Positions 1-64,000 of a stretch of DNA of 64,000 nucleotides are shown one piece after another. The DNA lies in the NCBI GenBank assembly GCA_001630475.1, contig KV419399.1, positions 332,552 through 396,551 on the forward strand, read 5' to 3'. The translations under genes were made by a program, and so were the position numbers. This DNA comes from Sistotremastrum niveocremeum HHB9708 (lineage: Eukaryota > Basidiomycota > Agaricomycetes > Sistotremastrales > Sistotremastraceae). Under the pieces are notes generated by a model. It had not been told where the DNA came from. It saw only the letters and a program-made list of their open reading frames with translations, and ran no database searches. How positions within the stretch are numbered: the first letter of the stretch is position 1; every line of letters begins with the position of its first letter.

Positions 1-399
1 AAAGTAATGGTCGCAAATGGGCATAAATTCAAAAGCCTGCCGCGCTTTCAACCGACCCCAGGTCGGGACAAGTGGCTTGCCGGGGTTAAGGCTAGCGCTC
101 TCAGCGTGCTTGCGCATGCGTGCGAGATGAGCGCACTCGGAGAGGAAGGGAGAAGCTCAGCTTTGGCTGAAGGGAGTGGGCTATATTATAGTGACGATCT
201 GAATTCTCTCGAGCCAGTGAAGAAATTCGCCAAGTCTACTACGGAACTAGATCTGAAGCCCTCGCTGTCCTCGGAAACACTGATACCTGCAGCTCCCGGG
301 CGCTCAGAGTATCTCCCTCAATTCGATCTATCCGCTCCCTCGCTTGCGTTCAAACTTGCTCGAAGCAATTCTCCATGTTTCTCAGAACGAAGCGATATT
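1..399. other. Left edge, no supportable gene
   Basis: An open frame runs on the plus strand from 7 to 447. It has low-complexity composition, resembles no family I know, and runs antisense into the P450 3' end. I see no convincing splice sites or domain here. Confidence 0.4.
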
Positions 400-2678
400 T
401 TACACTGGAATGGTTTGGGGTGTCTGATTGATCGTGTAAGACTTTAAGTCTATCAAGATACAAGGGAAGAGAACGTACACAGTCGTAGCGCCGTACTCGT
501 AATTCAAGTCTGGCATTATTGGGTTGCCCAATTTGTCAGTAGGAAGGGAGATGTCGAAGGCGGCGAGCAGAAGACTGAGATTCATCCAGACTATTGCATC
601 TGCAAGATGTTTACCCGAACACACTCTGACGAGAGAATATGTCAGTGAGATCTCGACAAATGGCAACAATTTTTTCTAGTTCACTTACCGACGGCCATAA
701 CCAAATGCAAACTCTTTGGCCAAGACGGATCCTTCTTTGAGCGTGACGCCATCGAGGTACCTCTCTGGTTTGAAGACATCAGGCTCTGGAAAATCATCCT
801 CGTTTTGCAGACAAGCCCTGTTCAAGTTACATTTTGCGTTCAGTTCCAGCCAGTTCACCAACGCACCAAGTGTTTGGAAATATTGTAGTTCCTGCAGGGA
901 TAAACATACCGTTGTAGACATCATCTTCGGTTGACTGGTGGGCAACGGCTAATTTGTCATGAATCAGTATGGCATGCACAGCGCTCAGACTTCATATAAC
1001 TTACCCAAAGGAGCAGTTGGCTTCCACCTGAGAGTCCGGTCTTACATCATGTTCTATCGATGTAAGAAACTGAGAGGCTTACCTGAAAACTTCGTTCATC
1101 GTGGCTTCGACGTATGGCAGGGACTTCCGATCCTCGAACTTCGAAGGTTGGTAACCTTTCGTTCTTCAAGAGAGCATCGATTTCGGCTCGTGCGTTCCGT
1201 TGAGCTTCCGGGTACAGCATCATAGCCAATAAGAAGGTGCATATAGTGATCATTGTCTTGAAACAGAATGAGTATCGACGCGGCGTGCCAAGGAGCATGT
1301 TGAGCTCACCGTATCACCTCCGGCTATCAGGGCACTGAGCGATCCGCTGAGCCATGAAATTCCTGGAAAATAACATACCTAGATACGCAACGCCTGTCGC
1401 CGCTTGAATAGAACGTTCGTGCTCAACCGACCCATCGTCCTGTGTGTAAGCATCAAGTAGCGTGTGGAGCATTGATGGACTCTTTGCGACGCCAGATTCC
1501 TGTAGACCGAGGGTAGGAAGTGAGCTTCGAGGTTCAGGTATCGTTCAGCATCCGAAAATTCACGTACAATCTCACGAATGCCTTGAAAGTATGGGTCAAT
1601 GAGGGAGGAGTCCATCAAACTGGCAAGACGCTTCATGGTTTTCGCGAAATCCAATCCGAATACCCAAGATGGCAATGCAGATACTATTGTTGTTAGCAGA
1701 TGAAATGTCACGTAAGATGTGGGACATACAAGCGGGGAAGAAATCAACAATATGAGACCCAGCGTTGCCAAGCTTTATGAACTCGGAAAAGACATCATGG
1801 ACTCTCTCGACATTCTCGTCCGCTTCTTCTTTCACTAACGAAATGTCATCAATAAGATTGGTCTGGTCATGTATATCGGAACGCCTTAAGAAACACACCT
1901 TTATGTCCATATGTGATCATCATTATATTTGCTCCAGACATGCTAATCCGATGTTGAGTAGTAATTCTTATAGACGTAGATCAAGAGATGACATGCACTT
2001 ACTGATCAATCAGCTCTTTGTAATTCTCTGGAGTCTTCGCTAAACGCAAACAGAAATCCAGGGCTTCGCGCTGGATAGCAGCATGATAGCGAGGGATCAT
2101 CCCTTTGTTGAGACATTGACCCAGCATACGACGCTGACGGTGCATTTCCTCAGAGCCTTGCATGAGGACTAGGGTCCAATCCCATCTGCCCCTGAGATTA
2201 CAAGTCGGTGAGGTGGGTGTTTGTGCGCGTGATGTCGAATTTATCGTGACTTACCAAGTATTGAGCAGTTCCATTCGAGGCCTGTTTGAGTATATGGCAC
2301 TTCTTTTGATGAGAAGATCATGAATTGCTTGTCGCGAGTTCAAGATCAGTATGGGCCGACCACAAATATCCACTCCTACTACGTCTCCTGAAAGAATGGT
2401 TATTGTTAGCGGTGATGCAAGGCAGACGAGATCCCATGATGACGCTCACCATATTTCTTACCCCAGTCCATGTACGTGAGGTACTGATTTGAGGTTGGCA
2501 TATCCAATAAATTTCCAATCAACGGCCATCCTTTTGGTCCTGGAGGCTTTTTGAGACCGTTCCTCATGCCCCGCTTTCTGAGAAGATATATCTTCGACAA
2601 CACAAAAATGAAGATAGGTGCCCCGATGAGAAAGTAAAAAAGACGGGGACCGAATGCTTGATATAGATCTCCCAACAT
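400..2678 (-). CDS. Cytochrome P450 monooxygenase, probably inactivated by a 7-nt duplication
   Basis: A membrane-anchored haem-thiolate monooxygenase of the basidiomycete type would be encoded here. The ATG at 2678 opens a hydrophobic N-terminal anchor followed by the proline hinge KKPPGPKGWPLIGN. Later exons show the C-helix region MHRQRRMLGQCL, the I-helix AGGDT joined to TMITICTFLLAMMLYPEAQ, the ExxR motif (EVFR, split by an intron), the PERF-type FKPERY, and the haem loop FGYGRR|VCSG, also split by an intron. About ten exons fit the usual ~510-residue length, ending at the TAA at 400. Between I- and K-helices the frame changes: the expected LPTF-EDRKSLPYVEATMNEV is interrupted at 1132-1145 by a near-perfect 7-nt tandem copy (TTCGAAG then TTCGAGG on the coding strand). 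No intron of plausible size removes it. The rest of the gene is intact, so this is a recent break, an assembly error or an allele. The substrate is unknown. Confidence 0.92.
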
Positions 2679-3606
2679 CGTGATAAGTTGAAAAGTGCGA
2701 TTCGGTTGAGGAGTGACAAGTCTAAGTGAAGCTGGAGCTCTGAGAGGACAGATGTCATATTGTGAGACCTCAAACCCAGTATATATGCTTCCTGGGATCG
2801 GCTACAGTACTCAATCTGAGAAGCAATCCTGTGAGTTCACTCCAATACGCAGCTCAAGTTCATCTAGACCCTACTGGGGTCTTATCAAGACAGCTGCACT
2901 AGCAAGAGAAGCGAATGTATGAGCTCAATAGATCAAGTATGGGTATATCGTAACCTTCGTGGAATCTGAGAAGAGGCCAAGGACTGGATGAGGGATGATC
3001 AGTCACTTCAGTTCTCACCATTGCCATTCCCCATGATTCCAGTCAGGAACACCGCGTCTTAAACTCGTAGTTACTCATTCAGTGCGGGTGGGCTCGGCGT
3101 CGAAACAGCTTCGTGAAATTTAAGAAGCGTTCATTTTTGCAGAAGGCTGACCGAGATCCAGGATCGAGAATGACAGTGTGAGCGCGGTGGAACCGCCCGC
3201 CTTTCAAGAGAGCTGCGTGAGTATGGCGTCGAAGTAAGCCGGAGGTCCATACAAGCCTACAGAAAACACATGAACAAGCAGTGACAGTGGGGTGATGTTT
3301 GCTCCTTGGCCCTGTTTAGATTGGTCGGGCCATCGGCGCTAAAAATGAAGCTGGAACAATTGAACTAGAAGTTCCACGACTGTATAGCAGAAGACTTGCA
3401 TAGGGTAATTGCGAACTCACAGTATTGTAATCCGTAGTCCATGTCTCGAGTCAAATCCGATTTGAGGGTGACACAATGTCGTCAGTCAATAATATGCACC
3501 GCGATGACCTCGCAAGTTTCCGATAATACTGACAACTAAAGTTACCGTCGGTATCGGCCCAATGTACATGCAGGTTGTATATTATTCAAGTGAGACCCCT
3601 AATATC
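2679..3606. other. Intergenic, P450 promoter to tRNA
   Basis: About 930 bases with only short open frames and no recognisable domains, repeats or RNA. The left part presumably holds the P450 promoter. Confidence 0.5.
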
Positions 3607-3680
3607 TGCCTGGTGGCGCAATTGGTTAGCGCGTTCGACTGTTAATCGAGAGGTTGTGAGTTCGAGTCTCACCCGGGCAG
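3607..3680 (+). tRNA. tRNA-Asn (GTT anticodon), no intron
   Basis: A 74-nt cloverleaf folds fully. The acceptor stem is TGCCTGG (3607-3613) with CCGGGCA (3673-3679). The D stem is GCGC/GCGC around AATTGGTTA. The anticodon stem TTCGA/TCGAG closes loop CTGTTAA, with GTT at 3641-3643. The T stem GTGAG/CTCAC closes loop TTCGAGT. The discriminator base is G (3680), as expected for tRNA-Asn. There is no intron, and CCA is not encoded, as usual in eukaryotes. Confidence 0.97.
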
Positions 3681-3961
3681 TTATTTTGCAAACTTTATTC
3701 TGCACATCCAGACATACGAAGTGCAACCACTGGCATTGAGCACGGCTGTCAACTCGGAGACTGCTCATTGCATGCGGTCGTCTTCCTCTTTTATGAAAAG
3801 AAAGGAGAATTGCCGTGATTCGATGTGATGGCCAAGAATCATGATCTATATAACGATTTCGTGGCCAATTCGTACAGCTTGAATACAATAAAGTATATAT
3901 GAACAAGCTTGAGCTATGTATGCAAGTAGCCAAGTAACTTAACGGTCCATACATGTCGCGC

Positions 3962-6961
3962 CTACAATTCGCTTTTAATGATTATCCCAAAACAGGATTC
4001 GCAAAATGGTTTTTTTGCTCTTTCAAAGAAGGCGGGGTTATCAAACGGCTTGTCGCATCCCTGTTTGTGAACCCGATTAGTTTCGGTTCGCGACTATGCC
4101 TACACGTCGAACACTTACAGCACAGACAAAGCATGCCCAACACCACTTGCCGCCCAGAGCTTCGACAGCCGGCATCCCTTCCCTGATACTCTTATTACAT
4201 TTCTTACATTTCGGCATCCTCAGTCGAACATGGCAGGCTTCACAGTAAGGATGTCCTTTGTATACAGTGAACCCGACGTCATCTGATTCTTCGTTGGGAT
4301 CTTTCTTTGGATCGAGGAAAGGATCACCACACTCGGCGCAGAAGAAATGCTGCTCGTGGTACATTCGTTTGCCAAGTGCTGGATCGTCCAGAGTGATGAA
4401 ACGCTCATCGATGATAGATGTTTCACAGTGGAAGCATCGTGGTGCAAATTGCTATCCGTTGTGATCAGTATTTCCTAAGGAATACTGCATTCGACAGAAC
4501 GGACCTCGTGATAATCAAGATGACAGAACGGACGCCCTTCGTGCTCATAAGAACTGACGTGTTCTAAGGCTTCCGAACACAATGAGCACCTGCGCCGTAG
4601 AAGCTTAAGGTCGCACAAACGGTATATGTGATGGACTCACTTGAAACATTCAGGATGCCATCTCACGCCGATAGCGCTGACGATTCTCCCAACAATACCC
4701 TTCCCACAACCACCACAAATTAAGCCTCCTTTACGTATCACAGGAGGCAGCGATGATAGATCCTTCTTTTGGAATTTCTTCGGCGATCCCGAGATTGACT
4801 GATCTTCCGGGCCATCATCGGGTCCTGAAATACTGAACGAAGGTGTTTGAGAGGTCGTCACGTTTATGACAGGCATCGCGGGTGTGATGCTGAAAGATGG
4901 CCCTTCATTGGGCATATCGTCTTCCTCGTCGCTGTCTGCACTAGGGATACCATTGAAAGTAAATTGAGGGATTGGCGGTGGAGGGGCAGCGTGAGTGTGA
5001 GTATGACGCTCTGGCGTAGGATCCCGACGAGCAGGAGGAGCAGGCTTCGCAGGGTGTGGAAGAGGCGCAGAGGTTGGAGCAGGAGAAGGGTGACTACGCT
5101 TGACAGGCGACACACTTCGAGATGAAGGCGGTGCGTGCCTATCCATCTGACGCGACGCTCGGGGAGTATCATCCAGTCCACTGGCATGTTTGCTCGATGG
5201 TGTACTGGCTGGACGTGATTGTCTCACTGGATTCGGTGCTGGCGGCCGAGGGTTCGAAGTATGCATCCGTTCCTCTTCGAATGCCATGGCAGCCAGACGG
5301 AATGCCATAGACTGCTGAGGCTGCGTATTCGGTCTGCCTCCAAATGGTCTCTGAGAGTGATTTGTCGCAGCTTCATATCGTGGCGGTGGCGAAGGTTCGT
5401 CGTCCTCTTCGTCGTCTAGATCATCTTCTGGAACGATGTCATGCGAGGGCAACGTTCTGTCGAGTTTCGCGATCAACGAAGGTGCGATGAAAGGGACTGT
5501 CACGACTTCAGCTTTGACAACCTCGGGAGCAGGGTTCGCGTTTCCTTTGGGTCCGACCGTTGAAGCGACCTCAGCCACTTCTTTGACGAAGGCCACTCTA
5601 CTAGGAGGGCGTACGATCTGAGGCTCCGGATCGCCTAAGGCACTGTGATCCTCGATGGAAGTGATAAGAGGATCAACGCTCCCGGCTACTACACTTGGCG
5701 TTGCCGGAGGGGAAGAGCTCTCATCAGACGAGCCTGCAGAGGAAGTGGCTTCTTCGCTCTTCATGTCTTCTTTATCCTCGGCATCTGACTCGCTAGCAAC
5801 AGACTCTTCAGGGATGGTCTCTGGGATCTTCTCGGCCTTGGCAAGAGGCGCCTCTTTCAGAGGTTTTGGAATATCCTTCAGCTGTACCTTGAATGGAGCC
5901 GAAACCTCCTTCGGCTTGTCCTTACTTCCCAATATAGGTAGCGTGTTACTTCTCTGAGGAAGCTTGATACCTGCGAATTGAGAAATTGCACTCAAGTCTG
6001 GGGTTCCACTGGGCGATGTAGGCAGAGGCCGTCTTTTCGGTTTGTCCAAAATGGCTCCGCTACTTTCTGATCGCTTCACGTCTGCTGACCTGCTCGGGAA
6101 GCTCGACGTTGGTATCGTTGACGGTAGCCTGATAGAATCGGGGAGCTTGGGAGGTGGCGGGATAGTCGCCGCTGTCGAAGGATTGGCAGCAGCGGGTGCA
6201 TCAGGTGGTGTTGGTCTAGGCGGAAGAGGCCTTTTACCAGCCTTTACAGGCGACACAGGCAAAGTTACTGTGGTATGACCAGACCCATGCAGCTGCCATC
6301 CTGTCGACGCATTTGCAGCGCTAGCCGTGCTTTCAGGTTGGACTGGAGCAACAAAGGGAGCTGAGGGAGGGAAAGGACGCGGAGGCGTCGCGTGGTTCGG
6401 CGAAGGGGTCTGTGTAGGAACTTGAGGTGGACCGCTAGGAACCGGTAACGGTCTTCGCGTTGGTGAAGTCGACGGTGCTCGTGCAGGGACATTCGCCGGT
6501 GGCAAATTATACGCTTGAGGCGGAAGCTGTCTCCTTTGAGGTGAAGGTGGCTGTCCGTAACTCTGTACAGGAGGTGGCATTGGTTGTGGCTGGGGAGGAG
6601 GGAAGCGGTTCATAGGGAGTTGATGAGGAGGCATGGGCTGTTGAAGCGGTTGGGGAGGAGGCCGGACATAGTTTGGGTGGTAAGGAGCCTGCTGAGGGAT
6701 CTGAGGTCGCTGGGTGTATGGCTGCCGTAATTGTACAGTTGGTACAGGTCCTGGGGCAGACTGTGGCAGCCAGCGTGGAAGGGGTGGATACGCTGTCCTG
6801 ACAGGATTTTGTAACGGTACAGAAGGAGGTTGTGTGCGGTAGGCACTCGGAGAAGGATATACAGGTCTCTGGACTGCGTAACCTGCTGGAGGCTGTTGGG
6901 GATAACCGTGGTGCGGTGGTGTCCTGGGATGAACTGCGGGGTATTGAGGATATGGATTCAT
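3962..6961 (-). CDS. Paxillin-like LIM domain protein
   Basis: A scaffold protein of the fungal paxillin-like (Pxl1) type, which in yeasts works at sites of polarised growth and the contractile ring. The first ATG is at 6961 (MNPYPQYPAVHP). An in-frame GTG just upstream is not a eukaryotic start. A single long exon encodes about 750 Pro/Ser/Gln-rich, apparently disordered residues with many PPLP/PPPP stretches. Four exons then give three LIM zinc domains at the C-terminus. LIM1 starts CGGCGKGIVGR and crosses the intron at HPECFK. LIM2 starts CFHCETSIIDERF. LIM3 starts CKKCNKSIREG and, after the last intron, reads CAGCDKPF...FCESCF before ending IIIKSEL at 3962. Zinc-ligand spacing looks complete in all three. 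Predicted length is about 950 residues. The family and the C-terminal LIM position are clear. The exact orthology to PXL1 is inferred. Confidence 0.93.
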
Positions 6962-7734
6962 GTTGCAGAACACAAATCACGGGTAGATAGTCTGTCCAGC
7001 CTATTGAGTTCGAAGATCAGTGACCAAAGAGCATACGAAATGCGCGACCCACAGGTTTAGAATGAACAGGCTAGGTTGCCAATATGATCGGTAAGATACC
7101 CCAAGGGATCAAATTGAAATGCTTCCGTACTAGATAGGGGGTCGAATTTCAGGTAGATTATAGACAAGTTTGGTTAAAGATTGCAGAGCGTGTGGCTAGG
7201 ATGTTCGTAAAAGAGCAGTCAGAAAGCAAGGTACTGGGAAAGCACAACAAGGCAGATTAGTGATGGCTGTGAGCGGTGGTTGACTTTGGTGCCTGTATTT
7301 GCGCTTGTTTGGCCAGAGATGGAACTCGCGTCTGTCACGTGAGAAGTCACTCCTTGACTTGCGGGTGCCTTCTTCGAGTTTTCCTGCATCGTTGAGCAAG
7401 GCAAAGATGGTGGGGTTTCGAACAAAAAGTATCCTTATATGTTTGCTTTCAAACACACAATCACTCCAAGTTTGGGTCTTGCCGAAGGCATAGTTTTGAA
7501 TTATGTTACGATGCAGTCAGTACATGCCTAGAAGAAGCAAGCATGGCGTGAAAGAAACCCAGGAATGAAAGCGAACGGTAGCAATATGATGCAGGAAAGA
7601 GGGACGACATTAATGACATCGCATGCAAAGAAGCGGTAAACAGATCATCAGGTTTTCACAAGCAAAACACAAAAGCCTCATCACAAAATCGCAAAGCTAC
7701 CGTTCCTCCTTCTCAGTCCTCGACGGACAAGCTC
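6962..7734. other. Intergenic between LIM gene and NAC beta
   Basis: This should hold the LIM gene promoter (right to left) and the NAC-beta 3' UTR. No further gene, RNA or repeat is seen. Confidence 0.5.
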
Positions 7735-8415
7735 TCAGTTAAGCTCCTCGAGCTTGCCTTTTGACTCGTCAACCTCGAAGGTCTCAACGAGTTCTGGCAC
7801 GTCGTCGTCGTCATCGTCGTCAGCTCCCCCGGTGATGGTGTTGCCGGCGTCTGGTCTGTTCGGCTGGATAGCCTGGTAGCTCTCAGCAAGCTTTCGGAGA
7901 GATGCCAATGAGTCGGGTCCAAGCTGGTTCAAGATACCAGGGACGAGTTCTGTGAGCTCTTTCTCGTGTCCTGCTCCGTAGACAACGAAAGTGTTGGCGC
8001 TGACGGCAGCGTGTACTATAAAATAAAATAACAAAAATCAGTATCCAGATCTCTTGACCCCAACCAAGGCTCAACGTCATGAGAGCCAATGAAGAGGAAT
8101 GAGTCAGCGCAAAGGGCGAACCTTTTGGTGCACTGAAGTGCAAAACGTTTCCATCCTCCTTGAACATGTTCACCTCCTCAACACCAGGAATAGGTTGTAC
8201 ATTCAGCTTCTTCAGTGATGTTTGAAGCTTCTTGTCATCTTGTGCTGTCGATGGCTTTGCTTTCCGCACGATCTTTCGTCGCACGGTACCCTTTCCGCCT
8301 TCATTCCAAAATCGCGCAAATCGGTCAAAAATACCATCTCAATTCACGATGATAACACACCAATTCTGTTGCTCGCAGCTTGTGCCTGCAGCTTCGCGAG
8401 CTTGGCCGGGTCCAT
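7735..8415 (-). CDS. EGD1: Nascent polypeptide-associated complex subunit beta (NAC beta)
   Basis: The beta subunit of NAC binds ribosomes near the exit tunnel and shields nascent chains, as a dimer with the alpha subunit. Three exons are needed. Exon 1 (ATG at 8415) encodes [20 protein letters not shown] short intron starting GTGTGT leads into [16 protein letters not shown], giving the basic ribosome-binding RRKxxRK motif. The NAC domain follows ([37 protein letters not shown]) and is split by an intron after SAPK. The C-terminus has a seven-Asp run and ends GKLEELN at 7735. Total is about 170 residues, normal for EGD1/BTF3. It starts only 126 bp from the GNAT stop on the same strand. The residues and length leave little doubt. 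Confidence 0.96.
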
Positions 8416-8541
8416 TGTCGAAGATGGTGTCGCGGTGTTTAGATAAGGTTCAACGACTGTACAGGGAGCGGAGTTGGGAATTCGATACACCAATTTTTTT
8501 CTCCTCCGTCTTCAAGTCTTTGAATGCTACGATGCTATATT

Positions 8542-9305
8542 CTAATTCTTACGGAACTCTGCTAATCGAGTAATACCATCTCCTTCAAGTCTCATTCCTA
8601 GCCAATCAGTCATGGGCTTCGCTTGGAGCTTCTTCTCGTAAAATTCGATGGACGGAGTGTTCCACTTTGGGCCAACTTAAAACTGATTGACTGGCTAAAT
8701 GAAAATGGCTTACCGTGAGGACAGACCAGTCGACTCTAGCGCAACCTTTCTCTTCCGCGACGTGCCCCAGCTCTCCGAAAAGGGCCTTACCTACGCCCAA
8801 CGAACGGTGCTCTGGCTTGACGAAAAGGTCTTCCAGCTACCCTCGATCACATTAGACGATTTCCGAAGCCGTACACCCTTGGACCTACGTAGAGCCCAGG
8901 CTTCCCAGTCCATGTGGAGAAGTTGAAGAAATACAACGCGAGGCCGATGGCTTCGCCTGGTTCGCTCGCCGAGCCGCTGAACGCTAAGAGGGCATGCGCA
9001 TACGGGGTCTCGAACAGATTTTTCTTGAGCTACTCGCCAGTCAGGACATGCGTCCGGTTCGAGCTGAAAGCTCACAAGTTCTGGGGTTGCCTTGACGGCT
9101 TCCGGTTCCTTCTCATACGTTGCCTGACAAGCTTTGGTTGGAGACTCAAATTAGGCCTTCTAGTCCGTTCACGCACAAGATCAATGATCAATCCAAGTAT
9201 AACATCCTGTATTCGATATCAATCTCATTGTACCTTCCTCTTGACAAATTTACGAACGACATCTGAAGGTGTTGCCTCTCGAATGAAAAATTTTGCACTA
9301 GACAT
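8542..9305 (-). CDS. GNAT-family N-acetyltransferase, SSAT-like
   Basis: A small acetyl-CoA-dependent acetyltransferase of the GNAT fold, closest in pattern to the spermidine/spermine acetyltransferase-like branch common in fungi. The ATG at 9305 begins MSSAKFFIREATPSDV. Five or six short exons follow. Recognisable pieces in order are LATYEKEPEAVKATPELL, NLFETPYAHALLAF, ALYFFNFSTWTGKPGLYLED (the conserved beta-4/5 region), LFVKPEHRSLGVGKALFGEL (motif A, with R-x-x-G-x-G/A as R-S-L-G-V-G), and the C-terminal WNTPSIEFYEKKLQAKPM (motif B). Stop is TAG at 8542. About 165 residues, the usual size. The substrate (polyamine, thialysine or other) cannot be told from sequence. The 5' splice of intron 1 is the least certain part of the model. 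Confidence 0.9.
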
Positions 9306-9977
9306 GGTTGCTTTCGGGTTTCGGCCGGAGTTGGCCGACAGCACCTGCTCACTGGCAGACGAAAAATATCCATGGCCTAGGACAAAACCAAGTCGAAGGT
9401 TTCTTTCAATGTCACCTGAGTCCTGTTGGATTTGATCCCGTCGACAGCCACTGCATCAGCAAAGCCAGCTCATCATTTCGGGCATGATCTCAATAGATTT
9501 CACCATTTTCGATCCGAAGTTTCAGCAAGATCTGAGCGTCGGTCTTCTTGGATACCATCCAGCGGTATACGTCTCGCCGCTTTCACTGTGCAACATCACG
9601 AGTGGCAAGCAACCTCGCCCGAACAGCGCGCTCGTCGTTATCAGGTGTCCACTCTCTTTCCAAATGCAGAACGGACCCTTCTATCAAAAGACCCCAAAAC
9701 ATGGGCGAGTTGCGTCACTACGAGCACTATAAAGTCCACCGGAAACTTTTTTGATGCCTCACCCTCACCTCCTCTGCCCGCTTTACGGAGCTGTGCTCCA
9801 CGACTGTGCTAACCATAGCACCTTCCCCTCCTAGAAGGCCTCCGATTCGCCGAAGGGACTGCTAGGTCGAGTATTTGAGCCTTCGAAACGAAGTTTCTTT
9901 CTCGCCACTTCCTGCCTGGATTCGCAGATTGAAAAGTTGGCGTTCGACCGGACGTGATCGCTGGAAAGATCTATAAG
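9306..9977. other. Intergenic, nothing supported
   Basis: About 670 bases holding the GNAT promoter. Overlapping open frames on the plus strand (9426-9812 and others) look like chance frames without domain or splice logic. Confidence 0.4.
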
Positions 9978-10400
9978 ATGAACCGAGCAGGTGGAAAGCA
10001 CGTTCCCAATGTGAGTTTCCGCTATTTAACCTCGATCGACCATGTATTGATCATGCATGATCGACTCGCTGTCAACCCTTTCTTGGCTAAATTCTTAATT
10101 CAGGCTCCTTCATCTCCGAAACGTGCCAATGCCAGTCGTAAGAACACACTCACGAAACCTCGCCCAATTCCACCCCCCTTTACGACCAGTCCAACTTCAC
10201 CTCAATCAGAGGATTGGGCAATGAAGCTGAACAAATTTTACGCGAATACCGTGCCGGCAATTGCGTCACCCACGCCGGCTTATATTCCTCGACGGGCTGA
10301 TGTCTGTCCGCACGTTCCATTATATTGGGACATCAACGACAAGTCATGCCTGGGTATCATCTCCCCTGCCCTGGCAAATGATTCGACGAGAGTACGATGA
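9978..10400 (+). CDS. Hypothetical small protein with an in-frame 93-nt intron
   Basis: I do not recognise this protein. ATG at 9978 starts MNRAGGKHVPN. A well-formed intron (GTGAGT donor at 10011, TTCAG acceptor ending 10103) joins to APSSPKRANASRKNTL, followed by a proline-rich stretch and a tail containing WAMKLNKFYANTVPAIASPT and HVPLYWDIND. Stop ends at 10400, giving about 110 residues. The 93-nt intron is open in the same frame, so retaining it would simply add 31 residues. It lies convergent to the GST gene at 10538. The case rests on the splice signals and the skewed, non-random composition. It may be a chance frame. Confidence 0.35.
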   Translation: MNRAGGKHVPNVSFRYLTSIDHVLIMHDRLAVNPFLAKFLIQAPSSPKRANASRKNTLTKPRPIPPPFTTSPTSPQSEDWAMKLNKFYANTVPAIASPTPAYIPRRADVCPHVPLYWDINDKSCLGIISPALANDSTRVR

Positions 10401-10537
10401 CGAATGGTCTTTTCCCCTCTCATGCCGCTTTTATTGCTGGGTTCTGATAGGAATGCTATATGGACTTCTCATACATCGGACTATAATTAATTTATGACAG
10501 GTAGTACAGATTATGTCACTTCCGCTCTCTTATACAG

Positions 10538-11391
10538 TTAATCAACCTCTCCATATTTATCATCGATCGTTTGCAGGAGCCTCGCCCAGCGTCCATCATT
10601 GCAATCCTTGATCCTATTCCAAATATGCTCTTCCGAGGATATTTTAAACCACATGAAGATGCCCGCCAGGACCAAATCGCCATACGAAAGTTGATCGCCC
10701 ATGATGAACATAGGTTGTTCATTCTCCTCGGTTGCATTCTGGTCCAAGAATGCCGCAAGCTTCGTCAAATTCTTCTTCACTTTATCCAGGGCCTCCTCTG
10801 ACTTTGGCCCAATGGGCATATATTCCTCCAGCGTCTTCCCTAACCAAGCTTCTCTCGTTCTCCTATAAAATTCCGCACTGGGAGGATTAAGCCCGTACGT
10901 AGTGTTTCGTAGGAGGACAGGGAAAAGAGGATCGAATATATAATCTTCGACCCAATCGATGTACGATTTTTGAAGACCTTTGGTGCCGGGTGGGAGAAGT
11001 GTCGGTGTGTCTGGGTACGTCTTATCGAGATAGAGGGCAATTTTCCAAGAGTCTGATACGACGGTTGGGCCGTCGCCTTCGACGTGAAAATCGGCAATGA
11101 CGGGGACAGTGTACATGCTCGACCCATCCCTCTTCTTAGAGGTAGGAGAAGCTCCAATAGATTGCATCTTTGGAGAGATGTCTGGATATTCGACCCATAC
11201 GGTCTTATGCCTCAGACCTTTGAATCCGAGAGCGAACCTTTGCAAAGCGAGTTCATTGAAGGCAAACGTTCGATTCAAAGCAGCACTTACCTCGCTCTCC
11301 AGGTATTAAGAGACCATGCTTTCCGAGGAAAGGTGCTTGGGATATCATAGAGCTGTATCAAGTGATGACCTGTCTGTGTCGACTGAGACAT
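10538..11391 (-). CDS. Glutathione S-transferase, fungal GSTFuA / etherase-like class
   Basis: A cytosolic GST of the basidiomycete GSTFuA type, a class linked to handling wood-derived and other aromatic compounds. Two exons: ATG at 11391 (MSQSTQTGHHLIQLYDIPST) and, after a GTAAGT intron, FALGFKGLRHKTVWVEYPDI. The thioredoxin-fold half carries YTVPVIADF (the cis-Pro, glutathione-binding region) and VVSDSWKIALYLD (the Ser/Asp glutathione contact). The helical C-terminal half ends DDKYGEVD at 10538. Total is about 266 residues. Near the N-terminus it has WSLNTWRA where its paralogue at 31224 has WSPNTWRT, so the expected S-P-N is S-L-N here. Class assignment rests on pattern similarity. The substrate is not predictable. 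Confidence 0.94.
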
Positions 11392-11823
11392 GCTTTGAAG
11401 GGCTCGAGCACGGGGAGGGTGGGGAAGCTTGAACGAGCGTGTGAGACGTACGAGACGCTACCGGTAGCGAAGTTCAATCGCAGTCCTATGCGACGTATAA
11501 ATAAAAATGAGGAGCGTCTAACAGAGTCCGGTCTCGATGATGCATCGAGGGCTGCGTCGAAAGAAGCCGGCGGCGAGCGCTGCAGACGGCACTCCGATTA
11601 CGGTGACATCACCTCTGCTATCCAGTACACTGCGATGGACTTCATATTTCAGCATTTCTTATCAGACTATCATAGAGAATAATGGGCTATAGATACAAAA
11701 TTACGCCGATTTACTGTAGGGACACTGGGTCATAGATAATGATAAAAAAAATCAAGCACCAAGATCCTACACATTTCCTCAGTGCACGCACCGTTCGCTG
11801 CGCGCGTCTTCAGTTGGGAGCGT
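11392..11823. other. Intergenic, duplicated 3' flank of the F-box unit
   Basis: No gene. Parts resemble the sequence at about 13850-14150 below the second F-box gene, including a shared GTCATAGATAATGATAAAAA at about 11730 and 14067 and a CACCTCTGCT block. This marks the end of a tandem duplication unit. Confidence 0.55.
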
Positions 11824-13650
11824 CTATATCTCACGCAGTTCTTCCTCCCAGGCCTCCATGTCTCGGTATGATGGCTGCGGAAGTCTTTGGACTTCGTGAA
11901 TCTCCCCGACCAAAGCTTGAAACTTTTGCTTAGCGCTCGGATCGAGAGCGCCTCTCCCAACCTTCAATTGGTGCAAGGGCACACCGCGCCGTATCCGGAA
12001 TTTCAGGAACTTTTCCAAGCGCGCATTCTTGAATATCGTCCCGTTGCAATCGAGGACTTCGAGGAGCGGACAGATGATGTCTGGTTCCTGTTCCAGAACG
12101 CTCAGAAGCCTGGCGAACTCTGATTTTTCCGTGCGAACGCGGATGCGAGTGACATTCGACCAGGATGATAGTCCTCGAATGAGATCGTGGGTTGTTGGTA
12201 ATTCGAGAAGATCGAAGTCGATGGACGATAGATTGTTCGGGTAAGACGAGAGTTTTGGGAGTGACGCTATCGGAGTAGAAGAGCCGAGAGAGGCATTATA
12301 TTTCATATGCATCTCACGTCCAGATTTTGAGGTCAAAGTGTAGTAGAAGTGGTAGCGCCGGCGTGGCTCCTTGAAAAATATAATTCCATCGAAGGCAGAG
12401 ATATGACGACCGAGGAACTCTTCAATGCCCCATTCACCCACGGGTCGACGTTCTACCTTTTCCCGATTCAAAAACATTGCCAAACGCATAGTCCTCCAAG
12501 AAGGAATGTGAAGATTTGTGATGAGTTCATTCATATCGGTGGGGAGGAACGACCGTACACGCAGGGTCTCCAGGTGGGGCAGAGAGAGCATCGAGCATGC
12601 CACCCTCCTTATGTAGACAGGTGGGTTCCCATTGGTGATATCAAAGTTCTCCAATTTCGGATATTTGGAGAGGAGGGAAAGAATGTCCTGTGGTCCTAGC
12701 TCAAGCCAGTCACATTTGAAATCGACCAGATCATGAGACACCTCTGGAATCTGTGGTGGATATCCCACAAAGTTAAATTCCTCGAGGTTTGGTGCATTTA
12801 GAACGGGAGCGGGGAGCGCGTCGTTATTGTAGTCCGTGATTTTCAAGAACTCGAGAGACGTAAGTTCATTGAGCCCCATCAGACGAAGCACAGCGAACCT
12901 AAGTTCATGATCTGCAGAATCTCCATCGGTCCAGTGCAGATAGAGACGTGAGATTCGGGGCGATAAACGTGCAAAGGTACGGCAAAAAGAGCCAAATCCT
13001 TTGGGCCCCTGCAAATCTTCTGGCCTACTGATGAAATCATCATTCTCTATCTTGATTTCCAAACGGCAATTTGCACTGCGTTCAACGAACAAGCCAAGTA
13101 GATGTGACCCCATAGGGAGACGAAGTTTGGACCAAAGAGAGGGCGATTTGATGGCAACGTTGCGCCATCTCGAGCATCTATTCAGGAGTTAGTCGTTTCA
13201 GAAGTGACAGACAGAATTTGCTCACAGGGAAAAGGCAGCAGGAAATTCGAGAGGCTCCTCCCAATTCCATTCACGATACGCGTCGTCCATGCAGTATTCA
13301 AGGATCTGCAAGATGAGATCATCCGATAAGCGTCCTATGGGCGAACATAGGTTCTCCAGGCTCTCTATGAGATGAGCGGATTGTTCCAGTCTTTCTCGCA
13401 AGCCTTGAAGCCCTGCATATTGTCGTGGATGAATACGATTCATCTGCTGTCAATTTTCATCGTGAAAAATCACCTTGCCGCAATGTCTCTTTCGAAAGGT
13501 TAAAATCATGTAATCGAGATTGGCTGTTGCTTTCAGTAAACAGTTTGCACGCGACGAGAAGTGTCTCACTCACACATTGTCTATCATATCCTTCTCAAAG
13601 GTTGCGCAGAATTTTGCTAGATGTAATGCCGCTGGTCTGAGGTCCGTCAT
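11824..13650 (-). CDS. Divergent F-box-like protein (array copy A)
   Basis: A probable substrate adaptor of an SCF ubiquitin ligase, from a family hugely expanded in mushrooms. The model has four exons. Exon 1 starts at ATG 13650 (MTDLRPAALHLAKFCATF). Exon 2 carries SRLHDFNLSKETLRQ. Exon 3 carries a short heptad-like helix (LQGLRERLEQSAHLIESLEN) and the F-box-like core CSPIGRLSDDLILQILEYC. Exon 4 starts SRWRNVAIKSPSLWSKLRLP and continues for over 400 residues with leucine-rich spacing suggestive of degenerate LRRs, ending EEELREI at 11824. Total is about 530-550 residues. It is closest to copy B and shares exon layout with copies C and D. The F-box is weak by consensus, but the P-x-x-x-L-x-x-x-I-L pattern plus W-R-x-V supports it. 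Targets are unknown. Confidence 0.85.
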
Positions 13651-13764
13651 ATCCGGCTGAGGGTGATAATGACACTGTCGAGAGCCTCTAGAGTCTCCCA
13701 GACGCGAATCTGACTGAGATGGCGTGATATCGTCACGAAGTAAAGAGGCTCGACACTGAGTCGT

Positions 13765-13791
13765 CAGTCGCGTCAGTCGCGTCGGTCGCGT
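13765..13791. repeat. Short tandem repeat, 9-nt unit x3
   Basis: Units CAGTCGCGT, CAGTCGCGT and CGGTCGCGT lie in tandem upstream of copy A. Two equivalent units sit at 16112-16129 upstream of copy B, so the repeat belongs to the duplicated promoter region. Confidence 0.85.
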
Positions 13792-14152
13792 CGCGGTCGG
13801 GAAGATAATCACGTCTCCGATTCCGCATGAATTCCTGAGGATAATTCATCAGGATAGCAGAGCCCGGTCTCAGTGACACGGGTCAGCGAAAGAAACTGGC
13901 GAGGACTGAGGACGGCAATCCGACTAGTAGGGTACATCACCTCTGCTAGTCGAAAATGCTTCGACAGATTTCAACTTGAAATTTTCACCAATTTTCCAGC
14001 AAAACGTATGCAGAGCATGTAGGGCATAAATACAACAATTACATCGACAAATCGTACAGCCACCATGTCATAGATAATGATAAAAACCCCAAAGAAGAAG
14101 CTCGTACGGAGATCCTCAATGCACACCGTACGCTACGCAGACTCAAGCGTAG

Positions 14153-15993
14153 CTAGCCATACAGCTCTCGAAGTTCTCCCCACACCTTCATGTCCCGGTA
14201 CGATGGCTGCGGAAGTGTCTGAACTTCGTCGACCTCCCCGACCAGTGCTTGAAACTTGTGCATAGTGCTCGTATCGAGAACACCAAACCCGACCCTCAAC
14301 TGGTGCAAGGGCTTTCCACATCGTTTCCGGAACCTTAGAAACCTGCCAAGACGCGAACTCTGGAATACCGTGCCGTTGCAATCGAAGACCTCCAAGAGTG
14401 GGCAGATAATCTCAGGTTCTTGTTCCAGAACTTTGAGAAGCCTGACAAAATGTGTTTTCTCCGTGCGAACTTGTATGCAAGTGATATTCGACCAGGATGA
14501 TAGTGCTTGAGTGAGATCGAAAGTGGTCGGAAGCTTTGGGATGTCGAAGGTGACCGAGGTCAGAGTGTTTGGGTATGATGAGAGTTTAGAAAGTGATGCT
14601 ATCGGGGTACGAGGGCCGGGAGTGACCTTAAATTTCACGTGCATTTCTTGTCCCGACTTTGTGGTTAATGTGTAGTAGAAGTTGAAGCGGCTCGCTTTCT
14701 GAAAAAATATGATTCCGTCAAAGGAGAAAAGGCGATGACCAAGGAACTCTTCGATTCCCCATTCACCCTGTGGATGATTTAGGGCCGCGCTCTCGTCTAG
14801 AAAAATGGACAACCGCATAGTCCTCCAAGACGGAATATGAAGATTTTTGATTAAATCATTCATATCAGTGGGTAAGAATGATCGTACGCAAAGGCTTTTC
14901 AGCTTTGGAAGAGAGACGACCGAGTAGGTGCCCCTCTCTACGTACGCAGGTGGGTCAGCATTGCTGATATCAAGAATCTCCAGTTGGGGATGTCTGGAAA
15001 GCAGGGCTAACATTTCCCGGGGCCCCAAATCGGCACAATCACAGTCAAAATCGGTCACATTGCGAGACACCTGTGGCATGTGGGCGGAATCCCCCCCAAA
15101 GACGAATTTTGTGAGTGCTGGTGTATCGATGATGAAGTCGGGGAGGTCGTCCGAGTCCTCATTCCAGTCCGTGATTTCCAGTGATTTGAGGGACGTTAGC
15201 TCTTCGAGCCCCATCAAATGAACAATCTTGTACCTGAGGTCATTATCGGCACCCTGTCCATCATTCCATTCTAGATGCAGATGCGAGACTCGAGGCAATA
15301 GCTGTAGGAAGGTGTTGCAAAAAGCCTCGACACCCTCACAGTCCTGCATATCCTCTGGCCTATTATTCCTATCCCAGTTGTCGACTTCTATTTCTAGGGG
15401 AATGTTTGCGCTGCGTTCGATGAACAGCTCGAGTAAGTTTCTCTTGACGGGGAGTCGCAACCTAGACCAAAGGGAAGGGGAGTGGATGACTACGTTACGC
15501 CATTTCCAACATCTATTTCAAAGTCAGTAAGTTTCATAAATAAGGGAGAAATCGGAGAGATCTCGTGACAAAGAAAACGCTCCAGGGAATTCCAGAGGGT
15601 CGTCATCGGTCCATTCACTATGCGCTTCGTCCATGCAATACCGAAGAATGTTCAAGATGAGTTCATCTGAGAAGCGTCCCACGGGTGGACATTGATTTTC
15701 CAGGTTTCCTAGCAGTTGGACAGACCGTTCCATCCTTTCTCTCATTTCTTGAAGGCCTGTACATAATCATGGATGAGTGAAAGTCATCTACTTGGTATGT
15801 CCATAAGCAAAATCACCCTGCCGCAATGTCTCATTTGAGAAGCTGGGATCAAGCAATCGAGACTGGCTGTTGCACTCAGTAAGCAATTTTCAGTTGGGCA
15901 CAGTTATCTCACTCACACTTTGTCTACCGTGTCCTTCTCGAAAGTTGCGCAGAAATCTGCTAGTTGCAATGCCGCCGGCGTGGTATCCGTCAT
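14153..15993 (-). CDS. Divergent F-box-like protein (array copy B)
   Basis: Paralogue of copy A with the same four-exon layout. ATG at 15993 starts MTDTTPAALQLADFCATF. Exon 2 gives QSRLLDPSFSNETLRQ. Exon 3 has MRERMERSVQLLGNLENQ then the F-box-like CPPVGRFSDELILNILRYC. The long last exon reads SLWSRLRLPVKRNLLELF, IERSANIPLEIEV, then leucine-rich repeats-like segments, and ends GELRELYG with TAG at 14153. Whole-segment alignment by eye with copy A shows the same blocks in the same order, including NLHIPSWRTMRL, GEWGIEEFLG and SSWSN, with many substitutions. It is intact, with no break seen. The duplication therefore predates considerable divergence. The role as an SCF adaptor is inferred from the F-box only. 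Confidence 0.85.
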
Positions 15994-16111
15994 ATTATCC
16001 GGATGATTGTGGTAACAATTCTGTTGAGAGCGTATAGCGTTTCACGTGGCCAATTTGTTTCCTAGGTAGAGACAGGTGGATACGGTGTGATATTGTCACG
16101 AAGAGGTTCGA

Positions 16112-16129
16112 CAGTCGCGTCGGTCGCGT
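16112..16129. repeat. Short tandem repeat, 9-nt unit x2, upstream of copy B
   Basis: CAGTCGCGT then CGGTCGCGT, matching the array at 13765. The sequence after it (GAAAGATAATCGCGTTTCCG) parallels GGAAGATAATCACGTCTCCG upstream of copy A. Confidence 0.8.
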
Positions 16130-16433
16130 CGCGCGGTGAAGGAGGTGGTCAAGGTCGTGGTCGGAAAGATAATCGCGTTTCCGAATCCCGCATTCAATTC
16201 CTGTACATGTACATGTCGAACATGATCTCAAGTCGTAGTACGTATAACAGTGACTAGCATGACCGATTGTAATCTCTCTAAGCATCCGGGAAAGGCAGCG
16301 CCAGCGGCACTCGTGGCTATAGAGTGCTATTAGGAGTACTTAGTAGTGCGTAACAGCGCTAGCAGCGAACATGATATGCATAGTACCGATAGTTTAAGCA
16401 AAGATATAAATACTCGGGTACAACTCAGATGGC

Positions 16434-18247
16434 CTACTCATCTTCGAATGCTTCATCTAACAAATGTCTAAATATCACCCCCTCCACAAAATTGTCCGCA
16501 AGGGAAGGCTCGTGGATCCCCATGCCCCGATACTTCCGGCTTTCCCTAAACTTCTCCACCCGAGCCCTGCTCAGCGCCGTCGACCGATACTCGATGCTGT
16601 TCAGACGCGGACAAGTGATGTTTGGCCCATGCTCAAGGGCAGTGAGGAGCTTCTCAAATTCAGTCTCCTGAGTGTGCACACGAATGTGGATGAGGCTCGA
16701 CCACGACGTCAAGGCCTGTACAAAATCAGGAGTTGGAGGAAAACTCCGGACGCTCAAAACGAGGGAAGTCAAATTGCACGGGGATTGGGCGAGCATTGCT
16801 AGAGACACTGCGGGGATCATCGCGAAAGTCCACCCTTCATACGAGACCTCGATTCGGCGACCAGCTTTTGATGTCAAAGCAAAGCCATAACCGCCAAGTC
16901 TTTTGTCGGATATCCTCAATTCGTCGCATTCCGAAAAATAAGGACCGAGAAGGCTCGTAACTGATGATTGCCATGAATCATCGGTAACGAATTCGTCAAG
17001 AATGCCGAATGTCCCACACATCAACCGAGGTGTGTCCAAGTGATCGACGAGATACTTCATATCCCCGGGAGAAAACAACGACAGAGTTAGAGTGTGAAGA
17101 TTGGGGAAAGAGATCTCAGGTAAAAGCGGGGTATTCGAGCCCATGTATGGGTCTTTGTTGATGACAACGCAACGCTCGAGAGAGTGGAAATGAACCAGAA
17201 CATCAAGGACATCCTTGGGCCTCATTTCTTCCAGAGACCACGAAAGGTCAACTATGCAGTGGCTGACGAAGTGTGGCAGGTGCATGGGTGTGGCTCGGAA
17301 ACTCAGCTTTTTGAGCGAGGGGGCATCAAAGACATAGTGGGGGTTTTGCTCTCCACCATCAATGTTCGTTATTCTGAGGGATCCGAGAGAAGAAAATTGG
17401 GTCTTGTCGAACTGCTCGAGTACGAAATCCCTCATGTCGAAGTCCCATCCCCATCCCTCATCCCACTGATTGTACTTCATATGAAGCTGTGAGATTCTGG
17501 GAATAAGCTGAGTAACGATATCTCCGTATTCAGAGAAGGCCGCCCCTTCGTCCGTCACGTCTGATCCAATGAGCCGCCAGTTTCGGGTCGTTGCATCAAA
17601 TAGAACGTCCAGACGTGAATATGCGCTGCGGTCACGGAACAGACGGAGGATATTAAGGGATACGGGGAGGCGTATAAAAGACCATAGGGCAGGTAAGCAA
17701 ACGGCTATTCTTCGCCATCGTGAAGACCTGTTGAGGGGGCGATGAGATTATGTCTTTCAATACCGGACACGTAAAACCCACAAGAAAAAGGCAGAAGGGG
17801 ACCGCAAAGTGTTCTTATTTTGCCACTCAGAGCGCATCTCCAAAGAACAGTATTGCAGAATCTCCTCGATGATCCCATCTGGTAGCTTTCCAATAGGAGT
17901 GCACATATTTTGTCGTCGTTTCAAGACCAGGATAGATTGCATTAGTCTCTGTTCCATTATCTGCAGCGCTAGCGATGTACCGCTGTCATGAGAAGAACTG
18001 CGAGAATATACACATATAGGGGCTCACATTGTCGAACTTCACCCATCTTCTCGTACGAAACAGTTGGATCGAGCATATTGGCATGGCTGCCATTCGTTGT
18101 CAGAAAGCCAATACCATTGGGGGTGTAGAGAGTTTACGGATTCAGCTACTCACAAACCATCCGCCAATCTTGTCTCGAAGGTGGTGCAGATGCCAGCCAA
18201 ATATTCCGCGCTGGGCAACTCAAGCCTTGGGCCAACCCTATCAACCA
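16434..18247 (-). CDS. Divergent F-box-like protein (array copy C)
   Basis: Third member of the array, closer to copy D than to A or B. ATG at 18247 begins MVDRVGPRLELPSAEYLAGI and then CTTFETRLADGL before a GTGAGT donor. Exon 2 reads DPTVSYEKMGEVRQ. Exon 3 has MEQRLMQSILVLKRRQNM and the F-box-like core CTPIGKLPDGIIEEILQYC. The last exon begins SRWRRIAVCLPALWSFIRLP, then SLNILRLFRDRSAYSR, and continues through LSLFSPGDMKYLVDHLDTP and LTSWSSLIHIRVHTQ to DEAFEDE at 16434. The leucine-rich C-terminal half is typical of the family. I saw no break. Its position between copy B and the FunK1 gene, on the same strand, continues the array. Confidence 0.83.
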
Positions 18248-19001
18248 TGCTCGGCTGATCAGGCTTCGTGTGAATGGGCTCAAGATGTCACGAAAGGGCA
18301 GTATTGGTAGTATTGTCGATGCACGTGAATGACGGCTTTCCGAATTGATACGAAAGTTTCAGATATATAATCGTGGTAGGATCGTCTTTGAGAAACAGTC
18401 AAGTTAGACGCAGTGTCAGTTGCAGGAAGTGATGTGCAGTACGAGCGGAAGGGAGAGTATTACGAGGCGCGTACGAACTAGCCTCTTGAATGCCGGTGCT
18501 AACGCACGCCGTCATGCATGTCATAACGTTACTTACATGTACATATGTGCGAACCAAAGTGCGAACGGGGATCCCTCTGGACCAGGACATCGTTGTACCT
18601 CAGTTTGCACTACCAATGTCCTTTCCTGTTTGATTTTAATCTCGCCTACCTGTGCACTGTGTTCAACCCTCAGGAATTTCTTTGCTGCCGGCGACGCCAA
18701 ATCTTCTTGGAATTTGTTCCCTTTCAGATGACATTACTACAGCAGACCAGCGAGACGAATCCCTTCAGGAAGAGATCGATCAAACATCTGTATATGCACG
18801 TGCACGCCTTCTATCTGTTCCACTGAAGCGAAGCTCTAAAGCGGATAAAAATAAAATTTTAAAAGTGAGATGGATAGGACAATGCTCAATAAGTTACATG
18901 AAAATGATGGTATGTTACAGTGTATCCCCAATCATACAACAACACATGCAATAATGTGAATTCGGCAAACCGACTCAACCATCCTAAGTTGGGTTGGGTC
19001 G
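18248..19001. other. Intergenic between copy C and FunK1
   Basis: About 750 bases with only short overlapping frames. It carries the copy C promoter and the FunK1 3' UTR. No repeat or RNA recognised. Confidence 0.45.
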
Positions 19002-21521
19002 TCAGCGCCATGCTGGTTTGCTGCTCTCGGCTTTGGTCTTGTTATCGGGTTTTGTAGCAGCGGCCTTCTGGGTGGCCTTGCGCACTGGCTGACGGCGAAC
19101 CGGTATTGTTGGCTGTGGCTCTTCCTCTGTTCGGGATAACGAACTTCCGTGACGAGACCTAACCCGGTTCAAGCCTAGAAAGGATGAAATTCAAGTACAA
19201 TACTTACGTGAAGGAGCCAACACTTCGTTGGGCCGGGGAATGCAAGGGCTCATCCAGGATACTCCTACACCTTGATTAGTATCTGAAGTCAGAGAGAAGA
19301 ATGCACCCACATGCTCGCCATCGGTTTCACTATGGTCTCAAGCCTTGGCGCAACCTTTGGAACTGACCGGGGAGCCCGTTTCCCGATGAGATCTTCGGGG
19401 TCTCTCTCGGGTAGGCTATCATAAGTCTGTTGCAGAACAAGAAGGAACTCTTCGTAACTCCGCTTATCCGGGCTCGGAGTCTCATCATGACGGCGTTCTT
19501 GATCAGAATTGATCCCGTCCGTGATTATCTTAGAGAGAGCAGCGATGCAACGTTCGAGGCGCCATAAGTAGACGTGCGAAAATCGTTTCATGCCACCACC
19601 TCGACATTCTCCAAGCACGCCGCGTTTCTGTTTACCGCCTTCCCGCAGGGTCTGACATCTGAGAAGGAGTTTCAGATTCTCGTTCCGTTCTCGATTCCTG
19701 GGGCCATGCGTTAAGTCGACGAGGTTTGCATCAGGCCCTTGATACTTCAAACAAATCCAGACTATAACCCAGAAAAAGGACTCCAAATCGTGTACTTCGC
19801 GGTGATACTCGAGTTCAAGAAGTACATCGATGGCAATGAAAGGTAACGTGCCCTAGGGAACTTCAACGTTGGTATACCAGGACGCATCGGGATTCACTCA
19901 CAGTGATACGAGCTTTCTCTGGCTTGTCGCCTTCTAGGATCGGTGGAGTATTCCGAGCTTCAGCATTGACGTCGGCTAACGCATCGACAGCTTCTCTCGC
20001 TTCCAGGTCCTTCGCAAAATCAAGGTCTATCAGATAGCCTCTTCGCCTCCCAAGTTCGAGGTCGATGCTTTCAGTCATCAGTATGTTACCGAAGCTGACG
20101 TCACGATGCAGAATCTTTCGCCCAACGAGTTTCTGGTGACCTGCGATCAATCAGTCAGCGGCAATCTGGGAAACGAGGTTAGAGAAGGTTTGAGTTCTCG
20201 TACCTTTGATTGCATCCATGATGACTCCTATCAATTCTCGCAGAGATGAAAAGTTATCAAGAGATACGCCAAAGCCTTTCATCAAAAGTCGAACGTGACC
20301 TCGATGATCGAACGAAGATTTTCTGTGTCCTTGGATGCCTTGTCTAACGGTCTTTGCAATCGTGTCTTGTTGCCCGTCTCCGATCTCTACCGCCGCAAAT
20401 TCTACCACCTCCACTATGCCGTCGCGATAACCGAGGTCTGGAATCTTCTCGAAGAAGTGCCCCTCGTCAAAGTCTCGGTTCAAATCTCGCCATGAGTCTT
20501 TGATCGCGTAGATCTGTCTCTGTTCTGGGGGTTTGTCTTCGTCCGATAATTTGTAGGCCCGCCAAACCACCGTTCCACGACCACGAAGAGATGGCCGAGG
20601 TACGATAGAGTCCGTGATCACGAACTTCTCAGTTACACGCTGTCCGGTTTTGTCGTAGTAGGTGAAATCCAGGATGAGTTTACCATTGACTTCGGTAATC
20701 GTCGGATCATATCCCAGTCGCTCGGATGAGAGCGAAGAGAAGGCAACGATCATCCGAATGAATCGAGCGGGATTAGTGTTGTAGTTGAATGATTCTGAAG
20801 CAAGGGCTCCAGCACGGTCGAACAGCCATGCTCGGACAATGTCACCACACAATGTCCAGCCCAGCACAAATCGTCGTCTGCCCCTCTGGTACATGAGAAT
20901 TTTCCGAGCGTACTTCGCGAGCTGGAGATGAAGGTCTTCTTTGTTATCCTGATCGCGTCTGACCTTGAGCTCGCAAATAATTGCAAGCCGCTGCCACGAA
21001 AGAGCAACGATATCTTCATCCTCTTGCCCACTCTTGAAGGTGCTGGCAATGTCAGGAAAAATGGATTGGTGATTAGGGTCCTTCCCTTCGATCCCACCAC
21101 TGACCGCATGCCATATGTCCTGGTTAACGTTCTCAATACCGACCTCTTTTGCTGCCTTCGCGATAGCGTTGAGAATTTTGATGAGGGGAGGGTACATGGC
21201 CGTTTCCTTGCCGAATTTCGGCATCAAGAAACGAGACTTTCGTGAGTCAAAGAGCTTTGCATCGACCAAAGCTGCAAGACAACGATTTATCTTGGTGACG
21301 GGAAATCGGTTGATTTGGAGGATTTTTTCGAGGAAACGAGGAGCATCGACTGAGATACCATCAGCCAGTTCCGTTTTGAGAACTGGTTCGATGCTGTGGT
21401 TTCTCTCCGCGACACTCGCCACACCTCCAGTGGTTGGAGCTGATCGTGGAGTGTCTCCGAATGATTGGGCCTTTGGGTCGAGCGGATTGGGTCGTTTGGG
21501 CGTGTTGAATGACTCGTGCAT
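19002..21521 (-). CDS. FunK1-family fungal protein kinase
   Basis: FunK1 is a kinase-like family expanded in multicellular basidiomycetes, of unknown function. The best start is the ATG at 21521 (MHESFNTPKRPNPLDP). The longer upstream frame lacks support. An N-terminal region of about 300 residues with ICELKVRRDQDN and YARKILMYQRGRRRFVLGWT is typical of the family. The kinase core then shows RAYKLSDEDKPP...YAIKDSW (VAIK-type lysine), HRDVSFGNIL (catalytic loop with Asp and Asn) and LIDLDFAKDL in place of DFG. After an intron, GTLPFIAIDVLLE corresponds to the APE region, followed by LESFFWVIVWICLKYQGP. Two more short exons add a basic Lys/Ala-rich tail ending SSKPAWR at 19002. Total is about 770 residues. 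It looks intact and is embedded between F-box copies C and D. Confidence 0.93.
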
Positions 21522-22293
21522 GGTGGGTGAGAGGATGAAAGCAGTAGCGACAGTAGTGATGGGGCAAAAGTGAAGCAACACTAGAACAAAGGACTCACAA
21601 AGCAGAGCGAAGCGCGCAAACCTGGTCACGTGAGCCGCGTTGGCCGAGCCAGACTAGTACTAGTTTGGAAAGTCAACTTGTGCATCTAAGCGCCCAACGA
21701 CGCCCCTAGCCAGTCTGTCCACTCGTCTGCTTTCAAGATTATACTCAAACAATGGCTTGCTAGCTTGTCGTTCGTTTTAAGTCTCCAGATTGTATCTCAC
21801 TGACCCAGGTCTTTGCTACGTTGGATCTCTTCTTTAGGACTGACAAGGCTATTGTCATGCGCCAGTCACTATAGTGACGAAACGGCTTATTCTTCCAGAC
21901 TTGTGGATCCAAGCATGGCGGTCCTTATCAAATCAAGACGATCCGTTACGTCCAAAAATTATATGTCCTGAAATAGAACACGAAACAGACTTTTGTATTC
22001 TGCCAGATTCATCAGAACAGGTTATTTACAAGATATACTTGCGGAAATTTCTGGTGCTTTCTTGGGCTTATCTAAATCGTGTAAACACAGCTCGCACGAA
22101 GTGGAGGAAATATGAAGAAAGAATATCCAATTGCTGAGTTGTAGTGTACAACACCATGACCGATTTTTCTTCGGCAGCTAGACAAGCCAACACTTGGATC
22201 GAAGGTTCCGCGGTCTTTAGCAAACAAGGCCCAAAAGCAATGGCAGTGAGCGTAGCACAAAAGTACACCTACATGACACGAGCACACGACACT
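21522..22293. other. Intergenic between FunK1 and F-box copy D
   Basis: About 770 bases. A plus-strand frame from 21874 begins with GTG and matches no family I know. No RNA, repeat or mobile element is evident. Confidence 0.45.
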
Positions 22294-24075
22294 TTACTCC
22301 TCGTCTTCCCATCCTCCATCTAACAGGTCAACAAATCTCTCCGCGTCTGGAACATCTTGCGCGATGGCAAGCTGTTGAATCCCAACGCCCAGCTGCTTTC
22401 GAGTTTCCAAGAATTTGACCATTCGATCAGAACTGAACTTAACCCATCGACAGTCGAGGCATTTGAGACGTGGGCAAACTATGTCTGGCCCATGCTCGAG
22501 AGCGGCGAGGACCTTCTCGAATTCGCTCTCGCGAGTGCGGACGCGAAGGTGGGTGAGGTTCCACCAGGCAGTTAATGCCTTGACAAGATCATAAGTTGGA
22601 GGGAAATACTGGACGTCGAGGCTGAGAGAGGTCAGGTCGCATGGGAGTTGGGCCAACCTCGCAAACGACATGACAGGGACCCTTGCAGGAGTCCACCCTG
22701 CATACGAGAGGTCAGTTTGGTGACCAGAACTGGACCTCAAAGCAAAGATATAAGCGGTGGTTCTCTTGTCAGATATCCTGAATTCATTGGATGCCCTTAA
22801 ATAGGGCGCCAGAATGCTCGCTAGTGCCGGTTCCCAAGAATTGCCATTGACCACTTCGTCAAAAATCCCAAACGTCCTAGACACCAAAAGAGGTGCGTCC
22901 AAGTGATCGATCAGGTACTTCAGATCCTCGGGAGTGAAGTATGACAAGGATAAATTTTGCAGGTTGGGGAGCGAAATAACAGGAAAAGATGGGTTTCGCG
23001 AACCAATATAGGGATCCTCATTAACAATGACGCAACGTTCAATGGATCGAAACTGAGACAGGACGTTCAGAACATCCTTGGGTCTCATTTCTTCCAAACA
23101 CCATTCGAGATCCACTATGTTCTGGCTGGATAACTGTGGTAAATGTGCGGGCATTGTCCGAAAAATCAGCTTTTTGAGAACTGGGGCATCGAGGACAAAG
23201 CCGGGGTTCTCTTCTTCGTCAACCTCGTTCGATATTCTGAGAAGTTCGAGGGAGGAAAATCTGGTTTGCCCGAATATCCCGAGTAAAAAATCCTTTATGT
23301 CATATCGAAGGCTCCATCCTTCGTCCCAGTTCAGATGGAGTCGGGCAATTCGGGGGATAAGCTGCCTAACAATGTGGCCGAACTCTCCCATGACTGCCCC
23401 TTCATTTGAGGCATCTGTGCGAAGCCGGTCTCGGATGGTAGCATCTATGGACAGAGGCGCATTCCTGCTGCGACGCTGGAAAAGGCGGAGAAGGTTCAAG
23501 GGCAACGGGAGGCAGATGTAGGTCCATAAGGTAGCGGAACCGATGGCTATGCTTCTCCACCGTGAAGATCTATTATCAGGGGGTGAATTCACGTCGTTCG
23601 ATTGCAGGGAAAGTCACACTGACAAGGAGAATGCCGCAGGAAATCGTAGACCGTCATTCTTTTCCCAAGCCTTGCGCATCTCCAGGACGCAATATTCCAG
23701 AATTTCGAGGATGAGCACATCTGATAACCGTCCTATAGGTGTGCACATGTTTTGTTGTTGTTTCAAAAACACAACAGAATTTTTCAAGCGTTGTTCCATC
23801 TCTTGTAGTGCTAGAAAGGTCCATCTTAGGTTAGTAAATCTTCAAAAAATTGGCATATACACAGAAACTTACAGTGTCGAACATCGCTTATTGTCTCGTG
23901 CGAGACAGTGGGATCGAGCAGATGTTGATGGCTATGATTCGTTAGTAGGATCATCATGCATTATCATATACAATCAGGACTCCGGGACTCACAATGCAGT
24001 GGCTATCTTCGTCTCGAATGTTGTACAGAACTCGGTCAAGGATTCGGGTGTGGGCATGTCGACCAAATAAACCAT
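22294..24075 (-). CDS. Divergent F-box-like protein (array copy D)
   Basis: Fourth copy, separated from A-C by the FunK1 gene. ATG at 24075 begins MVYLVDMPTPESLTEF then CTTFETKIATAL. Exon 2 gives DPTVSHETISDVRH. Exon 3 carries MEQRLKNSVVFLKQQQNM and the F-box-like CTPIGRLSDVLILEILEYC. The last exon starts SSRWRSIAIGSATLWTYI and CLPLPLNLLRLFQRRSR, passes through LSYFTPEDLKYLIDHLDAP and LTAWWNLTHLRVRTRESE, and ends LLDGGWEDEE at 22294. The blocks line up with copy C one to one (for example GDMKYLVDHLDTP against EDLKYLIDHLDAP). No break is seen. The C/D pair and the A/B pair form two sub-branches of one family. Confidence 0.84.
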
Positions 24076-24493
24076 CCTTCCCTGAATACAATGGATGTGA
24101 GAAATGACAATTTGCAACAATCGATTGCGCCCGATGTATTACCCACAATTGATTGGGACGATCGTGCTGCGAGGTAGAGCGAGAGAAACGTGTTGTGAGA
24201 GCAAGTTTCTGTGCGAAGCGGGGTGCTGAGCGGACCCCGGCTTTCCGGGTCGCATTTCCGATTGCAATTCGCACAAGGACTCGCATCGATCTAGAATGAG
24301 CTCAAGACACAATACAGACTCGAAAGCCCAAACATTCAGTGGAATACATATTTTTATGTAAACAGCTAATTAAGGAAGTTGAGTTAAAGTACGAAGAGTA
24401 ATAAGTTGGAGACAACAGTACGATGCAACTCTATAGGGTATACGTAGGTTCAGTTTATGACTTGAAATCCTGAAAGAACAAAGGCGCCGCGGA

Positions 24494-25761
24494 TCACCAT
24501 TGGATGGTAGGTGGGAAAAATTTAGCTATGAGACCCTCGTAGTAGGGGCGGAGCGTAGCGGCATCCAAGGACCCATCGGACTTAGAGTATAAGTCATAAG
24601 GATTGAACTCGCGCACAGCCTGGAGAAGGTTGTAGTCTAAATACTCATGATCAGCTAGGTGCCTCTTTATCGAGAAGGAATGGGTAGACGGACCATGTTC
24701 GTTCATCAAATGCGTGTAAGCTCCTTCCCGGTGCCATCTGGACAGAACACGGATCAGCATAAAGATGGAGGTGGATCATGGAAGGTCGTACGGGTAGAAA
24801 CTATGGTAGCGGATCATAGCCAGGCCTTCTTCGGGCAAGGTGCATTGATCTCGGAGCACAAGATACAGGTACTGAAACGCAGGTTAGCTAGATCGAGCCA
24901 ATTCAGGAAGAACAAACCTCGTCGTGACCCCAAGACATCATAACGTTATCCAAGCCACAGTTCGGCTTGTAGATTCCATATTCCGTGGAGTACACAGAAT
25001 CCGCGAAGTCAGGATTGACTTTGAAGGTCTCGGGATATATGATCTTGTCCGAAAACGCGCAGCCGACCGGGAAGGTGTCGCCAACAATTGACCACTGTCC
25101 CGTGCCCGAGTTGTAGAAATGCAGAAGCTTGCCGAGGTCGTGAATCAGTCCAACTACCTGGATAGAGTCGTCACGAGTCTGCACCAAGCATCGACTGAGT
25201 TCAAGACCAACCTGCATCCACTCGGGCTTTCCATCTCGGCGGATTGCCTCTGCCGTCTGTAGCAGGTGTTCTATTTGAGAAAGATCGGTCTACGCAGTTG
25301 TCAGTGCCTCGCCGAGGAAGCCGAAACGATTATGCGCACATCAGGATCGGAGTCATCAACTAATGTGTTGAGTTTCTCCATTGCTTGCCAAATGCTCATC
25401 TTGCCTCGGCTTTGAGTGCGAAAGTCAACTCGAGCTTGAATGTTGAACTCCATGGTTTGTTTCTCTATTGGAGCATCAGTCTATACCACTTCTTCGAACA
25501 AAGGAATGGACCTACCGTGCTGTTCCTTGTAGAAGTTCTTCACTCTGTCACAGGCATTTTCGTAGTCTCTGAATTGCGATTTATCTTTGGTGGTTTGAGA
25601 GGCTTCTGGTTCAAGTTCTTGATGGTCTCTGACTCGCGCTTTCAGGATATTGACTAGTGATTCGGTTGTTAACGAGTTGTTCTTTCTGGGGCGACGAGTG
25701 GCTGACCTTGATCAACAGCGTCAGAGGTTTCGTCTAGAACACGTCCAGTGGCGGTAGGCAT
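24494..25761 (-). CDS. MIOX: Myo-inositol oxygenase (inositol to D-glucuronate)
   Basis: A non-haem di-iron oxygenase that opens myo-inositol to D-glucuronate, the first step of inositol catabolism. ATG at 25761 starts [18 protein letters not shown]. About six exons follow. The HD-fold iron ligands are all visible: His in [16 protein letters not shown], the HD pair in [12 protein letters not shown], His in [16 protein letters not shown], His in [19 protein letters not shown] (spliced across FYP|WH) and Asp in [12 protein letters not shown]. Substrate-binding signatures [10 protein letters not shown] in the family appear as [10 protein letters not shown], and [16 protein letters not shown] is also present. 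The end [13 protein letters not shown] is the normal C-terminus. Length is about 320 residues. No other inositol-pathway gene lies in the window, so it is not part of a visible catabolic cluster. Confidence 0.96.
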
Positions 25762-28700
25762 CTCTGCTGAGTCACTGATGAAATGGGATGTGGAGGGGGT
25801 GATATAGGGTGAAGAAAGGATGGAGAGAAGGGGTGGCTTGCTTCATATCCGTCCAAGAAAGACTTGATTTTATAGGGCGCGGCGGATACTGTTTGACACG
25901 GTTTCATAATTTCGCAGATAAAGGGTGGCAGGTAAATCTGCCGAACGCTCCATTCCGAAGATGGCCATGTGCCAATCTGCAGAGCTTGTGAACGCCGCCG
26001 GCCGTGATCCTGGATGTTCCTATGATACAGTTGCGTGCACCGACCGACAGGGTCAAATACAGGACCCCGAGACCAAAACCAGTTGGGAAATTCTGTTACC
26101 GAGATGGTGACGGGTTGGAAGGCTAAAAAAAAGGAGGCTCGTCGGAACTTCGGATCTCAATCTTGTCCGTGACCACTTTCAGATGGGACACGCCCAATCC
26201 GATACAAGAACCTGCGAATATTGCAGTCCTTCGTCAACAGACACGACCACTTCGAGTTGTCTTCGATACCTTATTTTCAAACGAATTCGTTTATTGAATT
26301 AGACCAATCATCGTACGCCTTCCAATTTCTTTACGATCCTGACAGGCTGGACCCCTGATGGATTTGTACAGCTGGCTATGACGAGATTGATCGACTTATC
26401 ATACGTGAATATCCATCGGACACGTCGCAACATGCTCTCTCGATGCCTGACAGTTTTCTCCCAGTGGCCTTCATTTTTTACGTGGCTCGTAGGTTTTCTC
26501 ATTGGCAATAGACTGCGCTGTTAACGACTGGGGGACAGCTCGTTTGTCAGTCATTGACGTTCTCGCTTCCAATTGACCCCGCTATTTTGACGACGAGCCA
26601 CCTTTCGAACAGGCGTCGATCTGACGATTGCCGACCAGGGTCGATCTTCAAACAGACCCTCAAAGCTTATACGGCTCCGTTGCTTCCTTGATACGATCAT
26701 TTTTCTTCAGCCACTCTGAACTGAAGTATTTGTTCTGACACTCTAGGAAAAAATCCGTGATACAAAGAAGCTATGGGACTATCGTCCATGGTGCCCAGCG
26801 AATTCGTCTCTCCGAGATCTGGCCTTTCGGAATATTTACGCGGGTAACGATGTCATTTACGTAGAAAGGTTGGTAATCGTCGAGATATGCGCTGGCTCGT
26901 CGTGCCCGCGTTTCCCACTCGCGTATGTCAGTTGCTGTCCCCGCATCCTGTCAAGCCCTCGTCTGTGTCTCGTTTCATCGTCAGTCGAGATGAGAAGACC
27001 GGGATTCAGCCACTCCGATTCGGAAAAGCCACCGGACGGCGCCACTGAAATTTGTACCTTCTCGTGCTGGGGCTGGGCGAATAGCAATTTTTCTTCCGTC
27101 GATGCGAAACAGTAACAAGCGACTCATGATCATTCAACCTCCCGAGAGTCTGTGAACTTCTCTGGTCCAATATCACCCCAATCATGATGGTATACCCTGT
27201 GGTCCATGTGTCTCGTTGACTGACAGTAACCACATGAATCACCCCTCAAATATGGCTCCCTTTCTTGTCTTTCCCCAAACCAGGTCTCCTCTTCACAAGT
27301 CATTTCTGTCCCCGCCACTGCTGTGTTTGTCGCTGCTCCTCCTCGGTGATGTGTTTGGTCCCTGGCACCACATGGACTCTTCGGCGACACAAGGAATTAG
27401 GGTCAAGATTCAGAATCCAGACCCCGATTGCCAGGAGTTATGTCTATCTACGAAAGATCGTGATATTGTGCAACCTTACTATCTGGACTCCGACAAAGGG
27501 TCTTGATCCTCGCAATCTGATTCCCAATCTTATCTGATAGTCTTTTTGGCTCCACTGGATCATGAAGAAGCACCTTCTGTCAAGTTTACGGCTTCTTGTC
27601 ACGATCATTCACTCAGATAGAATACTTTGCATGAGGCGAACATGTCGCGGATCCCCCTAACATGCGCGTTTCCATGGAGCTGACTATTTAGGGCTGATTA
27701 GACTTTCCAGGGTTGCTCTATCGATCTACCACTCGTGCTACCTATGATGCCATAATCACGTTCGGAAGCAAAATACGCGATCTAGGATATACGGTGTCAG
27801 TAAACAAACCCTGTTATACTTCTTATCTTTCGACCTAGAACGCTTCTTATTGAAGCTATTACGTGCGTTGATACTCTAATGCTATACTCGTTGTCCGCCG
27901 AGCCATACGTCCCTCAGACACCGCGGGCATCGTTCCAGGGTTTCACGAGCTGCAAAGAGCCCGCCGTGCTGGGCACTGAGAAAAACACGCTCTGATTCCG
28001 CATGGTGGCAAGCCCTGACTAATACCGCATCTTGAACGAACTGCCGTAAAACTTGGCAACCAAAGTCCCGTCTGTGCCGCGTGAGATGATCAACTCGGTG
28101 ATGCGCCAGTTCGAGCATCAGTAAGACACCCATGCCCAGAAAATAGTACGGCCACTGCTTCCTGATTGAATTTCTTTACTCTCACGAAGCATTGCTATGA
28201 AAGATTCTAGCAGAAACTTCGTGAGATAGACAGTGGCGAAAATGGGTGATGTTCGCATGGTTGTAGTGTCCGGGTAAAGTCGTCTGCCTCATATGATTCT
28301 TGCAAGGGTCTGCGTAAACCATAACAGAGGAGGCTCGCAAATCGCCATCGCTGTGGTCCTCGAAAAGGTGGCAATATGGCCTCCAGGGACATTCGCGAAT
28401 ATAGCTCGGCAAGCAATGCGATTCCAGATTGTTTTATGGACGCAGGGCTTCAGGTAAGCCCACTGCCATGAAATTGGCGGTGACATGGAATATGAGAGAA
28501 GACTCTGTCAAGTCCGGCATCGGTACGGCATCACTCCAACGAGCAGCCATCAAATGATTGTCCCTAATCCTGTGAACGACGAGGCAGGGTTGTTCGGTGG
28601 CTTGCGAGGGCTGCAGGCGTTGAAACTGATGGAGTGGCTCTCGAGATGAGATGTGTCATGGATGACAGATGTATCCAACCCCGAAAGTGTTACAGGTGAT

Positions 28701-28968
28701 GGAAAAGCTATTTGACCGACAGACGCTGCTTAGCCGCCCGATAAGGCCGACAGGAGGCGTCTGTCTGAAACCTCCACATAACGCGGACGCTGCGTCGAAG
28801 ATGGAATCCAGTCATCGACCGGAACGCACATCGTGTGTACACTGACGTTGCCGTAGACCGCCCCTGGATAAAAATGGGGACCAGAAGGAAAGTCAGCCGA
28901 TTGGAAATCATAGATCCAAATGCATAAATACCAGAGAAATCAGCATCCGTCCAGCTTAAGTTCCAGCT
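25762..28968. other. 3.2-kb stretch without a supportable gene
   Basis: Only short, overlapping frames in several phases. A GC-rich minus-strand frame at 27882-28133 (83 residues) and the frames at 28182-28486 have unusual composition but resemble no family I recognise and lack clear splice partners. The left 300 bases should contain the MIOX promoter. It may hold decayed gene or transposon remnants too degraded to name. Confidence 0.45.
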
Positions 28969-29502
28969 TTATACCAGCTCTAATCGATCTCGAGGGTTTT
29001 TAACGATAGCATCAGCCCCAGGTCCCGACTTTCCCTCGTCCCATTCCTGATTTCTTCGCTTGGTCCTGGACGCCAGCTTCTGGTTTCGTTCTCGTTCTAG
29101 AAGCTGCGCCTGGCGCTTCTCTGAGGGCTGCCATTTGCTTTTCAATATCCTGGTGACTGCTTCAGGACTGATAGCGAATTTTGCAGCAAGAACAGCAGTG
29201 GAGAATTGAGTAGGGTCGTGTTGGTGCAATACACGCAGACCCTCCATCGCTTCTCGCGACAGCTTTTTAGGTGGATTCCAGCCATCCGGAAACCGTTTCT
29301 TCATAGCTTCCCGATGTTTGACATATTGAGTTGGTGTGGGGACCTTATGAGGTTTTTTCTTTGGTAGCTGGGAAAGGGGTGTGGCAGCGGGAGCCGCAGA
29401 AGATGATCCTGCAGGAGACTGAGTCGAGTAATAGGCATGACCAGATATCCAGCTTCTTAAACCACTCAAAGCGTTTCTGGGCATCGCATGAATCGAAAGC
29501 AT
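28969..29502 (-). CDS. RRG9: Mitochondrial Rrg9/neugrin-like protein
   Basis: Rrg9 is needed for respiratory growth and mitochondrial genome maintenance in yeast. The neugrin relative in animals supports mitochondrial ribosome assembly. A single exon starts at the ATG at 29502 (MLSIHAMPRNALSGLRSW). The longer frame upstream begins with TTG and is not used. The first 30 residues are Arg/Ser-rich without acids, a fair mitochondrial presequence. The family core is clear: KKRFPDGWNPPKKLSREAME, GLRVLHQHDPTQFSTAVLA and AKFAISPEAVTRILKSKWQP. A basic tail ends PRDRLELV at 28969. About 177 residues. It is divergent to the coactosin gene with 151 bp between start codons. Confidence 0.9.
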   Translation of the reverse strand: MLSIHAMPRNALSGLRSWISGHAYYSTQSPAGSSSAAPAATPLSQLPKKKPHKVPTPTQYVKHREAMKKRFPDGWNPPKKLSREAMEGLRVLHQHDPTQFSTAVLAAKFAISPEAVTRILKSKWQPSEKRQAQLLERERNQKLASRTKRRNQEWDEGKSGPGADAIVKNPRDRLELV

Positions 29503-29653
29503 TTTTCTGGCTCGTTCGAGGAGATTGACCAAGACGATCGGAAGTTCGGACTTCGGATCCTTCCTATTTGAACCCGCCGAACCTATAGAGCCGCTATTTT
29601 GTCTGTTTTCGTTGCTCTGTCTTTCTAATATTCTTCTTTCTTTGACTTAAATA
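29503..29653. promoter_or_regulatory. Divergent promoter between RRG9 and coactosin genes
   Basis: Only 151 bases separate the two start codons on opposite strands, so both promoters must share this interval. A pyrimidine-rich run precedes the coactosin ATG. No clear TATA box is seen. Confidence 0.7.
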
Positions 29654-30308
29654 ATGGCCGACGTATCCGCTCCCGAAATCGCAGCAGGTGCGCGTTTGAA
29701 GAACGATTGGCGGGCGTGAAAAAGCTGAACACAGCCTCAAATAGCCTACCTTGATGTTCGAGACGACAAATCGGACACGAAATGGCTTCTGATTGACTAT
29801 GAAGTATGGCTCTCAACAGCACTTTGATCTTCTCTTTCTAAGGCGCGCGACGTCGCCAGTCAGAAAAGTCAGATAAATTGACTCTCACCTCCACCGGCAC
29901 TGGCGGTTTATCCGACTTGAAGGAGCATCTTGACGACAGCAAAGCCAGCTTCGCTTATGTTCGGGTAGCTTATGCCAACGATAAGGAGAGCCAAAGAGAG
30001 AAGTTTGTTCTCGTCACTTGGATCGGAAAGAACACGAAGGTCATGCGGAAGGCTAAGGTTCGTTATACTCACTCTTTCACTGAAGATCCGGGCTGATCCC
30101 GTGGCTTCTCAGGTGTCGGTGCAGGCTGCCGACGTCAAGCAGGTTCTTCGGTCCTACTCTATTGATGTTGCTGCGCGGGAGAAGGAAGATCTGAACGAAG
30201 ACCCGATTATCGTGAGATTGCGCAAGGTGAGAGACCTTTTGAATATTCATTGTTTTCCCTATCTGATATTGTAACAAGGCTGGCGGAGCGAGTTACGACG
30301 GCGTTTGA
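29654..30308 (+). CDS. Coactosin-like actin-binding protein (ADF-homology)
   Basis: A single ADF-homology domain protein that binds actin filaments. ATG at 29654 begins MADVSAPEIAA. Five exons with short introns give AYLDVRDDKSDTKWLLIDYE, then ARDVASQKSDKLTLTSTGTG, GLSDLKEHLDDSKASFAYVR, the core YANDKESQREKFVLVTWIG, KNTKVMRKAKVSVQAADVKQ, VLRSYSIDVAAREKEDLNED and a tiny last exon AGGASYDGV ending at 30308. KFVLVTWIG and the V-R-K-A-K-V-S-V segment are hallmarks of coactosin rather than cofilin. Length is about 147 residues, as expected. All five exons splice with GT-AG in one frame. Confidence 0.93.
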
Positions 30309-31223
30309 CTTAATTGGGATAACGTGTATCTTCTCACTGGTTATAGAGGCTTCTCAATTTGCTTTCCTGGAATTTTTGAATGGCCACCTCCATACCGAGT
30401 CCACATTCACCTCTCAACTACATCCGCCGACTATTCTCACGATTATTATCATCTATAAGAGTGAGATCGTCATCTTGATTGTCTCGAGCGCCGATGATCT
30501 TGATCGCCATGTTCTAATGTTCACACCACGGGCCGATCTTAAAGAACCAGTCAAGCTAATCTTTCCATTTCTGAGCCTTGACAGCGCAACGTGCATCCCA
30601 AGGCTCTGCTCTGTTGTCTCATTCCATCGACATCATATGTGCTCCTGGTTCCCTTTCAAGACCTTGAGTTTCTATACCGCTAATCGTTCCGGCCTAATGA
30701 CCATGCTGATAAAAGAGTTTTGCGAGATGTCAACTATTCGGCTTTCAAGATTATTGATACTATGAGATCTTGAGACAACATCAGCGGGACCTTTCCCACT
30801 GTCTTGACCGTGGCTGCCTGATAAACCTTGAAGCCAGCGTATCTCACGCGTTAGTCAATAAAAACTATTAATACGGAGAAGTGTAAGCCAATTTGGTATT
30901 TCGTACCGTGGGAATAAGCGCGGACTGCGCTCCTCTCCAAGACGCACCGCAACCTTTGCCACAATGCATTAGGTCGCACGGATAGGCGTGCACGCTGCGC
31001 TGTCACCGCAAATGAAAAGACAGAACTCCCGCGATAAGATACAGCTCTGGCACAACAGCATATGCTGAAAAGTTGAGCCATCGATATCCCACGCAAGGAG
31101 CGTGGTGACCAATGATGCTCGATGAGCTCAATGGCGTAAATACGAGGAAGAACCATCGTCTTCTGCTCTCTGTTGCTCACTAGACCACTCCCGGAGCGAA
31201 TCTTGGACTCTGCCTACGAAATC
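30309..31223. other. Intergenic, coactosin 3' region to GST promoter
   Basis: About 900 bases. A 171-codon frame (30250-30765) overlaps the last coactosin exon in another phase and has no recognisable content. No repeat or RNA recognised. Confidence 0.45.
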
Positions 31224-32051
31224 ATGACCCAGCTCATAACCTTGTACGATATACCAGCTGCAAAGCCAAACTACCCTTGGTCGCCCAATACATGGAGGAC
31301 CAGGTACGCAGTTCAAATCGATTTTCTATCATGACGCAATCGTGACGATCTACATAGATTTGCTCTGAACTTCAAGGGTCTCCCCTACACAACTGTCTGG
31401 GTTGAGTACCCCGATATTGAGCCTACGATGAAGAAAATCGGGGCCAAACCGACGGCGAAAAATCCTGACGGCAGCGATCAATACACCGTTCCAGTCATCG
31501 TTGATCCCAACCACCCTGTGGATGGTTCCCCAGTCGTCATCTCAGATTCCGATGATATTGCGACATATCTCGATGAAAAATACCCCGAGCTCCCTACACT
31601 CTTCCCAGCAGGCACCAAAGCCCTCCAAACCATCTATGCCCAAAATTTTATGGAGAAGGTGTTCTATCCCCCTGTCATGATTCTCTTAGGAGAGGCTTTG
31701 CCTGTCTTCAATCCTCCCAGCCAAAAATATTTCCGGGAGACGAGAGAGAAAGCATTTGGGAAGAAGATGGAAGAGCTGAGTCCTCGTGGTCCTGGAAGGG
31801 ATGAGCCTTTGAAGAAAGCTAAGGAGGGGTTGGAAGGCATTTCTGCTGCTTTGGAGAAAAGCGGTGTTACAGAAACATCATGGCTGACGGGTAATAAACC
31901 TGTCTACGCCGATTTCGCAACTGCTGCGGCTCTTATCGCTATCAAGCGCTGCGCAGAAGAGCACATATGGGACCATATCAAATCCGCGAGCGGAGGACGT
32001 TGGGAACGATTTTTGGCCAAAGTTGAAGAGGAATATGGTCGAATTGACTAA
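31224..32051 (+). CDS. Glutathione S-transferase, fungal GSTFuA / etherase-like class
   Basis: Second GSTFuA-type enzyme, paralogous to the one ending at 10538. Exon 1 (ATG at 31224) reads MTQLITLYDIPAAKPNYPW then SPNTWRT. A GTACGC intron leads to RFALNFKGLPYTTVWVEYPD. The glutathione site is represented by YTVPVIVDP (cis-Pro) and VVISDSDDIATYLDEKYPEL. The helical domain runs to AKVEEEYGRID at 32051. About 256 residues, full length, no break. The intron position (after TWR) is identical in both genes, showing common descent. It keeps the S-P-N segment that the other copy has changed. A gene of unknown function follows about 120 bp downstream on the same strand. Confidence 0.95.
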
Positions 32052-32171
32052 TCCAAAATTGTTCATTGTTTTTCCCTATTATATAGTGATTATAGATCTG
32101 TCGCAGAAGCATACTAGTAGTGTGGAATTCTCAAGTCGAGAGGTCATTAGGAGAGTGCCTGCCCTATAGAT

Positions 32172-33237
32172 TTGTTGAAAGCTCCGATTGCTCAGACGCC
32201 CTGGAGCAGCTCCTGGAGCGCTCTAGCGGAAGAAGCCGTCGAAGCTTGGTTCCGCCACAAAACACCAGATTTTAGACTTTGGGTGCAGAGATTAATCCTA
32301 CGTTCACTCGAACCACCAAAGCTATCAGATAGCACTGAGATGGATGTCGATATCGCAAAATCATCACAGGCTTCGGTCAAAGACACAATTACCTCGACCC
32401 CATTCTCTTCGCTCCCTCTGAAATTTCGCCGCAAAGGTATAATAGCCTTCAAATCGGTATTGATAAGCCCGCTCATATTGATATGCAGAATTCATACAAA
32501 AAGCCTACAAAGAACAACAGCTAGCAGAATCGTCATCTGCACCGATTACAGCCGCTCATCAGAAAGCAGCCACTCAGACTCCTGACCAAAGGGTCGCAGC
32601 TGCAGCGCCTCAGACTTTCGGAGAAACTCGACGTTCAGTCCCTACCATTGCCTCCAATTCTTCCTACTGTGTTATCCGACAGCCATCCCCTGATCACTCA
32701 GATGACGAGCAAATCAACATGAACGATTATTTGGCCGATCTGAGCCATAAAGACGTGGCACATCTCCCTCTTCGGTTTCGTCGCTCAGCCATGATGCAGA
32801 ATCGTCGAAAAGGACAATATGATACACAGATGGAAGAGGATGATATGGCTGAGCACAATGACAGCGGAATGAGCCCAACAGATGGGAAGAACTTAATCAA
32901 GTTCGACACTCTAGCAGATGATTTCAACTCACTGCGGGTGTCTTCGAACACTGCCTCCGATATCGATAATCGGGATGTTGAAGCTCAGAGATATTCTAGA
33001 CCTGCTGGACGCAGTTTTTCGATTGGAGGGACTGCAAATTTCCCGCCGGTTGAGAACCTTGAGCAGGGCGGACCAAAACGTTGGGATAATTCAGAAGTCG
33101 TAAATAATTCAAGATACGAGATGGGATCGGTCGAGAGGAAAATTAGAGGATTGCCCAAGAAACGTATGTCAAGCCCAACCTCGGGCTCGAGTACGAACAA
33201 TCGGAAGCCAACCGGAATTTCCCCTATGACGCCCTAG
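32172..33237 (+). CDS. Unrecognised, mostly disordered protein (5' end uncertain)
   Basis: I do not recognise this protein. Two segments join through a 52-nt intron (GT at 32437, AG at 32488) into one frame: SSLPLKFRRK|EFIQKAYKEQQ. The sequence is Ser/Asn/Asp-rich and looks disordered, ending RKPTGISPMTP at 33237. A motif recurs: SLPLKFRRKEF in exon 1 and HLPLRFRRSAM in exon 2. The open frame extends back to 32151 without an ATG. The first in-frame ATG is at 32340 (MDVDIAKSS). Either translation starts there or another exon lies upstream, with a possible acceptor just before 32170. The WFRHKTPDFRLWVQR stretch looks genuinely coding and favours an upstream exon. Confidence 0.55.
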
Positions 33238-33606
33238 GAGCAACCCTAGAATTATTTCTCGTCTGGAGGTGTAGTATGGCAAGCACAATATAGGGGATCA
33301 TAACACAGGCGGCTCGGTAATGTCTCAAGGGTTTCCAGAACTACAGAGTGCCAGGCAGAGTAGCTTCCACTGGATCAATGGGACATTACTCATCCCCGTC
33401 GTTGTTCATTCGATCGCTGTGCAGGGCCAGCTCCATCAATTACAGACCTCAGCTCCGGATTGCTCATTGTGCTGGTGATAATATTATATAAATCCTGCGA
33501 TGTTGTTGTTACATTCCGGCACCCAACGAATCTGTCCGCAAAGGTATATGCATATATATCGATCATACGAGTTCTCTGAGACTCAGAGATGGGCAACCTT
33601 GTCTCC
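33238..33606. other. Short intergenic stretch, convergent 3' ends
   Basis: About 370 bases between two convergent genes. No feature seen. Confidence 0.5.
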
Positions 33607-35071
33607 TTAGAGGAACAAGTCGCAGACCTTCAGGCCCGCCACCACTGCGAAGGAGACAAGGGGAGTAATAATATAAAAGCCCTGTAAACGTCGTTCAGCG
33701 TGGGCGGAAGACGGGCATGGCCAAAGTCTAAGCAGGCGATATCTACTTACCGTCAACATCCTCGCAATCGCTTGTTGAGTCTTCTCACTCTGTCCACTCA
33801 TCTCCGAGAGGGAAGCGATACGAATCGCCGGAGGACCTGATCCGGCGATGATCAGAGCGAACCATAAGGTAGGATCGCTCCCAAGGATCTTGGTATGCTT
33901 GAGAAGGAGGTATACGACTGAAGTTGAAAATGCTGGGAGGATGACAAATCGAAGAAGGATGAGATAGATTGATGAGGCCACGCCGAGCTTGTTATCTTGT
34001 GGAAGATCAATACTATTCTCTACGTCTTCCTCTTCAGGCTTGGAGCTTCTTTGCAGTGCCGCATAGAGCTTTGATCCCACAACGAACATTTGCAGACTAG
34101 GTGATGAAGTTAAATTTTTGTCTATGCGCTTTGAGGATAGACCTCACGATGTGAATAATCCTCCGATGTTCTCGATGCTGATAGTAAACCAGGCATTTAG
34201 AACACCTCCATTCTCTTCGTCGTCGAAGAAAGCTTTTCGGAGCGGAGGTATCTTGCCGATGATCACAGCCAATATGACCGCAACGAGAGGGGGGTTGAGG
34301 AACTCATAGATGAACTTGACAAACGCGCGGATTGGTTTCGGAAAGCGGCTGTAGATTCCGTTGATCTTTTTCTTTGGGTTATGGATCAACAACGGCGTAT
34401 GTTCATTGCCACCCTCGTGATTTTGATCTGCGCCATCATTGGGAGTCGCGTCCTCTCCTGTTGCCTCCTCTTGTTCATCCCGTGGCTTTCGACGGTGCCC
34501 GATACGGAGGAGAGTTGGCCCAATCGTGAATGTAAGCGCATTGGCTACCATGGTGTTCATGAGGAAATAACTCCTGAGTCGAGTTATGCCCTGCTTCTGC
34601 TGATCACCGACCCCTACGATATCGTCCAAGGCGCCCGTTGTCACCAAAGCTTCGACGAGGAGTAAGGGAAGAGATGTGGTATTATTGAAGGCTGCGGCGG
34701 GGAAGCACCACGTCGGGAATTTGAACCAAAGGACCAAGGGATAAGTAAGGCCCAAACACAACATGGGGTATATCAATGACCATACTGAGAAATGTCTCAG
34801 CTTCGCAACATTGCCATGATCGGTAACCATCGGACGCACCTATTACAGGCCATACGGTGTGAAAGCTTGATCCCGGACTACCCAATTCACTACCAAGACT
34901 CGTGAAGAGCAGGGCCGGAAGGAATACTTGAATGCATAGACGCGATATTTGACTCGCTGCACTTGTTGAGAGGAAATTGTATTTGGAGGCAAGTGTCCCA
35001 TAAAATAGTGTCAATAGAACCGAGACTGAAGATTCGAAAGAGGCAAGTAGGGTGACTGCAAGAGACGACAT
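33607..35071 (-). CDS. Auxin-efflux-carrier-like (PIN-like) membrane transporter
   Basis: A multi-pass membrane protein of the 'membrane transport protein' family (auxin efflux carrier, PIN-likes). In fungi these probably sit in the ER or plasma membrane and carry organic anions. ATG at 35071 starts MSSLAVTLLASFESSVSVLL. The N-terminal bundle includes YGTLASKYNFLSTSAASQIS and RLCIQVFLPALLFTSLGSEL, the classic first segments. Then LSLIYPM-type helices, PAAAFNNTTSLPLLLVEALV (the family's N-N-x-x-S-L-P-L signature), a charged cytosolic loop, and a C-terminal bundle with FVKFIYEFLNPPLVAVILAV, IIGKIPPLR, IENIGGLFTS, IAGSGPPAIRIASLSEMSGQ. The last exon gives GFYIITPLVSFAVVAGLKVC and ends DLFL at 33607. 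About 430 residues, complete. Confidence 0.93.
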
Positions 35072-35290
35072 CGAGCTATAGCATTCGCCGAACGAAGCCT
35101 TTGCACAACAAGCGCAAATACTCGTCGGTCCCTGACGATTTACGGTCCTCGTGACGTCACTCGATATCCAGGGGTCCCTTCGGCTCGAAACTGTCTGGAG
35201 TGTTCCCACGCGCACCTCGTATCCTCGCAATATTCAAGCAGAGAATCAAACATATATATTCTTAATAGTGTTCCCGGGCCCAGCGCTTCC

Positions 35291-38200
35291 TTAAACTACG
35301 CCCATCTTTTCAGCCATTCGACTCAAGAGAGCTTCCATGCTCAAAAGTCGTGCCTCGAGGTCTTTGAGACGGTCCTCTACACCTTTCGTTTCCTGAGCCT
35401 GAGCCTCTTCCTGGGCGGCTTCCGTTTGTTCGACAACTGCCTCTTCTTCTTCAAGCTCTCTCTTCCCTCTCTTGATCCATACAAGAATGTGCTCGGCCAG
35501 ATGGGTCGATCCTTGTCGGGGGTCTTGTTTCTCGCAGTTGGCGCACATGACAAAATCTTCGGAGTATGTGAGATTCGGTGAGATGAAGAACGACATGAAA
35601 ATTGATACCTGGACATTCCACGCAACGGAAATATTCTCCACGAATAGGCGAGACGCCACACTCGCCATGACAGACCAGTGGAGCAGGCTCAATCGGGGCG
35701 TCAACAGCGGCCGGCTGTTCCTCTGCATTAGCAGCGATCATGGCTTCCTTGATATCGTCTTCATCTGGTGAGTGCTCCGACTTAGTTTCGGGTTCATTGG
35801 CAGTTTCGTCCTCATGTTGTAGATCACCGGTGATAGTGTTGGTGCTGGGCGTAAATTCTGGAGGGCCAAGTTCGGTATTCCGCACAAGTTCTAGGGCGCG
35901 ATCGAAATGCTTCCTCAATACGTCCACAGGTAACGGGAACGGCACTTTGAGTAGCGTATGTTTAGGATGATGACTGTCCGCAACCCAATCCTCGCATCCT
36001 TCACAGAAGTCACATTCTGTCACAGAAGAGTGAGAAGCGGAAGTTGCAACGGCAGCGGTCTATACATACGGTAGCACTCCATGCAGGAGAGCCATGGCCC
36101 CTTGACAGGCCAGGCACCACATTTGTTGCATGCCACTTTGCTGGAGAATAGTGTCAGGGGTAACCAAGCACGAGTTGTAAGATATCGACATACTCTTGAG
36201 ATCCGCTGTTGACCTTGATAAGAGTGTGGGTGGAGAAATGTCCGGTCGATTCATCAATGTCGTCCTTCCAACAATCAAGACAGAATTGGAAGTCTGTCTC
36301 AACGTCATCAGATAAATGAGCCACGTGTTAAAGCAATCGCTCACCATTGCAGTCCAAGCATTCAAATCGCGTGTTAGGAACATGATCTCGCCCGCAAACT
36401 CCAAAGCATTTCCAGGTCCTGGGTGTCGTCGGTTGTTCGGGTTCAGGTTCCGGCTCTTGTTCTTGCTCCTCGTGCACTTCCTCTTCTAAGGGAGCGTTAT
36501 CCACGATAACGGGTGATTCGTCCAACGCGGGCGTTGTTGCGTCTGCAGGCTCGGGTGGCACGGGCGCAGCGACATCAGGATCCTCTTTCGGGGATGCTAC
36601 TGAAGCGTCTTCTTCGACTTCTTCGGCAACCGCAGTGGCATCAGGTTCTGCGTCAGCCTCTGTCTCGTTGGCGTTGGCTCCGTCCACTTCCACGTCCCCA
36701 CCTTCGTTAACAGCTGCTCCTTCGCTCTCCTCATTCTCCTCCTCATTCTCCTCGTGCTCCTCGACGACTTCGTTATTCTCTTCTACTGGAATGAGGCGCT
36801 GCCACCCTTGCTTGATGCGATGTCTGGCGGTCGCGCGGGATACGGACCAAGGCGCTCGGAGCATGTTATGACTGCGAAGATGTGTACCGGTGATGAAAGA
36901 TGAACTTTCACACGATTCACATAGATCAAAATCTTTAAAAAATCGCTCAAATCATTACTTCGTTGACTGGCTGAAAGGAATTACTCACTTGGGCATTGCA
37001 TGCACTTATAACGAGCACCGTGAATATAGCTCTGATAACCGGTGTCACATCTATCGCAATAGATGTAGCTGAATTGAGGGAAATAAGCAACGTGAGAACC
37101 ATCAGAACAGATATCACCCACTGGGCTTGCTCCTGGCGAACTTGCAGATCGGCAATTTGCCAAAGGTGTTCGCTCTGCTCTTCAGTAACTTCCGCATCCA
37201 ACGCGTAATATTCGTCCCATTGTTCTGAAGTCCGATCGTTCCAAACGTGGTAATGAGAGTACATAATACTCTGCCTGGTATACATGACGTATTGACGTTC
37301 TTTGTCGTCTCTCGCTTGCATATCGTCCGTATACGCTTCGTGAATGAGCATGTCAACGGTTGGTTCTGGTCGGTTCGTATCCATATCCCAGAAAATTGAC
37401 GGTATAGTGACATCATTGAGAAGGAAGTCATCGCTGACAGCGCAGTCCACGTTCTTGAAGTTGATTTGATATAGCGGTTGAAACTACGTCGGCCAATAAT
37501 TATTTTCATCATGGGATCTCACAACTTGGCAACGTACCATTCCTCCCGCGAAAGTCGCGAACTTCGTCTCAACATCGCTGAACTGCTGTCCCTTGAAAAC
37601 CTCTGACATCGAGGGTGAGTAATGATGCGTCGCATGGAAGAATGGTGCATACTGTTCAGATCGAACACCCGATCCGCCCAGGCACGAACGATGGTTGCAT
37701 TTGCAGCGCCTGCGAGTTCCAGTTCTTTTCCGTGTATAGTATGCGTCTTAGCCAACTTCATGATATCCAGGTGTCGAGATAAGACCAAAAACAACAGTGG
37801 GAGAATGAACTGGTAGGTCGATCAGCACAATGTTCGCCGATCACAAAAATATCACTCACCTGCTCCAAGTTCTCCTTATGACCGGCAGTTCGAGAAACTA
37901 GATACAATGTATCCACTTCATCGATGTGATATCGAAGAGTTCCCAGGCTCTTCGCCAGTGCTTCTTCGCGTAATTTCATTCGTTCGAGGACAAGGTGACA
38001 AAGCCTCGAATTCTCATAGAACTCATAGTTGATCTCCAACGCATTTTGCCCCATGATTTGAAATATTTCAGTAAGATGGTTGTCAATATACTCTGTAGTC
38101 AGTATGGTGTTGACAGGCTTGACGCCGTCCAGAGTAATCATCTGCTGGAGCAGAGCCATTATCCTAAGTCGGTAAACTTGGACCTCAATAGCCACTCCTG

Positions 38201-40360
38201 CGAAGCGTGAGTATAAAACACCATGAGCGTAAACAAGACTCACCCGCCGCGGTATACGCGATCCATTCCAAAGTGCTCCAGCTTGAAGGTTTACCGGCCA
38301 CAAACTCATTGACTTCGCGTATGCGAATGAAACCGGATCCGTCGAGGTCGATCGCTAGAAGCATGCTTCAGGTGCATGTAATAATGTACGGTCTGAGGTC
38401 ATACCTTGAGCGATAGATGAGGCATGCTCGAGATCTAAGAAGTCAAGACACCATTCATCATCATTCACGGTGTCTCCGGATTGATCTGTGTCTTCGGCCG
38501 CAGGTGCAGCGTTGATGAGATGATGATGAGGGTCAGTAGGTATATTCTTGTCGGCATAATGGCTGCAATATAATCAAGCGTTAATGACACGCAGACGGAC
38601 GGTCGTTGTCAGGACGTACTCATGGAGAGTCAGGACGAAATTGCGGTTCTTGACGGACGACATCCAGCCCTTCAGACTCAATGAGTGTCAACCGTACGGC
38701 GAAGGGATTTTATGCGTACTGCGTTTTGCCAGATTTCTTTGATAATCTTTGGACAGGTGCTCGGTCAGACATGCGCGGGGAACACAGAAGTCGCTCAGAC
38801 TTACCGGATCCTGGACCTTTTGCCACGGCCCTGCTTTCACAGTATCCAGAATCTCATCACGCGCCTCTTGCAATGTCGCCTGCAGCTCCTCCAATCTCTT
38901 TCTGTTCTCTTCATATTGCTCGATCTCCAAAGCCTCCCTCCTTTCCCATTTCTGTTGGAAAACCTTTTGGTCTTCAAGAAGAAGATCTTTGAGGTCCGCT
39001 CGGATGGCAAAGAGAATTTCAATGTCTTCCTGATGTTTGATATCTTCCTTTTCGTTTGGCCTCTCTGCTTTGTCCTTTGTCGCTGCACGAACGGAGGTCT
39101 TTGCGTTGGCCTCGGTAGCGCCAGATTGAGTATCTTCATCGCTGGCAATCTTTTGCAACTTCGTCCATGTCGTCTTGTTTTCGATAATGGCTTCAACGGG
39201 GCCGGCGTTATCACTGAGGCTCTTGAACTTCTTTTCGTTTTCAGTGAGAACTTTGAATATGTTATCAACGACGTTCTTGATATCGATTGATAGAGCGAAG
39301 TTTTGAGCAGTCTTGACAGACGTGTCGATCGATAAACTGGTGATCAAAGCTTTCTTGTGATCTGCGAACGCGGCAGAGTGTCCCTCGAGAACAGCCTACA
39401 CAAGGAAAATTAGAGATATCTCGAATGCTTCAACCCTTGGACGTGCTTACCTTCCATGACAGGACTTTGAAGAACTTGACTAAGGCGACGAGTCAGAATG
39501 CAGCAAGAAGTAAAAGGGTGTCACGTACCAATAGTCTTCTGCTTTCGATATGCTGCGAGATCTCTTCCGCAATCTTGAAGCGACTTGCCTATCTTCTTCA
39601 GAGTGTCTGTGAAGGGAAGTCTGAGATACAGATCATTGGACAATGGCAGAGCAACAGACTCTCAAGATGGCTGATCATATGATTCCCTTGGTCGTCGACC
39701 ACATCTTGATAAGGGTGATCACGAAGACTACGAAAGGTCAGGAAAAGCCGTGACAACGATGTTGTGAGTCGCACCTGAAAGTAACGTGCATCATGTCCGC
39801 CATAGACAACAGCAAAGCAGGAATCTTGGCGTCATTGTGTCTGCGAATCAGCTCCACTTCCAGCACCAGCTTGAAAGGTATGACGGCAGCTATGAGAATG
39901 GTCAGGAGGTACAATCCAAGACCTCATTCAGCATACCTTGAAGAATCGGGTGAGCGGAAGCCAATACATCCACCACTTTCAAGACGTCAGCTACTGGGCG
40001 AAGGATATCCATAATGGGTGTATTCGCCAAATCCCCTTTGAGCACACTTGCAAGTGCAGAAGACGCTTCATTGAAGATCGCAGGGTTGTTCGTCACGAAA
40101 CCTTTCACTTTGTTGAAGCTGCCCACACCCAGTTGGACGGCGTCATCTAGATCAGGCGCCTATTTGAGCTTTGAGCGATATTTATCAAATGCGAACGTTG
40201 CGTACCGAGAGCATCGAGCTTATCGTCCGCATCCGACGTCCCCTTTCCAATTATATCATCTGGATCTCCATTAAAAGATTGTTCGAGCCATACGAAATAA
40301 AGGTGGCATACTGGCAAGCTTGCTCGGGTCGCGAAGTTTCTTGCTTGGTGCAAAAGGCAT
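35291..40360 (-). CDS. Large EF-hand and four-ZZ-zinc-finger protein
   Basis: A roughly 1,200-residue basidiomycete protein of unknown role. ATG at 40360 starts MPFAPSKKLRDPSKLA. About 20 exons follow. The N-terminal third is helical (DDAVQLGVGSFNKVKGFVTN, ASVLKGDLANTPIMDILRPV, then a coiled-coil KWERREALEIEQYEENRKRL). A single EF-hand loop reads AIDLDGSGFIRIREVNEF, with D, D, S and E at loop positions 1, 3, 5 and 12. The C-terminal half has four ZZ fingers: CDRCDTGYQSYIHGARYKC (near 37020), CFGVCGRDHVPNTRFECLDC (near 36380), CNKCGAWPVKGPWLSCMEC (near 36100) and CHGECGVSPIRGEYFRCVEC (near 35640). Each has following C-x-x-C and H-x(n)-H partners. Acidic disordered linkers separate them, and a short coiled coil ends MAEKMGVV. 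ZZ fingers often bind protein N-termini or histone tails. That use here is only a suggestion. Confidence 0.88.
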
Positions 40361-42355
40361 ACTATATATGAATCGTGCGCGTCTTCAAGTCGTTGAGTAG
40401 TGGAGATGCTGGTCTGTGGTCGTCGACAGGGGTCGTTCGTGGTCAAGAAATGGTGGTCGTGTGAGATGTGTTCGGTGCAAGACAGGTCAGAGTATAAGAG
40501 ATGGTAGAGCGACTTGCTGCATGTTGCCAGGCAGACTCATTTTTCTATTGATCGCGACTAGATTGAATGTGGAAAGCCCTGGCGATTTGGGCTGTCGGCG
40601 TGCGTTCACCGGGGCGGATGCAATATTTGGTGATGATCATGTGATCGACGACTCTCTTGCTCCTGATCCGAGCTTCGAGTCGATTGCTGTGCTGACGCGC
40701 GGAAGACCCTTCACATCTTGTTGACAACGTCTACTTTATCTCAACTGCTATTAATCTGCGCTCTGCTAAATTTCCAAGTCATCGACTATGCATATAATCA
40801 CAGACCTTCGAAGTTGGCGATAAACTTGAATGCATTCTTCTCTTGACGCGACATTCAAGGCGAAGCTCGGGTATATGTAAAAATAACTCTCAATCAGATA
40901 ACCTTGATGAGGCCAAGAAAGCCAAGTCGACAGTCGGTTGTAGGGATTTAGTCCGGTGTTCCAAAGGCTACGGAATTCCCCAAAAAAGCTATTTCACCGT
41001 TTGCTGTGGTAATTTGTTGGGCGCTCGCAAGTTCCATCAGGGCACAGCTCGACTTCTGTGCGCTGAGAACGGAGATTGACACAGCCTCTATGTGTGCTGG
41101 GGTCATACGTCATGCAAAACGACAACGCCTGAGTCAAAGGGGATCTGCAAGTCATGGATATGCGTATGCTTTGTTCGACTCTGGCAGAACGGCGTCGTCA
41201 TAATGCTCCGTGACCCATCGGCGAGAGGAAAACCGTTCGGGTGATATATAACCAGGAAGGGAGAAGAAAAAGAACGGCATTCGGTGACCTCCACCTCGTT
41301 CAGCGATGGACTGTGCAGTTTCTGCCCAAGGTGCTAATCCGTTGGTGCGCGGTGAGGTCGGCCTTGTTGGTTGCCAAATTTCTAAGCCATTTGATTCTCT
41401 TGGATATCGTTCCACTTGCGCAAATCTAAGTGAGATCGCAAACAGGAGCCACCATCAGGAAGGTAGAGTTCGACCAAGTCTTTCTACATGTTTTTCGGAC
41501 AAAAGGCCTTGCACGCCGTTCTGATTAAATAGGATCAGAAGCTACCTTGTCAGGGATGCGGTCACTAATTCTGTAGTCCAATGACTGACCCCCGGCAATG
41601 TAAAGAGTTTGCAACACGTTCGTAGTCTTTGCTGGGGGGACAGAAGCTTCTGCTGAGCCATTGGACAGAGCGGAACAGTTCAGAATGGCATATGGTTGAC
41701 ACGGGAGCAAGGAGACAGAGTGCGAGTTGTCGATCCTGTCTGTGTAAGATTGACACTATGGCCATGATCATGTCAGATTTCTTGAAGGCAGAGATGTACA
41801 TTATAGTACGGGCGACAGAAAATAATCCTCACATTTAATTACTAATGTCACCATCGACGTGAATTTGACGCGGTGGTCGTTCCCCATGGGTCCTGCGTGT
41901 ACAAAAATCAAAATCGAAGTATGCTAGATATCCAAGTAGAGCTGGATTCAATAGCTACAGCACGAACGATATCATAGGCCCAGAAGCTGAGTGTCCATGA
42001 GGGGCAGAAGAGAACCGCGACGTCGCATTCCGGGAAACCACGCTCGACGGCGGCTTGCACAACTTTCACCGTACTCTCTCAGCCATGTACTCGTCAGACT
42101 CGAGCCAATATCCAGATCAAACTCTCACATAAGACCTGGCTTTGATCGACGCTCGTCTGACCAACCACCACGAGGCCTTCGAAATGCCGAATCGCCGCCG
42201 CTTGCGAACGTCGAGGGCGGCTCTAGACTGACCTGGCTTGAGGAAACGGCATCCATCGCGGAATTCGTCGACAGAGCTCAATCGTCTTTCTTATATCTAC
42301 CTGGGCTTGTCTTAATCCAGGACCAACCTTGACAGACTGGCCACGAACAAGACTG
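40361..42355. other. 2-kb stretch without a supportable gene
   Basis: Contains the promoter of the ZZ gene on its left and of the F-box gene on its right. Frames at 41152-41415 (minus) and 41991-42332 (plus, Arg-rich) lack splice partners or family resemblance. No RNA or repeat recognised. Confidence 0.45.
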
Positions 42356-44052
42356 ATGGCCAACTTCAATGATCTACCCACCGAACTAATTCTGAAAATC
42401 TTCAAGCATCTATCTCTTTCAGATATCTTGAACACCAGTCGAGTGAGTGACTTCCGCCTTAGACTATATCGTTCCATCTCACTCAATATCGAAATCTTGG
42501 CCAGACGTCCAGCTATTTTCATTCGATTTCCGTGGGATTCAAAGAAATCTGGAGAGACGCTACCGATTCATGCTACCTTCCCCTTCCAACAGGGCAGAGC
42601 GCCGTCTCCGTTCCCTTCGATACTCTCCCTTCACTCGCTGCCCGCGCTGTCAGCATACAGACAGCACTAGATGGCCCTGATCAGCCGTGCAATCCGAAGA
42701 GCTATCATGCAATCAAGAGCCTTGGAGGGCCATTCTGGGGCCCAGCAGAATTTGTCTGTGCTATCCCAGGAAACGAATGGGTCATCCTGGCGTCACATAT
42801 CATTGGCCAAAGCGATTTTCAAGTTCTTCTCTACTGCCTTAAAACTCGCAAATCAGCCATCGTATGTGCTGGTCTACGGCCAGTGAGTCTGACCTGCGCA
42901 CTGGATACATCTTTCAGAGGGAATGAGATCATGTTTGCGTGCAGTGGGCACACAAAGAGCGGAAGGTGGGCTCGTTCGTCATCAAGCTTCAACACTTCCT
43001 CGAGGACTGAAATATTCTGTCGTCCAGCTCTGTCACAATCTTTTCTTTTAAATTTCCTGATTGCAAGGACGAAGAAGGCCTCCCGACTATCACGTCGAAA
43101 TGGCAGATGCCTTCTCGAACAGAGGCCATTGATGTGCGAAAATTGACACTGAGAGGATCGCTTCTCGTTTGTCTCTCCAGAAATCGCGATATGGTCTTCA
43201 TAGATTGGGAAAAAGAAACGGGCGTCACTTACACAAGCAACCCCGACCCCAATGGCCTGGAAGTAGTATGTATATGCCACATAGCCGCAATCACCTCAAT
43301 TGACATATATCTAGACCGGACCTTGGGAAGCTCACATTCATCCGTATTTACCTTACGTTCTTTGTGCTATCGAAGAGCGCAATCTCGCAGCCCCTTTCTC
43401 CAGCTGGTCTACGCGCAAATTCTGCGTCGTCGATATTCCAGAGGAACTCCCTCCTCTACAAAAGACTACGAAGGGTTTGATCCTCGAGCAGACTCCCCTG
43501 TCGTATATTGCCAGTGTTGTTCTACCAGAGGAAATTAGCGTTCCTGTCCCCTGGTTTGACCTCAGGAACCCGGCCCAACATGCATCTTCATCTTCATCGG
43601 CATCTTCGACTCTACTATGCTCGATGCACAACTCCTCGGGTCGCCGTCGGAACGAAATCAACAGTGCATGGTTCACCCTGTGCGGCAACACACTCTCGGT
43701 GGAGACACGAGTATTCTCGGCTAAAAGCACCATGTCATGGGAGGGCTCTGGTTCAACCTCTCACCAAAGTCTTGCTCACCCAGGGCCTGATCCCGGCGAA
43801 TTCACTCTATTTGTCCGCGACTCCCTGTTGCGACCAGGTCAAATTCGATGGTCAAAAGTCATGCTTCCGATGGCAATATTGAACGACGACGCCGTTGAGG
43901 GGTCCCAGACGATATCAGCATTACTGGGTACATTGTCCATTGTTGCAGTTGATATGTTGTACGGTGGTATATACGTGCAAAGGTACGTTGATCAAGTAAA
44001 TGAAGAGTACTACACGGGTCCCAGTATGCATTTGTATCATATACAATACTAG
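42356..44052 (+). CDS. F-box protein with long C-terminal region
   Basis: A canonical F-box protein, unlike the divergent array at 11.8-24.1 kb. ATG at 42356 gives the F-box at the very N-terminus: FNDLPTELILKIFKHLSLSD then ILNTSRTSSYFHSISVGFKE, ending in I-W-R-D. The first intron (42443-42504) splits the F-box. A 68-nt intron after HTKSG (donor GTGGGC) and a 52-nt intron after GLEV keep the frame, giving about 504 residues. The C-terminal part contains repeated short strands (WVILASHIIG, FQVLLYCLKTRKSAIVC, GSLLVCLSRNRDMVFIDWE) that resemble a beta-propeller, as in related mushroom F-box proteins, but I cannot assign blades. The end HLYHIQY at 44052 lies only 46 bp from the stop of the convergent BRCT gene. 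Confidence 0.87.
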
Positions 44053-44098
44053 CTTTCTACATGTCGTACAGTACATGTACATAAAATACATCTTCAGC

Positions 44099-45370
44099 TT
44101 ACAGCGTGACTTTCGCGAGTTCACTCAGGGCGTCTGGACTAAGTATGCTGTTGTCTTCGTCTGAGGGTACCATTGCCATAGTTCGCCAACCCATACCCTT
44201 GAACTGTTGCTCCATTTCTCTCCGATTTCTCTCTTGTCTTACTTTCGCGCAGCGTCCAGGATCGCTCGGGCGCACTCGATTCGAAATACGGTATTCCTTG
44301 ATTTTCTTGGATAGATATTCCCTGGTGCGATATGGAAGCTGCATAGAATATGGTCAGCTCATTTTGTTGAACATACTGAGAGTTGAAATTACCTCGGCGT
44401 GTATCTCGTTAGCTACAGCGAGCGTATGCTTGCCTTTTGGCGCACGCTTTATAGCATCTTCGATCAATTGCTGTTCGTGGCGTTCTGAACCGAGAGCAGA
44501 GAATGATTCATGTCGATGGAAGATCTTATAATTCCACCAATCTACCACTTTCTTCTGCTTGACGCATTCCAACACCCAATCGACTTTGACAATAATGCCC
44601 ATCTGTCGTTGTTCTCGAGAATCTGCTCGTGGTCTGGATATGGCGGACTGCGGTATTATGGCTTGAGGAGTCGAGCGGATGAATCCGGGATCCATCAGAA
44701 TATAATGAGAAGCACAATCGAACTTGACGACCCGTCCGCCATGCCTCTAGGGCCAATATGTGAGAGCTATAAAGTAACTAGAAATGGCAGAGACGCACGG
44801 CTATTAATCGACATATTTCCTTTCGACTTTTAAAGCTCTCATGATCATGCACCGCAAAAGCCAAAGGTTCGTCGTCGTTGAAAGTAAATAATTTCGTAGC
44901 TTCGATGACGCTGAAGCAGTCGCCAGTAACGGGACATCGTAGATCCTCTATTGAGGGAGGTCTTTCCGAGCCCTGGAATCGATCTTGAGGAACCCATTTT
45001 CCATTGACAATGGTCTCCCTGATCCAATTATCATGCAAAACGATCTCTCGAGGAAAGGGCGTAAAGCGTTCAGGGAAAAAGTATTGAGGACTGTCCGGTG
45101 GTCCGTTGGAAGGAATGAGGTTCATGATTGTCCGACAGCATAGTTCTCGATTGTTCCCAATAACGCCACCATTTTTCTGTGAAGGTGGGCAAGCAGAATG
45201 AGCATTCAACAAACAGGGCGCGGTCTAAAATGCCATGGGAAATAAGAAGCGCGCACCTCGATTAGGTTGACTAAATTGTTCCTTTCTTCGTCACTATACG
45301 TCTTCTTGCACAGGTAAAATATGGACGAGAGACCATTCTGGGCAAATACAAGTTTGGTGGATGAAGACAT
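44099..45370 (-). CDS. Tandem BRCT-domain protein
   Basis: A probable nuclear protein with two BRCT-like domains, phosphopeptide- or DNA-end-binding modules of repair and telomere factors. ATG at 45370 begins MSSSTKLVFAQNGLSSIFYL. BRCT1 spans LVNLIEKNGGVIGNNREL (the GG turn), then REIVLHDNWIRETIVNGKWV with the conserved Trp. After an intron BRCT2 reads LIARHGGRVVKFDCASHYIL, then VKVDWVLECVKQKKVVDWWN, again with the Trp and a GG turn. The C-terminal 80 residues are basic (YLSKKIKEYRISNRVRPSD) and end DALSELAKVTL at 44099. Four exons give about 335 residues. No ligase, polymerase or Myb domain is present, so I cannot assign it to a named factor. Two BRCTs in the first half recall fungal Rap1-like or repair scaffolds only loosely. 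Confidence 0.75.
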
Positions 45371-45670
45371 TGAAAAAAGCGCATCGATGCGACTTATTTG
45401 GAAAGTATTCAGTAGGGACACTGATGAGCGCCGAGGCGCGCACCTATAGTATGCTACGAGGTTGTGTGCATGATTAACGTGCTTGATCATAAACATGGGC
45501 TTATGGACACATGTGGTAGTAGCAACGCCTTCTCCCAAGGTAGACAATGGTGCAACATTGGGCAGAATTTTATAAGAAAAGATGGCGGTGAACACTCTCG
45601 AACGACCCCATCAACTCCCCACAACAGAACTCCCGTACCTCTCCATCTCAAAAGAAACTCCGGTGGAAGC

Positions 45671-46258
45671 TTATGCGATGAGAGTAGAAGCGGTGGCACT
45701 GTCGTACTTGAACGTGGGAGGGATCTGCTGCTTCGACTTGTAGTAGCGAGCGAGACGGTGGATGCGTGATTCGATCAAGATGAGACGGAATTTGGAGTCC
45801 TTGTCTTTTCGGTTGACCTCCAAGTGCTTGCGGACGGCGACAGCCTTCTTCACAAGATGCCAGAGATCCTCAGGAACCTGGGGTGCGAGACCTATAGAAA
45901 TGGAAAGAAATTCCAATGAGCTTGATCGTTCTATATTTCGACGTTCAACGAAAGGGCGCACCGTGTGATTTGAGGATACGCAGGATTTTGTTACCAGTGA
46001 CGAAGCGGACTTGGGGAATACCATGGGAGTCACGGAGGAGGACACCAATTTGCGAAGGGGAGAGACCCTTGCGAGCAAGCTTGATGATCTGGTCAACAAC
46101 GTCCTCAGACGAGGTCTTGAGCCAGCTGGGGGGGCTGCGCTTGTAAGGGAGGGCGGAGGACGCTATATGGGCAAACCGCTCAATCCAGAAAACTCGGTCA
46201 CGACATTCGAAGAGACGACGAACAAATGCCCTTTCCGGGAGCGTGCATACGACCCATG
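45671..46258 (-). CDS. RPS13: 40S ribosomal protein S13 (uS15)
   Basis: Small-subunit protein uS15, which binds 18S rRNA early in assembly. ATG at 46258 starts [20 protein letters not shown], with an intron inside the Ile-Ser junction (donor GTTCGT, acceptor ATATAG). The second intron falls at SHG|LAP. The rest matches eukaryotic uS15 closely: [96 protein letters not shown] and [20 protein letters not shown] ending ASTLIA. Length is 151 residues, the same as in animals and yeast. It is divergent to RPS6. Confidence 0.99.
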
Positions 46259-46577
46259 ATTTATCTGTGGCACTGGTTAATGGCTGCAACAATTAGCAGG
46301 ATAGGCGGTGGCACGCACGACTTGTAAGTGGTGGAGGCTTGCTGAAGTCTTGAGGATGAGGGAGCGTTCGGAAGAAGCCGAAAGATAGAGTTTGAGCGTA
46401 AAACTGTACAGTTGTTCGCGCGTACCCAACTCTACACACTCCGCTCCTCAAGGTCCATCTCCCGCCGCCCGCAAGTCCAGACACACTCGCTCGCTGTGTC
46501 TAGCATCGGTCCTCAAGGTACATGGTCTTGCTTGCTCTTGCATAGACGGCCGCTGATAAAATTACATTTGCAGAAAC
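46259..46577. promoter_or_regulatory. Divergent promoter shared by RPS13 and RPS6
   Basis: The two ribosomal-protein start codons are 319 bases apart on opposite strands. Such pairing would allow coordinated transcription. No TATA box is obvious, and pyrimidine-rich tracts occur on both sides. Confidence 0.7.
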
Positions 46578-47519
46578 ATGAAGTTCAACATCGCCAGTGA
46601 GCCATACATCTTGCCATACAGCCGTATCATTTCTCAATAATTTTCTTATCAAAGACCCCGCCACCGGCGAGCAGAAAACGATCGATATCGACGAGGAGCG
46701 CAGATAGTGAGAACCTGGTTTTTTTCTTCGAGCTCATCGCTCAACGACTTTTCCGTAACTCGCAGTCGTGTCTTCTATGACAAGAAAATCGCCCAGGAGG
46801 TCCCCGGTGACTCTCTCGGCGACGAGTGGACTGGATACGTCTTCCGTATCACTGGTGGAAATGACAAGCAGGGTTTCCCCATGAAGCAGGGTGTCCTCCT
46901 CCCCTACCGTGTCAAGCTCCTTCTCTCTGACGGTCACTCCTGCTACCGCTCCCGCCGCGCTGGTGAGCGCAAGCGCAAGTCCGTCCGTGGCTGCATCGTT
47001 GGCCCCGACATTGCCGTTCTCTCTCTCGTCATCGTCAAGCAGGGTGACAACGAGATCCCTGGCTTGACTGACAACGTCTTGCCCAAGCGCCTTGGTCCCA
47101 AGAGGGCCACCAAGATCCGCAGATTCTTCAACTTGAGCAAGGAGGACGATGTCAGGAAATATGTCATCAGACGAGAGGTTGTTAGCAAGAAGAAGGAGGG
47201 TGCTAAGCCTTACACCAAGGCGTACGTCTGTCTTGTGGTTTCGTGATGCTCTTGACTGACATCGTGTTCAGTCCCAAAATCCAGCGTCTTGTTACTCCCA
47301 TCCGTCTCCAGCGCAGACGCCACCTCCGTGCCCTCAACCACCGCCGCTCCGAGTCACAAAAGGAGCAGAAGCAGGAGTACGAGGCTCTCGTCGCCAAGCA
47401 CGTCGCCGAGAAGAAACAAAAAATCGCTGCCATCAGAGCTTCACACAAGAAGTAAGCTCAACCTTTGCACATTTTATGAAACGTTCTCATGTATATTTTG
47501 CAGGACCACTACCGCATAA
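46578..47519 (+). CDS. RPS6: 40S ribosomal protein S6 (eS6)
   Basis: Small-subunit protein eS6. ATG at 46578 opens a very short first exon (MKFNIA) that splices to [17 protein letters not shown], then to [20 protein letters not shown]. The main exon carries [60 protein letters not shown] and [20 protein letters not shown], all hallmarks of eS6. A further intron precedes [20 protein letters not shown]. The frame can stop at 47455 (SHKK), but GTAAGC at that stop, with CAG at 47502, makes a 52-nt intron giving a last exon ending HKKTTTA at 47519. I prefer this longer form. Length is about 245 residues. The identity is certain, and only the last exon is inferred. Confidence 0.98.
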
Positions 47520-47727
47520 TTGGAGTGAGGTCTGGTTTACGCTCTTGTGTTGGGTTTTATCGGTACCATGCCGTGATATGTTGCCATGCTCTAGTAATTA
47601 CATATCTCCAATCCAATCATTTTCTCTATGACATATGCTACTCCTTTCCCTCACACTTTGCTACCCTCAGTTCTAAAGTAGAATTCATTTGAGAGAAGAA
47701 TGCCGAGCGTGTCCGAGCCGATGCTAG

Positions 47728-49320
47728 ATGCCGCCGACTCATGTTGCGGTTCTTGGAGGTGGCATCACAGGCCTCACCTCCGCCTTCCATCTTGCTCGTC
47801 GGTTCCCAAAGACTCAGATAACAGTTTTTGAATCCAACAATCGACTGGGAGGATGGGTGCGCAGTCAACGGAAGAAGATCGAACAGAACAAGGCCTCCGT
47901 ATTGCTTGAGTCTGGTCCTCGAACATTACGACCGAACAGCAAAGCGCTGTTGGAACTGGTACGCGCACCTTAACCTGCACATATCCGGAGGCCTTATATT
48001 TAAGTGACTAGATCAACCTACTGAACTTGAAGCCTCATGTTCTCAAGACGTCTACCTCAGCTCCGGCGGCCAAGAATCGCTTCCTACACATCCCAGGCTC
48101 CCAAGGACTCTCCATCCTACCCAGTTCTCTAAGCACGTTGTTCAAGTCACCCGTATCCTCGCTTCTGGTCGGCTCTGTACTCAAAGACCTGATACGTCCT
48201 CCAAACCGAGGACAATCTTCGAAAGAAGAAGAAGATGAATCCGTCGACTCGTTCCTATCTCGTCGGTTCGGCGATGACTTCGCCCGTGTAATGGGAAGTG
48301 CGCTGGTGCATGGTGTATATGCCGCCGATTCAAGAATCCTTAGCATTCGATCTGCATTCCCGAGTCTTTGGAAGGCGCATATACGAGGAACTGGGAGCGT
48401 CGCACGATCTATGGTCTTGCGGCCTTTCTTGCCGAAGGAGAAAGATGAAGGAACGCCGAAAGCTGAATATGAATTTGGAGATACAGAAGAGTTCATGAAG
48501 GGCGTCTCGGTCTTTTCATTCGTAAATGGAATACAGGACCTTACAACTGGCCTGGCCAAACGGTTAGATGAGATGCCGAATGTGGCTATCAAGAACGATG
48601 GAGTATCCTCTCTCGAACCAACCACTGGTGGATTCGCGGTATGTTCCGTTTAAACGTTCGTCAACCGTGTCTCACACGAGCTTTCAGATCACCTTAGACT
48701 CGTCCCAAGTGGCCGAAACCTCCCACGTCGTCTCCGCTCTCCCTCTTCCTATTCTATCCAAAGTCCTAACGAACGAGGGAGGAGCACCACCACTTCCCCA
48801 TCTAACATCTAACCCGTCCTCCTCGGTGACCGTCGTGAATTTCGTCTTCGACTCACCACCAGACGACATCCATCCTGCCGGTTTCGGTTATCTCATCCCC
48901 CGTCCCTCCGATTCGAATTCTTCACCGAGAGGCATCGAATCATGTATGCTAGGAACGGTCTTCGATTCTTCTTCTCTGGCTGCCCAAGACTCCTCGCCTA
49001 CATTGACCAAGTTGACCGTTATGCTCGGCGGACCACATCCTCTTCCAAAAGACGGAGTTTCCATCCCTGAACTCCTTTCGGTCCTCTCATCGCATCTTCA
49101 ACGAAAGTTGCCTGAACCTATACTTTCAAATGTCCGGGTTCAAAGGGATTGTATCCCAATACCGACCGTCGGTCATTGGAAGAGGATGAAGGAGTTGAAG
49201 GAAACTCTGAGTGCAGATCCTTGGAGGGGCAAGATGGAAGTCATCGGTGCTGGGGTTGGAGGCGTGAGCATAGGGGATTGTATTGAAGCAGGGAGGAACG
49301 CAGGACGGGCATGGCTCTAA
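47728..49320 (+). CDS. HEM14: Protoporphyrinogen oxidase
   Basis: Flavoenzyme of the mitochondrial inner membrane that oxidises protoporphyrinogen IX to protoporphyrin IX, the penultimate step of haem synthesis. ATG at 47728 leads straight into the FAD dinucleotide-binding motif HVAVLGGGITGLTSAFHLAR and FESNNRLGGWVRSQ. LLESGPRTLRPNSKALLEL matches the family's G-P-R-T/S-x-R block. Middle segments include SFLSRRFGDDFARVMGSALV, HGVYAADSRILSIRSAFPSL and FSFVNGIQDLTTGLAKRLDE. The C-terminal FAD-contact block is IGAGVGGVSIGDCIEAGRNA, ending GRAWL at 49320. Three exons, about 490 residues, full length, with no break seen. A second possible ATG at 47700 is in a different context and is not needed. 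Confidence 0.97.
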
Positions 49321-49617
49321 TGTCATCGCCTTTAGACTTGTTCATCTCAACTGGGTATCTCGGGCCATTTGCACGAGCATCTTACTTTCGAACAGTATTT
49401 ATTGTGGGTGCGCAATGTCATGGGTGATGTACGTAGGCAATGAATTCGCAGTCCGCGACAAAATAGAGGGTACAGGGGGGGATGAGGGTAGTTCTACAAA
49501 TGCTAAGGATGATAGAGTACATGTGCTAATAAAGAGGGCATATTGTAAAGTTGTACTCGTACAGGCTTAAGGACCGTGGAGTTTGAATGGTAATGATCGC
49601 TGCAATAAAAATATGTT

Positions 49618-51412
49618 CTAGGTTTGTAAGGATCGCCCCTGAAGTCTTCTCTTCGCCTTATTCAAGGTCTTTCTGATGGCCTTGAAGGGTCCGATTCTAG
49701 AAGATGGTCCTGCAACCGCCGTTTCATTCGACTCCTGTTCCTCCTCGAGGTTACGCATCTCGCGCTTTCTCTTGCCCTCACGACGCGGCAAGTCCCCAAT
49801 CACCCATGTTTCGTCGACTTCATTCGACGGACCAGCCCCAGGAGTATCAACCCCACCGTCAGTTTCTGAAGCCAGAAAATATGCATCAACGTCCCGACGG
49901 ACCCTCTTCGAAGGACGTGGGATCATTGATGAAGATGCTGAAGTTTGTCTCTTGGTTCCACGACATGGGCTAGGGCTGCTGCGGTTGGTATATCTGGTAT
50001 CGCCCATCTTGACTGGCGGAGAAGGGGGAGACAAACCCAATTCGACGTCGTATTCGGACTGTGCATCGAGTTCAGAGGTGGGGTCTTCGGCGTCTGGAAC
50101 GGGTGCAGCTGAATCGACCAATGATGGAGATGCAGGTACGGAATGAGTAGGTTGGGCGGTCGGGTCGACTGAGTTGGAAGCAGTGGGGTCTCGAAGGACG
50201 ACCGTCCTGTCACAATACTCGCAATGCTCGCGCAGCCTGAGGAAACCGATAACTTCCGTAATCGAGTCAAGGATTCGTTCGCGCAGGGCCAGATCTTTGA
50301 CGAGGTCGAAGAACTGAAGAAGCCGACCTCGCTGCCAGAGCCAGTCACTGAATGCTGCGAGTTGGTTTGGCTCAAAATTCTGGATCATTTCGAGCGTCAG
50401 AGATATACAATCGATAGATTATAGTGCTTACCCCTGAAACCTGTGCGCGATTGAGTATTGTCTCATTGCAGGTATTACGACCACACCCAAAATCACCACC
50501 AGTTTCGGCCTCTGCAAGCGCCATCCAATGATGTTCCAACTGAGACAAATCCAGTTCTGGAGCAAGGGTCTCGACGCCGTCCTTCCAGAAACCTCTAGAA
50601 GGTTCATCCGCGAAGCTCCAACCTCCCTCTATCATAATCATCGCCAACGGAATCATAATTCCGGAGAGATATTGAAAATTAATCACTCCGTGTACGTGCT
50701 GAGCCTCTCGAATGGTTGCCCTCGCAAGGGCCCTTCTATTATGCGAGACGGCAAACGACATGATGATGGTGGCGGCGGTACGAAAGAGAGCCAGAGAATG
50801 ACCCGCAGCGTGCGCGAGGAGTAGCATACACATCTCGGTGAGCGAGAAAATCTCATTCTGGGATGAGTGCTCTAGTTTTGAAAGCCATTGGGAGAGTAGT
50901 GCGGTTAGGACTGCCGGAATGACCGAGTCCCATGTATCGAAGGGGGAGGCGAGGATGTGAGGAATGAACCTGGATTTCTGGTTAGACCTTACAGGAGTCA
51001 GCTGAGAGTAATCCACACACCTTCTGTTGAGGATCTCAAAGACTTTGGGCCCACCGAGGCTGGAAGATAGTGCAATATGCTCGAAAAACGACGCAGGCTT
51101 CTCGTACATTCTCCTCGAAGCCTCCAAAAGAAGTATGTCGATTGATTGTTGAACCTTCTCTCGTAGAGGGCTCAAGTCCATCTCGGAGAAAGCGGAAGAT
51201 TCGACGATATGAATAACGAAAATCAAAACGAGTGCTGTGTCGCACGCTCTGACAGCGATCCCGGCTGCTTCAGCTAGGAGAGCGATGACGCCTGCGCGTA
51301 AAGATATCGAGCACGCGGCCAGGTATGCAAAGTTGATGGCGACAAGGCTATTGTAGAGCCTGGAGGTGATACGAGCTCGGGGAACTTGAAATGTGGAGGG
51401 TTCAGATTCCAT
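49618..51412 (-). CDS. Unrecognised basidiomycete protein
   Basis: I do not recognise a family. ATG at 51412 starts MESEPSTFQVPRARITSRLY. Three exons splice cleanly: RR|FIPHILASPFDTWDSVIP and AQVSG|NFEPNQLAAFSDWLWQ. The first 400 residues are helical and hydrophobic (AINFAYLAACSISLRAGVIA, ALVLIFVIHIVESSAFSEMD, IMIPLAMIMIEGGWSFADEP) but do not form clear transmembrane segments. They look like alpha-solenoid-type packing. The last 180 residues are Pro/Ser/Asp/Glu-rich with basic clusters (RPSKRVRRDVDAYF, RREGKRKREMRNLEEEQ) that could be nuclear localisation signals. It ends RRLQGRSLQT at 49618, about 560 residues. It is convergent to HEM14. A nuclear role is only a guess from the basic tail. 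Confidence 0.75.
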
Positions 51413-52728
51413 TGGGAGAAAAACCTGAGACTGCTAGCAGGCACTAGCATATATGGATCACAATAAGGCCTGGAAATCTGAAAGGGAACGCTCTTACAAG
51501 CGTAGCGGCAGCAGAACAGGGGTGTTTGGAGAGTTGATGAGTTCAAGATGTCGATGGTCGCGGAGCCGTACAGTATAGCGAATGAAAATGACAACTGAAG
51601 CTCAACGAAGAGCTACAGAAAAAACGAACGTGGATGCTACGTAGGCTGTAGTGGCGGTTGAAGATGAGGGGAGAAAGGAAGGGGCAGCGAAATGTTCAGT
51701 CCATATATACTGTCATTTCCATGTCAAACGTCCGGATGATAATTTACGAAAAATCTCGGGACATGCCGGAGAACCTCAGCGCAACTTCGAAACTCACTCT
51801 GCTCCCGCTTTGAGATAAATGAAAAAATCCATCCCCGCTGAGCTCTTATTCCCACCTGCATTTCGATGCACATCATTTACAGGGGTTTGCGTCAAGGTCC
51901 ACTACATTCTGATAGACAGCGACGCACTTCAGACAGGCATTGAAGTCGACGAGAAACTTTACTCAGTTCGCGCGTGGTTCAGTGCGTCCCGACGGATGAT
52001 CGGTCCCGAGGGTGTCATGCTTGTGAACTGAATAATAAGCACATAATGCATGGACGACCATCTGACTTAGATGCTCCAACTTGAAATTTTTGGTCAGGAT
52101 AATGTGCAGACTATGAACAACTGAAACGATTTATCAGAGAAATACTGCTAGAGGGTTCACCTTCTCTTTCCAGAACAGACTTAGTAACGATTGAGCCAAG
52201 CAGCCCTCACGAAGAGATCTGAAACATGGTCTAAAATCATTTCGACCAAGCGGATATATTTTCTGTGGCGCTCGAATTGGATGACATGGAAAGGATCTGT
52301 ATCAGGTGAATGGCATTTTGTTTTGCACCGACGAGATGTTAACATTGAGAGCTCTCGATACTTTGCTTACTCTTGATATCTCACATTACACGCATTGCGT
52401 AACAATAGTATGCCAGCCGAGCACTATCTACACAATATCTACAATATTCTAGAGCGATCGGCCTTTGAAATGATAGATCCAATACTATGCATTGGTAGAA
52501 GAGCGCGGAAGATATCCTACAGTGAGACGAGTGCCTTCGTCAAGTACGGAGCCTCGGCCCTCAGGTCGCTCGAAGCCATCCAAGGAGCTGCTCGTGACGT
52601 TTGTTTCTCTTATTGATCTACAATTTCTAGGATAGATGATAGTCTAAGTACACGGTTGATCAAAGTCTGCAGCAAACATTGACAACTCCCTTTGCTGGGA
52701 TCTCATCAGTGTCTAATTGGCGCGAGCA
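51413..52728. other. Intergenic, nothing recognised
   Basis: About 1.3 kb up to the palindrome. Short frames (51819-52031, 52191-52376, 52395-52616) show no domain or splice partner. A 13-base motif AACATTGACAACT at 52675-52687 recurs beyond the palindrome's right side. Confidence 0.45.
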
Positions 52729-54091
52729 TGACTAATCAACTGACCTGTGCTATAACTGCGGCGTGCAGGGACCAGGAAGGATACGGAATGTACTAGTGAA
52801 TAGACTGGACTTCCTTCACGCAATCAGGCAGTGAAATAGTCAAAATAATAATAATGGCGAGTGTCTCGCCGCTCCCAAGATCAGATCAGGGAGTGGCGGA
52901 TGGGAACAAAAACAGAAACGCTGGGAGGCCCCCGCCCACACCTTATGCCTCGCTACGCCATCGCCTGCTTCTAATCACAGACGGGTACCCATGGGGAACA
53001 TGCCCCACGAGGCCAGGCAGTTTGTGTGGTTACCTTGATATCGGGAGGGTCCCAACGCTCCTTGAAGAGTACTGGTAGGCTCCGAGCAGTCCTGAACCAA
53101 AAAATTGATTGTGAAAGGACTCGGGTGTCGATTCGTTCAGTGGAAAGAGTTGTGTAGCTGTTTGAGAGAGCCTGAGGAAATGCGACCAAATTTGTGATCA
53201 AATTACGAAGGGGAATATGCAGTGAAGGTTGTGACTTGTGAGGACGACCAATGCAGATCTTTTAGGTATGATTCATCAGCTAAATTTTTGATGCTGTATT
53301 TTTTAAAGAATATCTAGAAAGAAAAGGCATAAGAGGAGAGCAAGAAGCCAGTCGAGGACAAGTAGAGCATCGGAAGCAACATCGGAGTTCGGAGTAGTAT
53401 TCTTTCCATGGAAGTCGGGACGGAAGCAGAGGGAGGGCAGAAGCAAACCTTGCCGAACTGCGATGCTGCTTCCGATGCTTTATTCATCCTCTTTGAGTGG
53501 GTTCGCGCTATCCTTTTGTTTCTTTTCGTTCTAGATATTCTTAGGATAACACTGCCTCAAACCTAATCACGCCACTCGATAAAACCTTAGCTTTCCATTG
53601 AGCATTCTCTCGACCGCCCCTTCGTATTTCCTTCACGATCTGTTTAAGTCTCTCTCATTCAGCTACACCACCTTTCTCTCTGAACGAATGGATACCCGAG
53701 TCCTTTCACAATCAATTTTTTGGTTCAGGACTGCTCGGAGCCTACCAGTACTCTTCAAGGAGCGTTGGGACCCTCCCGATATCAAGGTAACCACACAAAC
53801 TGCCTGGCCTCGTGGGGCATGTTCCCCATGGGTACCCGTCTGTGATTAGAAGCAGGCGATGGCGTAGCGAGGCATAAGGTGTGGGCTGGGGCCTCCCAGC
53901 GTTTCTGTTTTTGTTCCCATCCGCCACTCCCTGATCTGATCTTGGGAGCGGCGAGACACTCGCCATTATTATTATTTTGACTATTTCACTGCCTGATTGC
54001 GTGAAGGAAGTCCAGTCTATTCACTAGTACATTCCGTATCCTTCCTGGTCCCTGCACGCCGCAGTTATAGCACAGGTCAGTTGATTAGTCA
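52729..54091. repeat. 1.36-kb imperfect palindrome (foldback-like element)
   Basis: The first ~440 bases (52729-53170) reappear reverse-complemented at 53650-54091 with only a few mismatches, from TGACTAATCAACTGACCTGT at the outside to GTAGCTG...GAGAGAG inside. Further in, two diverged inverted blocks pair: about 53307-53327 with 53522-53541 (AGAATATCTAGAAAGAAAAG type) and 53364-53392 with 53452-53480 (GCATCGGAAGCAACATCG type). The innermost ~60 bases (53393-53451) form the loop. So the whole segment is one nested palindrome, with the outer arms far better conserved than the inner ones. Each arm carries the same reading frame, described in the findings. It encodes no transposase and could be a foldback or MITE-like element or an inverted gene-fragment duplication. 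Confidence 0.9.
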
Positions 54092-54113
54092 ATCTATAGC
54101 ATGGAGTAACAAC

Positions 54114-54162
54114 ATTGACAACTACGCAGGCTTTCCGTCAACGTCGAGAGACGGAGTTGTCA
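54114..54162. repeat. Short stem-loop right of the palindrome
   Basis: ATTGACAACT at 54114-54123 pairs perfectly with AGTTGTCAAT at 54153-54162, with an additional CCGTC/GACGG pairing inside. The same motif, ATTGACAACTCC, occurs at 52678-52689 left of the large palindrome. Confidence 0.8.
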
Positions 54163-55138
54163 ATAATCCCACGAGCAGACTTCGTTCTGTCGTCTCACAT
54201 TTATTGTCGGCGTTGTCGTGCCTCAAGTTCGGGAATATCTCTATGAGATGGTCGTCAATAAATCCTGCAGAGGGCATGGTATGAGGGACTTATCAATGGC
54301 ACGACGCTATTTATTTGTAGGAGCACAGTCATTGTCTTGACTCACAATATCTGTACCTGGATGGAAAAACTCTACAACTGGTGAGCATTGAAACGTCAGG
54401 GATGCAGACAAAGGTTCACTGACAACCGCGTGCGCAATACATAATAACCTGCTCCAAGATGTAGGTTCAAGTTAGAAATTCGGGACTTCGGGCTGCAAAT
54501 GAATCCTGAGACTCAGATGAATGCGTGGCGAATATTCACAAATCACAGCTTACTTGGAAGGTGCGAATCTCGCAGAACGTTCCTCGAAAATAATATGTAC
54601 ACACCATAAACTGGAGGTATTGTGAACACGTCAACGCCATATTATATAGTGGGCCAGCCGTGGGCTTTTTTTATGAGAGCAGTATCTCTGAGACCAATAG
54701 TTCAAGAGCGCTGTCAACATCCCTCCAATACGGTTGCCCTGAAGTTATCAGCGCAGGCTTTTCAGGTGTGAAGACCGGAACTCGAGACCAGTACGCAACT
54801 ACATCGAGTCATCGAAGTCGACTCGGAGAGCAACGCACGGCGTGGTGGCCGCAGTGTATGGCTCTACCACAACAACCTTTAGACCATCTTCTTCATATCT
54901 AGGACTCATCCACTTACTCGCGTTGCATATCGCACTTGAGTATCACAAGACTAACCCACTTTAGTTCCGATTGGCCACCTCGACATTATCATGAGGTGCC
55001 GGCCGGCGCCTTTCTCAAAGAGGCATCCGCCAAGTCACGGCCGGCCGATCGCCGAGCCATATCAAGCCAGAACCCAAATGCCAGCAATCGTTCGCAGTCC
55101 AGCCCACTTTCTCCTCTATCCAATCTACTCAGAGCACT
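54163..55138. other. Intergenic, promoter side of the glycoprotein gene
   Basis: About 1 kb with no supportable gene. GC-rich patches with GGCCGG occur at 55000-55050. It should contain the promoter of the gene starting at 55139. Confidence 0.45.
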
Positions 55139-57009
55139 ATGCTCAGTACTGCCGGAAACGCTTTATTAATCGCTGCGCTAACATTTGGACGAATCGTTGA
55201 GGCCCAATCGTATAGTGCTACTTATCTTCCTTCGGATACACCGAAACAGAGGTGAGTTTTGACCCCTTAATGGATATCTGGTGATGAAATTGATTTGGTG
55301 GATATTATAGTGAGCAGGGACAGACGGGTACGAATCAGTGTGGAGGTGGTTCGAGTCAGACGTCGAATTGTCAGAATGTGTTCAGTGCGTTGGACTTGCT
55401 TTGGGAGCTCAGATATCCCCTGACCGTATCTTCAGTTAATTCTGTTGAGGACTTCTGCCTCTATGCTCCTCCCGTCAGTCACTTTCAAAGTCATGCTCTC
55501 CTTGATGTCACTGATTCTGTATGTAGGACCCGGATGGGACTATTGGTGACACCGAAGTGAGCGAACTACCAATAACATCTAACCTCTGATTGACAAAACG
55601 TTTATCGCAGCGTATCGAAGTATCGTGGTGTATGAAGGTAACCGTCCACGGCTCACCAATTTTCGACGAATCAATCTAACCCATTCGATCGTCAGTCCGG
55701 ATATGGCACCCGACTCATCCCAGACGGCACAATCCATGGCGCACATTTCGTGCAAACGCCAGACTTCGTTCAAGTGACAGGTACGCACTTCATCACATTC
55801 ATGTATCATGGTAAATAACCGCTAGGTACATAGGGGTCGGTGATTTGACCAAGCTCAATATTGCAGCCGGCGATGAAGGTGGTGAACTTGATCCACACGG
55901 TGCAGATGGGAATGGAAACGTACGTGGATCCGTCATTCCTTTGCGCGTTTGCTGAGGCACTCTTTATCCACAGCCTATCGGTGGTCTCGTTTTCGGCAGT
56001 TCGTTCGGGAAGCTTCAACAGTACCATGAATGGACGGTATGAGTTCTTCATATTCATTGGTGTGTTGATCTGACCAATGTATGTCCGGACTTATAGAATT
56101 TTATGAGCGACACTGAATTCTGCTTCCGAGCTTGCAAGGATGCCCCCAAAGCCCCTACGTTCTGCCAGCACATTTACGATGTGTTGGGCTGTCAATGGAA
56201 TATGCCGGCTAACGTGAGCTTCACTCCTACATTTTCGTTGAATAAAAGAATCTAATGAATGCGTAGTATAACGCTGGCTCTTTCGAGGACTGTATAGGGA
56301 ATAGCGGAGAGGTATACATTGATCATGATCTGATTCGTCGAGAATGCTTAAAATGTCACAGCCAATGGGTGTCTACGGTGCTTCTACTTTCCATCAAGGA
56401 GATCCCGTAACTCCCTCTGCACATCCTCAACCTGGATCCTCCCAATGCACACCCTTCGCAACCATCTCTAACGGAATCGTGCAAGCGAGTACTACCGCAC
56501 CTTCAACTAGCACTACTAGCACCACCAGCACTAGCACGAGTACGTCGACTTCCTCCAGCTCACCAATAACCTCCTCATCCCCATCCTCCTCTCCCACCAC
56601 CACTCTCCCCTCTCCCACTTCCACTTCCTCCACCTCAGCTACGGGAACAGAAAGCCACATAAGCGCACCAGCCCGATCATCCGCAATAGCAGGTCCGACT
56701 TCTTCCTCTACACTTTCCTCGTCTTCCCTTTCTATGACGATCATTCAGTCACTAACCTCTTCCAATCCAGGTTCATCGACTGAATCGTCATCGTCACCGG
56801 GATCCGCCTCGGGTTCAGAGACAAGTACGATCCCACCCGGAACGACATCTGGAGGTCGAAGTGTCGCTCCTCCTTCTAGTACGAGCTCGAGTTCTAGTGC
56901 CGGTGCTACAACTTCTACGAGTGGAGCTTCGAGCTCTATTGCGACGCTGGATCTATTCAATTTGTGGGCGCTTGGTGGAGTGATGCTTGGTGCTTTTGTG
57001 GCTTTGTGA
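55139..57009 (+). CDS. GPI-anchored Ser/Thr-rich glycoprotein, MAGlyp-like
   Basis: A secreted surface glycoprotein of the type annotated in mushrooms as 'macrophage activating glycoprotein'. ATG at 55139 opens a signal peptide (MLSTAGNALLIAALTFGRIV, then EAQSYSATYLP). Short exons give QGQTGTNQCGGGSSQTSNCQ, NVFINSVEDFCLYAPP, SGYGTRLIPDGTIHGAHFVQ, TPDFVQVTGVGDLTKLNIAA, DEGGELDPHGADGNGNPIGG, LVFGSSFGKLQQYHEWT|NFM, SDTEFCFRACKDAPKAPTFC and QHIYDVLGCQWNMPANYNAG. Cysteines are regularly spaced. The final exon is a Ser/Thr-rich stalk (56420-56940) that is likely heavily O-glycosylated. It ends with ATLDLFNLWALGGVMLGAFV and AL, a GPI-attachment tail, at 57009. About 430 residues in eight or nine exons. 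Its own function is not established, and cell-wall anchoring is inferred. Confidence 0.93.
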
Positions 57010-57410
57010 GAATCTTGGACTTTACGTTTTGACTTGTAGTTTCATGGACCTTTGTTTGGATTTTTCTTCGGATCTTGTCTGTTGGACTTTATTTCATTTT
57101 GGATACTTTGGGACGACACTTCTTCTTCAATGGACTCCTTTCGACACATTCGATTTTCTGAATTTATCACCACTTGTTGTAATGGCTACTTCTTTACGGG
57201 GCTTACATTGCTAATGTAGATCTCCAATGCGTACCTACTCTACTTGTTCCCAACGTGTGTCCGCCTCGAAATCCACCCGCAAGCTGCAACGAAAAAGCAG
57301 ATCCGGCTGTCTCGGATATGTGAACAGCCGAACACCCGTCGGCCGAGGCTGAGTTTGTAAAAGCCGAAAATTCCATCACGTGTCGAGCATGGCCCGTGCA
57401 CGACCCGAGG

Positions 57411-57420
57411 GGTATATAAC
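57411..57420 (+). promoter_or_regulatory. TATA box of the U2 snRNA gene
   Basis: GGTATATAAC lies about 34 bases upstream of the inferred U2 5' end and is flanked by GC-rich sequence. Spacing fits a Pol II start at about 57447. Confidence 0.75.
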
Positions 57421-57446
57421 CCCTGCCCCGACATCACTTTTTCCTT

Positions 57447-57640
57447 ACCACTCTGGCCTTTTGGCTTAGATCAAGTGTAGTATCTGTTCTTAAAAGCATA
57501 ATAGCTTTTATCTGGGCACCGCCCAGTTATGTCTATTATCTAATTTTTGTCGCCCCGTCTTTCGAGCTCTGCTTGCAACTCGGAGGACAAGATGACCTTG
57601 CTACTGCACTATCGGCTTGTGTCGTCAGGGGAACCCCTCG
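57447..57640 (+). ncRNA. U2: U2 spliceosomal snRNA
   Basis: U2 snRNA pairs with the intron branch site. The 5' domain is nearly invariant: GGCCTTTTGGCTTAGATCAA then GTGTAGTATCTGTTCT, with the branch-pairing GTAGTA at 57477-57482. Downstream, stem IIa is AAAAGC (57492-57497) with GCTTTT (57504-57509). Stem IIb is CTGGGC (57512-57517) with GCCCAG (57521-57526). The Sm site AATTTTTG lies at 57542-57549, and 3' stem-loops follow. The 5' end is placed near 57447 from the conserved CTCTGGCC start and the TATA spacing. The 3' end is estimated from the usual 185-200 nt length. No protein frame fits here. Confidence 0.93.
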
Positions 57641-57831
57641 CTTTTCTCTTTGGGTTTCGGGTTGCATTGTCATTAGACTTTGTAACCCTTTTCATCAAAC
57701 TGAATTGTGTTTGGCAGTTACTTTTTGTATACCTTTACTGTAATCGCTTTTGTAGTCGCTTGAAATGTATATGTTTACGGCTTCAAACAATTTTTACACT
57801 TTTGAACATGTCTTAATCGCTTGAAATGAAT

Positions 57832-57863
57832 GCCTGTATTGCTGTAATCCGTACAATACAGGC
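57832..57863. other. Perfect 10-bp hairpin
   Basis: GCCTGTATTG (57832-57841) and CAATACAGGC (57854-57863) form a perfect stem around a 12-base loop. It lies about 200 bases past the U2 gene. The role is unknown. Confidence 0.7.
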
Positions 57864-57974
57864 CTGAGTCTAGTGGCCTGGGGAAATGTAATGAACTTCC
57901 TGGAATTTTGTATTGGATGGGTCCCCGTTCAAGTTCTTCGCTACGTGATGTTGCTCAACATATGACCCTGCTTC

Positions 57975-58209
57975 TACAGCGGCCCGAAAAAGTACGTGAA
58001 AATTTAAACTCCGACAATGACATATTCTGCACACTTGCATCGGATTGAGCTAATGGAACGACTTCAAAATTTTACACAAATATCCGTTTGGTAGTTTTAA
58101 AAACACTGTGATCATTTCGTGAACCCTGTCCCACTGAGTCGGTACATGACCTTGAAATACAGAAAAATGTCGGAGTTTGAATTTTCACAAACTTTTTCAG
58201 GCCGCTGTA
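57975..58209. mobile_element. Tc1/mariner-type MITE with TA target duplication
   Basis: Terminal inverted repeats of about 39 bases run from CAGCGGCCCGAAAAAGTACG at 57977 and, inverted, to AAACTTTTTCAGGCCGCTG ending at 58207, with only a few mismatches (C/T at the ninth base and scattered others). The element is 231 bp and is flanked on both sides by TA (57975-57976 and 58208-58209), the target duplication of Tc1/mariner elements. It has no coding capacity, so it is non-autonomous. The arm similarity suggests a fairly young insertion. Confidence 0.88.
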
Positions 58210-61200
58210 CACTCCTTGACTTTACCTGCGTAATCGTACTAACACTGCAGGCATGAGGGCGATGATGCAGCGCAACATTTTTGAACATATCTTATAAAGA
58301 TAAATAATCACTGCATTATTTAGTCAGTGAGACATATTTTGTAAAATCCTTGAATGATTTGCAAAGATGGCTCTTGCGCTGAAGAAGTCTGTAATGTATA
58401 AGCAGATTCTTCGAGCTTTATCCATTGATCCCAATGGATAGAAGTTATTTATCTTTACGCGTTTATTTCAAAATTTATGCACTGAAGCATTCCCCTCATG
58501 CCTGCTGTGTAAGCCCTTAATACCTTGTGGCGCGGGAGTTAGCTAGAGTTGCTTTTCAGTCGGATAGGGCCGAATCACCGAGCTTCCCGGTCGTTCCTGC
58601 CCTTGCGGGTAAATCTTACAATGGAAACCCTATCTCCCTGTTTTCCCCATTCTTCAAGACATTGAATGCATCGCGCGACGCAGCAACATAACGCCACATT
58701 TTTGAAGACCCGGCCGTCGTGAGACCTCTAGGACTTATCGGTCGAACGCTCGGACCGACGCTCCGAATGTTTCAGACGGAACACGTTTTCTGCATTTCAA
58801 CCTTCCATCCTCTTCAGCGAACAACAAGCTCGTCGAATAACATGCCGTACCTCTCGTTCTCTCCGCCCCGTCCATTCCCATCTCTCTTGATCTTTTATCA
58901 ACTCACGTCACTTTACGCGTGTCGCTCGCTTCGCTATACCGAAATTGGTGACCCAGAACCTTGCCCTTCTCTCGGCGACGTCGAATTTAACGTGGTACCC
59001 CAGATTACACGACCTCGGGATTCGGTATCCATAATTGGAGGGAGAGTATGACGGGATCGTCGGGCGCTCGCTTGACGCTTTGCGGCAAAGAAGATGTGGG
59101 GCCGTCAGGACATGAGGCAATTGTACCATCCGTGTTGAGCGATTGAAGGTCAACTGAACGAAGGACCGCCCCATGCACATCCTGCGAGGCGCTCCATCAT
59201 TGACACTCAAGGTGGCTAGAGATGTCCGTCTGCCGGAGAACTTCACCGTCCTGAAGCTATGCCAAAAGCGTAATGTTTTGTTCAAATGTTTCACGGGCAG
59301 AACGTGCTGACTTGCCTGATAGAGAAACATATGAGTGGCCGTGCTGGCTGTGGGCATTCCATGTCCTGAGAGCACGTCGTAAATCGCCCCAACCAAATCC
59401 TTCTTTCCACGCTAACTCGTCTCCCACGACTAGAACGCACAAGAGATCACTTGCTTATCCATCACGACCACTATGCCACCATAAGTCTCCCATTCCTGTC
59501 CTACGGGCCAGCTATCCGGCACATAATGAAATCTCCCAGGAATGCGGTGTTGGCCGTTCCAGGAGTGATGAGGATACACGCGCTCGGATACCCGACGAAG
59601 AAGGAGGTTATGCAGATCAGGGGCAACGACAAGGAGATCGTGAAGTGAGTTGAAAAGTCACTGCGACATTGAAGCGTCATATCAAATGTGTTTCGTCTCG
59701 GCAGGCGACAGCCTTCGAGTTAGGGAATGGTCGTGCCGTTGTAACTCCATGCCACACCTGCACTCTTCGACGGCTGGAGTCGGCGATGCATGAGGTCGGC
59801 GGAAAGCATGAGCATCAGACCCTACGCTCGAGAAACAGAGCGAAGGCGGACCAAGATGGAGGTCTATGATTGGACTTGGCAACCTCCCGCAGCGGACTTC
59901 GTGACGGTCGAACAAGCGTGGACACCGCCGTTCAAAGCGTGTTCTTTGTGAGATGTCGGAAAGGATGGTGGAGATGTACGGAGCCGAAGGGATGTGAATC
60001 ATACAGAGCTAAACATACGGTAAGTCGTGGGCTCTTTGCTCAAAATAATCATAAGCTGACCGGACTTCTTGTTCCTTGACATCTGTAAATCCTGACTCTT
60101 GCTCCGCCGTACAATAATCCCATGGCAACGGACTACATACCTTCAACATGGGATTACAGGCCCTCACAGAGCGCACACCATTCAGTGAGAACGACACGAT
60201 AAGGGCTGAGTTCCTCGACACGGCTACTACTTCTTCGTCCATCAGCTTAACCAATTTCAAAGCGAACCTGAGCGTCTATACCTGTCATTCAATCCGCTCC
60301 GAACACTCCCATATCACTTGTGGCGTTTGCCGTCCTGCAAAATTCTAGTCAAGTGTTTTCTGATGTACTGGCGCTTTTACTTTGCACCCCACAATCGTTA
60401 TCACTTCGGTTAAACCTACGTTCGAAGCTCTCGCTGTACACGACATGAATGAACTCACCAATCTTCGCTCCGTGCATCGGGGAAGATGGATTGCCGAATA
60501 CCATGTTAGGAACACCGGCGAGGCTCCTGGTTTATGGCGTGCTTCTGCGGGCTTCCTTCATTCAGGCGTGGGAGAAGGCATTGGCCTCCTAGAGTCGTCT
60601 GCCTGGTACGTAACGGGTAGCTCCAAGAGTCTTGAAGGGCCGCCGAAAAGCCTGAAAGTTTTGTCTACAAATAAATCTTTCATAGGCGACGCTTGGCTAG
60701 TCGATGTCGCGACAGCGGTGGGAATATTTTGTTCTTGCATTTCCGATTCGTCGATGCGGCGATTCGATCCAGTTCCCTGAACGTGATCATGTTGTCCATA
60801 AGTAGGGCGACTTAAGACCTTGTCCATTGTGGTAGATTACCAGGTCTCGATTTTCTGTATGTCGTTCGAGTTCGTGGTCTCGATCGCCGCTCACCTACAG
60901 ACCCTGCTGATTTGAAGGCCGGATATGTTCCACAGCCAACGTCTTCTGAATATTTTGAGTGGTACATGCGCTGTGATCTCGCCATACAGGCGGTCCTTGC
61001 CGAGACAAAAATGAATGGATCCTGAAAGGCTGTTACTTTACGTCCCACAGCTATGTTCCTTACAGGGCAAGTCCAATCTTCGGAGGTCTTGTGCCAGCCT
61101 CAACTTGTGGCCTGTTGAAGGAGCGCGGCTTGTGTGTGGCGTAGATAATCTTGACGGATCATTCGGATAAAGGTCGGAAGCAGATTATGTGTAATCCGCG

Positions 61201-61620
61201 TGGCCTCGCTCCTCGTAAAGTTAGCAGTTGCAGCGTGATCCAAACGACATACAGGTGTAGGAAGCTATCGCGACACTCCGTCAGTCTTCGGTGGCCCCGG
61301 AGCTTTTACCCTTATCCGGTTCTCGGAAGCGCTGATCGGAGCGACCGGGAAGTGCTTCACTCAAGTGAACATTGTGTTTCATTTCAAGAACAACGGTAGA
61401 TGGCGAAACATCAGACAGGCCTAAGATCCGGTTCACGAGAGAAGAGGAGCAGGCATACGTATTCCACCGGCCAGGCACAGAAGACCGCCGGCCCCATCGA
61501 AGAGGCCAGTCGAATCGAGATGCCTCGACGCTGGAACGGTCTAAGGAGTGAGAACAATAAATCGAGTTCGGTGTTCAGCTTCGGATCTTGTCTTCGGGTT
61601 TGTTCGCAACGGCGAGTAAC
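58210..61620. other. 3.4-kb stretch without a supportable gene
   Basis: Many short overlapping frames in all phases. The longest (58719-59051, 59273-59653 and 60382-60780, plus strand) begin at or near non-ATG codons and match no family. At 58300-58460 short inverted matches (AAGATAAATAA / TTATTTATCTTT) suggest an old repeat. I see no tRNA or intact element. Confidence 0.45.
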
Positions 61621-62262
61621 TTAGCGACCCATCCAGCCCTACGGGGAAATATTGTCAGCGGATCAATCTTGACTAAACATGAGGTATTGGTGCGGTTGGC
61701 ATTCAGTGGGAGAAAAAGATAAGAGGCCACGAGGAGTCGATCGACTCGAGGGAGTCATACTCGCAATGAAAATAAGATGAAATACTCACTCCATCCACCA
61801 CAAGTAGCTCTCCATTAACATACATGCTTGCCTTGCTTGCAAGAAACACGACAGGCCCAGCAAAATCTTCTGGCGTCCCCCATCTGCCTGCCGGAATTCG
61901 CTCTGAGATTTGTCGCAAACGAGTGGGATTCTTCAGCAGCGCTTCGTTCCTATGATGCGATACAGTTAACGCTCAAGTGAAATGTGGATCCCTTGATAGC
62001 AGATCATGACGTACATGTCGGTAGCAATATACCCAGGACAAATGGCATTTACTTGAATTCCTTCTTTCGCCCATTCATTGCTGAACGCCTTCGTCAGTTG
62101 ACCCAAGGCTCCTTTCGCTGCTGCGTATGCAGGTACAGTTAAGCCACCTTGGAAAGTTAGAAGTGAACAGAAGTTGATGATTTTACCGCTATGCCGTGGC
62201 AGCATGTGACGAGCGGCGGCTTGCGATAGAAGAAAGATCGATTTTAGATTGGTTTGAATCAC
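61621..62262 (-). pseudogene. Short-chain dehydrogenase lacking its N-terminal Rossmann half
   Basis: The C-terminal half of an SDR of the KduD / 3-oxoacyl-reductase-like type. Segments in order: VIQTNLKSIFLLSQAAARHM, KIINFCSLLTFQGG (catalytic Ser), TVPAYAAAKGALGQLTKAFS (Tyr-x-x-x-Lys), NEWAKEGIQVNAICPGYIAT then [52 protein letters not shown] and a last exon GWMGR with TAA at 61621. These exons splice cleanly with GT-AG. Upstream of 62262, where the first ~100 residues with TGxxxGIG and NNAG should be, no such motif occurs in any frame up to about 63300. Without it NAD(P) cannot bind, so this is a 5'-truncated gene or fragment, unless the missing exons lie beyond an unusually long intron. Confidence 0.8.
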
Positions 62263-64000
62263 CTGGATCGAGATGCAGGTAAGTAAGAGGATCAACGACG
62301 ACGTAGAGATGGAAAATAAAGTAAGGAAGGGTGCAAAGATTCAAAAAAAGAGGAAGAAAGTGAAGCGAAATGAAACGTTGAACGCCAGAGCAGAGATTCG
62401 GAGATCAAGAATGTCCATTTCAGACCCGAGGAACGTTCGTGATGCTTTGATAGAATACGAGAGTACCGTCGCGCGCGCCACGCTAATAGACAGAGGGCGA
62501 GACCAAGAAAAAGCCGTCCTTCTAGCACCAGTTACCAGTCATGGGGGCAGAGTACCAAACATGACGTTCGTCCGTCGATAGATAAAGACTTTGTGGCTCA
62601 AGATTCGTGACGACATCGCGGGTAAGGAGGCAAGTTCGAGTGTCGAGACAGGGCACGAGACTGTTTCGCTGGCCCAATGTTGGATTGACCCTCCCGGCGC
62701 CTAGATGAAAGCCCTATTCGCCCTTTTGCTGTGCATAACTGATAAAGAGGATGGTCACGCGGATTTTTGTGCAAACGTGCGACGTAGGGTTCTAGTACGA
62801 GACGGATGTCCCCTTGTCACGAGGTCACGACAGTGTCAATTCATAAAGTTTTGCTCGCCGGAAGGCCTTTGAGTAAGCCAGATCATGAGAACACGGAGCG
62901 GAGATGGAACGAGAGCCCTGTCACACGAGAGGTGTACACTTAAAGTCGATTGGCACCATGATAGAAGTTGAGGAAGTAGAAAGGGGACGTTTCAGATTTG
63001 AGATCTTGTGAATCCGATTCGGATGAACAGGCCCGCAAGCCAAAACAAATTGCAACGATTGAAAGATCTCATTCATATTGACAGGTGAGGTGCGAAAACA
63101 TTGCCTTCTGTCCCTGGATAGTTGTTAGCCATGTGCGAATTGAATGAACGCACTTACTTTTCGCATTTCCGTCGATCATGAGAGCCGAGGCCACGGCGCC
63201 AACAACCACTTGTCTATCGCAGACAAATCATCTTTCACCGAATGAGGAACTCTCATGCCTCGGAGAAGACACAATAGTCATCAATGTGGCGTCTCCGTGC
63301 GCCGATATCTTCAAGCTCCCCCGAAAAGATATGATCAAATCTGGCGAACGGCTTGGAAATACTCCGCATATATTCTACAGCGTGTGAAACACTTTCGCCG
63401 AGAAGACAGATTGTGCGACTATTGAGAAAAGCGGCGGGACGAAGGGCCGATGAATGAGCACAGTCAATGGTATCAGGATGCCACCGAAGGACGTCGGCGG
63501 TAAACGAGGTCGACGCCAGGCACCTTTTCATTCAATTTCGAATGACACACCACAGCAAGCAAGTGAGCGTCCCAAACCGAAGCCAGTGTCGTGATTTCCA
63601 AGCAGACAGGGAGAATCCGGGATGTAAAACGAGGCGTCGGACCAAAATGGGGTTGGTAGCACCAGAAATTTAGATGAATGAACCGATATGCCGGGAAGCA
63701 AAGAGTGGTAGCTACGCAGCGAGGTAATCTGTATGCTATAGAAAATTTTCTTCTTTTGAATGCGCAGGTAGAAGGGGTGAGCAATACTGTCGGTGAGTCA
63801 TCTATGACGGACTGTGCGAGGCCGAGAAGTACCAATGATGAAGAGACAGGTACGGAAAAGATGGACTTTTTGGAACTACGAGACCACGAGACACTGTGCG
63901 GAAGAACAGAAGATAGGAAGAGAGTAGGGTCCGAAGCAATCTTGGCCAGCGACGGCGGACCATTCCCCATATGCACTGAAGATCATTGCAAGAGGTAATG
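62263..64000. other. Right edge, no supportable gene
   Basis: Frames at 63253-63531 and 63473-63976 (minus) and 63678-63998 (plus) overlap one another and match nothing known to me. The missing SDR 5' exons are not found here. Confidence 0.45.

Follow-up and report, generated by a model that had tools for sequence, protein, structure and literature searches.

A nested palindrome in the basidiomycete Sistotremastrum niveocremeum probably represents a head-to-head pair of genes for a structured RNA

Introduction

How does a palindrome come to have outer arms that are almost identical around a centre whose two halves have diverged, and what do such arms encode? The question is raised by a locus in a 64,000-nucleotide stretch of the Sistotremastrum niveocremeum HHB9708 genome, hereafter the window. 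A preliminary description of this DNA had suggested that the transcript of the palindrome might fold into a long hairpin and feed RNA silencing, and that the locus could also be a foldback transposon or a bidirectional promoter duplicated together with its first exons. Our analysis of the palindrome and of its relatives in the genome points to another product, a compact RNA domain encoded once in each arm.

Results

Anatomy of the palindrome

The inverted-repeat search of the window delimited a palindrome of 1.36 kb (52729-54091), in which two arms of 445 nt, 97% complementary to each other, lie 473 nt apart (Table 1). An inverted match of 445 bp at 97% is, judged by inspection, far above chance, and the palindrome is real. 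The outer 398 bp (52729-53126 against 53694-54091) contain one mismatch, at 52933. Inward of this tract the arm-to-arm identity drops abruptly to 36-72%, with indels, and consecutive 50-column blocks of the alignment hold 36, 18, 24, 36, 34 and 27 identities, gap columns counted in. Inverted blocks are retained toward the centre at 53287-53358/53490-53561 (72 nt, 74%) and, innermost, at 53354-53392/53453-53491 (39 nt, 85%), and the stretch 53393-53452 lies between the halves of the innermost block. The nested architecture given in the preliminary description, with near-identical outer and diverged inner arms, was thus confirmed.

Several short sequences recur around the arms. TTCCGATGC is found upstream of both arms and of the C12:750k member described below, and the 13-bp AACATTGACAACT flanks the palindrome as a direct repeat; as a control for the latter, 150-bp pairs were drawn at random from the window 20,000 times, and 12 of these draws shared a 13-mer. 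We also observed an inverted copy of ATTGACAACT at 54155.

Table 1. Positions of the palindrome features in the window
Feature	Position	Strand	Basis and remarks
Left arm	52729..53173	-	Outward RNA read on minus strand; inverted-repeat search, arm alignment
Right arm	53647..54091	+	Outward RNA read on plus strand; inverted-repeat search, arm alignment
Diverged centre	53174..53646	.	Putative shared upstream (promoter) region of both RNA genes
GCTTCCGATGC	53367..53377	-	Mirrored in both centre halves
GCTTCCGATGC	53468..53478	+	Right half of centre
AACATTGACAACT	52675..52687	+	41 bp outside left arm; direct copy beyond right arm
AACATTGACAACT	54111..54123	+	19 bp outside right arm
Domain D, left arm, outer stem included	52919..53057	-	Model match 52933-53040, 62.2 bits, E 7.3e-17
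Domain D, right arm, outer stem included	53763..53901	+	Model match 53780-53887, 61.7 bits, E 1.1e-16; fold
3' hairpin after D, left arm	52867..52899	-	Sequence and fold
3' hairpin after D, right arm	53921..53953	+	Sequence and fold
Possible 5' hairpin, left arm (weak)	53082..53124	-	Right-arm equivalent z -1.61; relatives have a strong hairpin there
Possible 5' hairpin, right arm (weak)	53696..53738	+	Fold z -1.61; 13/200 shuffles fold as well

Other repeats occur in the window. The direct repeats 11684-13837/14022-16203 (69%) and 16434-18098/22297-23943 (66%) are probably tandem gene duplicates, and two short inverted repeats lie close together at 57975-58016/58168-58209 (90%, 42 bp) and 58239-58307/58445-58513 (75%, 69 bp).

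A structured domain in each arm

Each arm carries one RNA domain of about 140 nt, termed domain D; the two domains lie on opposite strands and both point outward. As drawn, domain D consists of an outer stem P2, an AAGGU bulge, a helix P3, whose parts P3a and P3b are separated by a symmetric internal loop (AAAC/UMAG), and a three-way junction from which two hairpins emerge: P4, of free length, and P5, with 6-7 bp and an A-rich loop of 9-10 nt. The blocks AAGGTnnnC, CAAACTG, CCTCATG (or a near variant) and TMAGG are fixed among the copies, the hairpin that they enclose ranges from 15 to 40 nt, and the sequence of P2 is unlike between different members. In the window copy, 26 of the 27 drawn pairs are standard, and two of the 26 pairs of the covariance model R1 are marked as non-standard.

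Model R1 was built from 13 copies, with both arms and C47:52.6k left out, and it returned the two arms as the sole matches in the 64 kb at E ≤ 10. When it was run over 206,821 bases in 22 sequence sources at E ≤ 1, the 24 matches were the 24 copies of the family. Base pairs are worth about 12 bits in the arms (62.2 and 61.7 against 49.9 and 49.8 without pairs), although bit differences between models R1 and R2 are rough because the effective sequence numbers of the two models differ. The gain from structure was just 3 bits in C47:52.6k (38.4 against 35.3), which lacks both AAGGT and the model start, and there was none in C12:750k (60.0 against 60.1).

Copies of domain D in the genome

The genome searched comprised 34,710,156 bases in 111 contigs. 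Further copies were among the things that the preliminary description had proposed to look for, and the search found 22 domain copies besides those in the arms. Altogether, domain D is present in at least 24 copies at 11 loci, the counts being lower bounds since they come from sequence searches. Seven copies are single, namely the two arms, C47:52.6k, C47:139k, C84:6.5k, C84:20.3k and C12:750k; the rest form five tandem arrays of two to four copies, at C12:402k, C12:425k and C12:505k (four each), C16:487k (three) and C24:158k (two). C84:6.5k and C84:20.3k form a pair in inverted orientation, separated by about 13 kb and 93.8% identical over 500 bp. The contig that carries this pair, C84, is 43 kb long and rich in direct and inverted repeats. 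Identity among the three C12 arrays is about 90% across 1.5-2.4 kb and extends into the flanks, so that they look like segmental duplicates.

The copies were recovered by several queries. A query of 440 bp from the start of the left arm matched both arms and gave three partial matches, all inside query positions 168-329. Whole-element copies elsewhere were not found in the genome search, itself a lower bound: the inner region was present only at its own locus, and the arm outside positions 168-329 of 440 was found only here. With an array unit as the DNA query, matches fell on the five array loci and C12:750k. An earlier first pattern yielded three copies only. The pattern CAAACTGN{1,6}CCTCRTG gave 27 genome matches against one for the reversed control, of which 21 belong to the family and six do not, judged by context; three further copies carry a one-letter variant of it. 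With up to one mismatch, AAGGTNNNCNYRCAAACTG gave 34 matches, comprising 22 exact ones, all of them family members, and 12 with one mismatch against 19 in the reversed control; one of these 12 is the C47:139k copy. The pattern AAGGTNNNCNYRCAAACTGN{1,6}CCTCRTG had no match in viral contigs and none in prokaryote genomes, as expected for a fungal RNA.

Compensatory changes in the helices

We counted covariation in two ways, with paralogues from this one genome as the rows in every case; the rows are not independent, since array copies are recent relatives. In the first count, made over the 19 distinct rows among the 24 copies and 27 pairs, 93.5% of the cells were paired, and changes on both sides were seen in 12 of the 27 pairs and in 47 cells. 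None of 1000 shuffles matched the paired share, the number of double-changed pairs or the number of double-changed cells, and 5 of 1000 matched the number of pair types; sliding by 1-2 columns lowered the paired share to 36-54%. This count leans toward pairing, because P5 was placed wherever a given sequence paired best, and P4 was anchored at the motifs.

The second count used a MAFFT alignment of 13 rows, from which the window copies were left out, and a structure derived from those rows. The paired share was 94.6%; eight pairs (matched by 1 of 500 shuffles) and 14 cells (matched by none of 500) were double-changed, the covariation score was 0.240 against 0.160 (0 of 500 shuffles), and sliding reduced the paired share to 26-53%. 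RNAalifold, applied to 23 copies, predicted 18 pairs, 10 of which show changes on both sides; P4 was absent from this prediction. P3a is a poor helix: of 19 rows, 15 have a non-standard first pair, with one more unread, and 9 have a non-standard third pair.

The helices are maintained by compensatory changes, beyond both the shuffled and the slid controls. For the window copy, the opposite strand gives a fold of about equal quality (z -2.78 and -2.54 for the two strands). In the 24 copies there are 83 G-U cells against 9 A-C cells; therefore, the RNA strand is the one that points out of the palindrome. These results make it highly probable that the palindrome arms encode a structured RNA.

Comparison with known RNAs and coding sequences

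The Rfam 15 collection (4227 models) was scanned against window positions 52000-55000 and six other loci, the C12:505k, C12:750k and C16 loci lying outside these scans. There were six matches at E ≤ 5, none of which reached the gathering threshold, and no H/ACA snoRNA model matched in the scanned loci. The matches to MIR161 (28.8 bits, against a gathering threshold of 90) and MIR408 fall in the palindrome centre and were taken to reflect hairpin shape only. A tRNA was also considered; the only one that ARAGORN found in the window is tRNA-Asn at 3606-3681.

Coding exons were rejected as well: the four arm ORFs of 88-96 aa had no Pfam match at E ≤ 1, and copies of the family differ by single-base gaps. 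Of the earlier suggestion of a bidirectional promoter duplicated with its first exons, a shared two-way promoter fits our results, while the exons do not. The literature search, in which subscription journals were thinly covered, recognised no earlier description of this RNA.

Surroundings of the copies

In relatives of the arms, a long hairpin stands roughly 45-125 nt before the core. It is capped by UUCG in C12:750k (z -7.00) and C24 (z -3.51); C47:139k has one whose sequence is different (z -5.07), and another is present at C84:6.5k. Among the arrays, the order is hairpin-D-D-hairpin in C24 and hairpin-D-D-hairpin-D-D-hairpin in C12:402k and C12:505k. Farther upstream, CTTTCACAA occurs at -223/-224 in five of the 12 gene copies scanned (five loci); in the two arms it stands at -93. 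TGCCCTAAA occurs at -189 to -201 in seven loci and is absent from the arms. These upstream blocks and hairpins may be read as belonging to RNA genes with promoters of their own. Downstream, runs of at least four T follow D in all six single copies tested, at unlike places and twice inside the P2 strand.

The relation of the copies to protein-coding genes varies. Two members, the left arm and C84:6.5k, are each followed downstream, on the same strand, by a gene; these genes are paralogues (45% identical in amino acids over 333 aa) for which no Pfam family reached its cut-off. TATA-like boxes occupy the DNA between element and gene in the window and at C84. At C47:52.6k and C47:139k the element is faced by a long ORF downstream of it (498 and 477 aa, respectively), and at C12:750k by an aminotransferase ORF. 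The window gene at 49621-51433 (minus strand) has no Pfam match at cut-off and belongs to a small paralogue family with seven genome matches, itself included; its paralogues are mostly on contigs that carry the RNA element (C6, C84, C47 and C12) and also on C3. A class II peroxidase ORF on the minus strand (Pfam PF00141) lies some 2 kb away from the copy at C47:139k; its best solved relative is the manganese peroxidase 1mnp, which suggests a basidiomycete of the white-rot type.

Discussion

We interpret the palindrome as two genes, arranged head to head, for a structured non-coding RNA that matches no Rfam family in the scanned loci, and we assign this reading a probability of about 0.7. The diverged centre would be the common upstream region of the two genes, and each arm would comprise the RNA-coding part and its 3' flank. 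Each RNA would be transcribed outward and, probably, as a standalone gene product, with the outer arms presumably homogenised by gene conversion or template switching. Domain D, of which other members have two to four tandem copies, might serve as a protein-binding module of an RNA-protein complex; a protein-binding scaffold role is, however, a weak guess and rather doubtful. A wider proposal, slightly less doubtful and still tentative, is that the family forms a new class of nuclear structured RNA of mushroom-type fungi, in which a three-way-junction domain, its A-rich P5 loop perhaps docking into the invariant AAAC/UMAG loop, would act as a ligand- or protein-binding module present in one to four tandem copies per gene, with the divergent pair kept identical by copying from arm to arm.

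Other explanations have to be weighed against the divergent gene pair. According to the first of them, domain D is a structured intron or a cis-acting leader: the AAG/GT of the bulge would serve as a 5' splice site, and folding would regulate how a host transcript is spliced or expressed. All copies but one (23 of 24) have the AAGGT block, the stretches after array copies, read by eye, resemble intron ends (CTCAC-pyrimidines-TTGCAG or CTCTAG), and the left arm and C84:6.5k have paralogous genes downstream on the same strand. However, the bases after GT vary (GTAA, GTGA, GTAT, GTTT), and in single copies the CCAG or CTAG after D sits in the P2 strand. Moreover, the ORFs at C47:52.6k, C47:139k and C12:750k face the element, and in the window and C84 a TATA-like box separates it from the gene, so that we regard an intron or leader as unlikely. 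Slightly less likely still is a non-autonomous mobile element, SINE- or foldback-like, of which two copies were inserted head to head. The dispersal of copies over 11 loci, the T-runs after D, which would be possible in a Pol III transcript, and the direct repeat of AACATTGACAACT outside the arms could be taken in its favour. This repeat stands 41 and 19 bp away from the arms, though; no 3-9 bp repeat that could be a target-site duplication abuts them, and around the C84 copies the flanks have no repeat of at least 8 bp in common within 60 bp. The loci share only part of the unit, without common ends, and the copies are few and old, with compensated helices. The foldback transposon of the preliminary description therefore found no support, as abutting repeats are lacking, the inner region is unique and the other loci share the arm only in part.

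Silencing by long double-stranded RNA would require that the palindrome be read through, and the arms, which are almost perfect complements over 398 bp, would be suited to this. Yet the conserved feature is the fold within one arm, and the other members are single or direct tandem copies and not palindromes, save for the inverted pair on C84; we consider a silencing hairpin improbable by a wide margin. Inverted duplications are a known class of assembly artefact. Domain D has independent relatives, however, and a plain fold-back chimera should mirror itself perfectly, which makes it an unlikely source of a palindrome with sharp outer ends and a centre that has diverged and contains indels; an artefact is scarcely to be expected.

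The near-identity of the outer arms calls for its own explanation, since selection on the RNA alone does not account for 398 bp when other members align to the arm only in part. Within the near-identical tract lie the P4 loop, a part that differs from locus to locus, and some 140 bp past the 3' hairpin. Probably, gene conversion or template switching between the arms, confined to their outer part, has made them alike; a recent second duplication of the outer part is the alternative. The preliminary description had proposed, for a palindrome that arose at once, that gene conversion or selection held its outer parts alike; that they were held alike is supported, and gene conversion fits. In yeast, template switching homogenises the arms of short inverted repeats, according to one study (PMC8604942). 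The arm-equalising mechanism would be the same; the repeats there are short, and the tract here is about 400 bp, for which reason gene conversion is as likely as template switching. As the homogenised tract adjoins a diverged centre, the palindrome would lend itself naturally to measurements of gene conversion between the arms.

If the interpretation is correct, this study adds, from a seemingly wood-decaying basidiomycete, a new RNA family that is multicopy, has a compact covarying fold, occurs in tandem arrays and offers a testable fold and gene model. Its features may be compared with those of RNAs known from other systems. The non-coding RUF6 family of malaria parasites (PMC7267889) is a GC-rich group within one genome, and offers an analogy only, with no relation claimed. 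The signal recognition particle (SRP) RNA of basidiomycetes (PMC4605306) was likewise a structured basidiomycete RNA that older models had overlooked; in contrast to it, the RNA described here has no Rfam SRP match in the scanned loci and is multicopy, with tandem domains. The only systematic screen for structured fungal RNAs that we found (PMC8216456) deals with Ascomycota genomes, and the present family comes from a basidiomycete. The candidates of that screen, like ours, are putative standalone structures in fungal intergenic regions that were found by covariation. In three of its four intergenic structures an H box goes with a single hairpin, whereas domain D, compared with them by description only, is built around a three-way junction.
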